A stretch of DNA of 55,299 nucleotides from Clostridiisalibacter paucivorans DSM 22131 (GTDB taxonomy: Bacteria; Bacillota; Clostridia; Tissierellales; Clostridiisalibacteraceae): NCBI RefSeq assembly GCF_000620125.1, contig NZ_JHVL01000008.1, positions 1 to 55,299 on the forward strand, given 5' to 3'. A program made the translations under genes and the position numbers. Under the pieces are notes generated by a model that was not told the DNA's origin, did not search any database, and was given only the letters and a program-made list of their open reading frames with translations. Position 1 is the first letter of the stretch. Each line of letters begins with the position of its first letter. Positions 1 to 55,299 of this stretch are shown here, piece by piece.

Positions 1-273
1 AAACTACAAGGCATTGAGATTAAATTCAAGGAAGAAAGCTATACAAGTGGTTGCAGTGCCTTTGACTTAGAGCCGATAACTAAAAAGACATATGATAAAT
101 CTCGTAGAGTAGTAAGAGGACTATTTAAGTCAAGTTTTGGATTGGTAAATTCGGACGTGAATGGTAGTCTAAACATATTAAGAAAAGAAGAAAAATGTAT
201 TCCCAAGTTAGTTGAGACTATGAGGGATAAGGGCAAGTGTTCTCGCCCGTTAAGAATAAGGGTTGCCTGCTAA
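1..273 (+). CDS. tnpB: TnpB (IS605-type OrfB), C-terminal fragment cut by window edge
   Basis: The open frame runs from base 1 to a TAA at 271-273, giving 90 residues of a protein whose start lies outside the window. The visible part carries a YTSGCS motif and, further on, NSDVNGSLNI, the usual C-terminal signature of IS200/IS605-family TnpB around the third RuvC aspartate. TnpB is an RNA-guided DNA nuclease encoded by these transposons and it favours retention of the element at its donor site. The zinc-ribbon and RuvC spacing differ from the IS607-associated TnpB at 47410, so this is a second, unrelated lineage. Whether the upstream part, including any tnpA, is intact cannot be seen. Confidence 0.85.
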   Translation, partial: KLQGIEIKFKEESYTSGCSAFDLEPITKKTYDKSRRVVRGLFKSSFGLVNSDVNGSLNILRKEEKCIPKLVETMRDKGKCSRPLRIRVAC

Positions 274-340
274 GGTCGAAAGTTAAATACCAAACTTCTT
301 ACAAAGAAGCCACCGTTGCTTGTCTCGGTGGTAAGTTCAC
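200..340 (+). ncRNA. Candidate omegaRNA / right end of IS605-type element
   Basis: Two hairpins follow the tnpB stop: CTTCTT/AAGAAG at 295-300 and 304-309, and CCACCG/CGGTGG at 310-315 and 326-331. They are followed by TTCAC at 336-340. In this family the 3' end of tnpB and the right end of the element are transcribed as the omegaRNA, with the guide lying just downstream. The exact boundaries are inferred from position only; the guide would begin near 341. Confidence 0.4.
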
Positions 341-508
341 TAACAATATAGATATGATATTTTTAGTATAAATCACAAAGCCCCATACCAAGGAATATGA
401 AATGGTGGATATTAATCTATTCCCTCTTTGAAAATACATATATGTTATAATGTAGAAAGAAATAATACTTGTATACAAATACGAATAGTAAATAAAGGGG
501 GCATCAAT

Positions 509-1879
509 TTGTTTATAGCATCGACTGCTATAACATTATTGTTTACAGGGATAGCAGGATATCTAGGGAAGTTAAAAATACAGAATTCTAAAGACTTTAT
601 ATTTGGTGGAAATAAGCTGGGAGTAGCAGGAGTTACCAGTATGCTAATGGGGTCAATTATTGGTGGAGCATCTACTGTTGGTACGGCTCAAATGGCATTT
701 ACACAGGGCATAAGTGCCATATGGTTTATTATGGGGGTTTGTATTGCCAGTATTATATTGGGACTCATATATGGAAAATATATAGAAAATAAAGAGGTAG
801 AGACTATACCCCAAATTATAGGGTATAGCTATGGTAATTCTGCAAGAACAGCATCAAGTATATTATTGTCCATAGGTATGTTTATACATATAAATGGTCA
901 AGTGATAGCAGTTATAGCTATTTTTACTGCAGTTTTGGGAATGAGCTTTGAAAAGGCTGCAGGAATTGTCATTGTATTATTAATTGTATATGTAGTATTT
1001 GGAGGTATGTGGAGTAGTGCAATTGTAGGAGGAATAAAGACTATACTTCTCTATGGAACTAGTTTGATAAGTGGATATATTCTTATACATAATTTAAATG
1101 CATTATTAGAAATAAATTCTTTTTTTCCAAAGGAACCATGGTTTAATCTCTTTAGTGATGGGGTCGGACAGGATTTAGCTTTAGGAGTTAGTACTATTAC
1201 AGGGATATTGTCTACACAGACATATTTTCAAGCTGTAATGGCAGGAAGAAATAAAAAGATATCGAGAAATAGCGGTTTCTTAACGGCATTTTTAGTACTG
1301 CCAGTAGGGATTGTATGTACCCTTATAGGGATGTATATGAGAATACATCATCCTTATATACCTCCAAGAGAGGCATTTCCTTTATTTTTGATGGAATATC
1401 TGTCTCCTGCAATAGGGGGCATATCTATGGCTACAGTATTGATATCCTCCACAGCAACTGGAGCAGGACTTACATTGGGTATAGCTACCATGTTTGTAAG
1501 GGATGTGTACAAAAAGATTATAGATAAGGATGCCAATGATAAGAGGCAATTATTGATATTGAGATTAGTGATTGTATTGATAGGGATATTTACTTTTATA
1601 GTAGTGATAAATAATAAGGGATCCTTGATTTTGGAATGGGGATTTTTATCTATGGTGTTTAGGGCATTACCAATATTTATTCCTGTTATGGGGGCTATAC
1701 TCTTTAAAGAGAGAATAAATCCCAAGGCAGGTATATACAGTATAATAGGAGGGCCTGTAGCCAGTATACTATGGATTGCCTTGGGATATGATAAGTTGAA
1801 TTCCATATATATAGGGCTTTTAGTGGGGATATTGCCCATTTGTATAAAGGGTCATTCGCAAAGGATTACTAATTCATAA
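509..1879 (+). CDS. Sodium:solute symporter (SSS) family transporter
   Basis: A 456-residue, highly hydrophobic protein with about 12-13 predicted membrane segments and the general layout of the SSS family (Na+-coupled uptake of amino acids, sugars, carboxylates or similar). I place the start at the TTG at 509, preceded by AAAGGGGG at 7 bases. An upstream in-frame start at 428 is unlikely because a TATAAT box lies at 446-451, inside that extension. The gene is convergent with the M20 hydrolase and their ends overlap by 11 bases. The substrate cannot be read from sequence. The neighbouring amidohydrolase and amino-acid-binding protein suggest an amino-acid-like or acylated amino-acid substrate, which is inference. 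Confidence 0.8.
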   Translation: MFIASTAITLLFTGIAGYLGKLKIQNSKDFIFGGNKLGVAGVTSMLMGSIIGGASTVGTAQMAFTQGISAIWFIMGVCIASIILGLIYGKYIENKEVETIPQIIGYSYGNSARTASSILLSIGMFIHINGQVIAVIAIFTAVLGMSFEKAAGIVIVLLIVYVVFGGMWSSAIVGGIKTILLYGTSLISGYILIHNLNALLEINSFFPKEPWFNLFSDGVGQDLALGVSTITGILSTQTYFQAVMAGRNKKISRNSGFLTAFLVLPVGIVCTLIGMYMRIHHPYIPPREAFPLFLMEYLSPAIGGISMATVLISSTATGAGLTLGIATMFVRDVYKKIIDKDANDKRQLLILRLVIVLIGIFTFIVVINNKGSLILEWGFLSMVFRALPIFIPVMGAILFKERINPKAGIYSIIGGPVASILWIALGYDKLNSIYIGLLVGILPICIKGHSQRITNS

Positions 1880-3029
1880 CTGATAGATATTCATCTTTTA
1901 TTTTTTTTAGTATATCAGGGTATTCGATTATATCCATAGCTGTAAGTACCAATGCAGCTATGGTTTTTTTCATACTTTCATAGGCGTAGGGAGTACAAGT
2001 GGCATTGGCAAATTCTTTAGTGTGTCCTACCAATTCATTTTCACTTATGGAGAAATAGGGATGTATAGTAGGACATACATGACTTACATTTCCTACGTCA
2101 GATGAACCCTTAGGAGGACCTGCGGGATATATTTTTTCTATTCCCAAGTCTTTTAATTTATCTAAATACAGATTAGATAATGTACTGTTAGTAATGAGAT
2201 TGTCATTAGAATATTCGTAATTTTCTATTTTCACAGTGGAACCAGTAGCCAATGCAGCGGCATTTGCACAATTTTTGACTTTATTACTGGTCTCTATCAT
2301 GTAATCTTTAGTGGCAGAGCGTATATAGAATTGAGCTATAGCCAATGCAGGTACAATATTGGCAGCTTTGCCTCCCTCTTTTATGATGCCATGGATTCGA
2401 GTATCTGATTTTATATGCTCCCTTAGGGCATTTATATTGTTAAATGTCAATATTGCAGCATCCAATGCGTTGATTCCTTTATCAGGGTTAGATGATGCAT
2501 GGGCGGATTTTCCCTTGAAAGTAAATTGTATAGCCTCCATAGCCAATGTTTTACCGCTTTCCATAAATTTATCACTGGGGTGTGATATCATTGCAATATC
2601 TACATCATTAAAAGCACCCTTTTCTGCTAATATTACCTTAGCTCCGTTGGTTTCTTCGGCAGGAGTACCAAATAATATTACAGTGCCTCCTAAATCATCT
2701 ATAACTTTACTCAATGTGATAGCAGCCCCCGAACTTGTAACCCCTAATATATTGTGTCCGCAGCCATGACCTATACCTGGAAGTGCATCATATTCTGCCA
2801 GATATCCAATGGTAGGACCAGACTTTTTGCTTGTATAGGTAGCTTTGAATGCAGTAGGTATATCCATATAATTTTTTTCTATATGGAATCCATATTCTTG
2901 TAATAAATCCATATGGGCAGCAGCTGATTTATATTCCATATTTCCCAATTCGGGATTATTAAAAATAAATTCATTTAGTTTAATTAATTCTGATTCTAAA
3001 GAATCAATAATAGTCTTGATGTCTTTCAT
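1869..3029 (-). CDS. M20 family metallo-amidohydrolase (M20D-like)
   Basis: A 386-residue protein with M20 metallopeptidase/amidohydrolase motifs: GHGCGHN at 87-93 (metal-ligand Cys/His pair as in HxCGHD), GTPAEE at 121-126 (catalytic and metal glutamates), a SHP motif, and GSSDVGNVSH near the C-terminus. Members such as AbgB-like and N-acyl-amino-acid hydrolases cleave amide bonds in small molecules in the cytoplasm. The start ATG has GGAGG at 8 bases. The gene lies 13 bases downstream of the binding-protein gene and is presumably co-transcribed with it. It may release an amino acid from a conjugate taken up by the adjacent transporter. The substrate is not determinable from sequence. Confidence 0.85.
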   Translation of the reverse strand: MKDIKTIIDSLESELIKLNEFIFNNPELGNMEYKSAAAHMDLLQEYGFHIEKNYMDIPTAFKATYTSKKSGPTIGYLAEYDALPGIGHGCGHNILGVTSSGAAITLSKVIDDLGGTVILFGTPAEETNGAKVILAEKGAFNDVDIAMISHPSDKFMESGKTLAMEAIQFTFKGKSAHASSNPDKGINALDAAILTFNNINALREHIKSDTRIHGIIKEGGKAANIVPALAIAQFYIRSATKDYMIETSNKVKNCANAAALATGSTVKIENYEYSNDNLITNSTLSNLYLDKLKDLGIEKIYPAGPPKGSSDVGNVSHVCPTIHPYFSISENELVGHTKEFANATCTPYAYESMKKTIAALVLTAMDIIEYPDILKKIKDEYLSVMN

Positions 3030-3042
3030 AAAAATTCCTCCT

Positions 3043-3870
3043 TTAATTTTCCTTTGCTAAAGCCTTGGCATCTGCAATAAATTTTTTAATCATATCTTTT
3101 TCTACCAATCTATCTATAGTTTTATTTATCTCATTGACCAGTTGAGTATTTCCTTTTTTGATTGCAACAGCAGAGCCTTCATATGTATTCTCAACTTTTA
3201 TACTAGATATAGCTAATTGAGGATTTTCTTTTACATAGGATATAGCTACATCCTTTGGAATAATAATGGCATCTGCTTTATCATTGTTTATTAATAAGAC
3301 TAAATCTGTTACCTTTCCTAACCCCTTTGGCGTACTATCGGGAAGCTGGTTTTTAGCTATTTTTTCCTGTATAGCCCCTTTTTGTACCCCTATTATCTTT
3401 CCTGCTAGATCTTCATTAGATGTATATTTTTCTTTATTCTCTGCTTTTATCACTATACATTGTTCTCCATAATTATATACCTTAGAGAAATCCACACTTT
3501 GTTTTCGTTCTTCTGTTGGAGTCATTCCAGCCAATACGAAATCCACCTTATTGGTATTTAATGCAGCCAATAGACCATCAAATCTCATATCTTTAATTTC
3601 CAATTCAACTCCTAAATCTTTTGCGATCTCTTTAGCTATTTCTATGTCATAACCTACTATGGTGTCCACTCCATTTATGTTTTTGTGAAATTCATTTGGA
3701 GGGAAATCTGCACTGGTACCTAAAACGATCTTTCCAGATGCCTTAATTTTTTCTACAGCATTTAATTCTTCTGCTGATGATTCTTTGGCGTTACCATTGG
3801 AGTTTGAGCAGCCCGTTGATAAAATTAATATTAATGACAGTATAACAAGGATGAATTTACATTTTTTCAT
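3043..3870 (-). CDS. Amino-acid ABC transporter substrate-binding lipoprotein (SBP_bac_3)
   Basis: 275 residues with a signal peptide and a lipobox LSTGC (lipidated Cys21), then a bacterial family 3 solute-binding domain typical of polar amino-acid ABC importers (segments such as GYDIEIAKEIA and FDGLLAALN, and DFVLAGM-type strands). The lipoprotein would be anchored outside the membrane. The start ATG is preceded by GGAGG at 7 bases. It is the first gene of a two-gene minus-strand unit with the M20 hydrolase. No permease or ATPase gene is adjacent, so it is an orphan here and must use a partner encoded elsewhere or serve as a sensor. Confidence 0.88.
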   Translation of the reverse strand: MKKCKFILVILSLILILSTGCSNSNGNAKESSAEELNAVEKIKASGKIVLGTSADFPPNEFHKNINGVDTIVGYDIEIAKEIAKDLGVELEIKDMRFDGLLAALNTNKVDFVLAGMTPTEERKQSVDFSKVYNYGEQCIVIKAENKEKYTSNEDLAGKIIGVQKGAIQEKIAKNQLPDSTPKGLGKVTDLVLLINNDKADAIIIPKDVAISYVKENPQLAISSIKVENTYEGSAVAIKKGNTQLVNEINKTIDRLVEKDMIKKFIADAKALAKEN

Positions 3871-4119
3871 AATATAACCTCCCTATTGATTTTTAAATAT
3901 TATACAGAAAAAAGAATAAAATTGCAATACTATTTGCAAAAATAATCATAAAAAAATATAAAAATACATAATTGGTAAAGGCTATGGACAGAAATACGAT
4001 CAAATTCAGTGTTAAAAACAGACAAATTTATGTATAACATATATGGGACTAAAGTATAAATATGCAAAGTCTGAAATATTATAATATTAGAATCTTTTTA
4101 TAAAATAGGCTTGAAAATC

Positions 4120-4128
4120 TGATATAAT
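4120..4128 (+). promoter_or_regulatory. Extended -10 promoter for aroQ
   Basis: A TGATATAAT extended -10 (TG-N-TATAAT) lies 45 bases before the aroQ start. There is no good -35 at the usual distance, which is tolerated with an extended -10. The rest of the divergent intergenic space 3871-4172 is very AT-rich and shows nothing else I can support. Confidence 0.5.
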
Positions 4129-4172
4129 ATTTGTAAAATGTAGAATAAAATTAAATCATAGAGGTGCTGATT

Positions 4173-4610
4173 ATGAAGATTATAGTAATTAATGGACCCA
4201 ATATAAATTTATTGGGCATAAGAGAGAAAGATATATATGGCAGTATGACATATGAGGGTATATTGGAATTAATATACAGAGAATCTAGGTCCATGGGCAT
4301 TGATGTGGATGTATTTCAAAGTAATAGTGAAGGAGATTTGATTGATAAAATCCAGGATGCAAGAAATATTTATGATGGAATAATAATAAATCCTGGGGGA
4401 TATTCCCACTATAGTATAGCTATACATGATGCGTTAAAGGGTATAAATATACCTTCGATAGAGGTGCATATCTCCAATATATATGCAAGGGAAGATTTCA
4501 GACAGGTATCAGTTACTGCCAAGGCTTGTGAAGCTCAAATTAGTGGCATGGGTGTCTATGGATATATTTTAGCTATTTATGGAATAAAAAATATATTGAA
4601 AAATAGGTGA
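4173..4610 (+). CDS. aroQ: 3-dehydroquinate dehydratase, type II
   Basis: A 145-residue type II dehydroquinase, the third step of the shikimate pathway (3-dehydroquinate to 3-dehydroshikimate). Family features are visible: INGPNINLLG near the N-terminus, the catalytic Tyr22 in IYG, NPGGYSH at 73-79 (usually NPGAYTH), EVHISN at 97-102 with the proton-donor His99, and AREDFR. The start ATG at 4173 is chosen because GAGGTG lies 6 bases upstream; an in-frame GTG at 4164 is inside that ribosome site. The stop at 4608-4610 is 5 bases before the MATE start, suggesting translational coupling. No other shikimate gene is adjacent. Confidence 0.93.
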   Translation: MKIIVINGPNINLLGIREKDIYGSMTYEGILELIYRESRSMGIDVDVFQSNSEGDLIDKIQDARNIYDGIIINPGGYSHYSIAIHDALKGINIPSIEVHISNIYAREDFRQVSVTAKACEAQISGMGVYGYILAIYGIKNILKNR

Positions 4611-4615
4611 ATTAT

Positions 4616-5968
4616 ATGAAACTAAGGAATAAAGATTTTTATAAAAATATGGCATCGATAGCTGTGCCTATAGTAATTCAAAACCTTATAACATCTTCTC
4701 TTAATATGGTAGACACAGTTATGATTGGTAGTTTGGGAAAATCTAATATTGCAGCAGTAGGGTTGGCTAATCAGTTTTTTTTCTTATTTGTATTATTACT
4801 TTTTGGTATCAATAGTGGTGCTGCCATATTTATATCTCAATTTTGGGGAAAGAGGGATATAGTAAATATAAGGAAGGTCCAAGGAATAGCAATGTTATCT
4901 GGATTGATATTGAGTATAGGGTTTGGAGGAGCTGCTTTTTTTCTACCAGAACAGATACTTAGAATTTTTTCTACTGATTCTGTAGTGATAGATTTAGGAA
5001 GTAGATATATAAAGATAGTATCTATAAGTTATTTTTTAACAGCAATAAGCTTTTCTTATTCATTTGCATCTAGGAGTATAGGACATGCAAAATTACCCAT
5101 GATGGTAAGTGCCATATCACTGGGAATCAATACATTGTTTAATTATGTATTGATTTTTGGTAATCTAGGATTTCCTGAGCTTAAAATTATAGGAGCGGCA
5201 ATAGCCACTTTAACAGCTAGGGCAGTAGAACTTACATTGCTTCTATTTATTATATATAGAAGTGGTAATGTGTTGGCTGCTAAAGTGAAGGAACTTTTTG
5301 ATTTTTCCTATGATTTTATTAGAAAATTTTTCAACACTACATTGCCTGTTATATTAAATGAAGGATTCTGGTCTTTAGGGGTTACGATGTATTCTATAGC
5401 TTATGCTAGAATAAGTACAGATGCCATTGCGTCGGTTCAGATAGCTACTACTGTTCAAAATGTATTTATGGTAATTGGTAGGGGTCTTGCGAGTGCATGT
5501 GCAGTAATGATAGGAAATAAAATAGGTGCAAATGAAGAGCCTGAGGCTGTGAATTATTCTAAAAGATTTGCAATAATATCTACTGTATTAGGTATAATTT
5601 TAGGATGTTTATTATTTTTGTCATCTCATATGATATTGGGACTGTTTAATATATCTCAACAAGTATATATAAATGCTCAAAAGATATTATGGATTATGGC
5701 CTTGATTATGGGAGCTAAGATGTTTAATTTGATCCTTATAGTGGGCATATTGAGAAGTGGAGGAGATACAAAATTTTCATTGTTTCTTGAGGCGGGAAGT
5801 GTATGGATAGTGGGAGTGCCAATGGCTTTTATTGGTGCTCACTTATTAAAATTACCTATTCATTGGGTAGTGTTAATGGTATCATCAGAGGAGATTGTAA
5901 AGGCGTTGATAGGGATACCTAGAGTTATATCTAAAAAATGGGTAAAAAATGTGGTAAAAGATTTATAA
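4616..5968 (+). CDS. MATE family multidrug/toxin exporter
   Basis: A 450-residue protein with about 12 transmembrane segments and MATE-family layout: a repeated pair of six-helix bundles, with the opening region containing PIVIQNL and VDTVMIG. MATE proteins export cationic compounds by Na+ or H+ antiport across the cytoplasmic membrane. The start ATG at 4616 has AGGTGA at 5 bases, and that ribosome site overlaps the aroQ stop, so the two genes are likely co-transcribed. The substrate is unknown. Confidence 0.88.
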   Translation: MKLRNKDFYKNMASIAVPIVIQNLITSSLNMVDTVMIGSLGKSNIAAVGLANQFFFLFVLLLFGINSGAAIFISQFWGKRDIVNIRKVQGIAMLSGLILSIGFGGAAFFLPEQILRIFSTDSVVIDLGSRYIKIVSISYFLTAISFSYSFASRSIGHAKLPMMVSAISLGINTLFNYVLIFGNLGFPELKIIGAAIATLTARAVELTLLLFIIYRSGNVLAAKVKELFDFSYDFIRKFFNTTLPVILNEGFWSLGVTMYSIAYARISTDAIASVQIATTVQNVFMVIGRGLASACAVMIGNKIGANEEPEAVNYSKRFAIISTVLGIILGCLLFLSSHMILGLFNISQQVYINAQKILWIMALIMGAKMFNLILIVGILRSGGDTKFSLFLEAGSVWIVGVPMAFIGAHLLKLPIHWVVLMVSSEEIVKALIGIPRVISKKWVKNVVKDL

Positions 5969-5971
5969 TCA
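5941..5971 (+). terminator. Hairpin at end of MATE gene (bidirectional terminator candidate)
   Basis: GGTAAAAAATGTG and CACATTTTTACC can pair (12 bp with one bulged A) across the MATE stop codon, between two convergent genes. The U-rich arm could support termination in either direction. Confidence 0.4.
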
Positions 5972-5989
5972 CATTTTTACCCTCTGTAT

Positions 5990-6247
5990 CTATTTTGATT
6001 CATTTGATTTTATATACTCTTCTAATGCGTGACATAGTTGGTCGGGACAAGATGTATTTTTAAATCCACATCTAATACCTTTTAGTTTTTTTATAACATC
6101 TTTTATAGGCATGTTTTTGACTAGACTTGTTATGCCTAAAAGGTTCCCTGGACACCCTCCATCAAATTTGACATCTGTTAATATATCATTTTCAACCTCG
6201 AATGTGATTTTCCTAGAACATACACCTGTGGGAATATATGAGAACAT
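5990..6247 (-). CDS. TSCPD-domain protein (TIGR03905-like)
   Basis: An 85-residue small protein carrying the TSCPD motif near its C-terminus, plus GVCSRKI at the start and GGCPGN in the middle. This is the stand-alone version of a domain also found at the C-terminal end of coenzyme-B12-dependent (class II) ribonucleotide reductases. The function of the stand-alone family is not established. The start ATG has AAGGAAG upstream. It is transcribed alone, divergent from the following two-component genes. The conserved cysteines suggest metal or redox chemistry, but this is inference. Confidence 0.8.
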   Translation of the reverse strand: MFSYIPTGVCSRKITFEVENDILTDVKFDGGCPGNLLGITSLVKNMPIKDVIKKLKGIRCGFKNTSCPDQLCHALEEYIKSNESK

Positions 6248-6364
6248 AGTACACTTCCTTTCTTTGTATTAGTCCGAATAAAATATTATTGTATTTTTAT
6301 TTTATTGTCAAGATATTTATTGGACATGTTAATATATTAAGTAGGTGATAAGGGAGATGAGAAA

Positions 6365-7045
6365 ATGGATAGAAAAAAGAAGATTATGGTTATAGATGAT
6401 GATAAAAATATAGTGGAACTTATATCATTGTATTTGGAAAAAGAAGGTTATAGTGTAGTAAAATACCATAGTGCTGTGGAAGCCCTTGAAAATTATTCTA
6501 AGGATACACCTGAGTTGGTTATATTGGATATTATGCTTCCAGAAATGGATGGGTATGAAATGTGTACTGAAATAAGAAAGATGAGTAATATCCCCATAAT
6601 AATGATAACAGCAAAGGGAGAAACCTTTGATAAGGTATTGGGATTAGAACTTGGGGCCGATGACTATATAGTGAAGCCCTTTGATGGAAAGGAAATGATA
6701 GCTAGGGTTAAAGCTGTTCTCAGGAGATATAGTACAAATAATACGTCCAAAAAGCAATTGGTAATACCAAACCTTACTATAGATATGGCAGATTATTCTA
6801 TAATTTACCATGGGAAAAAGATGGAATTGCCACCAAAGGAATTGGAACTATTATACACATTGGCTTCTAAACCCAATAGAGTATTTACTAGAGAACAATT
6901 GTTAGACAAGATATGGGGATATGATTATATAGGTGAAAGTAGAACAGTAGATGTTCATATAAAGAGAATAAGGGAAAAACTAAATAAAGATAATAATTGG
7001 GAGATAAAAACTGTATGGGGCGTAGGATATAAATTTGTTTTGTAA
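6365..7045 (+). CDS. OmpR/PhoB-type response regulator
   Basis: A 226-residue two-domain regulator. The receiver domain (about 1-120) has the acidic pocket DDD at 11-13, the phospho-acceptor Asp55 in ILDIMLPEMDG, and the lysine in IVKPFD. The C-terminal winged helix (about 130-226) ends with the typical TVDVHIKRIREK and GVGYKF segments. The start ATG follows AAGGGAG. It lies 22 bases before the cognate histidine kinase gene and is certainly paired with it. Targets are unknown; the genes that follow (hsp20, htrA) are envelope and protein quality-control genes, so a stress role is possible but unproven. Confidence 0.93.
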   Translation: MDRKKKIMVIDDDKNIVELISLYLEKEGYSVVKYHSAVEALENYSKDTPELVILDIMLPEMDGYEMCTEIRKMSNIPIIMITAKGETFDKVLGLELGADDYIVKPFDGKEMIARVKAVLRRYSTNNTSKKQLVIPNLTIDMADYSIIYHGKKMELPPKELELLYTLASKPNRVFTREQLLDKIWGYDYIGESRTVDVHIKRIREKLNKDNNWEIKTVWGVGYKFVL

Positions 7046-7067
7046 AAGTCAATGAGGTGAATTTATT

Positions 7068-8486
7068 TTGAAAACATTATTTGGAAAACTTGTAACTATA
7101 CAGATTGGCGTATTGATTTTAGGATTTATATTATTGACTATGTTTATGTCCAATGGTATTGAAGATTATATGATGAAAGAGAGAGAAGATGAACTTATAA
7201 AGCAAGCCAAGAGGATAGAAAACCAATATCAATCAGTTTTTGATAGAGGGATTGTAGATTTAGATAAATTGGGAATGGAAATGGAGATATTAAACAAATA
7301 TATGAATGCCGATATATGGTTAATAAATAGAAATGGTCAAATATATGTAAACTCAATGGTTGAAGACGTTTCAAAAATACAAAAAGAGTTAAAATTTAAT
7401 GAAATAGCTAGAGTGTTTAAGGGAGATACTGTAAAACGAAGGGGATATTTTAAAAGTTTTTATAATGAACCGGTATTGACTGTTGGATATCCGATAAAGA
7501 TAAATGGAGAAGTTGTTCTTGCATTATTTATGCATAAGTCTATACCAGAAATAAATAAGACAGTGTCAGGCATATATAAAATAGCCCTTTTAGCGTTGAT
7601 TTTTTCTACTGGCATAGCGATAATTATGGTGTTTTTAATGTCGAAAAATATTACAAATAAGATTAGCCTTATAAATAGAGGGGCCAAAAGAATAGCAAAG
7701 GGTGACTTTGAGAGTACTATAGAGATAGATGAACAGGATGAATTGGGGGAACTGGCCACTAGCTTTAATGAGATGGCCTCCGAATTGGGAAAGGTCGAAG
7801 AGTTAAGGCAGAATATCATTTCCAATATATCCCATGATTTAAGGTCTCCATTGACAAGCATAAAGGGATTTATACAGGCTATGCTTGATGGAACTATAGA
7901 AGGAGAAAAGGGTAAGAAGTATCTAGAAATAACTTTAAACGAGACTGAAAGATTGACTAAATTAACTAATGATATATTGGAGATATCCAAAATGCAAGGG
8001 GGACAAATAAAATTAAATAAAGAAAAATTTAATATAAATAGTTTGATAATAAACGAATTAGATAAATTTGAAGATAGGATTGACAGTAAAGGCATAGATG
8101 TGGACATAAGATTATTAGAGGATAACTATATGGTGTTTGCAGATCAAAATGAAATAAATAGGGTAGTATATAATCTCCTTGATAATGCAGTAAAATTTGT
8201 GAAGCCCAATGGTTTAATAGGGATTAAGATGGAAAAGAAAAAAAATAAGATAGCTGTCTCTATTACCAATAGTACCGATCCCATATCTAGAGAGGAATTG
8301 AAGCATATATGGGATAGATTTAATAAATTAGATGTATCTAGGGGAAAAGATGTGACAGGTTTTGGTTTAGGGCTGTCAATTGTAAGGGAAATATTAAAAG
8401 CCCATGACGAGGATATAGAAGTTTTAACCCATGAAGGAGAATATATTGAATTTATTTTTACACTATCTACAATAGATAAAAAATGA
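7068..8486 (+). CDS. Sensor histidine kinase (HAMP, HisKA, HATPase)
   Basis: A 472-residue membrane sensor kinase: TM1 at about 8-28, an extracytoplasmic sensor segment of about 140 residues, TM2 at about 170-191, HAMP at about 192-245, HisKA with phospho-acceptor His256 in SNISHDLRSPL, N-box NLLDNAV near 369-375 and G-box GFGLGLS at 431-437. All catalytic motifs are present. The start is TTG at 7068 with GAGGTGA upstream. Domain order resembles PhoR/BaeS-type kinases; the signal is unknown. The gene forms an operon with the preceding response regulator. Confidence 0.93.
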   Translation: MKTLFGKLVTIQIGVLILGFILLTMFMSNGIEDYMMKEREDELIKQAKRIENQYQSVFDRGIVDLDKLGMEMEILNKYMNADIWLINRNGQIYVNSMVEDVSKIQKELKFNEIARVFKGDTVKRRGYFKSFYNEPVLTVGYPIKINGEVVLALFMHKSIPEINKTVSGIYKIALLALIFSTGIAIIMVFLMSKNITNKISLINRGAKRIAKGDFESTIEIDEQDELGELATSFNEMASELGKVEELRQNIISNISHDLRSPLTSIKGFIQAMLDGTIEGEKGKKYLEITLNETERLTKLTNDILEISKMQGGQIKLNKEKFNINSLIINELDKFEDRIDSKGIDVDIRLLEDNYMVFADQNEINRVVYNLLDNAVKFVKPNGLIGIKMEKKKNKIAVSITNSTDPISREELKHIWDRFNKLDVSRGKDVTGFGLGLSIVREILKAHDEDIEVLTHEGEYIEFIFTLSTIDKK

Positions 8487-8600
8487 TATAAATTATGTTA
8501 TATAATAGACAATTTGGGTATATAATAAATTAGGAAGTGTTATGAACTAACCTTATCTATAGGGTAATTCAAATATTAAATATAATTTGGAGGTGGTTTT

Positions 8601-9050
8601 ATGTTTGGATTGACACCATATAGAAGGGGTAGAGACAGATTATCTAGGAGGTCAGATATAGGTGACTTTTTTGAAGAAATGTTTGACAATAGTTTCTTCA
8701 AACCGTTAGAATCTTTGGCAGAAGATAGTAGAATGTTTAAAGTAGATGTTAAGGAAACCGATGAAGCGTATATGATAGAAGCAGACTTGCCAGGGGTTGA
8801 AAAAGAAAATGTTGCAATAGAATATGAAAACAATTATTTGACTATTTCTGCTAAAAGAGAAGATGAATTAAAAGAAGAACGGCAAAATTTCATAAGGCAA
8901 GAGAGACATAGAGGAGAAGTCAGAAGGAGTTTCTTCATCGATAATGTGGATGAAGAAAATATAAATGCTAAATTCAAAGATGGTGTATTAAAAATACAGT
9001 TAAATAAAATAGATAAGGGCAATAACAAGAGAAAAATTGAAATTGAATAA
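8601..9050 (+). CDS. hsp20: Hsp20 small heat-shock protein
   Basis: A 149-residue protein with an alpha-crystallin domain (about 45-140): AYMIEADLPGVEKENV, then the C-terminal strand GVLKIQLNK, as in Hsp18/IbpA proteins of clostridia. It acts as an ATP-independent holdase in the cytoplasm. The start ATG follows GGAGGTGG. No CIRCE element (HrcA site) is seen in the 114-base upstream gap, so control is by some other means. It has its own strong terminator. Confidence 0.93.
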   Translation: MFGLTPYRRGRDRLSRRSDIGDFFEEMFDNSFFKPLESLAEDSRMFKVDVKETDEAYMIEADLPGVEKENVAIEYENNYLTISAKREDELKEERQNFIRQERHRGEVRRSFFIDNVDEENINAKFKDGVLKIQLNKIDKGNNKRKIEIE

Positions 9051-9056
9051 TATTAT

Positions 9057-9100
9057 CATATAAAGACTTAAGGGTTGTCCTTAAGTCTTTATATGTTTTT
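9057..9100 (+). terminator. Intrinsic terminator of hsp20
   Basis: A perfect 17-bp stem (9057-9073 with 9079-9095) and a GTTGT loop, followed by TTTTT. Confidence 0.9.
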
Positions 9101-9192
9101 CAAATGTTAACAAATAGTTCATAATTTATATAAATATATGCATTAATATAATAGATGTAAAGTTGATGAGGGGAAAACAGGAGGTGTACATA

Positions 9193-10446
9193 ATGGATAA
9201 ATTTGATAACAAAGGAAGCCATTTTTCTAGTTATTACTCTTATGAACACGAAAAGCCACAACAGAAAGTGGAAAAAGAAGAAGAGGTAAAGGAAAAAAAG
9301 AGATTTACCTTTAGACAAATAGTTATATTAGTACTTATAGTTTCTATAGTAGGTGGTGGAGCATTAGGAGCAGGATATGGAGTAACTAAGTATTTTCTAA
9401 TAGATGAAAAAACTGAAGCAGAGGCTAAAAGTTTAGATGGATTTAACAATAAAGATATGTATACCAATTTAAATGATATATATACTCCTAAAAGGGAATC
9501 TGCCATAGTCAATATAGCAGAGGAAGTGGGCCCTTCTGTAGTGGCAATAACTAGTAAGGTGACAGTAAGTGATTGGTTTAACAATAAATATACAGAAGAA
9601 GGAAGGGGCTCGGGAGTAATATTTGATATAGATAAAGATAGGATATTGATATTGACCAATAACCATGTAATAGACAATGCCCAAGAACTGGTAGTAACGT
9701 TAAATGACAATGAAAAGGTCCCAGCAAATGTTATTGGTACAGATAGTGAGACAGATTTAGGTATTATAAAAGTGGATAGAGCTGATATACCTGATGAGGC
9801 ATATAGAAAAATAAGATCTGTTTCCTTTGGAGATTCAGATGAGTTGAAGGCAGGAGAGACAGCTATAGCTATAGGAAATCCACTGGGATACAATAACACA
9901 GTAACTGTGGGAGTGATAAGTGCATTAAATAGAAAGGTAAAATTGCCAGATAAGAATTTGACATTAATACAGACTGATGCAGCTATAAATCCTGGTAATA
10001 GTGGAGGAGCCTTAGTAAATATAGATGGAGAGGTTATAGGTATAAATACTGTAAAGATAGCTGATACAGAGGTAGAAGGTATAGGATTTGCAATCCCTAT
10101 AAACTATGCAAAACCTGTAATCAAAGAGTTAGTGGAAAAAGGATATGTATCTAGGCCATATCTGGGAATAATAGGTCAAAACATAGATGCTAAATCATCA
10201 CAGCTTTTTGAGATACCCATAGGGGTAATAGTAGTAGATGTTATGAAAAATGGTGCAGCAGACCTATCAGGAATTAAAAAAGGTGATGTAATAATATCGG
10301 CAGATGGACAGAGTATAACATCTATGGAACAATTAAGTAATATAATAAGGAATCACGAAGTAGGAGAGAAGATAGAAATAAAAGTTGTAAGAAATGGTAA
10401 GGAGAAAAAGGAGTTTTCGGTAGAATTAAAAGAAAAACTTAATTAG
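9193..10446 (+). CDS. htrA: HtrA/DegP-like membrane-anchored serine protease
   Basis: A 417-residue S1C protease. It has an N-terminal charged cytoplasmic tail, one membrane anchor at about 42-68, a trypsin-like domain with the full triad His158 (TNNHVI), Asp188 (TDLG) and Ser270 (GNSGGALV), and one C-terminal PDZ domain (about 325-415). It degrades or refolds misfolded proteins outside the membrane. The start ATG at 9193 has GGAGGTG at 8 bases; an in-frame ATG at 9163 lacks a proper site. It follows the hsp20 unit and is transcribed separately. Confidence 0.92.
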   Translation: MDKFDNKGSHFSSYYSYEHEKPQQKVEKEEEVKEKKRFTFRQIVILVLIVSIVGGGALGAGYGVTKYFLIDEKTEAEAKSLDGFNNKDMYTNLNDIYTPKRESAIVNIAEEVGPSVVAITSKVTVSDWFNNKYTEEGRGSGVIFDIDKDRILILTNNHVIDNAQELVVTLNDNEKVPANVIGTDSETDLGIIKVDRADIPDEAYRKIRSVSFGDSDELKAGETAIAIGNPLGYNNTVTVGVISALNRKVKLPDKNLTLIQTDAAINPGNSGGALVNIDGEVIGINTVKIADTEVEGIGFAIPINYAKPVIKELVEKGYVSRPYLGIIGQNIDAKSSQLFEIPIGVIVVDVMKNGAADLSGIKKGDVIISADGQSITSMEQLSNIIRNHEVGEKIEIKVVRNGKEKKEFSVELKEKLN

Positions 10447-10469
10447 CCCCCCACTATTTTAATATATAG

Positions 10470-10512
10470 TCTCCCTTTATCTATAAGGATAGAGGGAGAT
10501 GTTTATATTTTT
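10470..10512 (+). terminator. Intrinsic terminator of htrA
   Basis: A 12-bp stem (10470-10481 with 10488-10499, one G-T pair) and a TATAAG loop, followed by a T-rich stretch. Confidence 0.8.
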
Positions 10513-10527
10513 GATTAAGATTTTTGA

Positions 10528-10536
10528 TGTTATAAT
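10528..10536 (+). promoter_or_regulatory. Extended -10 promoter
   Basis: TGTTATAAT (TG-N-TATAAT) lies 41 bases ahead of the antiporter start codon; no strong -35 is visible. Confidence 0.45.
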
Positions 10537-10577
10537 GAGAGTTGGAATACAAATTTCATTATATAAGGGGGATAAAA

Positions 10578-11945
10578 ATGGAACATAAGATAAAAAGGTC
10601 TATAAAGTATTTTATTTTAATTGTATGTATAGTAGCTATAACTATATGTATCTACTTCAAACTTTCTCTGTTTTATGGTTTTTATGTAAGTATTATTGTA
10701 ACTTATATTACCTTTTTAAAGGAAGGATATTCCAATGGAGAGTTAGTAAAAATGATAAAAGAAGGAGTAATTTCTTGCTGGAGTGTATTTGCAATAATAG
10801 TGCTTATGGGTGCAATGATATCTATGTGGATTGCATCGGGAGTAGTTCCCACGATGATCTATTATGGTCTTGAATACATATCCAGATTTAATTTTTTGTT
10901 AATGGCTTTTTTGATAACTAGTATGACATCTATTTTTATGGGGACTGCATTGGGCACTGTAAGTACCATAGGAATAGCATTAATGGGTATAGGTATGGGA
11001 CTTACTATACCTAATTATATATTATTAGGTGCCATAGTCTCTGGGGCATTTATAGCAGACAAGATATCCCCCATGTCTGCATTGGTGAATTTGAACTTAA
11101 AGACTACAGAAATTACATATAAATATGGAATAATACAGATGTTAAAAACCACCATACCTACATTGATAGTTACTTCTCTTTTGTATTATTTTTTAGGAAG
11201 GGAGTATGGTAATACTATAGATATAGATAGAGTTAATATGATAAAAGAATTTATGGAAGGATATTTTGAAATAAATCCTATACTACTATTATTTCCCACA
11301 TTGGTAGTTTTTCTTGCAATATTGGGCATTAAAGTAGTTAATAATATGATATTGGGAACTGTAGCAGGTGCAGGTATCGCTATACTTTATCAAGGATTTA
11401 CTTTAAATCAGATTATTAATCATATATTGTGGGGATTTTCAATGGATAGCAGTGGAGAATTATCTAGTATATTAAAAGGGGGCGGGATTATATCTATGGC
11501 AGAAGTGCTTATTACGGTGTTAGGAGTAGTGATTTTAAGTAGTTTATTAGATGGGGCAAATATAGTAAGCCCTATAATCATCAAGGTTACACAAAATATT
11601 AGGAATAAGGGAGCCCTTATTGCCAGAACTGGAATATTAAGTGCATTGTTGACTACCATGACATGTGATCAAACTATAGGTATAATAATCCCTGGGAAAA
11701 TGTTGAAAGAAAAGTTTAAGAATATGGATTTAAGTACAGGTATATTGGCAAGGACCATATCAGATACTGGTAGTATAGTTGCTCCACTGGCACCGTGGAA
11801 TGTAAACTCTATAGTGATAGCATCACTTACAGGAATAGCTACATTTAAATATGCACCATATGCTATATTTTGTTATATTGCACCTATAGTGACTATACTT
11901 TCAGGTTTTTTATTAGAAACGAGAGAAAAAAGAAGTAATGCCTAG
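10578..11945 (+). CDS. NhaC-family Na+/H+ antiporter (first copy)
   Basis: A 455-residue membrane protein with about 11-12 hydrophobic segments. It is clearly related to the NhaC at 14346, sharing blocks such as VPTMIYYGL, GTVSTIGIALMGIG and ISGAFIADKISPMS, and the SDTGSIVAPLAPWN region near the C-terminus. Family members exchange Na+ for H+ or malate/lactate. The start ATG at 10578 follows AAGGGGG at 7 bases. The residues aligned to the SPLSDSTNLAP motif of classical NhaC are diverged here (SPMSALVNLN), so substrate specificity may differ. It lies upstream of a two-component system and a second NhaC. Confidence 0.85.
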   Translation: MEHKIKRSIKYFILIVCIVAITICIYFKLSLFYGFYVSIIVTYITFLKEGYSNGELVKMIKEGVISCWSVFAIIVLMGAMISMWIASGVVPTMIYYGLEYISRFNFLLMAFLITSMTSIFMGTALGTVSTIGIALMGIGMGLTIPNYILLGAIVSGAFIADKISPMSALVNLNLKTTEITYKYGIIQMLKTTIPTLIVTSLLYYFLGREYGNTIDIDRVNMIKEFMEGYFEINPILLLFPTLVVFLAILGIKVVNNMILGTVAGAGIAILYQGFTLNQIINHILWGFSMDSSGELSSILKGGGIISMAEVLITVLGVVILSSLLDGANIVSPIIIKVTQNIRNKGALIARTGILSALLTTMTCDQTIGIIIPGKMLKEKFKNMDLSTGILARTISDTGSIVAPLAPWNVNSIVIASLTGIATFKYAPYAIFCYIAPIVTILSGFLLETREKRSNA

Positions 11946-11989
11946 AAAACACTATGGGAACTATAGTAATTGAATGATTGAGAATAACA

Positions 11990-12018
11990 TTGCAAGTACT
12001 TTCCTTAGAAGGTATAAT
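11990..12018 (+). promoter_or_regulatory. SigA-type promoter for the GlnK/GlnL-like pair
   Basis: TTGCAA at 11990-11995, 17-base spacer, TATAAT at 12013-12018, 41 bases before the kinase start. Confidence 0.7.
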
Positions 12019-12059
12019 GAAATAAATAGATAGGGAATAATATATAGAGGATGTTTGTT

Positions 12060-13346
12060 ATGGAGATAATTAAAAAACACCATATAAAGCAATTAATGAT
12101 AATAGCTGTTATAGACTCTATTTCATCTCTTTTTTATCTTAATTTTCCCATTGAAGGATTTAGGATAACATTTTCCGTAGTATTTTTTCCATGGCTATTG
12201 GACATGTATGATGACCTAAATCCTGTTTTAGCATTGGGATTTGCAGCAGTAGTTGAGATTTTCTTTAGAAGTGTAGGTATATTTTTTCAAACAGGAGATT
12301 TTATCTATGCCTTTTTTAGCAGTTATCAGGAGATATTGTTTTATTTGATATATGGATTGATTTTTTATTATCTTTATTCAAAACATAATGGACATAAAAG
12401 TATAGTAGGCAATTTTATTATATTTTTCCTATGTGATTTTGCTGGCAATTTTGGCGAATTTATAATGAGGATATTTACATTGCCAGAAACAGTGACTTTA
12501 AAGACCCTTAAATTTATAATTTATGCTGCATTGATTAGAGCAGCCATAGCGCTATTGACTATAACATTTATGAAGTATTTTGAACTATTGATTGTGAAAG
12601 AAGAACATGAAGAGAGATATAAGAAGTTAGTGTCTCTAGCAACAGATCTAAAAGCAGAAACTTATTTTATGAATATGAATGTAGATTATTTAGAAAAGGT
12701 TATGAATAATGCATATGTATTGTATGGCAAGATGTCAAAGATGAAAGAAATGGATGATCTAAAAAAACTGTCATTAAATATAGCTAAAGATGTCCATGAG
12801 ATAAAAAAAGATTATTTGAGGGTTATTAGAGGAATAGAAGAGATAATGAATAATAAAATAAAATATTCAAATATGGAAATTAAGGACATTTTTGAGATAT
12901 TAAAGCAGAATACAGATAGGTTTCTAACCTTTTCTAATGAAGAAATAGATATAACATTTGATATAAAAGAGAATTTTTACATAAAAGAACATTATTCGTT
13001 TATGTCGGTATTTAGAAATTTAATAAATAATGCAATAGAAGCTATAAATGAAAAGGGAGAAAAGGGAGAAATTATAGTTAAACATAGAACTGATGGGGAT
13101 ATGCATATTTTTACCATTTCAGATAATGGTATAGGAATAAAGGAAAAAAATCTTGAATATATTTTCCAGGCTAGATTTTCTACTAAATTTGATAAAAGCA
13201 CTGGAAATATAAGTAGGGGTATAGGGCTAACTCTTGTAAAGGCTGTAATAGAAAATAAATTTGGAGGTGAACTGGAAGTAGAGTCCCAATATAATCAGGG
13301 GACTACTTTTAAGATTATAATTCCAAAGAAAAGGTTAGGGGGTTAA
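12060..13346 (+). CDS. GlnK-like membrane histidine kinase
   Basis: A 428-residue sensor. The N-terminal half (about 15-175) holds five to six membrane segments and no large extracellular loop. The cytoplasmic half has a phospho-acceptor region with His246 in KDVHEIKKDY, an N-box NLINNAIEAI, DNGIGI and the GIGLTLV G-box. The general layout and the partner resemble B. subtilis GlnK (YcbA), which with GlnL controls glutamine use. The start ATG at 12060 is chosen because AGAGG is 9 bases upstream; an ATG at 12051 would abut the site. It ends 4 bases before the regulator gene. Flanking NhaC genes make cation or carboxylate transport a likely target (inference). Confidence 0.83.
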   Translation: MEIIKKHHIKQLMIIAVIDSISSLFYLNFPIEGFRITFSVVFFPWLLDMYDDLNPVLALGFAAVVEIFFRSVGIFFQTGDFIYAFFSSYQEILFYLIYGLIFYYLYSKHNGHKSIVGNFIIFFLCDFAGNFGEFIMRIFTLPETVTLKTLKFIIYAALIRAAIALLTITFMKYFELLIVKEEHEERYKKLVSLATDLKAETYFMNMNVDYLEKVMNNAYVLYGKMSKMKEMDDLKKLSLNIAKDVHEIKKDYLRVIRGIEEIMNNKIKYSNMEIKDIFEILKQNTDRFLTFSNEEIDITFDIKENFYIKEHYSFMSVFRNLINNAIEAINEKGEKGEIIVKHRTDGDMHIFTISDNGIGIKEKNLEYIFQARFSTKFDKSTGNISRGIGLTLVKAVIENKFGGELEVESQYNQGTTFKIIIPKKRLGG

Positions 13347-13350
13347 AGTA

Positions 13351-14211
13351 TTGTTAAAAGTCTATATAGTAGATGATGACATTTCTGTTGTAAAGATACT
13401 GGAAAATATTATTGAGGATTGTGATTTAGGAGATGTTGTGGGATATTCCCTTGGAGGAGAAGATACAGTAAACGACATATTATTATCAGATCCAGATATA
13501 GTCTTGATAGATTTATTGATGCCTGACAAAGATGGCATTGAAATAGTCAAAGACATAAGGGAAGAAGATAATAACATAAAATTTATAATGATATCTCAAG
13601 TGAATACTAAAGAGATGATAGGTAATGCCTATGAATCGGGGATAGAATTTTTTATAAACAAGCCTATTAATATTATTGAAGTTAAAAATATTATGGAAAA
13701 ATTGTCTGAAAAGATAAAAATGGAAAAGATATTGACTCAAATTGAAAGTGTAGTCAAAAAAGATGATCAGAAATCTATTGAAAAGATTTCTAAAAATCCA
13801 GTACTTGACGTAATCACAAATATAAAGAAGATATTAAATAAATTAGGCATACTAGGAGAAAAGGGAGGAGAAGACATAATTAGGATATGTCAATATCTAC
13901 TGAAAACAAAGACATCCATATTTGATTATAAGATTAAAGATCTATGTAATCTTTTGGCAGAAGATAACCAGAAGGCCATGGAGCAAAGGATAAGAAGGGC
14001 AATAAATAAGGGGTTAGTAAATTTGGCCAATATAGGTATGGAAGATTACATGAATTCTACATTTACCAAGTATTCAAACTCTATATATAACTTTCAAGAT
14101 GTAAAGGCTCAAATGGATTATATTAGGGGTAAAAGGAAAACTGGTGGAAAGATAAACGTAAAGAAGTTTATTGATAATATCATGGCATATCAAGAAATAG
14201 GAGATATGTGA
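13351..14211 (+). CDS. GlnL/YcbB-like response regulator
   Basis: 286 residues: a receiver domain (about 1-120) with DDD at 8-10, phospho-acceptor Asp54 (VLIDLLMPDKDG) and the lysine in INKPINI, followed by a C-terminal DNA-binding domain of the YcbB/GlnL type (about 150-270, with segments such as AMEQRIRRAINKGL). The start is TTG at 13351, preceded by AGGGGG at 8 bases, in an operon with the kinase. GlnL of Bacillus activates a glutaminase and transporter gene pair; here the next gene is nhaC, behind a terminator and its own promoter, so that promoter is the obvious candidate target. Confidence 0.85.
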   Translation: MLKVYIVDDDISVVKILENIIEDCDLGDVVGYSLGGEDTVNDILLSDPDIVLIDLLMPDKDGIEIVKDIREEDNNIKFIMISQVNTKEMIGNAYESGIEFFINKPINIIEVKNIMEKLSEKIKMEKILTQIESVVKKDDQKSIEKISKNPVLDVITNIKKILNKLGILGEKGGEDIIRICQYLLKTKTSIFDYKIKDLCNLLAEDNQKAMEQRIRRAINKGLVNLANIGMEDYMNSTFTKYSNSIYNFQDVKAQMDYIRGKRKTGGKINVKKFIDNIMAYQEIGDM

Positions 14212-14252
14212 AAAAATAATCAATTCGTTCAAATGGAAATATTCTAAATATT

Positions 14253-14287
14253 ACACAAATGCTTTAGAGCGTTTGTGTATTTTTTTG
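14253..14287 (+). terminator. Intrinsic terminator of the two-component operon
   Basis: A 10-bp stem (14253-14262 with 14269-14278, one G-T pair), loop TTTAGA, then a T7 run. Confidence 0.85.
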
Positions 14288-14314
14288 TATTTTTCTAATT
14301 TGTCGAAATATAAT
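14285..14314 (+). promoter_or_regulatory. Promoter for nhaC
   Basis: TTGTAT at 14285-14290, 18-base spacer, TATAAT at 14309-14314; the -35 lies in the T tract of the preceding terminator. Confidence 0.5.
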
Positions 14315-14345
14315 AAATGTTGAAAAGAAAAGAGGAGGAGATATA

Positions 14346-15800
14346 ATGTCAGAAAGTGGCACGAAGCCCAGTGAAATGACTTTTGGTAGAGCAATGATTC
14401 CAGTATTATTTTTAATTGGAGCACTATTTGTGGGATTAAATATTTATGGATCAGATCCCCATATACCTATTTTAGCTACAGCTGTAGTTGCTGGGTTAGT
14501 AGGATTAAAGTCAGGATATTCGTGGCAACATATGGAAGAGGCAATAATGGATACAATAAAGGTTGCCATGCAAGCAGTTCTTATTTTAATGGTAATAGGA
14601 GCACTTACTGGGACATGGATATTGTCAGGGACAGTACCTAGTATGATTTATTATGGACTACAGATAATATCACCAGGGATATTTTTAATAGCTACTACTA
14701 TTATTTCGGCAATCGTTTCCATAGCTACAGGTAGTTCATGGACTACGGCGGGAACAGTGGGTATAGCCCTTATAGGTATAGGAGAAGGATTGGGAATACC
14801 TCTACCTATAGTAGCAGGAGCTATTATATCAGGGGCCTATTTTGGTGATAAGTTGTCACCTCTTTCAGACTCAACAAACTTAGCACCTGCAATGGCAGGA
14901 GCGGAATTGTTTGAACATATAAGACATATGCTTTATACAACAGTACCAAGTTTGCTAATATCTTTAGTATTGTATGGAATAATAGGAATGAAATATTCAG
15001 GAAGTAGTATAGATACAGAGGGAATTGAGGTTATATTAAATGGACTTTCTTCACAGTTTACTATAAGTCCAATATTGTTAATTCCACCACTGATGGTAAT
15101 ATTAATGGTTATATTTAAGATACCTGCAATACCAGGACTAATTGGTGGAGTATTGGTTGGTGGAATATTTGCAGTTGTATTTCAAGGTCAAAATTTAGGA
15201 TCTATAATTGATGCGGCCCATTATGGCTATGTTTCAGAAATGGGAATTCCTGCGGTAGATGACTTGCTTACTGGTGGAGGATTAGATGGTATGATGTGGA
15301 CAGTGTCATTGATACTTTGTGCTATGTCCTTTGGTGGTATAATGGAAAAGACAGGTATGCTAGAGGCTATTGCCAGAAAGATATTGACATTGGCCAATAG
15401 TACAGGTTCATTAGTGTTATCTACAATATTGACTGCTATAGCTTCAAACTTTGTGGCAGGAGACCAGTATTTATCAATAGTTATAACAGGAAGAATGTAC
15501 AAAGATGTATATGATGAAAAAGGGCTTCATCCTAAAAATCTTTCTAGAGTATTGGAGGATTCAGGTACCCTTACATCACCATTGGTACCATGGAATACAT
15601 GTGGGGCATTCATGTATAAGACATTGGGAGTACATCCCTTTGCATTTGCACCCTATGCCTTCTTGAATTTATTGAATCCAATAATCTCTACTATATATGG
15701 ATTTACAGGCATAACGATGGAGAAGGTAGAGAAGGAAGAAAAGTCAGAAAAACAAAAAAAGAAAAAATATTCCAAAGAGTCAATAGAAGGCACTATATAA
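14346..15800 (+). CDS. nhaC: NhaC-family Na+/H+ antiporter (second copy)
   Basis: A 484-residue transporter with about 11-12 membrane segments and the NhaC hallmark SPLSDSTNLAPAMAG (about 176-190), plus GSSWTTAGTVGIALIGIG and a C-terminal TLTSPLVPWNTCG block. It exchanges Na+ with H+ or, in some members, lactate/malate across the membrane. The start ATG follows GAGGAGGAG. It lies immediately after the GlnK/GlnL-like system and ends before a strong palindromic repeat that can act as its terminator. The charged C-terminal tail (EEKSEKQKKKKY) is a cytoplasmic extension. Confidence 0.92.
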   Translation: MSESGTKPSEMTFGRAMIPVLFLIGALFVGLNIYGSDPHIPILATAVVAGLVGLKSGYSWQHMEEAIMDTIKVAMQAVLILMVIGALTGTWILSGTVPSMIYYGLQIISPGIFLIATTIISAIVSIATGSSWTTAGTVGIALIGIGEGLGIPLPIVAGAIISGAYFGDKLSPLSDSTNLAPAMAGAELFEHIRHMLYTTVPSLLISLVLYGIIGMKYSGSSIDTEGIEVILNGLSSQFTISPILLIPPLMVILMVIFKIPAIPGLIGGVLVGGIFAVVFQGQNLGSIIDAAHYGYVSEMGIPAVDDLLTGGGLDGMMWTVSLILCAMSFGGIMEKTGMLEAIARKILTLANSTGSLVLSTILTAIASNFVAGDQYLSIVITGRMYKDVYDEKGLHPKNLSRVLEDSGTLTSPLVPWNTCGAFMYKTLGVHPFAFAPYAFLNLLNPIISTIYGFTGITMEKVEKEEKSEKQKKKKYSKESIEGTI

Positions 15801-15829
15801 TATATAATTAGAATAGAGTTTAATATATT

Positions 15830-15870
15830 AAGGGAATAGTTAGTAGCTACGAACTACTAACTATTCCCTT
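15830..15870 (+). repeat. Heptad-repeat palindrome (copy 1), terminator-like
   Basis: A perfect 17-bp inverted repeat (15830-15846 with 15854-15870), loop CTACGAA, containing AGTTAGTAG and its complement. It is the simplest member of the intergenic repeat family and probably terminates nhaC. Confidence 0.85.
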
Positions 15871-15946
15871 ATTTTGTTTTTTATTATCAAGTAAGGGTAA
15901 AATATAGATTAGAATAGGATTGCAAATGAAAAGGATGTGTTGACTA

Positions 15947-17041
15947 TTGGATAAAAAAAGACAGGTGACAAAAAAAGAATACAATTTTTTAGCAAGTGAA
16001 ATAAAGTTTATTGAAGAAAAAAATATAATAAATAGGGAACAAAAAGATAAGATATTGGGACTGTATAAAAGGCCAGATGAGACTAATTTTATTAAAATAA
16101 TATCATTAATAGGTGCAATACTAGTGGGATTGGGGGTATTGACCTTTATAGCTAGTAATTGGGAGATAATATCTAAACCTTTTAAGTTTATCATTATTTT
16201 ATTGGGATATTTGCTTACTTTCTTTGGGGGATATAAAAGTGAGGATCAATATCCTAAAACAGGTAGGGCACTGATATATATTTCTGTACTCATATTTGGA
16301 TCGGGAATATTTTTAGTAGGACAGATGTTTAACTATGGAGGAGAGGTAGATAGGGCGTTTTTATTATGGACTATAGGTATATTACCCATGGGAATGTTTC
16401 TCATGGATAAATATATTTTAACTTTTTCTATTGGAACATCAATAATGTATTTAATTACTGGAATGGATACATATTTATCCATGGATTGGACAGTGATAGT
16501 TTTACTAGGAATAATAATATCTTTATACATATATAATAATAAATTGTTGAATTCAGCTTTAGTAACATTGTCAAATAATCTATTATTATTGCTGTATATC
16601 TTGTATTTAGTCATAGAATGGAGGATATCTGCTACTTATGTGATTATACTCTTTTTAGGTATAGGGCTATTTATGTATATCTTTCCTTTTAAAACCCATA
16701 ATAAGGTATTGAAGATTCAAGGAAATATTGTATTTGGGTTTTCAGGACTATTATTGACTATACCAAATGTATGGGAAGAACTTTCTTATATAGACACAGG
16801 CAATATACCAGCATTGTTATTTGCTATATTATATATATTATTTTTGTTTTTCCTTACAAAGAAAGAAAGTCTGATAAGCTTGATATTTATATTTATCACT
16901 ATATTTAGATATTATTTTGATAGAGCTTATGATTTCATGCCTAAATCTTTGTTTTTTATTATAGGAGGTATTTTATTAATAGGCTTTGGATATTATTTTG
17001 AAAGGGCAAGAAAAAGGATAGGTGAAAGAGATGAAATATAA
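15947..17041 (+). CDS. DUF2157 predicted membrane protein
   Basis: A 364-residue protein with a charged N-terminal region (about 1-45) and then about ten hydrophobic segments, matching DUF2157 proteins (for example the GLGVLTFIASNWE block at about 61-73, where the ASNW signature lies). Function is not established for this family. The start is TTG at 15947 with AAGGATG upstream. It overlaps the following GDYXXLXY gene by 11 bases; this pair occurs together in many bacteria and probably forms a membrane complex (inference). Confidence 0.8.
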   Translation: MDKKRQVTKKEYNFLASEIKFIEEKNIINREQKDKILGLYKRPDETNFIKIISLIGAILVGLGVLTFIASNWEIISKPFKFIIILLGYLLTFFGGYKSEDQYPKTGRALIYISVLIFGSGIFLVGQMFNYGGEVDRAFLLWTIGILPMGMFLMDKYILTFSIGTSIMYLITGMDTYLSMDWTVIVLLGIIISLYIYNNKLLNSALVTLSNNLLLLLYILYLVIEWRISATYVIILFLGIGLFMYIFPFKTHNKVLKIQGNIVFGFSGLLLTIPNVWEELSYIDTGNIPALLFAILYILFLFFLTKKESLISLIFIFITIFRYYFDRAYDFMPKSLFFIIGGILLIGFGYYFERARKRIGERDEI

Positions 17042-17582
17042 TAGAAAAAAAAGATATATATTTGCGGCACTGATACCAATATTAATACTTTTAGGTATGA
17101 CCGTAATACCTATTTTAACACTGATCAATGGTGAGGAAGTCTTTCTTGAAGCCAATTATTTTACCCCTAGAGATATATTTAGGGGACAGTACCTGGACTT
17201 AAATTATAAAATAGAACAGGTAGATATAGACAAATTATCCGATGAGATAATAGAGAATCCAGAAGAATATGAAGATAGACAGTTATATGGAGTATTAAAA
17301 GGACAAAATGATTATCATGTACTGGATTATATAACCACAAAGAAACCTAAAGATAAATTATTTTTGAAATGCAGACTAGTATCATATTATCAATTAAAAA
17401 ACATAAAAAATGATAAAAAACGTGTAAATGATAAAGTTCATATAGAGTATGCATTAGACAGATACTTTATATCAGAAGATGGGGAGTTTGAAGATATATT
17501 TAATAGTGGAGATTATAATGTTGTGGTAAAAATGAAGCTATATAGAGGCAGAGCACTGTTAGTAGATGTAATTGAAAAATAA
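17031..17582 (+). CDS. GDYXXLXY-family protein
   Basis: A 183-residue protein with one N-terminal membrane anchor (about 9-31) and an external domain. The motif that names the family appears as GQYLDLNY (about 56-63), with Gln in place of the usual Asp. The start ATG at 17031 is chosen because AGGTGA lies 6 bases upstream and overlaps the end of the DUF2157 gene. Function is unknown; the constant pairing with DUF2157 suggests a joint role at the membrane. Confidence 0.75.
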   Translation: MKYNRKKRYIFAALIPILILLGMTVIPILTLINGEEVFLEANYFTPRDIFRGQYLDLNYKIEQVDIDKLSDEIIENPEEYEDRQLYGVLKGQNDYHVLDYITTKKPKDKLFLKCRLVSYYQLKNIKNDKKRVNDKVHIEYALDRYFISEDGEFEDIFNSGDYNVVVKMKLYRGRALLVDVIEK

Positions 17583-17652
17583 GAAGGATATAGTAAAAAA
17601 ATGGAGAATTATATAATACAATAAAGAAAATTTTGTGTAAGGAGAAAATTTC

Positions 17653-18348
17653 ATGTTTAAACCTATAAAAAGTAAAAAAATATATGAATATGTTGTAGAA
17701 CAAATACAACAGATGATTGTAAATGGAGACCTAAAAAGTGGAGACAAGCTGCCATCAGAAAGGGAATTGGCTGAGAGGCTTAAAGTTAGTAGAACCTCTA
17801 TTAGAGAAGCATTGAGGGCATTGGAAGTGTTAGGATTAATAGAAAGTAGACAGGGAGAGGGAAATTTTATAAAAGAAAGTTTAGATAATGGTTTTTTTCA
17901 GCCCCTTTCGGTAATGTTTATGCTTAATAAGGATAATCCATCAGATATACTAGAGCTTAGAATTGCCATAGAGGTTGAGGCAGCATCTTTAGCTGCTAGA
18001 AGAATAAATGATGAAGATATACAAGAATTGGAAGAACTCATGGATAAATTAATAGAATCTGATGATGAAAAATATAGTGCCAAATATGATACCGAGATAC
18101 ATTATAAGATAGCCAGTGTCACTAAAAACTATTTGATTATAAATCTGTTAAATGGCATATCTTCATTGATAGAGACATTTATAAAGAATGCAAGGGAAAG
18201 TATATTGAGGGAGAATGAGGAGAAGGATATATTAATAAAACAACATAGAAAGATATGTGATGCGTTGATTGAACGGGATCCTGATAAAGCTGCTTCGGCA
18301 ATGAGAGAGCATCTCATATTTGTCAATGACTATTTAAAAAATCTATAG
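17653..18348 (+). CDS. lctA: FadR/GntR-family regulator of lactate use (LctA/LldR-like)
   Basis: A 231-residue regulator: a GntR winged helix (about 1-75; KLPSERELAERLKVSRTSIREALRAL-type recognition helix) and a C-terminal FCD domain (about 95-225) with the metal-binding pattern Asp...His (YDTEIH), His (KQHRKI) and His (REHLIF). FCD regulators of this type sense carboxylates such as lactate. The start ATG follows AAGGAG. It precedes the hydrogenase and lactate genes, and a TGGT-N3-ACCA operator lies in front of the permease at 20009, matching the FadR-subfamily consensus. Naming as LctA is by context with the Acetobacterium lct operon. Confidence 0.82.
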   Translation: MFKPIKSKKIYEYVVEQIQQMIVNGDLKSGDKLPSERELAERLKVSRTSIREALRALEVLGLIESRQGEGNFIKESLDNGFFQPLSVMFMLNKDNPSDILELRIAIEVEAASLAARRINDEDIQELEELMDKLIESDDEKYSAKYDTEIHYKIASVTKNYLIINLLNGISSLIETFIKNARESILRENEEKDILIKQHRKICDALIERDPDKAASAMREHLIFVNDYLKNL

Positions 18349-18368
18349 AATCAGAAAGGGATAAGAGA

Positions 18369-18434
18369 GTTAGTAGTTTAATAAAGAAATCCATAGCATT
18401 TCCACCAAGAACTAAGAACTAAGAGCTAAGAGCT
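18369..18434 (+). repeat. Heptad-repeat element (copy 2)
   Basis: AGTTAGTAGTTT arm, core GAAATCC-ATA-GCATTTC, then four AAGAACT/AAGAGCT heptads in tandem. It lies between the regulator and the hydrogenase. The remainder of the 149-base gap is AT-rich, without a promoter I can support. Confidence 0.75.
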
Positions 18435-18497
18435 ATATTTATACCTTTATAGGGTAAATTAGTAATAGGTTTAATATAAAATTAGAGAGGTGGTATT

Positions 18498-19895
18498 TTG
18501 GCTGATAAGTTTTATAATTTCCAAGATAAAAGGATGAAGATATTTGGAGAGCTAGTCAGAAGGTATTGGGACGGCAATTTAAAAGATAATACAGACTTGA
18601 ATCAATTAGCCAATGAGATAAGAGATAAATATGGATTTGAAGATGCTGATATGAGTTTTATAAAAAATCATATTAGGATTGCCATGGGATTAAATCCTAA
18701 TGAAGATGAAGAATTTACCGATGAAATACAAATGATAAATGGGATGTCTAGAGTTAATGAACCTATAGTAAACAAATTAGATGAACCCTGTGAATATTGT
18801 GATAATAGTGAGCAATGTGAAGATATATGTAAATATGATGCCCATATATATAGAAGGGGAAAGGGACCAGTTATAGTAAATGACAAATGTCTAAACTGTG
18901 GGAGATGCGTATCTCAATGTAGCTTTGGTGCCATAGCCGATAAGATAGAATTTTTACCTATGGTAAATTACCTTAAGGACAAAGATACAAAGGTATATGC
19001 AACAGTAGCACCATCTATAGTGGGGCAGTTTGGGGATAAAGTAAGTATGGGAAAGATAAGGACTGCCCTTAGAATGATGGGATTTGAGGATATGATAGAA
19101 GTGGCATTATTTGCAGATATATTGACTATAAAAGAGGCATTAGAATTTCATCATTTAGTAAAAGACAAAGATGACTTTTTCTTGACTAGTTGCTGTTGTC
19201 CAGTATGGATAAGTCTTACAGAAAAACATTATCCAAAGTTGTTTGAGCATATGTCTCCATCTGTATCTCCAATGGTGGCTTCTGGTAGGATACTAAAAGA
19301 ATTTTATCCTGATGCCAAGGTAGTGTTTATTGGACCTTGTATTGCCAAAAAAGGAGAGGCTAAAAATGATATGTTTAAGGATGATATAGATTTTGTATTG
19401 ACATTCAAAGAGCTAGAAGAGATATTTGATGCATTAGATATAGATTTTGAAAATATACCAGCAGATGAAAAGGATCAAGCATCTTATGGAGGTAGAGTAT
19501 ATGCCAGAACCGGTGGAGTAAGCTTTTCTGTAAAAACTGTAGTCAATAGAATTGCTCCCAGAAGGCTTGTGAAATTTAAATCAAAAAGAGTAGACGGTGT
19601 AATGGATTGTAAAAATATATTGGACTATATATCTCAAAATGATAATATAGATTTTAACTTTATTGAAGGCATGGGATGTGAGGGTGGATGTGTAGGAGGA
19701 CCTAAGACCAATATCAATGTAGAAAAGGCTACAACTATGGTCAATGAGTTTGGAGAAGACTCTCTAATAATGACCCCATTTGATAATGGAAATATAATGA
19801 AGGTATTTAAGGAGCTAGGAGTGAAACATGTGGATGAATTAATTAATGATAGTAAAATATCTAGACTTCTAGCCAGAGAAAAATTGAACAAATAA
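18498..19895 (+). CDS. [FeFe]-hydrogenase, group B-like, with N-terminal Fe-S clusters
   Basis: A 465-residue protein. Residues 98-111 hold a C-x2-C-x5-C-x3-C group (atypical cluster), and 131-141 a ferredoxin-type C-x2-C-x2-C-x3-C. The H-cluster domain has L1 TSCCCP (230-235), L2 GPCIAKKGE (279-287) and L3 C-x3-C (394 and 398). TSCCCP and the shortened L3 point to the group B-like branch rather than canonical group A (TSCCP). The protein would interconvert H+ and H2, or act as a redox sensor. The start is TTG at 18498 with GAGAGGTGG. It lies between the lactate regulator and the permease, suggesting a link between lactate oxidation and hydrogen (inference). Maturases HydEFG are not in the window. 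Confidence 0.85.
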   Translation: MADKFYNFQDKRMKIFGELVRRYWDGNLKDNTDLNQLANEIRDKYGFEDADMSFIKNHIRIAMGLNPNEDEEFTDEIQMINGMSRVNEPIVNKLDEPCEYCDNSEQCEDICKYDAHIYRRGKGPVIVNDKCLNCGRCVSQCSFGAIADKIEFLPMVNYLKDKDTKVYATVAPSIVGQFGDKVSMGKIRTALRMMGFEDMIEVALFADILTIKEALEFHHLVKDKDDFFLTSCCCPVWISLTEKHYPKLFEHMSPSVSPMVASGRILKEFYPDAKVVFIGPCIAKKGEAKNDMFKDDIDFVLTFKELEEIFDALDIDFENIPADEKDQASYGGRVYARTGGVSFSVKTVVNRIAPRRLVKFKSKRVDGVMDCKNILDYISQNDNIDFNFIEGMGCEGGCVGGPKTNINVEKATTMVNEFGEDSLIMTPFDNGNIMKVFKELGVKHVDELINDSKISRLLAREKLNK

Positions 19896-19933
19896 GATAA
19901 GGAAGGGTTTAAACCCTTCCTTATCTTATTTGT
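19888..19933 (+). terminator. 46-nt perfect palindrome over the hydrogenase stop
   Basis: A 23-bp perfect inverted repeat without spacer, centred on TTT/AAA at 19910/19911. It includes the last codons and stop of the hydrogenase gene. It forms an extremely stable hairpin and probably terminates or processes the transcript. Confidence 0.75.
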
Positions 19934-19969
19934 AGGGGTTTTAAAGAATTGTTAACATTTAAACAATTA

Positions 19970-20019
19970 TTGAAACTTTCTGAAAAATGTAATACAATAT
20001 TGGACAGGTGGTCATACCA
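19970..20019 (+). promoter_or_regulatory. Lactate operon promoter with FadR-type operator
   Basis: TTGAAA at 19970-19975, 17-base spacer, TACAAT at 19993-19998. The perfect dyad TGGTCATACCA at 20009-20019 covers about +4 to +14. FadR-subfamily GntR regulators bind T-GT-N(0-3)-AC-A dyads, so the FCD regulator at 17653 probably represses here by blocking initiation, with relief by lactate. Confidence 0.75.
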
Positions 20020-20039
20020 ATAATGGGGGAGATGTATAT

Positions 20040-21557
20040 ATGAATACGTATTTATTATTTGCAATTGGGATTTTGCCAATTGTATTATTGATGTTTTTTT
20101 TAGGATTATTGAAAAAGCCAGCATACATAAGTTGTCCATTGGCATTATTATTGACTTTTTTATTAGCTATTATTATATGGGATATGCCACTGATATTTGC
20201 CCTTACTGCAGCTATAGAAGGCATAGTTGTAGGGCTATGGCCTATAATGATAGTAATTATAGCTGCTATATTTACTTATAATTTAGCAGTAGAGACGAAG
20301 AGTATGGATGTAATAAGAAAGATGTTATCTACTGTTACTACAGATGATAGGATACAAGTACTTATTTTGGCATGGGGATTTGGAGGTTTCCTTGAGTCTG
20401 TTGCAGGATACGGTACAGCGGTGGCAATACCTGCTAGTATATTAGCCTCTATGGGATTTGACCCTGTATTTGCTGCAATAATTTGTTTGGTCGCCAATAC
20501 AGTACCCACTGCATTTGGTGCTGTAGGTATACCAGTAACCACTTTAGCAAAGGTGTCAAATCTAGATGTATTGCCGTTGAGTTATGCTGTAGGAGTGCAA
20601 CTATTTATATTTATTATATTAATTCCTTTTATATTGATAATAATGACCAGAAGAAATATAAAGGGATTGAAAGGCGTATTTGGAATCACACTTGCTGCTG
20701 GACTGTCATTTGCAATACCTCAGTTAGTAGCTTCTAAGTATTTAGGTGCAGAACTACCTGCATTATTAGGAAGTTTATGCAGTATGACTGTCATTATATT
20801 TATGGCAAAGGTTTTTCACAAGGATAAGACTTCAAAGCTCGATGATACTATTTCAGCCAAAGAATGTATATTAGCTTGGATGCCATATATGTTGATATTT
20901 TTATTCATCATATTGACCAGTCCGCTATTTCCCGGCATATATGAGTTTTTTTCAAAAATAAAAAGTGTTATACCCATATATAGAGGTGAAGGAGCTAAAG
21001 CTGTCACAATAAAGTGGATATCTACACCTGGAATGCTGATTATTTTTGCTACTTTTATTGGAGGATTGATTCAAAGAGTAAGCATTGCCAAGATGTTACA
21101 TGTTTTTGTAGATACTGTGAAGCAGCTTAAAAAGTCTATAGTGACAGTGCTTTCTATTGTAGCCATGGCAAAAATCATGGGATATAGTGGTATGATAGCC
21201 TCTATAGCAATAGTATTAGTCAACATAACAGGCAAATTTTTTCCATTCATATCACCTATTATAGGAGCAATGGGGACCTTTGTTACAGGTAGTGATACTT
21301 CATCAAATATATTATTTGGTGCACTTCAAAGAGAAGTTGCTGATTCCATTGGGGCCAATCCATATTGGTTAGTAGGAGCCAATACTTCAGGGGCTACAGC
21401 TGGAAAGATGATATCGCCTCAGAGTATTGCAGTAGCTACATCTGCTACAGGAATGATAGGAGCTGAAGGGAAAATTTTTAATAGTACTATTAAGTTTTGT
21501 ATAAGTTATATTTTAGTATTAGGCGCATTAGTGTATATAGGAAGTTTATTTTTATAA
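20040..21557 (+). CDS. lctP: L-lactate permease (LctP/LldP family)
   Basis: A 505-residue protein with about 12-13 membrane segments and lactate-permease family blocks: GGFLESVAGYGTAVAIP (about 114-130), NTVPTAFGAVGIPV, TGSDTSSNILFG and GKMISPQSIAVATSATG. It imports D/L-lactate or glycolate with H+ or Na+. The start ATG follows GGGGGAG. It is the first gene after the operator-carrying promoter and leads larA, etfB, etfA and the dehydrogenase, corresponding to LctE of Acetobacterium in content but placed upstream. Confidence 0.93.
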   Translation: MNTYLLFAIGILPIVLLMFFLGLLKKPAYISCPLALLLTFLLAIIIWDMPLIFALTAAIEGIVVGLWPIMIVIIAAIFTYNLAVETKSMDVIRKMLSTVTTDDRIQVLILAWGFGGFLESVAGYGTAVAIPASILASMGFDPVFAAIICLVANTVPTAFGAVGIPVTTLAKVSNLDVLPLSYAVGVQLFIFIILIPFILIIMTRRNIKGLKGVFGITLAAGLSFAIPQLVASKYLGAELPALLGSLCSMTVIIFMAKVFHKDKTSKLDDTISAKECILAWMPYMLIFLFIILTSPLFPGIYEFFSKIKSVIPIYRGEGAKAVTIKWISTPGMLIIFATFIGGLIQRVSIAKMLHVFVDTVKQLKKSIVTVLSIVAMAKIMGYSGMIASIAIVLVNITGKFFPFISPIIGAMGTFVTGSDTSSNILFGALQREVADSIGANPYWLVGANTSGATAGKMISPQSIAVATSATGMIGAEGKIFNSTIKFCISYILVLGALVYIGSLFL

Positions 21558-21596
21558 GTTTATGATATGACCATAATACCTTTTAGGAGGGCAAAT

Positions 21597-22871
21597 ATGA
21601 AAAGTATAAAAATACCTTATCATAAGACGTATAAAGAAGTTCAGATATCTGAAAAAGATATTGCAGGGATTTTGGAGTCTGAGGTAAACCAGTATAGAAC
21701 TGATTTAAATGAAATACAGTTGATAAACAGGGCGTTAGATAATCCCATATCAAGTTCAAAACTAGAAGATTTAGTAAAGGGTAAAGAAAGTATTCTAATA
21801 ATAACCAGCGATCATACGAGACCAGTGCCCAGTAGATTGACAATGCCCTTATTGTTGGAAAGAATACGCAAAGGCAATCCTTCTATTGATATAAAAATTC
21901 TTATTGCTACGGGATATCATAGGGAATCTACTAGGGAAGAATTGATTGATAAATTTGGTCAACAGATAGTAGATAGAGAAAAAATATATATGCATAGGTC
22001 TAGAGATAAAGAGAGTTTGATAAATATAGGGACTTTACCCTCTGGAGGAGAATTATGGGTAAATAAGATGGTTAAAGAGTCAGATTTAGTAATTGCAGAA
22101 GGGTTTATAGAGCCCCATTTCTTTGCTGGATTTTCAGGTGGTAGAAAGAGTATTTTACCCGGTGTTGCAGGTGCAGAAACTGTATTGGCTAATCATTGCT
22201 CTGAGTTTATAGATAGTCCCTATGCACGAACTGGTATATTGGAAAAGAATCCTATACACAAGGATATGCAATATGCTGCTACAAAGGCAAATTTAGCATT
22301 TATATTGAATGTTGTGCTTAATGAAGACAAAAAGGTTATAAATGCCTTTGCAGGACATATGGAAGATGCCCATAAAAGAGGTTGTGAATTTCTGATGGAT
22401 ATTGCCAGTGTAAAAAAGGTAGAGGCAGATATAGTAATCACTGGAAATGGAGGATACCCTTTAGATCAAAACGTATATCAATCGGTAAAGGGAATGACTG
22501 CTGGAGAAGCAGTATGTAAAAAGGGTGGAGTAATTATTATGATTTCTGCATGTAATGATGGTCACGGGGGCAAGTCATTCTATGAGAATTTGGCTAAAGC
22601 GTCAGGACCTGATGAGGTATTGGAAAAGGTATTGAAGATACCTAGAGATAAAACCATACCAGACCAATGGGAGTTTCAGATTCTTGCTAGAATATTGAAG
22701 CATCATAATGTAATAATGGTTACAGATATGTGTGATCCTCAGATGATAGAAGATATGCATATGAAATGTGTAAAAGATATAAACCAAGCATTAAAGATTG
22801 CAAAGGATATAGTTGGTGATGACAGTAAAATAGTTGTAATTCCCGATGGTGTATCGGTAATTGTAAGATAA
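21597..22871 (+). CDS. larA: Lactate racemase (nickel-pincer enzyme LarA)
   Basis: A 424-residue LarA homologue. The residues known from the L. plantarum enzyme fall at identical positions here: His108 (ATGYH), His174 (EPHFFAGFSGGRKS), Lys184 and His200 (ANH). The DHTRPVP signature is at 72-78. LarA interconverts L- and D-lactate with a covalently bound nickel-pincer nucleotide. The start ATG at 21597 is chosen for AGGAGGG 4-5 bases upstream. The cofactor genes larB/C/E are not in the window. Context supports lactate as substrate; other 2-hydroxyacids are used by some LarA homologues. Confidence 0.92.
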   Translation: MKSIKIPYHKTYKEVQISEKDIAGILESEVNQYRTDLNEIQLINRALDNPISSSKLEDLVKGKESILIITSDHTRPVPSRLTMPLLLERIRKGNPSIDIKILIATGYHRESTREELIDKFGQQIVDREKIYMHRSRDKESLINIGTLPSGGELWVNKMVKESDLVIAEGFIEPHFFAGFSGGRKSILPGVAGAETVLANHCSEFIDSPYARTGILEKNPIHKDMQYAATKANLAFILNVVLNEDKKVINAFAGHMEDAHKRGCEFLMDIASVKKVEADIVITGNGGYPLDQNVYQSVKGMTAGEAVCKKGGVIIMISACNDGHGGKSFYENLAKASGPDEVLEKVLKIPRDKTIPDQWEFQILARILKHHNVIMVTDMCDPQMIEDMHMKCVKDINQALKIAKDIVGDDSKIVVIPDGVSVIVR

Positions 22872-22909
22872 TCTTTTCAAAAATATAAAAGTATGAGGAG
22901 GAAATGCAT

Positions 22910-23704
22910 ATGGATATTCTTGTTTGTATAAAACAGGTACCAGGTACTTCGGAAGTAGAAGTGGATGAAAAGACTGGAGTGTTAAAAAGAGATGGGGTGG
23001 ATTCTAAGATGAATCCCTATGATTTATATGCCATAGAGACGGCATTAAAAATAAAAGAAGAAAAGGGTGGAACTGTAAATGTAATAACTATGGGTCCTCC
23101 ACAGTCTGCTGAAGTAATAAAAGAGGCATATATGATGGGGGCAGATAATGGAACCCTTTTAACCGATAGAAAATTTGCAGGGGCTGATGTTTTAGCTACT
23201 TCATACACTATTGCACAGGGGATCAAAAAGACTGGCAATATGGACTTGGTAATATGTGGCAAAATGACTACTGATGGAGATACTGCCCAAGTAGGACCTG
23301 AAATAGCAGAGTTTTTAGGTATTCCCCATGTGGCAAATGCGAGAAAGATAATAGAGGTAAAGGAAAAATCCATTGTGGTAGAGATGGATATGCCCAATAC
23401 TATTGAAATAGTAGATATACAATATCCTTGTCTCATAACGGTAGAAAAGGATATATTCCAACCTAGATTACCATCTTTTAAGAAGAAGATTGCTACAAAG
23501 GATAAAGAGGTAAAATTTTTATCATTAGAGGATTTTGAAGATAAGGACGAAAATAAATATGGTCTAAATGGTTCTCCTACCCAGGTGAAGAGAATATTTC
23601 CTCCAGAATCCAATACGGATAAGGAGATATGGAAGGGAACGGCTGAAAAATTAGCAGATAATCTATATGGAAAATTAGTAGAATTCAAATTTCTAGATAA
23701 ATAG
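22910..23704 (+). CDS. etfB: Electron-transfer flavoprotein beta subunit (LctB-type)
   Basis: A 264-residue EtfB with the expected start [13 protein letters not shown] and the AMP/FAD-binding segments [18 protein letters not shown] and [19 protein letters not shown]; the latter is the conserved loop found in bifurcating EtfB. The ATG at 22910 is used because GAGGAGG is 8 bases upstream; an ATG at 22904 would be too close. With EtfA and the FAD dehydrogenase it should form the LctBCD complex, which couples exergonic ferredoxin oxidation to NAD+ reduction by lactate. Confidence 0.93.
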
Positions 23705-23715
23705 GGGGTAAAATT

Positions 23716-24900
23716 ATGGCTAGTATTATAGTACATCAAGAAAAGGTTAAAAATCCAGAGGAACTTATTAAGATCTGTCCCTTTTCTGCAATAGAATATA
23801 ATAATGGAGAGATTGAAATATCGGCAGCATGTAAAATGTGTAAGATGTGCATCAAGAAAGGACCTGCTGGAGTATTCGAATTTGTTGAGGGCAAAAAGAA
23901 GTCTATAGATAAAAGCAAATGGAAGGGTATAGCTGTGTATGTGGATCATGTTGAAGGGGATATACATCCAGTGACCTTTGAGCTTATAGGTAAGGCTAAA
24001 GAAATGGCAAAAAAGATTAATCAACCAGTCTATTGTATTTTTATGGGTCATAATATAAGGGATAAGGCAGAAGAGCTATTGTATTATGGTGTAGATGAAG
24101 TATTTGTATATGAAGATGAGGAATTAGAAAACTTTAGAATAGAGCCATATACTAAGGTCTTTGAGGAATTTATTAATAATGTAAAACCTACAATAGTATT
24201 GGTAGGTGGCACTACCATAGGTAGGTCATTGGCACCTAGAACGGCAGCCAGATTTAGAACGGGACTTACCGCAGATTGTACAATATTAGATGTACAAGAA
24301 AATACTGACTTAGATCAAATAAGACCTGCATTTGGTGGAAATATAATGGCACATATATATACTCCCAATAATAGACCACAATTTGCTACCGTAAGATATA
24401 AGATATTTTCAGCACCAGAAAAGATGGAAGATTATAATGGAAAGATTACTTTATGCAATATATCTAAAGAGGATTTAAAGTCAAATATAAAGGTCTTAGA
24501 TGTAAAACAAAAAGAACAGGAACAGAGTATAGAAGATGCAGATGTAGTCATAGTTGCAGGCAGAGGTATAAAAAAAGAAGAAGATATGAATATGATACAG
24601 GAATTGGCAGAATCATTAGGGGCACAGATAGCAGGTACTCGTCCTCTAATAGAGGCAGGATGGGTAGACCCTAGAAGGCAGATAGGTTTAAGTGGAAGGA
24701 CAGTAAAACCAAAACTTATTATAACCTGTGGAGTTTCAGGTGCTATTCAATTTGTTGCAGGGATGAATAATTCTGATGTAATAATAGCTATAGATAAAGA
24801 TGAAAATGCAAGTATATTCAATGTTGCCCATTATGGAATAGTGGGAGATATCTACGAAGTTATCCCTAAATTAATGAATAAGGTTAAAGCTGTAAATTAG
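23716..24900 (+). CDS. etfA: Electron-transfer flavoprotein alpha subunit with N-terminal [4Fe-4S] domain (LctC-type)
   Basis: A 394-residue EtfA with an N-terminal ferredoxin-like extension: Cys21 (CPF), then Cys39, Cys42 and Cys45 (CKMCKMC), enough to bind one [4Fe-4S] cluster. The C-terminal FAD domain has AGTRPLIEAGW, IGLSGRTVKP and GVSGAIQF (about 310-355), the EtfA signature. The extra cluster is found in LctC-type subunits of bifurcating lactate dehydrogenase. It lies 11 bases after etfB, in the same operon. Confidence 0.94.
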   Translation: MASIIVHQEKVKNPEELIKICPFSAIEYNNGEIEISAACKMCKMCIKKGPAGVFEFVEGKKKSIDKSKWKGIAVYVDHVEGDIHPVTFELIGKAKEMAKKINQPVYCIFMGHNIRDKAEELLYYGVDEVFVYEDEELENFRIEPYTKVFEEFINNVKPTIVLVGGTTIGRSLAPRTAARFRTGLTADCTILDVQENTDLDQIRPAFGGNIMAHIYTPNNRPQFATVRYKIFSAPEKMEDYNGKITLCNISKEDLKSNIKVLDVKQKEQEQSIEDADVVIVAGRGIKKEEDMNMIQELAESLGAQIAGTRPLIEAGWVDPRRQIGLSGRTVKPKLIITCGVSGAIQFVAGMNNSDVIIAIDKDENASIFNVAHYGIVGDIYEVIPKLMNKVKAVN

Positions 24901-24912
24901 GAGGCTGCTAAT

Positions 24913-26304
24913 ATGTATAAAAAGATAGATAAAAAAGATATAGATTATTTAATTTCACTATGTGGTAAGGACAGAGTATTTACTGGAGATGAAATAAATG
25001 AGGATTTTAGTCATGATGAGTTGGCAGGAATAAAAAAATATCCAGATATATTGGTAAATGCGATAAATACTGAAGAAGTGTCAAAAATAATGAAATATGC
25101 ATATGAAAATAATATTCCTATAACTCCAAGAGGTCAAGGAACAGGACTTGTTGGGGGTTCTGTGGCTATAAATGGTGGAATAATGTTAAATCTAAGCGAA
25201 ATGAATAAGATATTGGAATTGGATGAAGAAAACTTGACATTAACTGTTGAACCAGGGGTACTACTTATGGAGATTTCTAAATATGTAGAAGATAAGGAGC
25301 TTTTCTATCCTCCAGACCCAGGAGAAAAGAGTGCCACTATAGGAGGAAATATAAATACCAATGCTGGTGGAATGAGGGCAGTAAAATATGGAGTAACTAG
25401 AGACTATGTAAGGGGATTAGAGATAGTTCTTCCCAATGGAGAAATTATGAATGTTGGAGGGAAGGTAGTAAAAAATAGTTCTGGATATAGCATAAAGGAT
25501 TTAATAGTGGGATCAGAGGGGACATTAGGTATAGTAACTAAGGCTATATTAAAACTATTACCATTACCTAAAAAGGCTATAAGTCTATTAGTGCCATTTC
25601 CAGATTTAGAGATGGCCATAGAGACAGTGCCTAAAATAATAAAGTCAAAGGTAATTCCAACTGCTATAGAGTATATGGTAAAAGACGTAATATTAGATTC
25701 AGAAGAATTCTTAGGTAAAAAGTTTCCAGACTCATCTTCAGATGCATATCTGTTATTGACCTTTGATGGAAATAGTAAGGAAGAGATAGAAAATGCCTAT
25801 GAAGGTGTTGCACATATATGTTTAGAATCAGGGGCATTAGATGTATTGATATCTGATACCTCAGAAAGACAGGAATCTATTTGGACTGCAAGGGGGGCAT
25901 TCTTAGAGGCCATAAAAGCATCCACTACTGAAATGGATGAATGCGATGTAGTTGTACCAAGGAATAAAATAGCTGAATTTGTGAAATATGCTCAAGAATT
26001 AGAAACAAAATTTGATATAAGAATAAGAAGTTTTGGACATGCAGGAGATGGCAATCTTCACATATATGTATTGAGAGATGCATTATCTCAAAGACATTGG
26101 GAAGAAAAACTAAATAATGTATTTGAGGCTATGTATTGTAAGGCTGATGAGTTAGGTGGAATGGTATCAGGAGAACATGGAATAGGTTATGCTAAAAAGC
26201 CCTTTTTACAAGAATCCATGGGAGAAGATACTATGGAATTGTTAAAAAGTATAAAGAAGGCATTTGATACTAAGAATATACTAAATCCCGGTAAAGTCTG
26301 TTAA
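24913..26304 (+). CDS. lctD: FAD-dependent lactate dehydrogenase (LctD/GlcD family)
   Basis: A 463-residue FAD-linked oxidase. The N-terminal FAD-binding domain (about 1-215) contains [25 protein letters not shown] and [10 protein letters not shown]. The C-terminal cap has [11 protein letters not shown] and [10 protein letters not shown], the active-site histidine region of the D-lactate/glycolate oxidase family. The start ATG follows AGGAGG. It ends the lactate operon and has a strong terminator. With EtfAB it is the third subunit of an electron-confurcating lactate:NAD+ oxidoreductase as in Acetobacterium. D-lactate is the expected substrate, with LarA converting L-lactate. Confidence 0.92.
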
Positions 26305-26369
26305 TACAGAATAGCGTTGGTAGTTTTTAGGAGGATAGTGGAAGAGAATGCATTTCCTTTTGTTGTATC

Positions 26370-26413
26370 AAAAAACCAGTGGAAAATTTATTTTCCACTG
26401 GTTTTTTAAAAAG
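26370..26413 (+). terminator. Intrinsic terminator of the lactate operon
   Basis: A perfect 17-bp stem (26370-26386 with 26391-26407), loop TTTA, ending in six T. The rest of the 360-base gap before pyc is AT-rich and holds only the pyc promoter. Confidence 0.92.
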
Positions 26414-26542
26414 CTTAAAACTTTATGTATCCGAACATTATTAAAAATGCAAAGAAGATTTTTCGGCATAGAATTATGCATAAAATACATAATTATACAA
26501 AAAAAGAATAGCATTGTATACGAATTATTTAATATTAGTATA

Positions 26543-26571
26543 TTGAAAATGTTTGTTTATTAGTATATAAT
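26543..26571 (+). promoter_or_regulatory. SigA-type promoter of pyc
   Basis: TTGAAA at 26543-26548, 17-base spacer, consensus TATAAT at 26566-26571, about 93 bases before the start codon. The leader shows no riboswitch fold I recognise. Confidence 0.75.
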
Positions 26572-26664
26572 AAAAATTATAATTACTTAATTATAATATA
26601 AACGTGGTAAATATGCAAATATTTTAACAATAATTAATATTTACAATAAAAGGGAGTGATGATA

Positions 26665-29600
26665 GTGGTCAAAAAATTCAAGAGAGTTTTGGTGGCCAAC
26701 AGGGGTGAGATAGCAATAAGGATATTTAGGGCATGTACAGAATTAGGCATAAGAACTGTGGCCATATACTCCAATGAGGACAGATGCTCATTATTTAGGA
26801 CTAAAGCAGACGAATCATATCTTATAGGCAAAAACAAAGGGCCAGTAGAGGCGTATTTGGACATAGATGAAATAATTAGCTTGGCTCTTAAGAAGGGTGT
26901 AGATGCAATTCATCCTGGATATGGTTTTTTATCTGAAAATCCTGAGTTTGCAAGGAAATGTCAGGATGCAGGTATAGAATTTATTGGTCCAACCCATGAG
27001 ATGATGGAAAAAATGGGAGATAAAATCAAGTCTAAGATTGTAGCCAAAAAGGTAGGAGTACCTACTATTCCTGGAGTTGAAAAGCCTATTACTTCTGATG
27101 AAGAGGCCATAGAATTTGCAAAGGCTTCAGGATATCCAGTTATACTAAAGGCTGCTGCCGGTGGTGGCGGTAGAGGTATGAGGATAGTAAGAGATGAAAA
27201 AGATTTATTAAAAGAATTTCACAGTGCTAAAAGTGAAGCAAAAAAGGCATTTGGTATTGATGACATATTTATAGAAAAATATTTAGAAAGACCTAAACAT
27301 ATAGAAGTACAGATTTTAGGAGATAAGCATGGTAATATAGTACATCTTTATGAAAGGGATTGTTCTATTCAAAGAAGACATCAAAAGATTATAGAGTTTA
27401 CACCATCTCTATGTCTAACTGAAGAGAAAAGGGAGGAAATTTGTAATGATGCCCTTAAGATAGCCAGAGGTGTTAATTATAGGAATGCAGGGACAGTGGA
27501 ATTTCTAGTAGATGCCAATGGAAACCATTACTTTATAGAAATGAATCCTAGAATCCAAGTAGAGCATACCGTTACAGAGATGGTGACAGGGTATGATATA
27601 GTTCAGAGTCAGATATTAGTTGCACAGGGATATACATTGAATTCTCCAGAAATAGGAATATATTCTCAGGATGATATAAATACTAGAGGATATGCCATTC
27701 AGTGTAGAATAACTACAGAAGATCCCTCTAATAATTTTGCACCAGACACAGGAAAGATTGATGTATATAGAACAGGAGCAGGATTTGGCGTAAGACTAGA
27801 TGGTGGTAATGGATTTACTAATGCAATAATAAGTCCATATTATGATAGTTTATTAGTAAAGACTACAGCATGGTCTAGAAATTTTGAAGATGCCATAAGA
27901 AAGGCTATAAGAGCTATAAAGGAAAATAGGATATCAGGAGTAAAAACTAATGAGGCATTTTTAATAAATGTATTGAATCATCAGACATTTAAACAAGGAA
28001 GATGTGATACAGGATTTATTGGTGATAACCCTGAATTATTCGAAATAACTCCTAAAGCAGATAAGGAGTTAAGACTTCTAAAATATCTAGGAGAGAAGAT
28101 AGTAAATGAGACTCAAGGAGATAAAAAAGAATTTGATGTGCCTGTGGTACCCAATATAGAGATACCAAAGGAATTAACAGGTACAAAACAAATATTAGAT
28201 GCTAGAGGTCCTGAAGGACTTGTACAGTGGATAAAGGAACAGAAAAAACTCCTTCTTACTGATACCACAATGAGGGATGCCCATCAGTCACTTATGGCTA
28301 CAAGGGTGAGGACTAGAGATATGATAAAAATTGCCAAGGAAACCTCAGTATTGGCTAAAGACCTATTTTCTCTTGAGATGTGGGGAGGAGCCACTTTTGA
28401 TGTGGCATTTAGGTTTTTAAAGGAATCTCCATGGGATAGATTAGAAGAATTGAGAAAGAGGATCCCAAATATTATGTTCCAAATGTTAATAAGGGGTTCC
28501 AATGGTGTGGGATATAAAAACTATCCTGACAATGTAATAAGAGATTTTATTGATGAATCCTCTAAAAATGGAATAGATGTATTTAGAATATTTGACTCTC
28601 TAAATTGGTTAAAGGGAATGGAAGTAGCAATAGACCAAGTATTGAAAAATAATAAGGTAGCTGAGGCATGTATATGTTATACAGGAGATATATTAGATGA
28701 GCGAAAGGATAAATATAGCTTAGATTACTATGTGAAGATGGCAAAAGCAATAGAGAAGACAGGGGCACATATATTGGGGATTAAAGATATGTCAGCATTG
28801 CTTAAGCCCTATGCTGCTGCAAAACTTATTAAGGCCCTTAAAAATGAGATATCTATTCCTATACATCTTCATACCCATGATACCAGTGGTAATGGTGTAG
28901 CTACTGCATTGATGGCAGCTGAAAGCGGTGTAGATATAATAGATACAGCACTTAATAGTATGTCTGGACTTACTAGTCAGCCAGCACTAAACTCTGTAGT
29001 TGCTGCGTTAGAAAATACAGGTAGAGATACAGGCATAGATTTAGATAACATACAAATGCTTTCTGATTACTGGGATGCTGTAAGACCAGTATATAGTAAA
29101 TTTGAGTCTGGTCTTAAATCAGGTACAGCAGAGATATATAAGTATGAAATTCCAGGGGGGCAATATTCCAACCTTAAACCACAGGTTGAGAGCTTTGGAC
29201 TAGGTCATAGATTTAAAGAAGTTAAAGAGATGTATAAGAAAGTAAATGAAATGCTAGGAGATATCATAAAGGTAACTCCATCTTCAAAGGTAGTAGGAGA
29301 TATGGCAATATTCATGGTTCAGAATAATTTAACACCAGAAAATATATATGAGAAGGCTAAAGGAATGGCATTTCCCGATTCAGTAGTATCTTATTTCAAA
29401 GGAATTATGGGTCAACCAATGGGAGGATTTCCTGAAAAATTACAAAAACTTGTTTTAAAGGGAGAAAAACCTATAACATGTAGACCTGGAGAATTGTTAC
29501 CAGCACAAGAGTTTGAAAAAGACAGAGAATATCTACAACAGAAATTTAATATGGAGCCTACGAAAAAAGATTTGTTGAGCTATGCACTATATCCTAAGGT

Positions 29601-30096
29601 ATTTGAAGACTATCTAAAATATATTAAAGAGTATGGAGATTTAGGTAGGATGGGAAGCGATGTATTTTTCCATGGTCTAGCTGAAGGAGAGACTAGTGAG
29701 ATAGAGATAGAAGAAGGAAAAATATTGGTAGTGAAACTCCATGAGATAGGAGATGTAGATAGAGAAGGATATAGAAATCTATTATTCGATATAAATGGCA
29801 ATAGAAGAGAAATAAGAATAAAGGATAAAGCAGCAGGTGATATGGTAGTAGGAGAGTTTACTAATATGGCAGATCCTGACAATGAAAAGGAAATAGGTGC
29901 AGGAATTCCTGGAAAAGTTTCTAAGGTAGTGGTTAAAGAAGGAGATAAGGTTGAGGAAAATCAAACCCTTGTAATTCTTGAAGCTATGAAGATGGAGACT
30001 GATGTAAAATCAACTATTTCAGGAGAAATTGAATCTATATTAGTTGAAGAAGGACAACAAGTAAAATCAGGAGAATTATTAGTTAAGATTAAGTAA
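26665..30096 (+). CDS. pyc: Pyruvate carboxylase
   Basis: 1143 residues, the normal length for a single-chain pyruvate carboxylase (pyruvate + HCO3- + ATP to oxaloacetate). Domains in order: biotin carboxylase (about 1-450; glycine-rich AAAGGGGRGMR, then FIEMNPRIQVEHTVTE), carboxyltransferase (about 530-800; TTMRDAHQSL and the HLHTHDTSG metal site), a linker/allosteric region, and a C-terminal biotin carrier with EAMKME (biotinyl Lys1109). The start is GTG at 26665, with AGGGAG at 8 bases. It lies directly downstream of the lactate operon but on its own promoter, a natural partner for feeding lactate-derived pyruvate to gluconeogenesis. Confidence 0.96.
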   Translation: MVKKFKRVLVANRGEIAIRIFRACTELGIRTVAIYSNEDRCSLFRTKADESYLIGKNKGPVEAYLDIDEIISLALKKGVDAIHPGYGFLSENPEFARKCQDAGIEFIGPTHEMMEKMGDKIKSKIVAKKVGVPTIPGVEKPITSDEEAIEFAKASGYPVILKAAAGGGGRGMRIVRDEKDLLKEFHSAKSEAKKAFGIDDIFIEKYLERPKHIEVQILGDKHGNIVHLYERDCSIQRRHQKIIEFTPSLCLTEEKREEICNDALKIARGVNYRNAGTVEFLVDANGNHYFIEMNPRIQVEHTVTEMVTGYDIVQSQILVAQGYTLNSPEIGIYSQDDINTRGYAIQCRITTEDPSNNFAPDTGKIDVYRTGAGFGVRLDGGNGFTNAIISPYYDSLLVKTTAWSRNFEDAIRKAIRAIKENRISGVKTNEAFLINVLNHQTFKQGRCDTGFIGDNPELFEITPKADKELRLLKYLGEKIVNETQGDKKEFDVPVVPNIEIPKELTGTKQILDARGPEGLVQWIKEQKKLLLTDTTMRDAHQSLMATRVRTRDMIKIAKETSVLAKDLFSLEMWGGATFDVAFRFLKESPWDRLEELRKRIPNIMFQMLIRGSNGVGYKNYPDNVIRDFIDESSKNGIDVFRIFDSLNWLKGMEVAIDQVLKNNKVAEACICYTGDILDERKDKYSLDYYVKMAKAIEKTGAHILGIKDMSALLKPYAAAKLIKALKNEISIPIHLHTHDTSGNGVATALMAAESGVDIIDTALNSMSGLTSQPALNSVVAALENTGRDTGIDLDNIQMLSDYWDAVRPVYSKFESGLKSGTAEIYKYEIPGGQYSNLKPQVESFGLGHRFKEVKEMYKKVNEMLGDIIKVTPSSKVVGDMAIFMVQNNLTPENIYEKAKGMAFPDSVVSYFKGIMGQPMGGFPEKLQKLVLKGEKPITCRPGELLPAQEFEKDREYLQQKFNMEPTKKDLLSYALYPKVFEDYLKYIKEYGDLGRMGSDVFFHGLAEGETSEIEIEEGKILVVKLHEIGDVDREGYRNLLFDINGNRREIRIKDKAAGDMVVGEFTNMADPDNEKEIGAGIPGKVSKVVVKEGDKVEENQTLVILEAMKMETDVKSTISGEIESILVEEGQQVKSGELLVKIK

Positions 30097-30097
30097 T

Positions 30098-30191
30098 AAG
30101 TTCGTAGTTGGTAGTTCGTAGCATAATGAAAAAAATCTGCAGGATTTTTACAGACTGCTACGGACTACATGCTACCAATTACGGACTACTT
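30098..30191 (+). repeat. Heptad-repeat element (copy 3), convergent-gene terminator
   Basis: Left arm of AGTTCGT/AGTTGGT/AGTTCGT heptads, core AAAAATC-TGCA-GGATTTTT, right arm of ACGGACT-like heptads. It lies between the convergent pyc and 30186 genes and overlaps the end of the latter. Confidence 0.85.
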
Positions 30192-30617
30192 ATTTTTAGA
30201 AAAAATCTTTGTAATACCTTTGATTACTTCTACTACAATCTTTATATATGTAATTATATCATCAGAGGTGTCTTGGATTTTTGTAACTGTATCCGTCACA
30301 CCATCTTCCACTGCTTCTACAGTGTAATTTACCTTTTCTACAGATGATTTTACATTATCTACTATAGCAGGAACGTTTTCTGAAACCTTGTCCATATTTT
30401 TTCTTACACTTGTAGTTATATTCTTAGCATTATCAACTATATCTGGAACGGTATCAATAGTTTCATTTATAGCCTTTTCATTATCTTCTATAATCTGATT
30501 TGTTCTTTTTAAGATATCGTTTATTTTTTTTACAACCATTATTAAATATATTCCTAATATTATACCTACTAATATCAACAAAAATAATAAATGCTCCATT
30601 TGAAAAGTTATATACAT
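30186..30617 (-). CDS. DUF948-like coiled-coil membrane protein
   Basis: 143 residues: one membrane segment at about 9-28, then a long helical tail rich in spaced Val/Ile, Asn, Asp and Lys with repeated patterns (NVPAIVDNVKSSVEKV). This layout is typical of DUF948 general-stress proteins related to YtxG. The start ATG has AGGAGG at 8 bases. It follows the YtxH-like gene on the same strand, a pairing seen in ytxGH-type operons. Its biochemical role is not known. Confidence 0.75.
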   Translation of the reverse strand: MYITFQMEHLLFLLILVGIILGIYLIMVVKKINDILKRTNQIIEDNEKAINETIDTVPDIVDNAKNITTSVRKNMDKVSENVPAIVDNVKSSVEKVNYTVEAVEDGVTDTVTKIQDTSDDIITYIKIVVEVIKGITKIFSKNK

Positions 30618-30651
30618 ATGAAAAACCTCCTAGAATTTAGTAATAATTTAA

Positions 30652-30674
30652 TTCCTCGACTATATGCCGAGGAA
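30652..30674 (-). terminator. Hairpin between the YtxH-like and DUF948-like genes
   Basis: A 7-bp stem TTCCTCG/CGAGGAA (30652-30658 with 30668-30674) flanked by complementary ATTTAAT/ATTAAAT-like sequence. It could attenuate or process the two-gene transcript. Confidence 0.4.
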
Positions 30675-30686
30675 ATATTAAATTTA

Positions 30687-31031
30687 TTACTTGTCTTTTT
30701 CTACAATGTCGTCTTCTTCTCCTTCAATTATTTCTTCATTTTTTATATTTTCCATTTTTCCTTTAAGATTATCCTTTAATACTGCACTCTTTTCTTTAGC
30801 ATTATCGACAGAGTCTTTTAGAGTAGTTTTGACAGTTTTCACTGTGTCTGTAGTTTTGTTGGCTATATCCTTTCTAGTTTCTGAACCTGATTTGGGGGCA
30901 AATAATAAACCTGCAAGTGAACCTAAAGCTGCACCTAAAGCCAATCCTGTTCCAACTTTTTTTACATTTTTAGCCCTTTCTCTTTTCTCTTTTTCTCTTC
31001 TAGCTTTTTCAATCATACCTTTAATTGCCAT
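30687..31031 (-). CDS. YtxH-domain protein
   Basis: 114 residues: a basic N-terminus, a glycine/alanine hydrophobic segment with LGAALGSLAGLLFAPKSG (about 31-48; the YtxH signature GLLFAPKSG), then a charged helical tail ending EEDDIVEKDK. YtxH proteins are general-stress proteins of unknown biochemical role. The start ATG has AGGAGG at 7 bases. It is first of a two-gene minus-strand unit. A GGGTAT element upstream at 31122-31127 may be a stress-sigma -10. Confidence 0.82.
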   Translation of the reverse strand: MAIKGMIEKARREKEKRERAKNVKKVGTGLALGAALGSLAGLLFAPKSGSETRKDIANKTTDTVKTVKTTLKDSVDNAKEKSAVLKDNLKGKMENIKNEEIIEGEEDDIVEKDK

Positions 31032-31121
31032 AAAAAAACCTCCTATAATAAATTTGAAATTGTCATAATGTATTATGAAAAATATGCATATACAAAAAAT
31101 ATTCCAGACCGTGGTCTATTT

Positions 31122-31150
31122 ATACCCAAATACAATAAAAATATTTAAAA
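31122..31150 (-). promoter_or_regulatory. Possible SigB-type promoter of the ytxH-like gene
   Basis: Read on the minus strand: TTTTAA (31150-31145), 17-base spacer, GGGTAT (31127-31122), resembling SigB promoters of Firmicutes. An inverted repeat AGACC-GT-GGTCT at 31106-31117 lies just downstream and could be an operator. Low confidence; a SigB gene is not in the window. Confidence 0.25.
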
Positions 31151-31297
31151 AAAATTAAAAGAATTGTATAGAATATAGTCGATTTGACGAGATATTGCAT
31201 AAAAATTATACAGATTTATAGAAAAAAACATTTGATGATTTTGAAAAATTTGATACTATATACATATAAGATAAATTTTTTAAAAGGAGAATTATCT

Positions 31298-31762
31298 ATG
31301 TTTAAAAATATGAGAAGACAAAATAAGCTTATGGAAGAGAAAAAAGCTAAACAACTTCTTGAAGATGGAGACTATGGTGTATATTGTACCATAGGAGAGA
31401 ATGGGTATCCTTATGGAGTACCTTTAAATTATGTTTATATGAATGGTTCTATATATTTTCATTGTGCAACAGAAGGTCATAAGATTGATAATATGAACTA
31501 CTGTGACAAGACTTCTTTTACGGTTGTTCATGATTATAATATTGTAGGAAAGGAGTTTGATACCCATTATGAAAGTATAGTAGTATATGGAAGGTCAGAA
31601 ATAATAGATGGGGAAGAAAAAAGAGATGCATTAATAGGATTAATAAATAAGTATTCTAAGGATTATATTGCAAAAGGGATTAAATACATAGATAGAGCTA
31701 TAAAAAATACTACTGTAGTAAAAATTAATATAGAACATATAACTGGTAAGCATGGAGAATAG
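31298..31762 (+). CDS. Pyridoxamine 5'-phosphate oxidase-like protein (NimA-type)
   Basis: 154 residues of the split-barrel flavin-binding family: MRRQ and LLEDGDYG near the N-terminus, then YPYGVPLNYVY and IYFHCATEGHKIDN (about 55-65), typical of NimA-like (5-nitroimidazole reductase family) proteins, with FMN expected as cofactor. The start ATG at 31298 has AAAGGAG at 8 bases; an upstream ATG would lack a site. TTGAAA (31241) and TATAAG (31265) form a possible promoter with 18-base spacing. Physiological substrate unknown. Confidence 0.82.
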   Translation: MFKNMRRQNKLMEEKKAKQLLEDGDYGVYCTIGENGYPYGVPLNYVYMNGSIYFHCATEGHKIDNMNYCDKTSFTVVHDYNIVGKEFDTHYESIVVYGRSEIIDGEEKRDALIGLINKYSKDYIAKGIKYIDRAIKNTTVVKINIEHITGKHGE

Positions 31763-31794
31763 TATTGTAACCTATTGGACAAAGTTATAAGGAG

Positions 31795-32061
31795 ATGGTA
31801 TCTATATATAAGGTAGAAGCTATAATAAAAAATAAGAGGGCCTTTGATGCGACCACTGTAGATTATTTTGTAAAAACAGCATCAAGGTTTAGAAGCGAAA
31901 TCAAAATAATTAAAAATGGAAATATATACAATGCAAAAAGTCTTATGGGAATATTGACCATGTTAGCAGAAAGAGGAAAGAATCTTATTATAGCAGCAGA
32001 AGGAAAGGACGAGGTACAAGCAACAGAAGCCTTACATGTATTTATAGAGAATAAAATATAG
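31795..32061 (+). CDS. HPr-like protein lacking the phospho-histidine (Crh-like)
   Basis: An 88-residue HPr fold. Compared with HPr (GLHARP), the active-site segment here is AFDATT: the phospho-acceptor His15 is Asp and Arg17 is Thr. The regulatory serine motif is kept as NAKSLMGIL. It therefore cannot take part in normal PTS phosphotransfer, but may still be a target of HPr kinase like Crh. The start is odd: the ATG at 31795 directly abuts GGAG with no spacer. If translation began at the ATA at 31804, 9 bases after GGAG, Asp and Ser would fall exactly at positions 15 and 46. It lies 32 bases after the NimA-like gene. Confidence 0.8.
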   Translation: MVSIYKVEAIIKNKRAFDATTVDYFVKTASRFRSEIKIIKNGNIYNAKSLMGILTMLAERGKNLIIAAEGKDEVQATEALHVFIENKI

Positions 32062-32062
32062 T

Positions 32063-32130
32063 GTAGTCTGTAGATAGTTTAATCAATAACATATCAGTTA
32101 GTAGCTAATATTAGTTACTAACTGTTTTTT
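32063..32130 (+). repeat. Heptad-repeat element (copy 4) with intrinsic terminator
   Basis: Heptads AGTCTGT and AGATAGT, then a near-perfect palindrome at 32095-32124 (15 bp per arm, one G-T pair) followed by six T at 32125-32130. It acts as the terminator of the HPr-like gene. Confidence 0.8.
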
Positions 32131-32201
32131 AAATCTAAAACATTATCGTTCTCAAATGAATAGTATAAAGTGAAAACTTATATTAAGAGGGGATGATAAT
32201 A

Positions 32202-33566
32202 ATGGAAGAAATCATTTATACAGTTCAACCGGGAGATACTTTATATTTAATAGCAAGAAAATATAATACTACTATAGAGGCTATAATGAAATTGAATAAT
32301 TTATCAAATACCATGCTGATGGTTGGACAGAAGCTTATGATACCATTATATTCGGAGGTAATGGTTGATAGGGAGAGGGTCAATATAAGGGTTGGTCCAG
32401 CAACAACATACCCCGTTATGACTCAAATGGTGAGAGGGGCATTACTACCTGTGATTTCTGATACAAATAACTGGTATAAAGTGAGACTCTATGATGGGAG
32501 GGAAGGATGGGTATATAAAGAATTGGTGGATTTTAGAACCTATGGGGGAGAAAAACCTATATCAGATATTTTAGGCTATTATACTTTAGAAGAAGGTCCA
32601 ACATTACCCAGTTCATATGAGTCTTTTGTAAATAATCCTCAGCTTATATCTCAAGTAGCCCCATTTTTATTTAGAATATCTTTGGAAAATCCTACTAGAA
32701 TAGAGAAGTTTGGAGAATTCACTGATGAATATTTAAAAGAGATAGTGGATATAGCACACAATAATAATATAAAGGTATTGCCTGTAATCCACAATCTTCT
32801 TTATAGTGGTGGAGATACTAATATATCAAAACAAGTAGTAAGTGTATTGGTTTCTGATAGACTGAATAGGCAGGCATTTATAGCCAATACTATAGAGTTA
32901 ATAGAGAAATATGGTGCAGATGGTGTAAATATAGATATAGAAGATGTGTATTTAAAAGATAGTGATAATTTGTCTAAATTATTCCAAGAATTAGGAGAAG
33001 CATTGAGAAAGAGGGGATATTATTTATCGGCATCAATACCTTCCAGGGTGAGTGATGAACCCTTTAATCCATTTTCAGATCCCTTTGATTATGAGGTCAT
33101 AGGGGATGCAGTAGATGAATTTGTAGTTATGCTATACAATGAGCATGGATGGCCTGGCAGTGGACCTGGACCAGTAGTTTCCATAGGATGGATGGATAGA
33201 GTATTGGATTATACAGTAACAAAAATGCCAAAGGAAAAGATTATGGCTGCTGTATCAGTATTTGGATTTGACTTCAATGTAACCACTGGGAGAAATAGCT
33301 ATATAACCTATGAAGGTGCAATGGCCTTAGCGGATAAATATGGAAAGACAATAATGTTTGATGAAAATACTAAAACACCTATGTTTTCTTATGTAGATGA
33401 ACAGGGTAATTATCATGAAGTATGGTTTGAAAATGCTCAAAGCATATATGAAAAGATTAAATTGGCATGGGACTATGGCATAAAAGGTGTAGCATTATGG
33501 AGATTGGGTATGGAAGATAATAATATTTGGAATATGTTAGACGAGGATGTGGTGGTTTCAAGATAG
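32202..33566 (+). CDS. LysM-SH3-GH18 protein (spore peptidoglycan hydrolase-like)
   Basis: 454 residues: LysM at about 6-48 (YTVQPGDTLYLIARKY), a bacterial SH3 at about 55-112 (VNIRVGPATTYP, GWVYKEL), then a GH18 barrel at about 120-450 with the active-site motif DGVNIDIE (240-247; catalytic Glu247, the first inner Asp replaced by Asn). There is no signal peptide, as expected for enzymes made in the mother cell and placed on the spore coat or cortex (YaaH/SleL-like). The start ATG at 32202 follows GAGGGG. An N-acetylglucosaminidase acting on cortex fragments during germination is likely. The SH3 insertion between LysM and GH18 is less common. Confidence 0.87.
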   Translation: MEEIIYTVQPGDTLYLIARKYNTTIEAIMKLNNLSNTMLMVGQKLMIPLYSEVMVDRERVNIRVGPATTYPVMTQMVRGALLPVISDTNNWYKVRLYDGREGWVYKELVDFRTYGGEKPISDILGYYTLEEGPTLPSSYESFVNNPQLISQVAPFLFRISLENPTRIEKFGEFTDEYLKEIVDIAHNNNIKVLPVIHNLLYSGGDTNISKQVVSVLVSDRLNRQAFIANTIELIEKYGADGVNIDIEDVYLKDSDNLSKLFQELGEALRKRGYYLSASIPSRVSDEPFNPFSDPFDYEVIGDAVDEFVVMLYNEHGWPGSGPGPVVSIGWMDRVLDYTVTKMPKEKIMAAVSVFGFDFNVTTGRNSYITYEGAMALADKYGKTIMFDENTKTPMFSYVDEQGNYHEVWFENAQSIYEKIKLAWDYGIKGVALWRLGMEDNNIWNMLDEDVVVSR

Positions 33567-33574
33567 TCAAATAT

Positions 33575-33642
33575 AGTCTGTAGTAAAACGAAAGTTAGTA
33601 TCTAGTAGTTGGTAGTTACTAACTACCAACTACGAATTAATT
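33575..33642 (+). repeat. Heptad-repeat element (copy 5)
   Basis: AGTCTGT-like units, then a perfect palindrome at 33605-33633 (13 bp arms built of AGTTGGT heptads, loop ACT). It probably terminates the GH18 gene. Confidence 0.85.
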
Positions 33643-33657
33643 CATTTTTCAATATAG

Positions 33658-33686
33658 TTGTAACTATTTAACTATAGTATTATAAT
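33658..33686 (+). promoter_or_regulatory. SigA-type promoter of the hemerythrin gene
   Basis: TTGTAA at 33658-33663, 17-base spacer, TATAAT at 33681-33686, 38 bases before the start. Confidence 0.7.
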
Positions 33687-33724
33687 ATCTATAACTATTA
33701 AGATAAAGAGTGGAGGAGATATAT

Positions 33725-34141
33725 ATGTTATTTAAGTGGAAGGATAAATATACTACCAATGTGGGAGAGATTGATAAGCAACATAGAAAATTATTTGAGA
33801 TAGGTTCAAGACTATACTATATAATGATATTAAATGATGATATAGATCATTATGATGAAATAATGGCTATAGTTGAAGAACTTAAAAATTATACTATATA
33901 TCATTTTGATTATGAAGAAAAACTAATGGAATCCCATGGATATGAAGACTTAGCTGAACACAAAAAAAAGCATACAATATTTGTGAATAAAATAAAAGAA
34001 GTAAGTGCTAAAGATATAGATGAGCAACAAAAAGGTATAACTATGGATATTATTATGTTTATTGCCGATTGGATAGAAAAACATATATTGGGTACAGATA
34101 TGAAATACAAAGAATTTTTCAATAGTAACGGAGTATATTAA
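33725..34141 (+). CDS. Bacteriohemerythrin
   Basis: A 138-residue single-domain hemerythrin with all seven di-iron ligands: His20, His60, Glu64, His79, His83, His120 and Asp125. It binds O2 reversibly and in anaerobes is thought to sense or scavenge oxygen in the cytoplasm. The start ATG at 33725 has GGAGGAG at 6 bases. It is followed within 30 bases by a small gene of unknown function and a HAD phosphatase, likely co-transcribed. Confidence 0.93.
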   Translation: MLFKWKDKYTTNVGEIDKQHRKLFEIGSRLYYIMILNDDIDHYDEIMAIVEELKNYTIYHFDYEEKLMESHGYEDLAEHKKKHTIFVNKIKEVSAKDIDEQQKGITMDIIMFIADWIEKHILGTDMKYKEFFNSNGVY

Positions 34142-34170
34142 AAATTGTCATGGAATATATAAAGGGAAAT

Positions 34171-34500
34171 ATGCATATATATAGTGATTTTGATATAAGG
34201 GTAATAGCAGAAGAAGACGGAAATATAGATTTATTTATTCCCATAGACTATAGAACTTTAAATTTGGAGATGGATAGACTGCCAAACTATATTGTATCTA
34301 GATTTCAATTTTTAAAGGTTAGAGGCATAATTATAAGGTTTAATATCTCCAATGGAAACAACAACTGTACTATACATATATTAAGAAATATAGACTTACA
34401 ATCAGCCATATCAAATTTCGAAGTAGATTATTTTAATAGGGATATAATAATAAAATTGGATTCCTATGCAGTCTATATGGCATTTAAAGAAAGGGGATAA
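34171..34500 (+). CDS. Conserved-looking protein of unknown function
   Basis: About 109 residues (116 if an ATG at 34150 is used). I prefer the ATG at 34171 because AAAGGG precedes it, whereas 34150 has no ribosome site. It is a soluble protein with alternating hydrophobic strands (GIIIRFNIS, IIIKLDSYAVYM) and no motif I recognise. It starts 29 bases after the hemerythrin stop and its end sits just before the HAD gene's start, so it belongs to that small operon. Confidence 0.65.
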   Translation: MHIYSDFDIRVIAEEDGNIDLFIPIDYRTLNLEMDRLPNYIVSRFQFLKVRGIIIRFNISNGNNNCTIHILRNIDLQSAISNFEVDYFNRDIIIKLDSYAVYMAFKERG

Positions 34501-34504
34501 GATT

Positions 34505-35236
34505 TTGTCTAAAATTAGTGCTTTTTTTGATATTGATGGAACTCTATATAGAAATTCATTAATGATTCAACATTTCAAAAAATTGATAAAATATGAGATG
34601 ATAGATCCAGCTATTTGGCATAATAATGTAAAACACACATATTCGGAATGGGAAAAGAGATATGGAGATTTCGAAGATTATTTGGAAGAGTTAGCGGAAT
34701 TTTATGTAAAAGAATTAAAGGGAATAAATAAAGATTATATAGATTTTATAGCAAGTCAGGTAATAAAGGTAAATGGAGATAAAGTATATAAATATACTAG
34801 AAATAAGATAGAATGGCATAAGTCTAAGGGGCATCAAATATTTTTTATATCAGGAAGTCCAGACTTTTTAGTGGAAAAGATGGCGGGGAAATATGGTGTA
34901 ACCCAGTGTAGGGGTAGTAAGTATCTTGTAGATGAAAATAATAACTTCACTGGAGAAATATTTAAGATGTGGGACTCTGAAAACAAGCAAAAGACCATAG
35001 ACGAATTTGTAGAAAAATACAATGTGGACTTGGACAATAGCTATTCATATGGTGATACTGTAGGTGATTTATCTATGCTAAATATGGTGGGAAACCCCAT
35101 AGCAATTAATCCCAACAAGGACTTATTAAAGGCAATAAAGGAAGATAGGAATTTATATAAAAAAACTACAATAGTAGTAGAAAGAAAGGATATAATATAT
35201 AAATTATCTCCAGATGTAGAAGTTATAGAAATGTAG
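34505..35236 (+). CDS. HAD-IB family phosphatase (SerB-like)
   Basis: A 244-residue HAD hydrolase: motif I FDIDGTLY with nucleophile Asp9 and Asp11, motif II FFISGSP, and motif III/IV region YSYGDTVGDLSML. The HAD-IB cap places it near SerB/CicA-like phosphatases; the true substrate is not determinable. The start is TTG at 34505, preceded by AAAGGGG at 8 bases. It is the last gene of the hemerythrin operon and is followed by a repeat element at the convergent junction. Confidence 0.83.
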   Translation: MSKISAFFDIDGTLYRNSLMIQHFKKLIKYEMIDPAIWHNNVKHTYSEWEKRYGDFEDYLEELAEFYVKELKGINKDYIDFIASQVIKVNGDKVYKYTRNKIEWHKSKGHQIFFISGSPDFLVEKMAGKYGVTQCRGSKYLVDENNNFTGEIFKMWDSENKQKTIDEFVEKYNVDLDNSYSYGDTVGDLSMLNMVGNPIAINPNKDLLKAIKEDRNLYKKTTIVVERKDIIYKLSPDVEVIEM

Positions 35237-35328
35237 TTTAGTCCGTAGCATGTAGTCTGTAGCACAATGAAGAAATCCCATGGATTTCATCCATCAGCTA
35301 CGAACTACGGACTACGAACTACTAACTT
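35233..35328 (+). repeat. Heptad-repeat element (copy 6)
   Basis: Left heptads AGTCCGT/AGTCTGT, TAATGAA-like link, core GAAATCC-CAT-GGATTTC (perfect 7 bp), right heptads ACGAACT/ACGGACT. It spans the junction between convergent genes and probably terminates both. Confidence 0.9.
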
Positions 35329-36353
35329 CTCCCCACTGATTCTACTATTTTCTTAGAAATAAATAATCCCAGTGCTAATCCTATTGCTAAAAAAATATAA
35401 TTTTTTATAACTATATCATAAGGAGCAAAAACTAAAGCAAATGTCATAGCAAGAGAAATGGAAAAGCCAATTATGAACACATTCTCCAAGGGTTTGAACA
35501 TTGTAAAATTGCCATTTAACTCTAAGGCATTTTTTTTATATATATGTATAGATATAAGAGAAAATACAATAGTTAGAACTAATAATGTTATACATTTAGG
35601 CATAAAGTTATCATAAATTATTAAATCTTTACTTAAAATGTTGTGCTCAGGATTAAAATAAAAACTGTGCTCACTGGTATTATATAATGCGAATACCAAT
35701 TTTTCTATTATATTGGAGGGTGATAAATCACTGTAATTGATAGATGTCAGTCGCACTATAGTTTCTTCACCCATTTCTATAAACCAAAGTGGGAATAAAA
35801 GCATTATGGGAGAGATTATACTTGCCGCCGATACATTCCCCATTAAACTTTGTATACCCATAAAAAATGCAAATCCTGCAGTGAATGTTAGAGTATTTAT
35901 CAGGAACCATTGAAATAATTGTGACACGCTTATATATGGACCTAAGATATCTGAATTAGAAAAATATGAAATAATAATAAATATGAAACTAATGAGCATG
36001 GTGGAAATAATAGCTGTAAATCCTAAAAATAGCTTATTTACTATTATTTCTTCCCTTGTAAAGGGCATAGATGATATTAAATTAGCGTTTTGATTTCTCA
36101 AATCATAAAATAAAAAAGCCGCTATAAATATGAGTATTCCAAACATGAAAAATTGAATATCAAAAATATTAAATACATTCTTGGCAAATAAATTTGCTAT
36201 TTCTATATTTGTAATATCTGGCATAAATTCCTTATAGTTCTGAATATTCATGATTATTTTTAAATTTTTTAATACGAAAGTCAATCCCAATAGAGAAGCG
36301 AATAACCATTGGGTCCTTTTCCATTCTTTATAAATCAATGCTTTGTTTAACAT
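35322..36353 (-). CDS. ABC-2 type transporter permease
   Basis: 343 residues with about eight membrane segments and the general look of ABC-2 exporters (N-terminal YKEWKRTQW cytoplasmic stretch, then paired helices and large loops). It is 21 bases downstream of the ATPase gene and forms the membrane part of the exporter. Substrate unknown; relatives include antibiotic or peptide export and stress-responsive YtrC/D-like systems. Confidence 0.82.
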   Translation of the reverse strand: MLNKALIYKEWKRTQWLFASLLGLTFVLKNLKIIMNIQNYKEFMPDITNIEIANLFAKNVFNIFDIQFFMFGILIFIAAFLFYDLRNQNANLISSMPFTREEIIVNKLFLGFTAIISTMLISFIFIIISYFSNSDILGPYISVSQLFQWFLINTLTFTAGFAFFMGIQSLMGNVSAASIISPIMLLFPLWFIEMGEETIVRLTSINYSDLSPSNIIEKLVFALYNTSEHSFYFNPEHNILSKDLIIYDNFMPKCITLLVLTIVFSLISIHIYKKNALELNGNFTMFKPLENVFIIGFSISLAMTFALVFAPYDIVIKNYIFLAIGLALGLFISKKIVESVGRS

Positions 36354-36374
36354 GAATTTACCTCCTACTAAATA

Positions 36375-37259
36375 TTATCGCACCTCTAAATTTCCCTCTG
36401 TAGAATACATAAACATATCCTCTAAACTCAAATTAATTTCTTCTATAAATTCTACATTGGTGTTTTTCAGTTTATTATAAAAATCTACACTATAATTATT
36501 GGTTACTATATAAAACACTCTGCCTATTTGAGATACATCTAATACTTCAGGCCATTCCTTAAGATTATCTGGTGGAGATGACCTAAACACTACTTGGAAT
36601 TTTCTTATCTGCTTTTTCATATTATCTAAAGAACTGGCAAACACTATATGACCATTATCAATAATAGCTATATCATCGCATACTCGTTCTAGTTCTCCTA
36701 GGTTATGGGAAGATATTAGTACTGTGGTCTTACGTTCTGCGACATCTTCTAAAACCATATTTAGCACATCTCTCTTTGCTCTAGGATCTAATCCTGAAGT
36801 GGGTTCATCCATTATAAGTATATGGGGCATAACACTTAAATTTAGCATTATAGATACCCTCATCTTCATTCCCTTAGATAAATTTTTTATATGTTTATTT
36901 GTATCTATATTAAAGGAACGATTTAATTCATTGAATCTTTCTATATTAAAATTGCTATAAGCGTTCTTAAAAAAATCTATCAAATTTTTGACTTTGAAAT
37001 TTTTATAAAAGTTGTTTTCATCAGCTATGTATCCCATTTTCATCTTTAATTTAGCATTCTCAAATACGGTTTCATCGTCTATCTTTATATTACCTTTGTC
37101 ATTTTTATATATACCAGTAAGACATTTAATCAATGTGGTTTTACCAGAGCCATTGGGACCTATTAATCCCAAAATAGTACCTTTTTTAACATTTAAATTT
37201 ATATCTTTTAATATTTCTTTATCGGATATATTTTTATATAATGATTCTATTTGTATCAT
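36375..37259 (-). CDS. ABC transporter ATPase (YtrB/BcrA-like)
   Basis: 294 residues with Walker A GPNGSGKTT (34-42), signature LSKGMKMR, Walker B ILIMDEP followed by the TSGLDPR D-loop, and a switch His in SSHNLGE. The start at 37259 (ATG of MIQIES) lies 4 bases after the regulator's stop. It pairs with the permease and is regulated by the GntR protein in front of it. Confidence 0.88.
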   Translation of the reverse strand: MIQIESLYKNISDKEILKDINLNVKKGTILGLIGPNGSGKTTLIKCLTGIYKNDKGNIKIDDETVFENAKLKMKMGYIADENNFYKNFKVKNLIDFFKNAYSNFNIERFNELNRSFNIDTNKHIKNLSKGMKMRVSIMLNLSVMPHILIMDEPTSGLDPRAKRDVLNMVLEDVAERKTTVLISSHNLGELERVCDDIAIIDNGHIVFASSLDNMKKQIRKFQVVFRSSPPDNLKEWPEVLDVSQIGRVFYIVTNNYSVDFYNKLKNTNVEFIEEINLSLEDMFMYSTEGNLEVR

Positions 37260-37263
37260 GATT

Positions 37264-37644
37264 TCAATTTCCCTCCAATTCACCATAGATTTTATCTATG
37301 ATACTCAATAGTCTATCCTTATCTATACCTATATAATGGGCCTCTACTATAATTTTTTTAATCATTTTAGTCAATTGCACAATCCTATCCTCCTCCATTT
37401 TGGGATTATAATCTTTAGATACATATGTGCCTCTTCCCTTAATGGTGACTATAACCTTCTGTCTTTCTAATTCACTATAAGCCTTGCTTACTGTATTGGG
37501 GTTTATCAATAATTGAGAAGACAAATTTCTTACAGAGGGCAATTTATCCTGTGGTTGAAGTATACCCTTTAGTATATTTTCTTTTACTGAATCCACTATT
37601 TGTTCATATATAGGTTTGCTATTACTGGGATCTATATTAATCAC
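37264..37644 (-). CDS. YtrA-type GntR regulator
   Basis: 126 residues, the short YtrA subfamily: a winged helix (about 8-78) with KLPSVRNLSSQLLINPNTVSKAYSEL, then a short helical tail without a ligand domain. The start is GTG at 37644, because GGAGGTG lies 6 bases before it. YtrA proteins repress an ABC operon, including themselves; the tandem site at 37675-37701 is the likely operator. It heads the three-gene exporter operon. Confidence 0.87.
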   Translation of the reverse strand: MINIDPSNSKPIYEQIVDSVKENILKGILQPQDKLPSVRNLSSQLLINPNTVSKAYSELERQKVIVTIKGRGTYVSKDYNPKMEEDRIVQLTKMIKKIIVEAHYIGIDKDRLLSIIDKIYGELEGN

Positions 37645-37674
37645 AATGTTCACCTCCATCAAAGACCTAAATGT

Positions 37675-37701
37675 ACTAATACAACTAATACACTTAATAC
37701 A
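37675..37701 (-). promoter_or_regulatory. Tandem operator in front of the YtrA-type regulator
   Basis: Three tandem 9-bp units, read on the minus strand TGTATTAAG, TGTATTAGT, TGTATTAGT, lie between the -10 region (TATAAT on the minus strand, -35 TTTACT) and the GTG start. They form a probable autoregulatory site. Confidence 0.55.
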
Positions 37702-37808
37702 GTATTATTATAAACATTATTTTCAAAAAAGTAAAGGGTTTTTTAATTTTTATTGAAAATATTGGTATAATATATATTAGGTAAAAAAATAGATAAGGAG
37801 AAGGAATT

Positions 37809-38306
37809 ATGAAAGAAGCTATATTTTTAGATAGAGATGGAGTGTTAAATGACAATAAGAAACCTGTAAATAGTCCAGAGGATTTAGTATTATATCCTAA
37901 TGTAAAGGAAGCCCTAAATAAGTTGCAAAATGCAGGCTATGAACTTTTTGTGGTTACTAATCAAGGTGGAATAGAGTTGGGATACATATCTGAAAAAGAT
38001 TTAGAAAAAATTCACAAAAGGTTACTGGATGAATTGAAACAATATTGCAAGATAACAGAGATAGCCTATTGTCCCTATTATCATAAAAAATCCTATGATA
38101 GAAAACCCCAACCGGGAATGATATTAAAGCTTTCTAAAAAATATAATATAAACTTAAAAAGAAGTTGGATGATAGGGGATATGAACACAGATGTAGAAGC
38201 AGGAATAAGGGCTGGGTGTAAAACGGCCAAAATAGGAAAGAATTTTCACAAGGCAGATGTAGTGGGAAAAGATTTAATGGAAGTTGTGGATAGGATTCTT
38301 ACTTGA
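37809..38306 (+). CDS. HAD-IIIA phosphatase (GmhB/HisB-N-like)
   Basis: A 165-residue HAD-IIIA protein: FLDRDGVLND with Asp8/Asp10, VVTNQGG (motif II), RKPQPGM (motif III) and GDMNTDVEAG (motif IV), as in D-glycero-D-manno-heptose-1,7-bisphosphate 7-phosphatases. Only one Cys (YCPYYH) of the zinc-binding Cys set is kept. No other heptose gene is nearby, so the sugar-phosphate substrate is uncertain. The start ATG follows AAGGAGAAGG, with an extended -10 (TGGTATAAT) at 37763-37771. Its stop codon overlaps the ileS T-box promoter. Confidence 0.8.
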   Translation: MKEAIFLDRDGVLNDNKKPVNSPEDLVLYPNVKEALNKLQNAGYELFVVTNQGGIELGYISEKDLEKIHKRLLDELKQYCKITEIAYCPYYHKKSYDRKPQPGMILKLSKKYNINLKRSWMIGDMNTDVEAGIRAGCKTAKIGKNFHKADVVGKDLMEVVDRILT

Positions 38307-38330
38307 CAAAACCAGTATATTTGGTATATT
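38303..38330 (+). promoter_or_regulatory. Promoter of the ileS T-box transcript
   Basis: Consensus TTGACA at 38303-38308, 16-base spacer, TATATT at 38325-38330, overlapping the stop of the HAD gene. Confidence 0.8.
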
Positions 38331-38336
38331 ATTAAT

Positions 38337-38600
38337 CAAAATGTATATGTTAATTGCTATGATGGGGATAGTATTAAAGAGAGGATGTTTACAGAGAATT
38401 AATCGTTATATGGTGAGAGATTATGACTGATTCCTTTAAGAAGATCACCCTTGAGCTGGATGTCTGAAAGCATGGTCAATTAGGATGTCACGGTTAATCC
38501 GTTATATTTCAATGAGAGACAGGGTGTATTTTGCCCTGTAATCAGGGTGGTACCACGGCTAATTCGTCCCTAAGTCTTTTGACTTAGGGACTTTTATTTT
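38337..38600 (+). ncRNA. T-box leader of ileS
   Basis: A T-box: stem I region with AGAGAGGA and ACAGAGAA elements, the likely specifier ATC (Ile) at 38444-38446, the conserved AGGGTGGTACCACGG box at 38544-38558 (TGGT pairs with ACCA of uncharged tRNA), and an 11-bp terminator (38566-38576 with 38581-38591) plus T run. Uncharged tRNA-Ile should switch the leader to antitermination and raise ileS expression. Confidence 0.93.
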
Positions 38601-38611
38601 ATGGAGTGAAG

Positions 38612-38693
38612 AACAGTCGTTAGTTGGTAGCATAATGAAGAGAACCTACAATTCTCTACCAACTACCGACTACCAATTGCCAACTGTGAACTA
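38612..38693 (+). repeat. Heptad-repeat element (copy 7)
   Basis: Outer complementary segments ACAGT...ACTGT and GTTGGTAG...CTACCAAC around a core AGAGAA/TTCTCT. It lies between the T-box terminator and the ileS start, so it is part of the ileS mRNA leader. Confidence 0.8.
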
Positions 38694-38714
38694 AAAATAG
38701 AAAGGGTGAAAAAA

Positions 38715-41700
38715 TTGGCTAAATTTAAAGAATTATATAATTCTTCAATAAGTGAAAGCGAAAAAAATATCTCAGACTTTTGGAATGATATTGATATTTT
38801 GCAAAAGAGTATAGAAAATAGGGACGGTAAAGAGCCTTTTATTTTTTATGAGGGGCCTCCTACAGCCAACGGTAGACCTGGTATTCACCATGTTATGGCT
38901 AGAACATTGAAGGATTCAGTATGTAGATATAAGACTATGAAGGGTTATCAAGTTAAGAGAAAAGCAGGATGGGATACCCATGGACTTCCTGTAGAAATCG
39001 AAGTGGAGAAAAAGCTTGGATTAAGTGACAAACAGGACATAGAGAATTATGGCCTTGCAGAATTTAACAAGAAATGTCGAGAGTCTGTATTTGAATATGA
39101 AGGTCTATGGAGAAAGATGACAGAAAGAATGGCATATGCCATAGATTTGGATAATCCTTATATAACATTGAACAATGACTATATAGAGTCTGTATGGTGG
39201 ATTTTAGATAAGTTCAATAAAGAAGGATTCATGTATGAGGGACATAAGATACTCCCTTATTGTACTAGATGTGGTACTGGATTGGCATCTCATGAGGTTG
39301 CTCAAGGATACGAAGAAATAAAGACTGTGACTGTAACTGCAAAGTTCAAATTAAAGGATAAGGATGAATATTTTCTAGTTTGGACTACTACTCCATGGAC
39401 TTTGGCATCAAACGTGGCATTGACAGTACATCCTGATGTTGACTATATAAAGATAGCAGCTCAAGATGAGGTGTATTATGTAGCTAAAGACTTAGCAGAC
39501 GAAGTAATGGGAGATATAGAGTACAAAGTATTGGAAGAAATGAAGGGTAAGGATTTGGAATATATAGAATATGATCAAATAATGCCCTTTGTTAAACCAG
39601 ATAAAAAGGCGTTCTTTGTAACATGTGCCGATTATGTAACTACTGAGGATGGAACAGGTATAGTTCATACAGCACCTGCATTTGGTGAGGATGACTATAA
39701 TACAGGAGTTAGATATAATCTTCCAGTAGTACAGCCTGTGGGAGAAGATGGAAAGTATAACGACACGCCATGGAAGGGCATGTTTGTTATGGATGCCGAT
39801 ATCGAGATTATAAAATGGCTATATGAGGAAAATAAGCTATTTAAGAAAGAAAAAATGGCCCACAATTATCCCCATTGTTGGAGATGTAAGACTCCTCTTT
39901 TATACTATGCAAAACCTAGTTGGTATATAGAGATGACTAAGTTGAAGGATCAGCTCATAAAGAATAATAATGAAGTAGAGTGGTATCCTGATTTTGTGGG
40001 AGAAAAGAGATTTGGAAATTGGCTTGAAAACTTAAATGATTGGGCTATTTCTAGAAGTAGATATTGGGGAACACCTCTTAATCTTTGGAGATGTGAATGT
40101 GGTCATGTAGAGAGTGTAGGCTCAAGGAAAGAACTTGTGGAAAAGGCCGTTGAAGATATAGATGAAAGTATAGAGTTGCATAGACCATATGTGGATGATG
40201 TCCATATTAAGTGTTCTAAATGTGGAGGAACTATGACAAGGGTACCTGATGTAATTGACTGTTGGTTTGATAGTGGATCCATGCCATTTGCACAACACCA
40301 TTATCCCTTTGAGAACAAGGAAAACTTTGATGAACTATTCCCAGCAGATTTCATCTGTGAAGGTATAGATCAAACTAGAGGATGGTTCTATTCTCTTTTA
40401 GCCATCTCCACATTTGTAACTGGAAAATCTTCGTATAAGAGGGTATTGGTAAATGATCTTATATTAGATAAAGATGGAAAGAAAATGTCTAAATCTAGGG
40501 GAAATACTGTTGACCCATTTGAATTATTCGACAAATATGGGGCGGATGCATTGAGATGGTATCTATTATATGTATCTCCTGCATGGACTCCAACAAAGTT
40601 TGATGAAGACGGACTAAAGGAAGTATTGAGTAAATTCTTTGGAACTATAAAGAATGTATATAATTTCTTTGCATTATATGCCAATACTGATGATGTAGAT
40701 CCTAGAGAATTTTTTATAGAATATAAGGACAGACCAGAACTAGATAGATGGATATTATCTAAATATAATTCCATGGTTAAAGCAGTGACTGAGAATTTAG
40801 AGGTATTTGATTTGACTAAGGCAGTAAGAAGAGTTCAAGACTTTGTAAATGAAGATTTATCTAATTGGTATATAAGAAGGTCTAGAAGAAGATTTTGGGA
40901 TACAGATTTAGATAGTGACAAAAAATCAGTTTACAATACCACATATGAAGTTTTAGTTGGTATATCTCAATTAGTAGCACCTTTTGCACCTTATCTTTCA
41001 GAAGAAATATATAAGAAATTGACAGGAGAAACATCAGTACATTTAAGTGATTACCCTGTGGCTAAAAAAGAATTGATTGACACAGATTTAGAATATAAGA
41101 TGGACCTTGTTAGAGAATTAGTAGGATTGGGAAGGGCATCTAGGGAATCAGTAAGGATTAAAGTAAGGCAACCATTACAAAAGGTATTAGTTGATGGAAA
41201 ATATGAAGAGACTATATCCGATGTAGTACCTCTAATCAAGGAAGAATTAAATGTAAAAGAGGTAGTATTTGCCAAAGACCTTAAACAATATATGAACTTC
41301 AATTTAAAGCCAAACTTTAGAGTGGCAGGTCCTGAATTGGGACCTAAGATTAAAGTATTTAGCAAGGTATTGGCATCTTTAGATGGATCCGAGGTAGTAC
41401 CTAAGATAGAAGCTGGTGAAGGAATAGTAGTAGATCTAGATGGAGAAGAATTTAAAGTTACCAGTGAATATGTGGAAGTAAATATAACAGCAAAAGAAGG
41501 ATTTAATGTATCTATGGATGATAATCTGTTCGTTATATTGGATACTACGTTGAATGAAGAATTACTTAATGAGGGATTCGCTAGAGAATTTATATCTAAA
41601 GTTCAACAGATGAGAAAGAACAATGGATATGAGATGATGGATAATATTAAAATATATTATCATGGAGATGAAGATATAGTTAAAGCTGTAGATGTTTACA

Positions 41701-41819
41701 GAGATTATATTATGCAGGAGACATTAGCTGTTGAAGTGATTGAGGCAGAGGATAGTGATTTTGAAAAATATAATTTAAATGACCATGAGACAGGATTAAA
41801 ACTTGAAAAAGTAAACTAA
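38715..41819 (+). CDS. ileS: Isoleucyl-tRNA synthetase, type 2 (GxHH signature)
   Basis: A 1034-residue class I synthetase: catalytic Rossmann core split by an editing domain, KMSKS at 590-594, a WYIRRSRRRFW anticodon-binding region, and a C-terminal domain of the eukaryote-like IleRS type 2, without the C-terminal zinc motif of type 1. The usual HxGH signature is altered: residues 56-59 read GIHH. The start is TTG at 38715, with AAAGGGTG at 6 bases. It is controlled by the upstream T-box. A GxHH swap has been described in a subset of IleRS2 enzymes and linked to very high mupirocin resistance. Confidence 0.95.
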   Translation: MAKFKELYNSSISESEKNISDFWNDIDILQKSIENRDGKEPFIFYEGPPTANGRPGIHHVMARTLKDSVCRYKTMKGYQVKRKAGWDTHGLPVEIEVEKKLGLSDKQDIENYGLAEFNKKCRESVFEYEGLWRKMTERMAYAIDLDNPYITLNNDYIESVWWILDKFNKEGFMYEGHKILPYCTRCGTGLASHEVAQGYEEIKTVTVTAKFKLKDKDEYFLVWTTTPWTLASNVALTVHPDVDYIKIAAQDEVYYVAKDLADEVMGDIEYKVLEEMKGKDLEYIEYDQIMPFVKPDKKAFFVTCADYVTTEDGTGIVHTAPAFGEDDYNTGVRYNLPVVQPVGEDGKYNDTPWKGMFVMDADIEIIKWLYEENKLFKKEKMAHNYPHCWRCKTPLLYYAKPSWYIEMTKLKDQLIKNNNEVEWYPDFVGEKRFGNWLENLNDWAISRSRYWGTPLNLWRCECGHVESVGSRKELVEKAVEDIDESIELHRPYVDDVHIKCSKCGGTMTRVPDVIDCWFDSGSMPFAQHHYPFENKENFDELFPADFICEGIDQTRGWFYSLLAISTFVTGKSSYKRVLVNDLILDKDGKKMSKSRGNTVDPFELFDKYGADALRWYLLYVSPAWTPTKFDEDGLKEVLSKFFGTIKNVYNFFALYANTDDVDPREFFIEYKDRPELDRWILSKYNSMVKAVTENLEVFDLTKAVRRVQDFVNEDLSNWYIRRSRRRFWDTDLDSDKKSVYNTTYEVLVGISQLVAPFAPYLSEEIYKKLTGETSVHLSDYPVAKKELIDTDLEYKMDLVRELVGLGRASRESVRIKVRQPLQKVLVDGKYEETISDVVPLIKEELNVKEVVFAKDLKQYMNFNLKPNFRVAGPELGPKIKVFSKVLASLDGSEVVPKIEAGEGIVVDLDGEEFKVTSEYVEVNITAKEGFNVSMDDNLFVILDTTLNEELLNEGFAREFISKVQQMRKNNGYEMMDNIKIYYHGDEDIVKAVDVYRDYIMQETLAVEVIEAEDSDFEKYNLNDHETGLKLEKVN

Positions 41820-41848
41820 AAAAAGAGGGTATACCCTCTTTTTTTTAG
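41818..41848 (+). terminator. Intrinsic terminator of ileS
   Basis: Inverted repeat AAAAGAGGGTA/TACCCTCTTTT centred between 41831 and 41832, followed by a T run. Confidence 0.9.
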
Positions 41849-41964
41849 TTGTTAACTACTTATTTTAAATGACATATATAATTGATAAATGCAAATATTA
41901 AGCATATATGGTATATTATATATTGAAACAGATATAATGAATAAAGTAAACGGGAGATGAAATA

Positions 41965-43080
41965 GTGGGAGAGATAATAAAGGCTTTTATATTTATATTT
42001 GTAGCTGAGATGGGAGACAAGACTCAAATATTGGCGATGACCTTTGCTACCAAATATTCTGTAAAAAAGGTGTTATTGGGAGTGTTTTTAGGGTCACTGT
42101 TGAACCATGGAATAGCAGTAGCGTTGGGTTCCTATCTATCTAATAAAATTCCTCTAAATCTAGTGCAACTATTTGCTGGAATATTGTTTATAGGATTTGG
42201 GCTTTGGACCTTAAAACCAGAAGGTGATGAAGATGATCAAGATGCGAAGGGAAATGGTTTAGGCCCTGTATTGACAGTAGCTATGGCTTTTTTTATAGGA
42301 GAGCTTGGAGATAAAACCCAGCTCACTGCAATGACATTGGCAACTGAATCATCATATCCTCTATTTATATTGATGGGTACAGTATTGGGGATGGTATTTA
42401 CCAGCAGTATTGGTATATTTGTGGGAAGTAAGATTGGAGATAAGATCCCTGAGATTGCAATAAAGATAGTGTCAGCATTTATATTTATATTATTTGGAAC
42501 TATAAAACTCTATCAACAGACACCAGAAAGATTTTTAAATACATATACTGTTTTGGGATTTTCGGCAATATTGTGTATAATTATAGCAGTACTTCTTAGG
42601 TCAGTATTTAAGTCTAGAAGAAATAGAATAACTTCATTGAAAGGGGCAGCAACATCCCTATATATACATACTACTTATTTAAAAAGAGCTGTCAATCACA
42701 TGTGCCTTGGTACTGAAAGGTGCAAACACTGTCAGGGGATCAATTGCCCCATTGGATTTACTAAAGAGGTATTGAATGAGTCAGAAAAGACCCACAGATA
42801 TAAAGTGTCTAAAAAGTTCAATATACTACCTAAAAATAATAAGAAGCCCTTTGAAAGATATGAAGCAATAAAAATATTGGCCAAGACATTGGGCTATATC
42901 GAACTATATAATGTGGGAAATGATGAGGACCATGTATTTAATAAGGCTAGGGAGGCAATGGAGATTATACTCTTTGACACCCATTTATACTTTTCAGGAG
43001 ATATAAAAGAGTATTTGAATACCATAATAAAGCTCGATAATAAAGTAGGAAAAGAAGTAGAGATGTTAGTTAGTATTTAA
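41965..43080 (+). CDS. TMEM165/GDT1 (UPF0016) family transporter with extra C-terminal domain
   Basis: 371 residues. The N-terminal part (about 1-215) has six membrane segments in two repeats, each with the family motif E-x-GDKT (EMGDKTQ at 15-21, ELGDKTQ near 113), as in Mn2+/Ca2+ exporters such as MneA. A further 155 residues follow that are soluble and carry four cysteines (C..C-x2-C-x4-C at about 249-261). Ordinary prokaryotic members stop after the membrane part, so this is a fusion or extension. The start is GTG at 41965 with GGGAGATG. I see no yybP-ykoY manganese riboswitch in the 119-base leader. Confidence 0.85.
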   Translation: MGEIIKAFIFIFVAEMGDKTQILAMTFATKYSVKKVLLGVFLGSLLNHGIAVALGSYLSNKIPLNLVQLFAGILFIGFGLWTLKPEGDEDDQDAKGNGLGPVLTVAMAFFIGELGDKTQLTAMTLATESSYPLFILMGTVLGMVFTSSIGIFVGSKIGDKIPEIAIKIVSAFIFILFGTIKLYQQTPERFLNTYTVLGFSAILCIIIAVLLRSVFKSRRNRITSLKGAATSLYIHTTYLKRAVNHMCLGTERCKHCQGINCPIGFTKEVLNESEKTHRYKVSKKFNILPKNNKKPFERYEAIKILAKTLGYIELYNVGNDEDHVFNKAREAMEIILFDTHLYFSGDIKEYLNTIIKLDNKVGKEVEMLVSI

Positions 43081-43110
43081 TAGCTACAGCTCTGAAGTAC
43101 GGACTAGAAA
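43081..43110 (+). repeat. Degenerate heptad-repeat remnant (copy 8)
   Basis: A short stretch with TAGCTACAGCTCTG and AGTACGGACTAG resembling decayed heptads. It has no core and no clear hairpin. Confidence 0.35.
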
Positions 43111-43129
43111 GTAAGGAGATGGAGAAAAT

Positions 43130-43894
43130 ATGAAGGATATAGTACAATCAGTAGATAGAGCATTGTCCATATTAGAGGTTTTATCTGAGAATAGCTCAGG
43201 ATTGGGAATAACAGAGATTAGCAAAAAAATAGATTTACATAAGAGTACAGTTCATAGACTATTGTCCACATTAATCTATAAGGATTATGTTGAACAGGAT
43301 CATGAAACAAATAAATATAGGATAACATTAAAGGTTTTAGAATTGGGAAACAATAGACTTAAAGATCTAGATATAGTTACTGTATCTAGGCCTCATCTTA
43401 CTGAGCTGATGAAAAAGACCAATGAAGTTGTACATTTAGTTATATTGGAAAAAGAAGAAATTGTATATATAGACAAAGTGGAGTCTGAAAATACTATTCG
43501 GATGCATTCCACCATAGGAAAGAGAAGTCCCGCATACTGTACTGCTGTAGGAAAGGCTATAATGTCCCATATGACAATGGAAGAGGTATTGGAAATATGG
43601 AATAATAGTCAAATAAAAGAGCATACCCAATATACTATAACAGGGGTAGATGAAATGAAAGAAGAGCTAAAAAAAATAAGGGAAAGAGGATATAGCGTAG
43701 ATGATGAAGAAAATGAGATAGGAGTAAGATGTGTTGCAGCCCCCATATTTAATTGGAAGGGAGATGTAATTGCAGCCATAAGTATATCTGGACCTACCAT
43801 GAGGGTTACTAAGGAAAAAGTGGAAGAGTTCTCTATATTAATAATTGAATATGCCAGAAGAATATCTTTGGAATTGGGATATAACAATAAATAA
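43130..43894 (+). CDS. kdgR: IclR-family regulator (KdgR-like)
   Basis: 254 residues: an N-terminal winged helix (about 5-70; EISKKIDLHKSTVHRLLSTL) and an IclR effector domain (about 75-250; GKRSPAYCTAVGKAIM and GVRCVAAPIF). The position just ahead of eda and kdgK makes it the likely repressor of 2-keto-3-deoxygluconate use, as KdgR is elsewhere. The start ATG has GGAG at 5 bases. It has its own terminator, and a separate promoter serves eda-kdgK. Confidence 0.87.
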   Translation: MKDIVQSVDRALSILEVLSENSSGLGITEISKKIDLHKSTVHRLLSTLIYKDYVEQDHETNKYRITLKVLELGNNRLKDLDIVTVSRPHLTELMKKTNEVVHLVILEKEEIVYIDKVESENTIRMHSTIGKRSPAYCTAVGKAIMSHMTMEEVLEIWNNSQIKEHTQYTITGVDEMKEELKKIRERGYSVDDEENEIGVRCVAAPIFNWKGDVIAAISISGPTMRVTKEKVEEFSILIIEYARRISLELGYNNK

Positions 43895-43947
43895 AAAAAC
43901 AACTCTAAGTTTTGGATTTAATAGACGAAGCTTAGAGTTGTTTTTTT
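43893..43947 (+). terminator. Intrinsic terminator of kdgR
   Basis: A 10-bp stem CAACTCTAAG/CTTAGAGTTG (43900-43909 with 43931-43940), extendable with flanking A/T, a 21-base loop and a T7 tail. Confidence 0.85.
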
Positions 43948-44028
43948 GAAAAACTTTAAAATACAAAGTATATAAGAGATATATTGAATAAGAACAATAT
44001 AATTTGATTAGATAGTTTCTAATAGTCT

Positions 44029-44072
44029 TTGAATATTAAAGAAAAATTCCATATAATGAAACCAAAGTTTGA
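44029..44072 (+). promoter_or_regulatory. eda-kdgK promoter with candidate KdgR site
   Basis: TTGAAT at 44029-44034, 17-base spacer, TATAAT at 44052-44057, directly followed by the near-dyad TGAAAC-CAAA-GTTTGA at 44057-44072 over the expected start of transcription. The promoter is clear; the operator assignment is inference. Confidence 0.65.
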
Positions 44073-44103
44073 AATACGGAACAAAATAATAGGAGGGATT
44101 ACT

Positions 44104-44751
44104 GTGACCCCAAAATATGAAACATTAAAAAGAATTTCTGATGTTGGAATAGTAGCTGTAGTTAGGGCTGAAAGTCCTGAAAGTGCAGAAAAGATAGCTA
44201 AGGCTTGTATAGATGGAGGAATTCCAGCAATAGAGATTACATTTACAGTGCCAGGAGCGGATATGGTTATAAAAGCTCTTAAAGAGAAATTTACTAGGGA
44301 TGAATTGATTGTTGGAGCAGGTACAGTATTGGATAGTGAAACAGCTAGATTGGCCATATTGGCAGGAGCAGAATACATAGTAAGTCCTGCATTTGATATG
44401 GATACAGCTAAATTATGTAATAGATATCAAATACCATATATGCCAGGATGTATGACTATAACAGAGATGATTAGAGCAATGGAAGCGGGTGCCGATATAA
44501 TAAAAGTATTCCCAGGTAGCGCCTTTGGACCAAGTATAATAAAAGCTATAAAAGGACCGTTGCCTCAAGCAGTACTTATGCCTACAGGAGGGGTAAGTTT
44601 AGATAATGTGGCAGAATGGATAAAAAATGGATGTGTTGCAGTAGGAGTAGGTGGCAAACTTACTGGTGGAGCAAAGACTGGAAATTATGATGAAATTACT
44701 GCAACAGCAAAGGAATTCATTAAGAAAATAAAAGAAGCTAGACAAGGATAA
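44104..44751 (+). CDS. eda: 2-keto-3-deoxy-6-phosphogluconate aldolase
   Basis: A 215-residue class I KDPG aldolase (KDPG to pyruvate and glyceraldehyde-3-phosphate). Key residues: Glu44 in IEITF, Arg21 and the Schiff-base Lys134 in IIKVFPG. The start is GTG at 44104 with AGGAGGG at about 7 bases; an upstream frame start at 44029 is excluded, since the promoter lies there. It is 15 bases before kdgK in a two-gene operon. Together they form the lower part of uronate/2-keto-3-deoxygluconate catabolism. Confidence 0.93.
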   Translation: MTPKYETLKRISDVGIVAVVRAESPESAEKIAKACIDGGIPAIEITFTVPGADMVIKALKEKFTRDELIVGAGTVLDSETARLAILAGAEYIVSPAFDMDTAKLCNRYQIPYMPGCMTITEMIRAMEAGADIIKVFPGSAFGPSIIKAIKGPLPQAVLMPTGGVSLDNVAEWIKNGCVAVGVGGKLTGGAKTGNYDEITATAKEFIKKIKEARQG

Positions 44752-44766
44752 AGGAGGATACTTATT

Positions 44767-45789
44767 ATGAAAAAAGTAGTGACTATGGGAGAAATAATGC
44801 TTAGATTATCTACACCAGGATATAAGAGATTTACACAATCTGAATCCTTTGATGTAGTATATGGTGGTGGAGAAGCCAATGTTGCTGTGTCCCTTGCCAA
44901 TTATGGATTAGATGCCTATTTTGTAAGTAAGTTACCAGAAAATCCTATTGGTCAAAGTGCTGTTAATAGTCTAAGAAGATTTGGCGTGAATACTGATTAT
45001 ATAGCAAGAGGTGGAGATAGAGTAGGTATTTATTTCCTTGAAACAGGGGCTTCAATGAGACCTTCAAAGGTTGTATATGATAGGGCTCATTCTGCAATAT
45101 CAGAAGCAGATGTAGAAGATTTTGATTTTGATGAAATATTTAAAGATGCAGAATGGTTCCATTTCAGTGGCATTACTCCTGCATTAAGTGACAAATCTGC
45201 TGAACTTACTTTGGCTGCTCTTAAGGCTGCTAAGAAACATGGAGTAACAGTGAGTGTAGACTTAAACTATAGAAAAAAACTGTGGAGTCCTGAAAAGGCG
45301 AAGAAAGTAATGACTGAGCTTATGGAATATGTAGATGTATGCATAGGAAATGAAGAAGATGCAGAGACAACTTTAGGATTTAAACCAGGAAAGACAGATG
45401 TAACTAAGGGTGAATTAGAGCTTCAAGGTTACAAAGATATATTCAAGCAAATGAAGGATAAATTTGGATTCAAATATGTAGTATCGACTTTAAGAGAAAG
45501 CTATTCAGCATCAGACAATGGCTGGTCAGCATTGATATATAATGGTGAAGAATTCTACCACTCAAGAAAATACGATATAAGAATCGTAGATAGAGTTGGA
45601 GGAGGAGACTCCTTTGCTGGTGGTTTAATATATGGTTTAGTTAGTGGAAAAGACTTTAAAGATGCATTGGAATTTGCTGTGGCAGCTTCTGCTATGAAGC
45701 ATACAATTCCAGGAGACTTTAATATGATGAATGTAGACGAAGTGATGACACTTGTCGAAGGAGATGCATCTGGAAGGGTACAAAGATAA
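44767..45789 (+). CDS. kdgK: 2-keto-3-deoxygluconate kinase (PfkB family)
   Basis: A 340-residue ribokinase/PfkB-type kinase: GGGEANVAVSLA near 33-44 (substrate-binding signature) and RVGGGDSFAGGLIYG near 276-290 with the catalytic Asp. It phosphorylates 2-keto-3-deoxygluconate to KDPG for the aldolase encoded just upstream. The start ATG follows AAGGAGG. No hexuronate isomerase, dehydratase or transporter gene is adjacent, so the upstream part of the pathway must lie elsewhere. Confidence 0.9.
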   Translation: MKKVVTMGEIMLRLSTPGYKRFTQSESFDVVYGGGEANVAVSLANYGLDAYFVSKLPENPIGQSAVNSLRRFGVNTDYIARGGDRVGIYFLETGASMRPSKVVYDRAHSAISEADVEDFDFDEIFKDAEWFHFSGITPALSDKSAELTLAALKAAKKHGVTVSVDLNYRKKLWSPEKAKKVMTELMEYVDVCIGNEEDAETTLGFKPGKTDVTKGELELQGYKDIFKQMKDKFGFKYVVSTLRESYSASDNGWSALIYNGEEFYHSRKYDIRIVDRVGGGDSFAGGLIYGLVSGKDFKDALEFAVAASAMKHTIPGDFNMMNVDEVMTLVEGDASGRVQR

Positions 45790-45845
45790 GATAGCTAAGA
45801 TTCAAATTTTAAATATATAAAATCTTCCTCAAAATTTTATATAAT

Positions 45846-45881
45846 ATCTAAGGCCTTAAGAATATTCTTAAGGCCTTAGAT
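45846..45881 (+). terminator. Palindrome after kdgK
   Basis: A perfect 36-nt palindrome (18-bp arms, no spacer) built of CTTAAGGCCTTAG-like sequence, with only a short T-rich follow-on. It is a terminator or stabilising hairpin. Confidence 0.7.
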
Positions 45882-45893
45882 TATTGGTGGAAA

Positions 45894-45975
45894 ACAGTTA
45901 TTAGTTATTAGTTCGTAGTTATTAGTTGATGGTGGAAATCCTGGGGATTTCTTCATTGAACTATTAACTATTCCA
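45894..45975 (+). repeat. Heptad-repeat element (copy 9)
   Basis: Left arm AGTTATT/AGTTATT/AGTTCGT/AGTTATT, core GGAAATCC-TGG-GGATTTC, right arm ACTATTAACTATT. Confidence 0.85.
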
Positions 45976-45990
45976 TTTTCACATTATTTA

Positions 45991-45999
45991 TGATATAAT
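45991..45999 (+). promoter_or_regulatory. Extended -10 promoter of queT
   Basis: TGATATAAT, 11 bases before the riboswitch, so the transcript should start at about 46006. Confidence 0.65.
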
Positions 46000-46010
46000 G
46001 ATTTGATAGG

Positions 46011-46052
46011 TATAGTGTTTCCTTGGAAACCCACTTTTAAAAAACAAGGAGG
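46011..46052 (+). ncRNA. preQ1-I riboswitch
   Basis: A preQ1-I type fold: P1 AGTG (46014-46017) with CACT (46032-46035), a loop holding CCTTG (46021-46025), an A-rich tail, then CAAGG (46045-46049), which pairs with that loop as the pseudoknot. CAAGG overlaps the ribosome site AAGGAGG (46046-46052). Ligand binding should hide the ribosome site and shut off queT translation. Context with QueT agrees. Confidence 0.85.
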
Positions 46053-46059
46053 AATTAGT

Positions 46060-46554
46060 ATGAAAATTACAACTGAAAAAATAGTGAAGATAGGTGTTAT
46101 AGCTGCAGTATATGCAGCAGTGACTATGTCATTACAACCCATAAGCTATGGGGCTATCCAATTTAGGTTATCGGAGATTATGGTATTATTGGCATTTATA
46201 GACCCTGTATATATTCCAGGATTGGTATTGGGATGTGCAATAGCTAATGTATTTAGTCCATTGGGGATTGTAGATGTAGTAGTAGGTACTTTTGCTACAT
46301 TTTTAAGTGTGTATATGATAAGCAAGAGTAAAAATATATTTATGGCCAGTATTTGGCCTGTAGTAATGAATGGCGTATTTATAGGGGGAGAACTGCATTT
46401 TCTATTGAACTTACCATTTTTAGAGTCTGCTTTATATGTGGCATTTGGAGAATTTGTAGTAGTGGCTCTGTTGGGATGTCCCATTTTTTACTATCTTTTA
46501 AAAAGAGAGAGATTAGTACAATATTTAAAGTTCAATTTAAATATTAGCAAATAA
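46060..46554 (+). CDS. queT: QueT-family queuosine precursor transporter
   Basis: A 164-residue membrane protein with about five to six segments, QueT (DUF988/COG4708) family: the YAAVTMSLQPISYGAIQFRLSE-type N-terminal region and GCAIANVFSPLG. It is the substrate-specific (S) component of an ECF transporter for queuosine precursors such as preQ1. The start ATG at 46060 lies 7 bases after AAGGAGG, which is part of the preQ1 riboswitch pseudoknot. The ECF energising module is not in the window. Confidence 0.93.
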   Translation: MKITTEKIVKIGVIAAVYAAVTMSLQPISYGAIQFRLSEIMVLLAFIDPVYIPGLVLGCAIANVFSPLGIVDVVVGTFATFLSVYMISKSKNIFMASIWPVVMNGVFIGGELHFLLNLPFLESALYVAFGEFVVVALLGCPIFYYLLKRERLVQYLKFNLNISK

Positions 46555-46580
46555 ATTAGATACGGTTATTGATTGTGTTA

Positions 46581-46688
46581 ATTATCAGTTAGTAGTTAAT
46601 AGTTAGTAGTTAGTAGTTTAATGAAGAAATCCATAGGATTTCCCCCATCAACTATTAACCGATAACTACGAACTACTAACTATTTTTT
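46581..46688 (+). repeat. Heptad-repeat element (copy 10)
   Basis: Left heptads AGTTAGT (several), TAATGAA link, core GAAATCC-ATA-GGATTTC, then ATCAACTATTAACC and ACGAACT right units, ending in a T7 run at 46682-46688 that makes it terminator-like for queT. Confidence 0.9.
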
Positions 46689-46805
46689 TCTACGATGAAG
46701 GTAAAATTAGGAGGGTGATAACTGTTAAATAAAACCTATAAAAATATATAAAACCCTATTGAATATTTATAGATTATATATTAATATAATTATAGAGGTG
46801 ATAAG

Positions 46806-47417
46806 ATGAAATATTATTCAATAGGTGAATTTGCAGATAAAATAGGGAAAAGTATTCAGACTCTAAGAAATTGGGATAAAAAAGGAACATTAAAACCGTC
46901 CCATGTAACAGAAGGTGGGACTCGATATTATTCTCAAAAACAACTTAATCATTTTTTAGGACTTAAAGGAGAAGAACAACTAGATAAAAAAGTGATAGGC
47001 TATTGTAGAGTTTTTTCAAACAAGCAAAAAGACGACCTAGAAAGACAAGTAGAAAATGTTAAAACTTATATGATTGCAAAAGGCTATCAGTTTGAGGTAA
47101 TAACTGACATAGGTAGTGGTATTAACTATAATAAAAAAGGGTTGAATAAATTAATAGATATGGTAACTAATTCGGAAGTTGATAAGATAGTAATTTTATA
47201 TAAAGATAGGTTGGTTAGATTTGGTTTTGAATTAATAAAAAACTTGTGTGATAAGTATGGAACTACCATTGAAATTATAGATAATACCGAAAAGACAGAG
47301 GAGCAAGAGTTGGTCGAAGATTTAATTCAAATTGTTACGGTCTTTAGTTGTAGACTTCAAGGCAAGAGAGCAAATAAGGCTAAAAAGATGATTAAGGAGC
47401 TAACAGAAGATGATTAG
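46806..47417 (+). CDS. tnpA: IS607 TnpA-like serine recombinase, catalytic serine replaced
   Basis: 203 residues: a MerR-like helix-turn-helix (about 1-50; YSIGEFADKIGKS) and a resolvase domain (about 62-200). The catalytic block should read RVSSNKQ; here it is RVFSNKQ, so the nucleophile position (resolvase Ser10, here residue 70) is Phe. The codon is TTT at 47013-47015, one C-to-T step from TCT. Arg68 and the LERQ helix are kept and the frame is otherwise whole, so the protein could still bind DNA but is not expected to recombine. Start ATG with GAGGTGA. The ORF overlaps tnpB by 8 bases. Confidence 0.85.
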   Translation: MKYYSIGEFADKIGKSIQTLRNWDKKGTLKPSHVTEGGTRYYSQKQLNHFLGLKGEEQLDKKVIGYCRVFSNKQKDDLERQVENVKTYMIAKGYQFEVITDIGSGINYNKKGLNKLIDMVTNSEVDKIVILYKDRLVRFGFELIKNLCDKYGTTIEIIDNTEKTEEQELVEDLIQIVTVFSCRLQGKRANKAKKMIKELTEDD

Positions 47418-48603
47418 AACATATAAGGTTATGTTAAAACCTAACAATAAACAAAAAACAAAACTATTTGAATGTGCAGGACTAAGTAGATGGGCTTACA
47501 ATTGGACTTTAGGAAAACAAAAAGAAAACTATAATAATGGTGGAAAGTTTCTTAAAGATAGTGTTTTAAGAAAAGAATTAACTAAACTGAAGAAAATAAA
47601 AGAATATAGTTGGTTAAATCAATATTCTAACAATATAACAAAACAAGCCATAAAAGACGCTTGTAATAGTTATAAAAGGTTTTTTAAAGGGTATAGTAGC
47701 TTCCCTAGATTTAAGTCTAAAAGGAAATCTAAACCTAGTTTTTATCAAGACAATATTAAAATTAAGTTTACTAAAACCCATGTTAAACTTGAAAAATTAA
47801 CTACAAGTAAAAAGAAGAATAGGCAAAAGTTTAACTGGATTAGATTAGTTGAAAAAGGAAGAATACCAACAGGTGAAGATATCAAGTATTCTAATCCAAG
47901 AGTAGGGTTTGATGGACTTAATTGGTGGATAAGTGTAGGTGTAAAAATAGAAGAAGTTAAAGAAGATAAGCCAAAGTCAGAGCCGATAGGCATAGATTTA
48001 GGGGTTAAAGATTTAGCAATAATAAGTAATGGAGAGAAATATAAAAATATCAATAAATCTAGTAAAATGAGAAAATTGATTAAAAGATATAAGAGATTGC
48101 AAAGACAAATATCAAGGAAATACGATATGAGTAAAACTAAAATAGAAGGAGGTGAAAACTGTTACAAATACCATAAAACTAAGAATATTATAAAAGCTGA
48201 AAATAAACTAAAAAGACTCTATAAGAAGATAAAGGGTTTAAGGGACAATTATATTCATCAAGTTACAAATTCTTTGGTGAAAGCCAAGCCAAATTATATT
48301 GTAATTGAAGATTTGAATATAAGTGGTATGCTTAAAAATAAAAAACTATCTAAGGCTATACAAGAGCAGTCTTTAAGAGAGTTTAGAAGGCAACTTGAAT
48401 ATAAGTGTAAATGGAATGATGTTAAATTAATAGTTGCAGATAGATATTATCCTAGTTCTAAACTATGTAGCTTATGTGGATATATTCATAAAGACTTAAA
48501 ACTATCAGATAGAATTTATAAATGTCCTAAGTGTGGAAATAAAATAGATAGAGATTATCAAGCAAGTATAAATCTTAGAGAATACCCTAAATCAGTAGCA
48601 TAA
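47410..48603 (+). CDS. tnpB: TnpB RNA-guided nuclease (IS607-associated), intact
   Basis: A 397-residue TnpB with every RuvC residue present: Asp196 (GIDLG), Glu300 (VIEDLN) and Asp382 (DRDYQAS), plus a zinc ribbon with Cys353, Cys356, Cys372 and Cys375. It uses an omegaRNA from the 3' end of the element to cut matching DNA. It starts inside the tnpA end (overlap 8 bases), translationally coupled. The RuvC III motif reads DRDYQAS, common in IS607-type TnpB. Its nuclease is predicted active, although the partner recombinase is not. Confidence 0.93.
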   Translation: MIRTYKVMLKPNNKQKTKLFECAGLSRWAYNWTLGKQKENYNNGGKFLKDSVLRKELTKLKKIKEYSWLNQYSNNITKQAIKDACNSYKRFFKGYSSFPRFKSKRKSKPSFYQDNIKIKFTKTHVKLEKLTTSKKKNRQKFNWIRLVEKGRIPTGEDIKYSNPRVGFDGLNWWISVGVKIEEVKEDKPKSEPIGIDLGVKDLAIISNGEKYKNINKSSKMRKLIKRYKRLQRQISRKYDMSKTKIEGGENCYKYHKTKNIIKAENKLKRLYKKIKGLRDNYIHQVTNSLVKAKPNYIVIEDLNISGMLKNKKLSKAIQEQSLREFRRQLEYKCKWNDVKLIVADRYYPSSKLCSLCGYIHKDLKLSDRIYKCPKCGNKIDRDYQASINLREYPKSVA

Positions 48604-48690
48604 TCACTTAAAAGATACTACTGATATGTACCCATTCGTTAGTGGGGAATTTAAGCCTTGGGAGAGTTATAACAAACGAGAGTAGTAATT
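48604..48690 (+). ncRNA. Candidate omegaRNA of IS607 TnpB
   Basis: The region right after the tnpB stop folds: TACTACT (48616-48622) pairs with AGTAGTA (48681-48687), enclosing CCCA/TGGG (48631-48634 with 48643-48646), with a possible pseudoknot CGTT (48637-48640) to AACG (48675-48678). The guide would follow near 48691. Assigned by position and fold, not by homology. Confidence 0.5.
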
Positions 48691-48795
48691 TTTATAATTA
48701 TGAAATCGGACTCGTTGAATGAGGAATAAAGCATGGAATTTATAAATGCTTGGTTTATTTATAGATTTTAGTAGGTATTTTGTAACGGATAAGAT

Positions 48796-48936
48796 ATGCA
48801 AAAAAAACAACAAAAAAATAAAGAAAATAAGAGGAAAAATCAAAAAGATGTATGCAAAGAATGTGGTGCAAAGATGAGACCAGAAGGCGGATGTTTTGTA
48901 TGCCCCAATTGTGGATACAGTCCATGCCATATATAG
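48796..48936 (+). CDS. 46-residue zinc-ribbon protein
   Basis: A short ORF: a basic Lys/Asn/Gln-rich N-terminus (about 1-18), then CKECGAKMRPEGGCFVCPNCG, with two CxxC-type pairs and a further Cys (VC-x2-C... FVC-x2-C). The zinc-ribbon pattern and the GGC...C-x2-CG-YS spacing resemble the C-terminal tail of coenzyme-B12-dependent ribonucleotide reductase. There is a stop codon two codons upstream, so it begins at this ATG; the ribosome site is weak (GGATAAG). It may be a small independent protein or a remnant. It sits just after the IS607 element. Confidence 0.6.
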   Translation: MQKKQQKNKENKRKNQKDVCKECGAKMRPEGGCFVCPNCGYSPCHI

Positions 48937-48942
48937 ATACAG

Positions 48943-48978
48943 TTCTTATGTCAATATAAATTTATATTGACATAAGAA
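48943..48978 (+). terminator. 36-nt perfect palindrome after the zinc-ribbon ORF
   Basis: 18-bp arms with no spacer (48943-48960 with 48961-48978). It is A/T-rich and probably a bidirectional terminator. Confidence 0.65.
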
Positions 48979-49031
48979 AAATATATGATAGAATGTAAAA
49001 CATAAATGAAAATGTTTTCAGGTGATTAGAT

Positions 49032-49592
49032 TTGAAAAAATTATTTGAGCAGTTTACTATTGTGCCTTCTATAAGGATGTTAAAGGATTTAGATTATGTT
49101 CTAGAATCTTCGTTACCTGTAGTACTATTGTCAGAGGTACATATAGGCAATTTAAAATCCTTGGTACAGAGATGTCACAATAAAAATAAAAAGGTACTGG
49201 TAAATGTAGACTTGATAGGTGGTTTTTCTCCTGATAAGATAGGAGTCAAATTATTGGTTGATTTATTTAAAGTAGATGGAATATTCACATCGAATATTAT
49301 AACTATTAATATGTGCAAATCTGTTGGGTTATTTACGATACAAAGGTTTTTCTTGATGGACTCCAAGGCTGTTGATTCCAGTTTAAAATCTTTGAAGAAG
49401 TCTCAAGCAGATGCCATAGAGCTTTTGCCATCTCCTTTAGTACCTGAATTTTTTAATAAGATAGTTAAGAAAAAAGATATTCCCATATTGGCAGGTGGAT
49501 TTGTAAACGATGTAAACAGTGTAAAAGAGTTTAAGAAACTGGGACTCAAAGGAATGACCACCAGCTGTAAGGATATTTGGAAGTTAAAATAA
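49032..49592 (+). CDS. glpP: GlpP-family antiterminator
   Basis: 186 residues matching the GlpP family (glycerol-3-phosphate-responsive RNA-binding antiterminator, TIM-barrel-like): IPSIR-like N-terminus (here VPSIRMLKDL), VNVDLIGGFSPDK, DGIFTSN, IQRFFLMDS and IELLPSP, with AGGFV near the C-terminus. GlpP bound to its ligand prevents termination in glp leaders. Here no glp gene is adjacent. Instead a strong leader terminator and a galactitol-type permease follow, so this copy probably controls the sugar operon. The start is TTG at 49032 with AGGTGA. Confidence 0.87.
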   Translation: MKKLFEQFTIVPSIRMLKDLDYVLESSLPVVLLSEVHIGNLKSLVQRCHNKNKKVLVNVDLIGGFSPDKIGVKLLVDLFKVDGIFTSNIITINMCKSVGLFTIQRFFLMDSKAVDSSLKSLKKSQADAIELLPSPLVPEFFNKIVKKKDIPILAGGFVNDVNSVKEFKKLGLKGMTTSCKDIWKLK

Positions 49593-49622
49593 AATAGAAC
49601 TATGTAGGACAGCGAATAGAAG

Positions 49623-49673
49623 AAGCCCTACTTGAAAGAGAATCTTAAGATTCTCTTTTGAGTGGGCTTTTTT
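49623..49673 (+). terminator. Leader terminator / antitermination target upstream of the sugar operon
   Basis: A long stem of about 21 bp (49623-49644 with 49649-49669; two G-T pairs and a bulge), loop TTAA, then six T. It lies between glpP and the first permease gene, with no clear promoter after it. Transcription of the five downstream genes therefore has to read through this hairpin, which fits GlpP-type control. Confidence 0.75.
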
Positions 49674-49723
49674 ATTTTTATATATTTAAAAAATTCTAAA
49701 AATTAAAATGAGGAGGTAGTACT

Positions 49724-50986
49724 ATGGAAGTTATTAACACAATTATTAACATGGGTCCATCTGTAATGATGCCAATAATCTTTTTCATATTAGCGTTGGC
49801 CTTTGGTGTAAAGATAGGAAAGGCTTTTAAAGCTGGTATGCTGGTAGGTATTGGTTTTGAGGGTATTGGATTAGTAATAGGTCTTTTATTAAATAGTTTA
49901 GGGCCTGCTGCCGAGGCCATGGTTGAAAGATTTGGTCTGAATCTAACAGCAGTAGATGCAGGTTGGCCTGTGGCTGCGACAATAGGCTGGGGTTCTCCTA
50001 TTGTACCATTTGTAGTATTTGGAGGATTATTATTAAATGTACTTCTATTGATATTAAATTTAACCAAAACTGTGAATATAGACATATTTAACTATTGGCA
50101 TTTCTTGCTTACGGGAGGAGTTATATACGCAATTACAGGAAACATAGTCATAGCTTCAGTTGGAGCACTAATTAATTTCTTAATAGCCTTAGTAATTGCA
50201 GATAAAACAGCTCCAAAGGTACAAGAAGCCTATGATATCAAAGGAGTTTCCTTTGCCCATGCAACTTCTGCCATATATGTACCAGTGGGTATAGTGGTAA
50301 ACTGGATTATAGAAAGAATCCCTGGATTAAGCAAGATAGAAGCAAACCCAGATACCATAACAGAAAAGTTTGGAGTAATGGGTGAGCCTTTAACATTGGG
50401 AACAATACTTGGTATATTATTGGGAGTATTGGCTGGATGGAATGTGACAGACATATTAACACTAGCCATCAAGGTTGCAGCAGTTATGGTACTTCTACCA
50501 GCAATGATAAACGTATTGGTTGAAGGATTAGTAACTGTGAGAGATGCTGCCGAGAGTACATTGAAGAAAAAATTCCCCAACAGAGAATTTTACATAGGTT
50601 TAGACACAGCATTACTTGTAGGGGATCCAGCAGTATTGGCAACAGGATTATTGATGATACCAGCGTCATTACTATTAGCAGTTATATTACCAGGAAACAA
50701 GGTGTTGCCCTTTGTGGATTTAGCTTCATTAGTTTTCTTGATTGCCATGGTATCACCGTATTGTAAAAAGAATATGGTCAGGATATTTATAACAGGATTG
50801 GTAGTAATCACTTTAGTTCTATATGCAGGAACAGATATAGCACCTTATTATACTAAGGCTGCAAAACTTGCCGATGTAGCATTACCTCAAGGTGTTGGCG
50901 CAAATGCCGAGATGTCAGGTATTGTTGGTGGGGCAACCACACCTGTTGGTTGGATTTTGATTAAATTATCTGCTTTATTTAATTAA
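49724..50986 (+). CDS. gatC: PTS galactitol-family EIIC permease (GatC-like), orphan
   Basis: 420 residues with about 10-12 membrane segments and GatC-family blocks: VKIGKAFKAGMLVGIGFEGI, GWPVAATIGWGSPIVPF and VGDPAVLATGLLMIP. In a normal galactitol PTS this works with EIIA and EIIB. Neither is present between here and the window end; instead a carbohydrate kinase follows directly. It may therefore import a polyol without phosphorylation, which the kinase then performs, or use IIA/IIB encoded elsewhere. The start ATG follows GAGGAGG. Confidence 0.88.
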   Translation: MEVINTIINMGPSVMMPIIFFILALAFGVKIGKAFKAGMLVGIGFEGIGLVIGLLLNSLGPAAEAMVERFGLNLTAVDAGWPVAATIGWGSPIVPFVVFGGLLLNVLLLILNLTKTVNIDIFNYWHFLLTGGVIYAITGNIVIASVGALINFLIALVIADKTAPKVQEAYDIKGVSFAHATSAIYVPVGIVVNWIIERIPGLSKIEANPDTITEKFGVMGEPLTLGTILGILLGVLAGWNVTDILTLAIKVAAVMVLLPAMINVLVEGLVTVRDAAESTLKKKFPNREFYIGLDTALLVGDPAVLATGLLMIPASLLLAVILPGNKVLPFVDLASLVFLIAMVSPYCKKNMVRIFITGLVVITLVLYAGTDIAPYYTKAAKLADVALPQGVGANAEMSGIVGGATTPVGWILIKLSALFN

Positions 50987-51028
50987 TAATGGAAAATAAA
51001 AAATATTGATTGTTAGGGGGAGCTAATA

Positions 51029-52534
51029 ATGGAAAAATATTTGATTGGTATTGATAATGGTGGCACCATGTCTAAAGCAGCTTTATATAATTTACTAGGT
51101 GAAGAGGTAGCGGCATCTTGTTATAAGACCAATACAATTATGCCTAGTCCTGGATTCACCGAAAGAGATATGGAGGAAATGTGGCAAGCAAATGTAAAGG
51201 CTATAAAGGATGTAATAAATACAAGTAAAATAGATCCAAGGGATATAGTAGGTGTTGCTACTACAGGCCATGGAAATGGTATGTACTTAGTAGATGAGGA
51301 AGGAAAACCTTCTTACAATGGAATAATATCAACAGATACTAGGGCAAAAAAGTATGTTGAGAAGTGGTATGAAGATGGGACATTTGAAGAAGTATTGCCT
51401 AAAACTATGCAATCTATATGGGCAGGGCAGCCAGTTGCATTGATCTCTTGGTTTAAAGACAATAAACCAGAGGTTTTAGAAAAGACAAAATGGATTTTTA
51501 TGTGTAAGGATTATATACGATATAGATTGACAAATGAAACTTATGCAGAGATAACAGATATGTCTGGAACAAATTTGATGAATGTAAGAGATGTTAAATA
51601 TGATAGAGATTTGTTGAAGAAATTTGGTATTGAAGAAATCATGGACAAATTACCACCAATAAAATATTCTTCAGATATATGTGGATATATAACCAAAGAA
51701 GTTGCAGAAATAACAGGTCTAGTTGAAGGGACACCTGTGGCAGGTGGGTTATTTGACATAGATGCATCAGCCATAGCTACTGGACTAATAGAAGAAGAAA
51801 AACTTTGTATAGTAGCTGGAACTTGGAGTATAAATGAATATATAAGCAAGAAACCTGTAATATCAAAGGATCTATTTATGACTTCTATATATTGTATGAA
51901 GGACCATTGGTTGACTACAGAGGCAAGTCCCACTTCAGCCAGCAATTTAGAATGGTTTATAAGTGAAATTATGGAAGGTGGTGATAAAGAAAATTGTTGC
52001 GTATATGACAATGTCAATGATCTAGTTAAAGGGATTTCGCCAGAAGATAGTAATATAATATTCTTACCATTTTTATATGGAACCAATGTAGATGCAGATG
52101 CAAAAGCTTGTTTCATTGGATTAAGTGGATGGCATAAAAAGCCACATTTATTGAGGGCTATATATGAGGGAGTAGCATTTTGTCATAGGGCCCATATAGA
52201 TAGATTATTAAAATATAGAGATAAGCCAGAGGCCATAAGGATAGCAGGAGGTGCAGCTAAATCTGAGGTTTGGATTCAAATATTTGCTGATATATTACAA
52301 ACCCCTATAGAAGTTACAACAAGTACTGAACTGGGAGCATTGGGAGCAGCCATATGTGCAGGAATAGCAACAGGTGATTTTGAGTCTTTCAAATCCGCTT
52401 CTGATTCCATGGTTAAAGTGGCGTATACATGTTATCCAAATAAAGATAATAAAGAGATATATGATAAAAAATATAATTTATATAAAAAATCAATAGAAGT
52501 ATTAACTCCGTTATGGAGTAATTTATCTAACTAG
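51029..52534 (+). CDS. FGGY carbohydrate kinase (L-xylulokinase-like)
   Basis: 501 residues of the FGGY family: an N-terminal domain starting GIDNGGTMSKAALYN, a catalytic-region GLFDIDASA, a C-terminal ATP domain with AGTWSINEY and the RIAGGAAKSEVW adenosine motif. Overall sequence pattern is closest to E. coli LyxK (L-xylulokinase), for example GFTERDMEEMW, ASPTSASNLEWF and FLPFLYGTN. It phosphorylates a ketose or related sugar after import. It lies 42 bases after gatC. The exact substrate is unknown. Confidence 0.87.
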   Translation: MEKYLIGIDNGGTMSKAALYNLLGEEVAASCYKTNTIMPSPGFTERDMEEMWQANVKAIKDVINTSKIDPRDIVGVATTGHGNGMYLVDEEGKPSYNGIISTDTRAKKYVEKWYEDGTFEEVLPKTMQSIWAGQPVALISWFKDNKPEVLEKTKWIFMCKDYIRYRLTNETYAEITDMSGTNLMNVRDVKYDRDLLKKFGIEEIMDKLPPIKYSSDICGYITKEVAEITGLVEGTPVAGGLFDIDASAIATGLIEEEKLCIVAGTWSINEYISKKPVISKDLFMTSIYCMKDHWLTTEASPTSASNLEWFISEIMEGGDKENCCVYDNVNDLVKGISPEDSNIIFLPFLYGTNVDADAKACFIGLSGWHKKPHLLRAIYEGVAFCHRAHIDRLLKYRDKPEAIRIAGGAAKSEVWIQIFADILQTPIEVTTSTELGALGAAICAGIATGDFESFKSASDSMVKVAYTCYPNKDNKEIYDKKYNLYKKSIEVLTPLWSNLSN

Positions 52535-52546
52535 GAGTGATTATAT

Positions 52547-53305
52547 ATGGACTTAAAATTGAAGGGCAAATCTGCAATAGTAACAGGAGGATCAAGAGGA
52601 GTAGGCAGAGGAATATGCCTAGCATTGGCAAAAGAAGGAGCTAATGTTGTAATAAACTATAATAGCAGCAATGAATCAGCATTAAAATTAAAGAATGAGA
52701 TAGAAAGCTTAGGTGGTAATGCTGTTACAGTAAAGGCCAATTTAGGCAATCCAGAAGATTGTAAAAATTTGATAGAAGAAGCTGAAAAGACATTTGGTAA
52801 TGTAGATATACTAATAAATAATGCTGGAGTATGGCCACAAAATTGGGTACAAGACATTCCATTGGATGAGTGGAATAAAACTATAGATATAAATCTGACT
52901 TCTGTATTTTTAACGAGTCAAGCATTTGTAAGAAAAAATATAGATAAGAATAGACCAGGTAAAATATTAAATATAACTTCTCAAGCGGCATTTAATGGTT
53001 CTACCACAGGACATGCCCATTATGCAGCAAGTAAGGCAGGAGTAGTTTCTTTGACAGTATCAATGGCTAGAGAAATGTCCAAATATGACATAAATGTAAA
53101 TGCAATAGCATTGGGAATAGTTGAGACAGATATGACTAAAAAGGCATTAGAGTCCAAAGAGGATTATTATTTGAATAGAATACCAATAGGAAGAGTAGCC
53201 ACTCCAAAGGATATAGGAGATATAGCATTATTTATGGTATCAGAACCAGCATCATATATAACTGGTGCAACAATAGATGCTACAGGTGGAATGTTAATGA
53301 GATAA
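52547..53305 (+). CDS. Short-chain dehydrogenase/reductase (SDR)
   Basis: 252 residues of the classical SDR type: GGSRGVGRG (11-19; NAD(P)-binding TGxxxGxG), NNAG near 90, and the catalytic Ser (ITSQ) with Tyr and Lys in YAASK near 160. It is similar in length to FabG or sugar-alcohol dehydrogenases. In this operon it probably oxidises a polyol to the ketose used by the kinase (inference). The start ATG is 12 bases after the kinase stop, with AGGAGTG. Confidence 0.9.
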   Translation: MDLKLKGKSAIVTGGSRGVGRGICLALAKEGANVVINYNSSNESALKLKNEIESLGGNAVTVKANLGNPEDCKNLIEEAEKTFGNVDILINNAGVWPQNWVQDIPLDEWNKTIDINLTSVFLTSQAFVRKNIDKNRPGKILNITSQAAFNGSTTGHAHYAASKAGVVSLTVSMAREMSKYDINVNAIALGIVETDMTKKALESKEDYYLNRIPIGRVATPKDIGDIALFMVSEPASYITGATIDATGGMLMR

Positions 53306-53318
53306 GGAGGAATATTAA

Positions 53319-54173
53319 ATGTTAGTAAATTTAAATGAAGTATTGATAAAGGCAAGAAAAGAAGGATATGGAGTTCCTGCATTTGATTGTACAGAAGATG
53401 TATTGATAAGGACAATACTAGATACTGCTGAAGAAAAAAAATCTCCAGTGATATTGATGGCATTAGAACATGATTTGAAGGGAAAGGGTATAGATTATAT
53501 AACTTCATTAGTCAAGGGAGTTGCAGATAAGTATGATATACCCATAGTATTACATCTAGACCATGCCACTAATTTTGAAATAATAGAAAAGGCTATAGAC
53601 TATGGATTTACTTCTGTAATGTATGATGGATCTATGTTACCTATTGAAGAAAATATAGCCAATACTAAAAGAGTTGTAGAGATGGCCCATCCCAAAAATG
53701 TAACTGTAGAGGCAGAATTAGGTCATGTTGCTGGTAAAGAGATAGATGGGTCTTATGCAGGAGAAACTATGCTCACAGAACCAGACGAGGTTCTAAAATT
53801 TGTAAATGAAACAAAAGTAGATGCCTTAGCAGTTTCTATAGGAACTGCCCATGGAGTTTATGTTTCTGCTCCTGAATTAAATATTGATCGACTAATAGAA
53901 ATAAACAAGATTAGTCCTGTACCATTGGTACTTCATGGTGGCTCAGGAACTCCGATAGATCAAGTACAGGAATCTATAAAGAATGGAATATCAAAGATTA
54001 ATCTATACGCAGATCTAAGGATAGCAATGTTTAAAGGATTGAAAGTATCTGCTAAATCTCATGATAGAGTAGATCCACTACCAGATCAATTATACAAACC
54101 TATTAGGGATGCCTTAAGAGAAACTATAATAGATAAAATGGAAATGGTTTTTTCAGAAAACAAAGGAATATAA
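53319..54173 (+). CDS. Class II ketose-bisphosphate/tagatose-type aldolase
   Basis: 284 residues of the class II (Zn-dependent) aldolase family: HLDHATN (His metal ligand), EAELGHVAG, VSIGTAHGVY and LHGGSGTP (zinc-binding His and phosphate-loop). It cleaves a ketose (bis)phosphate to dihydroxyacetone phosphate plus an aldehyde, as GatY/KbaY or FbaA do. Its place after the kinase suggests it splits the phosphorylated product. The start ATG follows AAGGAGG, 13 bases after the SDR stop. Confidence 0.9.
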   Translation: MLVNLNEVLIKARKEGYGVPAFDCTEDVLIRTILDTAEEKKSPVILMALEHDLKGKGIDYITSLVKGVADKYDIPIVLHLDHATNFEIIEKAIDYGFTSVMYDGSMLPIEENIANTKRVVEMAHPKNVTVEAELGHVAGKEIDGSYAGETMLTEPDEVLKFVNETKVDALAVSIGTAHGVYVSAPELNIDRLIEINKISPVPLVLHGGSGTPIDQVQESIKNGISKINLYADLRIAMFKGLKVSAKSHDRVDPLPDQLYKPIRDALRETIIDKMEMVFSENKGI

Positions 54174-54191
54174 TCTAAAGAGGTGATTTAA

Positions 54192-55187
54192 ATGAATTTA
54201 TTAGCTATTGCAGACAATTTTATAGATGCAGAAACAATGCATAGAGGACTTGAGGGGTTAAAAGATCTAGGCGTGAATATAGAAGTAAGGAATTGGTACC
54301 ATGAAGACCAAGAGGCACTCCAAAGAGATAATTTACTTATAGAGCAGAATGGACCAGAAGCAGTAGAACTTTCGGAAAACTTAATGAAAGATATGGATAA
54401 ATTTGATATAGTAATTGTTCAGTTTGCTCCAGTATCTAAGAAATTAATAGACAAAGCAAAAAATTTGAAGATAATAGGAGTTTTAAGGGGAGGAATAGAG
54501 AATATAGATAAAAAATATGCTGAAGAAAAGGGCATAAAGGTGTTAAATACTCCAGGGAGAAATGCTAGAGCTGTAGCTGAATTTTCTATGGGAATGATAC
54601 TAAGCGAAACAAGAAATATAGCCAGGTCCCATTATGCATTGAAAAATGATCAGTGGAGAAAAGACTTTCCAAACAGTAGTTATATTCCAGAGTTAAATGG
54701 CAAAACAGTAGGTATAATTGGATTTGGACATATAGGTCAATTGGTAGCAGGATATTTAAAGGCCTTTGGGTCAAATATATTAGCCTATGATCCATTTTAT
54801 AATGGAAGTTTTGAAGGTGTGGAAATTACAGATTTGGAAAGACTTTTAAAGAATTCAGATATAATTACTATACATTCTAGGTTAACTGAGGAGACTCATA
54901 ATTTAATAGATGAAAAAGAATTTTCTTTGATGAAAGAGAATGCAGTATTGGTAAATACAGCCCGTTCAGGTTTGGTGAACCAAAAGGCATTAGTAAAAGC
55001 ATTAAAAGAAAATAAGATATTTGGAGCCGCAATAGATGTATTTGATGACGAACCTATACCTGAAGATGATGAGATATTGAAGCTAGATAATATTACAATA
55101 ACACCCCATATAGCAGGATCAACAAAAGATGCATTCTCCAATAGTCCTAAAATGATGGCAAATATTTTAAAAGATATAATAAAATAA
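54192..55187 (+). CDS. D-2-hydroxyacid dehydrogenase
   Basis: 331 residues of the D-isomer-specific 2-hydroxyacid dehydrogenase family: GRNARAVAEF (substrate side), the NAD-binding GFGHIG (about 175-180), then the catalytic Arg in NTARSGLVN, Glu in DDEP and His in PHIAGST. Such enzymes interconvert 2-oxo and D-2-hydroxy acids; here one product of the aldolase, for example an aldehyde oxidised elsewhere, could be handled. It is the last visible gene of the operon. The start ATG follows AGAGGTG, 18 bases after the aldolase stop. Confidence 0.9.
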   Translation: MNLLAIADNFIDAETMHRGLEGLKDLGVNIEVRNWYHEDQEALQRDNLLIEQNGPEAVELSENLMKDMDKFDIVIVQFAPVSKKLIDKAKNLKIIGVLRGGIENIDKKYAEEKGIKVLNTPGRNARAVAEFSMGMILSETRNIARSHYALKNDQWRKDFPNSSYIPELNGKTVGIIGFGHIGQLVAGYLKAFGSNILAYDPFYNGSFEGVEITDLERLLKNSDIITIHSRLTEETHNLIDEKEFSLMKENAVLVNTARSGLVNQKALVKALKENKIFGAAIDVFDDEPIPEDDEILKLDNITITPHIAGSTKDAFSNSPKMMANILKDIIK

Positions 55188-55199
55188 ATACAGTAAGTA

Positions 55200-55299
55200 G
55201 TTGAATGATGAAATCCTATGGATTTCATCATTCAACTAAGAACTAAGAACTAAGAACTAAGAACTAAGAACTAAGAACTAAGAACTAAGAACTAAGAAC
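55200..55299 (+). repeat. Heptad-repeat element (copy 11) with nine tandem TAAGAAC units
   Basis: A perfect 37-nt hairpin (17-bp arms, loop TAT; 55200-55236), containing the GAAATCC/GGATTTC core, followed by nine exact TAAGAAC heptads (55237-55299) that run to the window edge, so the array may be longer. It acts as a terminator-like end of the sugar operon. Confidence 0.95.

Follow-up and report, generated by a model that had tools for sequence, protein, structure and literature searches.

The window analysed here, a stretch of 55,299 nucleotides, carries a six-gene operon whose open reading frames (ORFs) were all found on one strand between positions 49032 and 55187. The genes and the elements of the leader are as follows.

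49032..49592, + strand: GlpP-family antiterminator gene (PF04309, 166 bits)
49604..49631, + strand: proposed antiterminator / GlpP recognition element (pairable arms, 22/22 leaders)
49619..49673, + strand: intrinsic terminator in the glpP-EIIC interval (z -5.2)
49724..50986, + strand: orphan EIIC of the galactitol (GAT) family (PF03611, TIGR00827)
51029..52534, + strand: FGGY carbohydrate kinase (family match; clade apart from E. coli LyxK)
52547..53305, + strand: classical short-chain dehydrogenase, SDR (PF13561/PF00106)
53319..54173, + strand: class II (FBA-family) aldolase (PF01116, 309 bits)
54192..55187, + strand: D-2-hydroxyacid dehydrogenase (PF02826, 202.6 bits)

From glpP onward the intergenic gaps are 131, 42, 12, 13 and 18 nt. 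Naming the ORFs by eye, we saw no EIIA or EIIB within the operon or downstream on the contig, where a peroxiredoxin-like ORF, a two-component system and a TRAP-type operon follow. The first-pass annotation had described a tight gene run behind a leader terminator and a GlpP gene, lacking EIIA and EIIB, and the ORFs, the gaps and the terminator all bear this out. It had also known of no named pathway with exactly this gene set; nor did we find a paper on the set in the open PMC literature, which most subscription papers lie outside. The pathway is an uncharacterised one, built from known families.

We then looked at how far the arrangement is conserved. The gene-order search that had been suggested returned the same six-gene order in eight other loci, in Tissierellales, Clostridium and Brevibacillus, meaning that the operon is more than a chance assembly. 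In 12 enterobacterial loci and in E. coli SE11, the class II enzyme is replaced by a class I aldolase of the DeoC/LacD family. Other relatives have exchanged the transporter or a dehydrogenase; where the EIIC is replaced, its slot is taken by ABC-type genes (by eye), by a permease of the GntP type or by an entire PTS. The true-PTS variant has neither SDR nor kinase: in the two PTS-bearing loci, L149 and L150, the FGGY kinase search found nothing, which is what one would expect if the EIIC and the kinase together replace a PTS. Variant G carries GlpA-like genes and encodes a glycerol-3-phosphate-oxidase-like gene, which fits a glycerol-phosphate-like ester.

The EIIC is a member of its family (PF03611, 272.6 bits against a cut-off of 24.2) that lies below the curated galactitol EIIC cut-off (TIGR00827, 430.7 against 542.2 bits), and a profile built from 13 relatives aligns with the solved structure of a galactitol EIIC, 9u82, over positions 2-385. 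In the draft genome (85 contigs, 99.17% complete) it is the one EIIC-GAT match. For EIIA and EIIB the search covered two families, PTS_EIIA_2 (PF00359) and PTS_IIB (PF02302), each of which gave zero matches, so the EIIC is an orphan as had been proposed. With partners found neither locally nor by this family search, a standard GatABC PTS is impossible here. Finding gatA and gatB directly downstream, or always conserved together with the operon, had been named as grounds for rejecting the scheme; we looked for both situations and found neither. GatA- and GatB-like ORFs lie within 1.5 kb in 24 of the 26 other EIIC-GAT loci with DNA from the same order, L029 and L031 being the two likewise devoid of such neighbours, and in 0 of 4 operon-type loci. 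The earlier idea of unphosphorylated uptake has a partial precedent: in a ptsI mutant, a system with an EIIC of the GatC family transports xylose in unphosphorylated form (PMC10989795). Deletion of the IIA or IIB gene also lowered xylose use there, and the case is therefore no demonstration of an EIIC that functions by itself.

The terminator ahead of the EIIC gene has a folding energy of -36.4 kcal/mol, with 0 of 200 shuffles as good. Overlapping its 5' arm is the CCUAC arm of a second element, which consists of an arm GUAGG, an 18-nt loop with GCGAAUAGAAG and the arm CCUAC. This element occurs with pairable arms in all the leaders compared, which represent both main forms of the operon; when nine representative leaders were re-paired at random, the observed total was reached in 21 of 3002 draws. 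By eye, a like element is present in the GlpP-kinase gap in 5/5 leaders of variant G. A pattern scan for the motif gave none in variants B (L149), C (L152), D (L151, L154) and E (L157 only), nor in the Treponema locus L045. The genome encodes three GlpP proteins (225.8, 202.3 and 165.9 bits), that of the operon scoring lowest, and we inspected canonical GlpP surroundings in this genome (L134, L135) for the motif. Terminators precede the C13 GlpP gene and a glpA-like gene, but by eye the upstream sequence, GAGAYAAAGAGA, differs from the operon's element, and no such terminator was seen in the C13 GlpP-glpF stretch. Given its presence in the leaders of both main forms, the operon's element is probably the target of GlpP. 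The operon's own GlpP would sense a phosphorylated intermediate resembling glycerol-3-phosphate and would stabilise the alternative hairpin, disrupting the terminator ahead of the EIIC gene. The Rfam matches in the leader were discarded as chance hairpins, being sub-threshold (for example SpF19_sRNA, 27.2 bits against a gathering score of 60, and MIR828, 29.4 against 69).

The control resembles that of the Bacillus subtilis GlpP glycerol regulon (glpFK, glpD), in which a GlpP-family antiterminator and a terminator likewise precede transport and kinase genes; in contrast, the operon contains no glycerol genes and its GlpP is one of several in the genome.

Among the enzymes, the aldolase passes the broad ketose-bisphosphate aldolase model TIGR00167 (264.5 against 215.6) and misses the equivalog TIGR01859 (285.2 against 343.05). 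The equivalents of Helicobacter pylori D82, H83, E134, H180 and H210, as well as of G181, G211, S213, K251 and N253, are all kept; we take these to have metal, catalytic and DHAP-side roles, and H. pylori Arg280 to be the arginine that contacts the distal phosphate. The metal, catalytic and DHAP-side positions are conserved in 22/22 class II aldolases from the variants, none of which has arginine at the Arg280 position. In the operon aldolases this residue is Asp (9/10) or Glu (1/10), whereas GatY has Arg. The window's enzyme has Asp256 there, in a loop of different length, which makes the equivalence with Arg280 less certain, and the nearby Arg250 could stand in for the missing arginine. A kept DHAP side combined with the absence of the distal arginine points to a singly phosphorylated ketose as the probable substrate. 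The cleavage step put forward in the first-pass annotation is backed both by these active-site residues and by the replacement of the enzyme by an unrelated aldolase in other loci. As for the SDR, its nearest solved structures are FabG-like and, among the matches listed, it passes only the cut-off of the broad 'glucose 1-dehydrogenase' subfamily NF005559 (221.6 against 215). In the hydroxyacid dehydrogenase Arg258, Glu287 and His306 are invariant in an alignment of 11, and are presumably the catalytic Arg/Glu/His.

Taken together, these results suggest, with about even confidence on our part, a GlpP-controlled catabolic operon for a small polyol or sugar acid. The orphan GatC-type EIIC would admit the substrate without phosphorylating it, and the SDR and the FGGY kinase would convert it to a ketose-1-phosphate-like ester. 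From this ester the aldolase, which is of class II here and of class I in Enterobacterales, would release DHAP together with an aldehyde, and a carboxylate-bearing product would be the substrate of the D-2-hydroxyacid dehydrogenase. Against this scheme count the family-typical sequence of the EIIC, the HPr-like gene of variant C, the IIB proteins of other operon-bearing genomes, the lack of a hydroxyacid dehydrogenase in variant G, the aldolase's pass of TIGR00167 and the variants in which the scan gave no leader motif. A broader version, which we put forward tentatively and regard as somewhat less probable than its opposite, is that this is a widely transferred, modular pathway that yields DHAP from a sugar acid or polyol. 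Its GatC-family EIIC would have been turned into a dedicated PTS-independent transporter that works with a cytosolic kinase of its own, and a GlpP paralogue would be reserved for a distinct RNA element common to Firmicutes and Enterobacterales.

A more specific possibility, which we consider unlikely though the best of the alternatives, is that the substrate is a sugar acid such as a pentonate or keto-aldonate. The SDR would then give a 4-keto-pentonate, the kinase its 5-phosphate and the aldolase DHAP and glyoxylate, the dehydrogenase being a glyoxylate reductase. Five loci (L153, L155-L158) do combine a GntP-type, i.e. gluconate-type, permease with an FGGY kinase, the hydroxyacid dehydrogenase and the aldolase, the permease being profile-confirmed in L157 only, and the dehydrogenase adjoins an FBA-like aldolase in 9/10 newly fetched regions. 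The glyoxylate reductase model is the second-best NCBIfam match of the dehydrogenase (216 bits), but 24/24 NCBIfam matches, which include substrate subgroups such as PGDH and glyoxylate reductase, are under their cut-offs. Similarly, aldolase position 51 is His, Arg or Lys in 12/12 enzymes of variants A and E, but non-basic in ten aldolases of variants B, C, D, G and H. Variant G, moreover, has no hydroxyacid dehydrogenase despite a kinase 60-63% and an SDR 53-63% identical to those of the window.

Coupling of the EIIC to a PTS, through EIIA/EIIB of another family or directly through HPr, appears improbable. The substrate would enter phosphorylated, and the FGGY kinase would add a second phosphate or act on a side intermediate. 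Such coupling is consistent with the single Enzyme I N-domain match in the genome, the HPr-like gene directly upstream of the EIIC in variant C, and the IIB proteins encoded somewhere in 7/7 other operon-bearing genomes searched, as well as with the role of IIA and IIB in the xylose case (PMC10989795). The EIIC also retains a normal family sequence: compared with PTS-coupled EIICs, no conserved motif is lost, and two positions differ (21 orphan-type against 13 of 24 coupled rows). On the other hand, neither of the two EIIA/EIIB families searched is found in the genome, GatA and GatB are not conserved beside operon-type EIICs, and the aldolase has no distal-phosphate arginine, which would be expected for a bisphosphate.

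An ordinary L-xylulose (LyxK) or galactitol/tagatose pathway mistaken for a new one is slightly more improbable still, and we rejected this assignment: the family names fit (XylB is the best one for the kinase, galactitol that of the EIIC) and 6/10 kinases of a sister clade have a xylulose-phosphate 3-epimerase-like neighbour by eye, but the operon contains neither an epimerase (ORF check) nor gatAB, its kinase falls in a clade (98/99) separate from that sister clade and from E. coli LyxK, a long branch to which the window's kinase is 36% identical, and the aldolase misses the tagatose-bisphosphate equivalog TIGR01858 (241.8 against 443.55) and lacks the distal arginine of GatY. The earlier label 'LyxK-like' was for the same reasons, identity and clade, too strong.

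Returning to the catabolic operon with unphosphorylated uptake, comparison with known systems places it as follows. With the E. coli GatABC-GatYZ-GatD galactitol pathway it shares the EIIC and class II aldolase families and the DHAP-yielding logic; it differs by its cytosolic FGGY kinase, SDR and hydroxyacid dehydrogenase, by the missing EIIA and EIIB and by an aldolase devoid of the second-phosphate arginine. The E. coli yiaK-sgbE / lyxK pathway for L-xylulose (3-keto-L-gulonate) has an FGGY kinase of the wider LyxK-containing branch, whereas the operon has no decarboxylase or epimerases and a kinase of another clade. The Lsr (autoinducer-2) pathway also uses an FGGY kinase, and the enterobacterial variant adds an LsrF-related class I aldolase-fold enzyme; this candidate was dropped, the aldolase being only 28-30% identical to LsrF and the kinase 22-26% to LsrK, with no LsrG and a different transporter and regulator.

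If correct, the proposed scheme would link to a pathway those gene sets of Clostridia, Klebsiella and a few E. coli that at present carry family labels alone, and would offer a natural example of a PTS EIIC working without phosphotransfer. GlpP-type RNA antitermination would also be known outside glycerol metabolism, and the RNA element is defined well enough to be tested in E. coli. The closest counterpart in that species is the uncharacterised SE11 cluster ECSE_RS01435-01410, which shares the kinase, SDR, hydroxyacid dehydrogenase, GlpP and EIIC families and likewise has no EIIA/EIIB beside it; its gene order is different, the operon beginning with a class I aldolase gene, and the class II enzyme is missing.

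The first-pass annotation had placed a six-gene operon at window positions 49032-55187, and all six ORFs were found there on the + strand with clear family matches: GlpP, EIIC-GAT, FGGY kinase, classical SDR, FBA-family class II aldolase and D-2-hydroxyacid dehydrogenase (hereafter dehydrogenase). From glpP onward the intergenic gaps are 131, 42, 12, 13 and 18 nt, and the leader terminator reported earlier was confirmed as a strong one that occupies the 131-nt glpP-EIIC gap. When contigs were scanned with the kinase profile and the best 80 of 126 loci were taken, the gene order was conserved, with the same order and strand in 8 other loci (L037-L041, L043, L044 and L078: a coal MAG, Tissierella simiarum, Anaerosalibacter, Clostridium carboxidivorans, C. 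simiarum, Brevibacillus parabrevis, a Clostridia MAG and C. drakei). A Treponema locus (L045) keeps kinase-SDR-aldolase-dehydrogenase close to genes resembling an ABC transporter and has no GlpP or EIIC match; another locus, L042, combines ABC-type genes with the dehydrogenase, kinase and SDR, and its 19.5 kb gave no match to a class II aldolase. The gene set is real, conserved and uncharacterised, an unusual combination of known families, and a literature search found no paper on it.

The EIIC of the window is an orphan, in agreement with the earlier remark that EIIA and EIIB are missing. It is the only EIIC-GAT match in the draft genome (99.17% complete), in which a search of the PTS_EIIA_2 and PTS_IIB families gave 0 matches for either and Enzyme I gave one. 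No PTS genes were seen on the contig downstream of the operon, past the window end, where the next ORFs resemble by eye a peroxiredoxin, a two-component system and a TRAP transporter. As a control, a search with the EIIC across 249 genomes from the window's taxonomic order matched 50 of them, and the 30 matching loci with DNA were compared. GatA- and GatB-like ORFs (the usual EIIA and EIIB partners) were both present within 1.5 kb in 24 of the 26 non-operon loci, the other two (L029 and L031) having neither, and were absent from that distance in all four operon-type loci (the window and three relatives). A second check, up to 9 kb either side of the kinase in 20 EIIC-bearing operon loci (8 Firmicutes, 12 Enterobacterales), overlaps the control, as three of the Firmicute loci are the contigs of the three relatives; it gave a single weak IIB-like ORF in L039 (E 4e-4), part of a separate PTS-like gene pair on the opposite strand. 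IIB proteins are encoded somewhere in 7/7 other operon-bearing genomes searched (L041 not among them), and the genome-wide absence is thus established for the window's genome only. One Klebsiella michiganensis record (L047) has a disrupted EIIC frame at 12408-13669, with full-length or near-full-length matches for its remaining operon genes, each covered over at least most of its length.

The operon kinase shares 36% identity with E. coli LyxK, an enzyme said in PMC3245297 to occur in few groups of Gammaproteobacteria only. In a tree of 39 kinases, a 19-member clade (98/99) groups the operon, enterobacterial-form and variant G kinases (the latter two forms are described below) with L042, L192, L193 and one unassigned sequence (L197). 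Its sister clade of 10 kinases (99/99) has a xylulose-phosphate 3-epimerase-like ORF nearby in 6 cases (by eye); C_152 and D_151b lie outside, and the branches of EcLyxK and EcLsrK are long.

We then considered the aldolase, aligned with H. pylori FBA and E. coli GatY. All ten operon aldolases keep D82, H83, E134, H180 and H210, which we take to serve catalysis and metal binding, as well as G181, G211, S213, K251 and N253, presumably on the DHAP side. They differ from H. pylori FBA at S49, which is Leu, and at R280, which is Asp (9) or Glu (1), the exact equivalence of the latter position being weakened by a different loop length nearby. Across all variants, both residue sets were kept in 22/22 class II aldolases (including 7 of the 10 operon-type rows) and Arg at 280 in 0/22. 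Since the DHAP-side residues are kept and this Arg is gone, the alignment fits a substrate that would carry phosphate on the DHAP half only; the operon aldolase still matches the broad ketose-bisphosphate aldolase model. As for the dehydrogenase, Arg258, Glu287 and His306 are kept in eleven orthologues, and no named NCBIfam model reached its cut-off, the best being PGDH (253.9 bits) and glyoxylate reductase (216.0).

The class II aldolase has no match in twelve enterobacterial loci (Klebsiella, Citrobacter, Enterobacter, Erwinia, Entomohabitans, Providencia), whose gene order is class I aldolase-GlpP-kinase-SDR-dehydrogenase-EIIC. Their class I aldolase (Pfam DeoC/LacD, 28-30% identity with LsrF) keeps a lysine aligning by eye with what we take to be the Schiff-base lysine of that fold. 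That two unrelated aldolases occupy the same gene set argues that carbon-carbon cleavage is a real pathway step. E. coli SE11 carries the same set, annotated by family only, and the kinase-SDR-dehydrogenase stretch occurs in 3 of 5426 E. coli genomes (surroundings read for SE11 only). Among 394 evenly sampled genomes of the enterobacterial order, the centre genome alone matched the dehydrogenase at E <= 1e-80, and the cluster is therefore sparse in that order.

A dehydrogenase-profile search of the phylum matched 10 of 398 genomes, the window's own included, and the dehydrogenase adjoins an FBA-like aldolase in 9 of the ten regions examined. With the kinase profile, 22 of 391 genomes of the class matched, and 13 of these regions were examined. 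The related gene sets are as follows.

Gene sets related to the operon
Variant B (L149): EIIB-EIIC-EIIA-dehydrogenase-aldolase-dehydrogenase, a true PTS; no kinase or SDR match
Variant C (L152): EIIC (58% identical), dehydrogenase, SDR, kinase, GlpP, aldolase, second dehydrogenase
Variant D (L151, L154): GlpP, kinase, zinc alcohol dehydrogenase, SDR, aldolase, dehydrogenase, second kinase
Variant E (L153, L155-L158): RpiR-type regulator, dehydrogenase, FBA-like aldolase, GntP-type permease, FGGY kinase; no SDR among the cluster genes
L150: PTS, glycerol-1-phosphate-dehydrogenase-like protein, dehydrogenase, then an AraD-like ORF (AraD by eye)
Variant G (L187-L191, five loci): GlpP (40-50%)-kinase (60-63%)-SDR (53-63%)-GlpA-like-pyridine nucleotide oxidoreductase-DUF1667-aldolase (37-42%); no hydroxyacid dehydrogenase or EIIC match within the 16-18 kb regions
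L193: SDR, DeoC-family protein, class II aldolase, kinase, dehydrogenase
L192, 1130-7622: SDR and FGGY kinase beside a BMC shell protein, aldehyde dehydrogenase and phosphate propanoyltransferase

The variant E clusters apparently encode an uncharacterised sugar-acid pathway; their GntP permease, RpiR and FGGY families are profile-confirmed for L157 and assigned by likeness elsewhere, and L156 has an SDR match at 37%, about 4 kb from the dehydrogenase. Family profiles for variant G were run on L188 only. The L192 cluster is possibly a microcompartment version, and the six remaining regions of the 13 have the kinase at 48-54%, the full set being absent. In L152, an HPr-like gene (15208-15471, by eye) lies directly 5' of the orphan-type EIIC and 3' of a terminator. 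Rhizobium and Shinella plasmids (L119, L120) carry another uncharacterised set of similar logic: ABC transporter, AKR, glycerol-3-phosphate dehydrogenase/oxidase, class I aldolase, FGGY kinase (40%) and GMC oxidoreductase.

We also compared nine Firmicute leaders (the glpP-EIIC gap) with thirteen enterobacterial ones (5' of the class I aldolase gene). In all of them a 5-8-nt arm could form a stem with the base of the terminator's 5' arm, and the enclosed loop contains G(U/C)GA in 19/22 (L043, L056 and L059 vary), then GAA in 21/22. This layout is that of a predicted antiterminator, a putative GlpP target, that would exclude the terminator. When arms of nine representatives were randomly re-paired, the observed total was reached in 21 of 3002 draws; mean pairing was 6.0 bp versus 5.1 bp for cross pairs, a gain that is modest because the arms are related. 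The five variant G glpP-kinase leaders all have, by eye, a related GGA(U/C)GGU...GUGA(G/U)UCC overlapping a terminator, and a scan for the element gave no match in Treponema or in variants B, C, D and E (a single locus of E). The window's genome has three GlpP genes, and two inspected glp leaders with terminators differ from the operon's element in their upstream sequence. B. subtilis GlpP is described in PMC9604022 as binding G3P and disrupting a leader terminator.

Taken together, these genes most likely form a pathway in which free substrate would enter via EIIC, the SDR and kinase would yield a keto ester, the aldolase would split it into DHAP and an aldehyde, and the dehydrogenase would act on a carboxylate-bearing product. 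According to PMC10989795, a GatC-family system allows xylose to enter E. coli lacking Enzyme I by facilitated diffusion, with the IIA and IIB genes also needed for full effect; the case thus sets a precedent for passage without phosphorylation but not for an EIIC that is an orphan. Two hints point slightly different ways: variant G, through its GlpA-like genes, and the GlpP sensor suggest a glycerol-phosphate-like ester, and variant E, through its GntP permease, a sugar acid as substrate.

Immediately 5' of the operon lie a MerR/serine-recombinase-like ORF and then a TnpB-like ORF (window 46806-48603), by eye an IS607-type element. Between the TnpB-like gene and glpP, a 46-codon ORF with a CxxC...CxxC zinc-ribbon motif (48796-48936) resembles by eye a detached zinc-finger tail. 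A few kb upstream, at 43130-45789, an IclR-type regulator with KDPG-aldolase-like and sugar-kinase-like ORFs (by eye) is a possible uronate pathway. Right after the last operon gene comes a 17-bp perfect inverted repeat (55200-55236), followed by a tandem array of a 7-bp unit (AACTAAG, 20.4 copies; 55234-55299) within which the window ends and which continues to contig position 55375.
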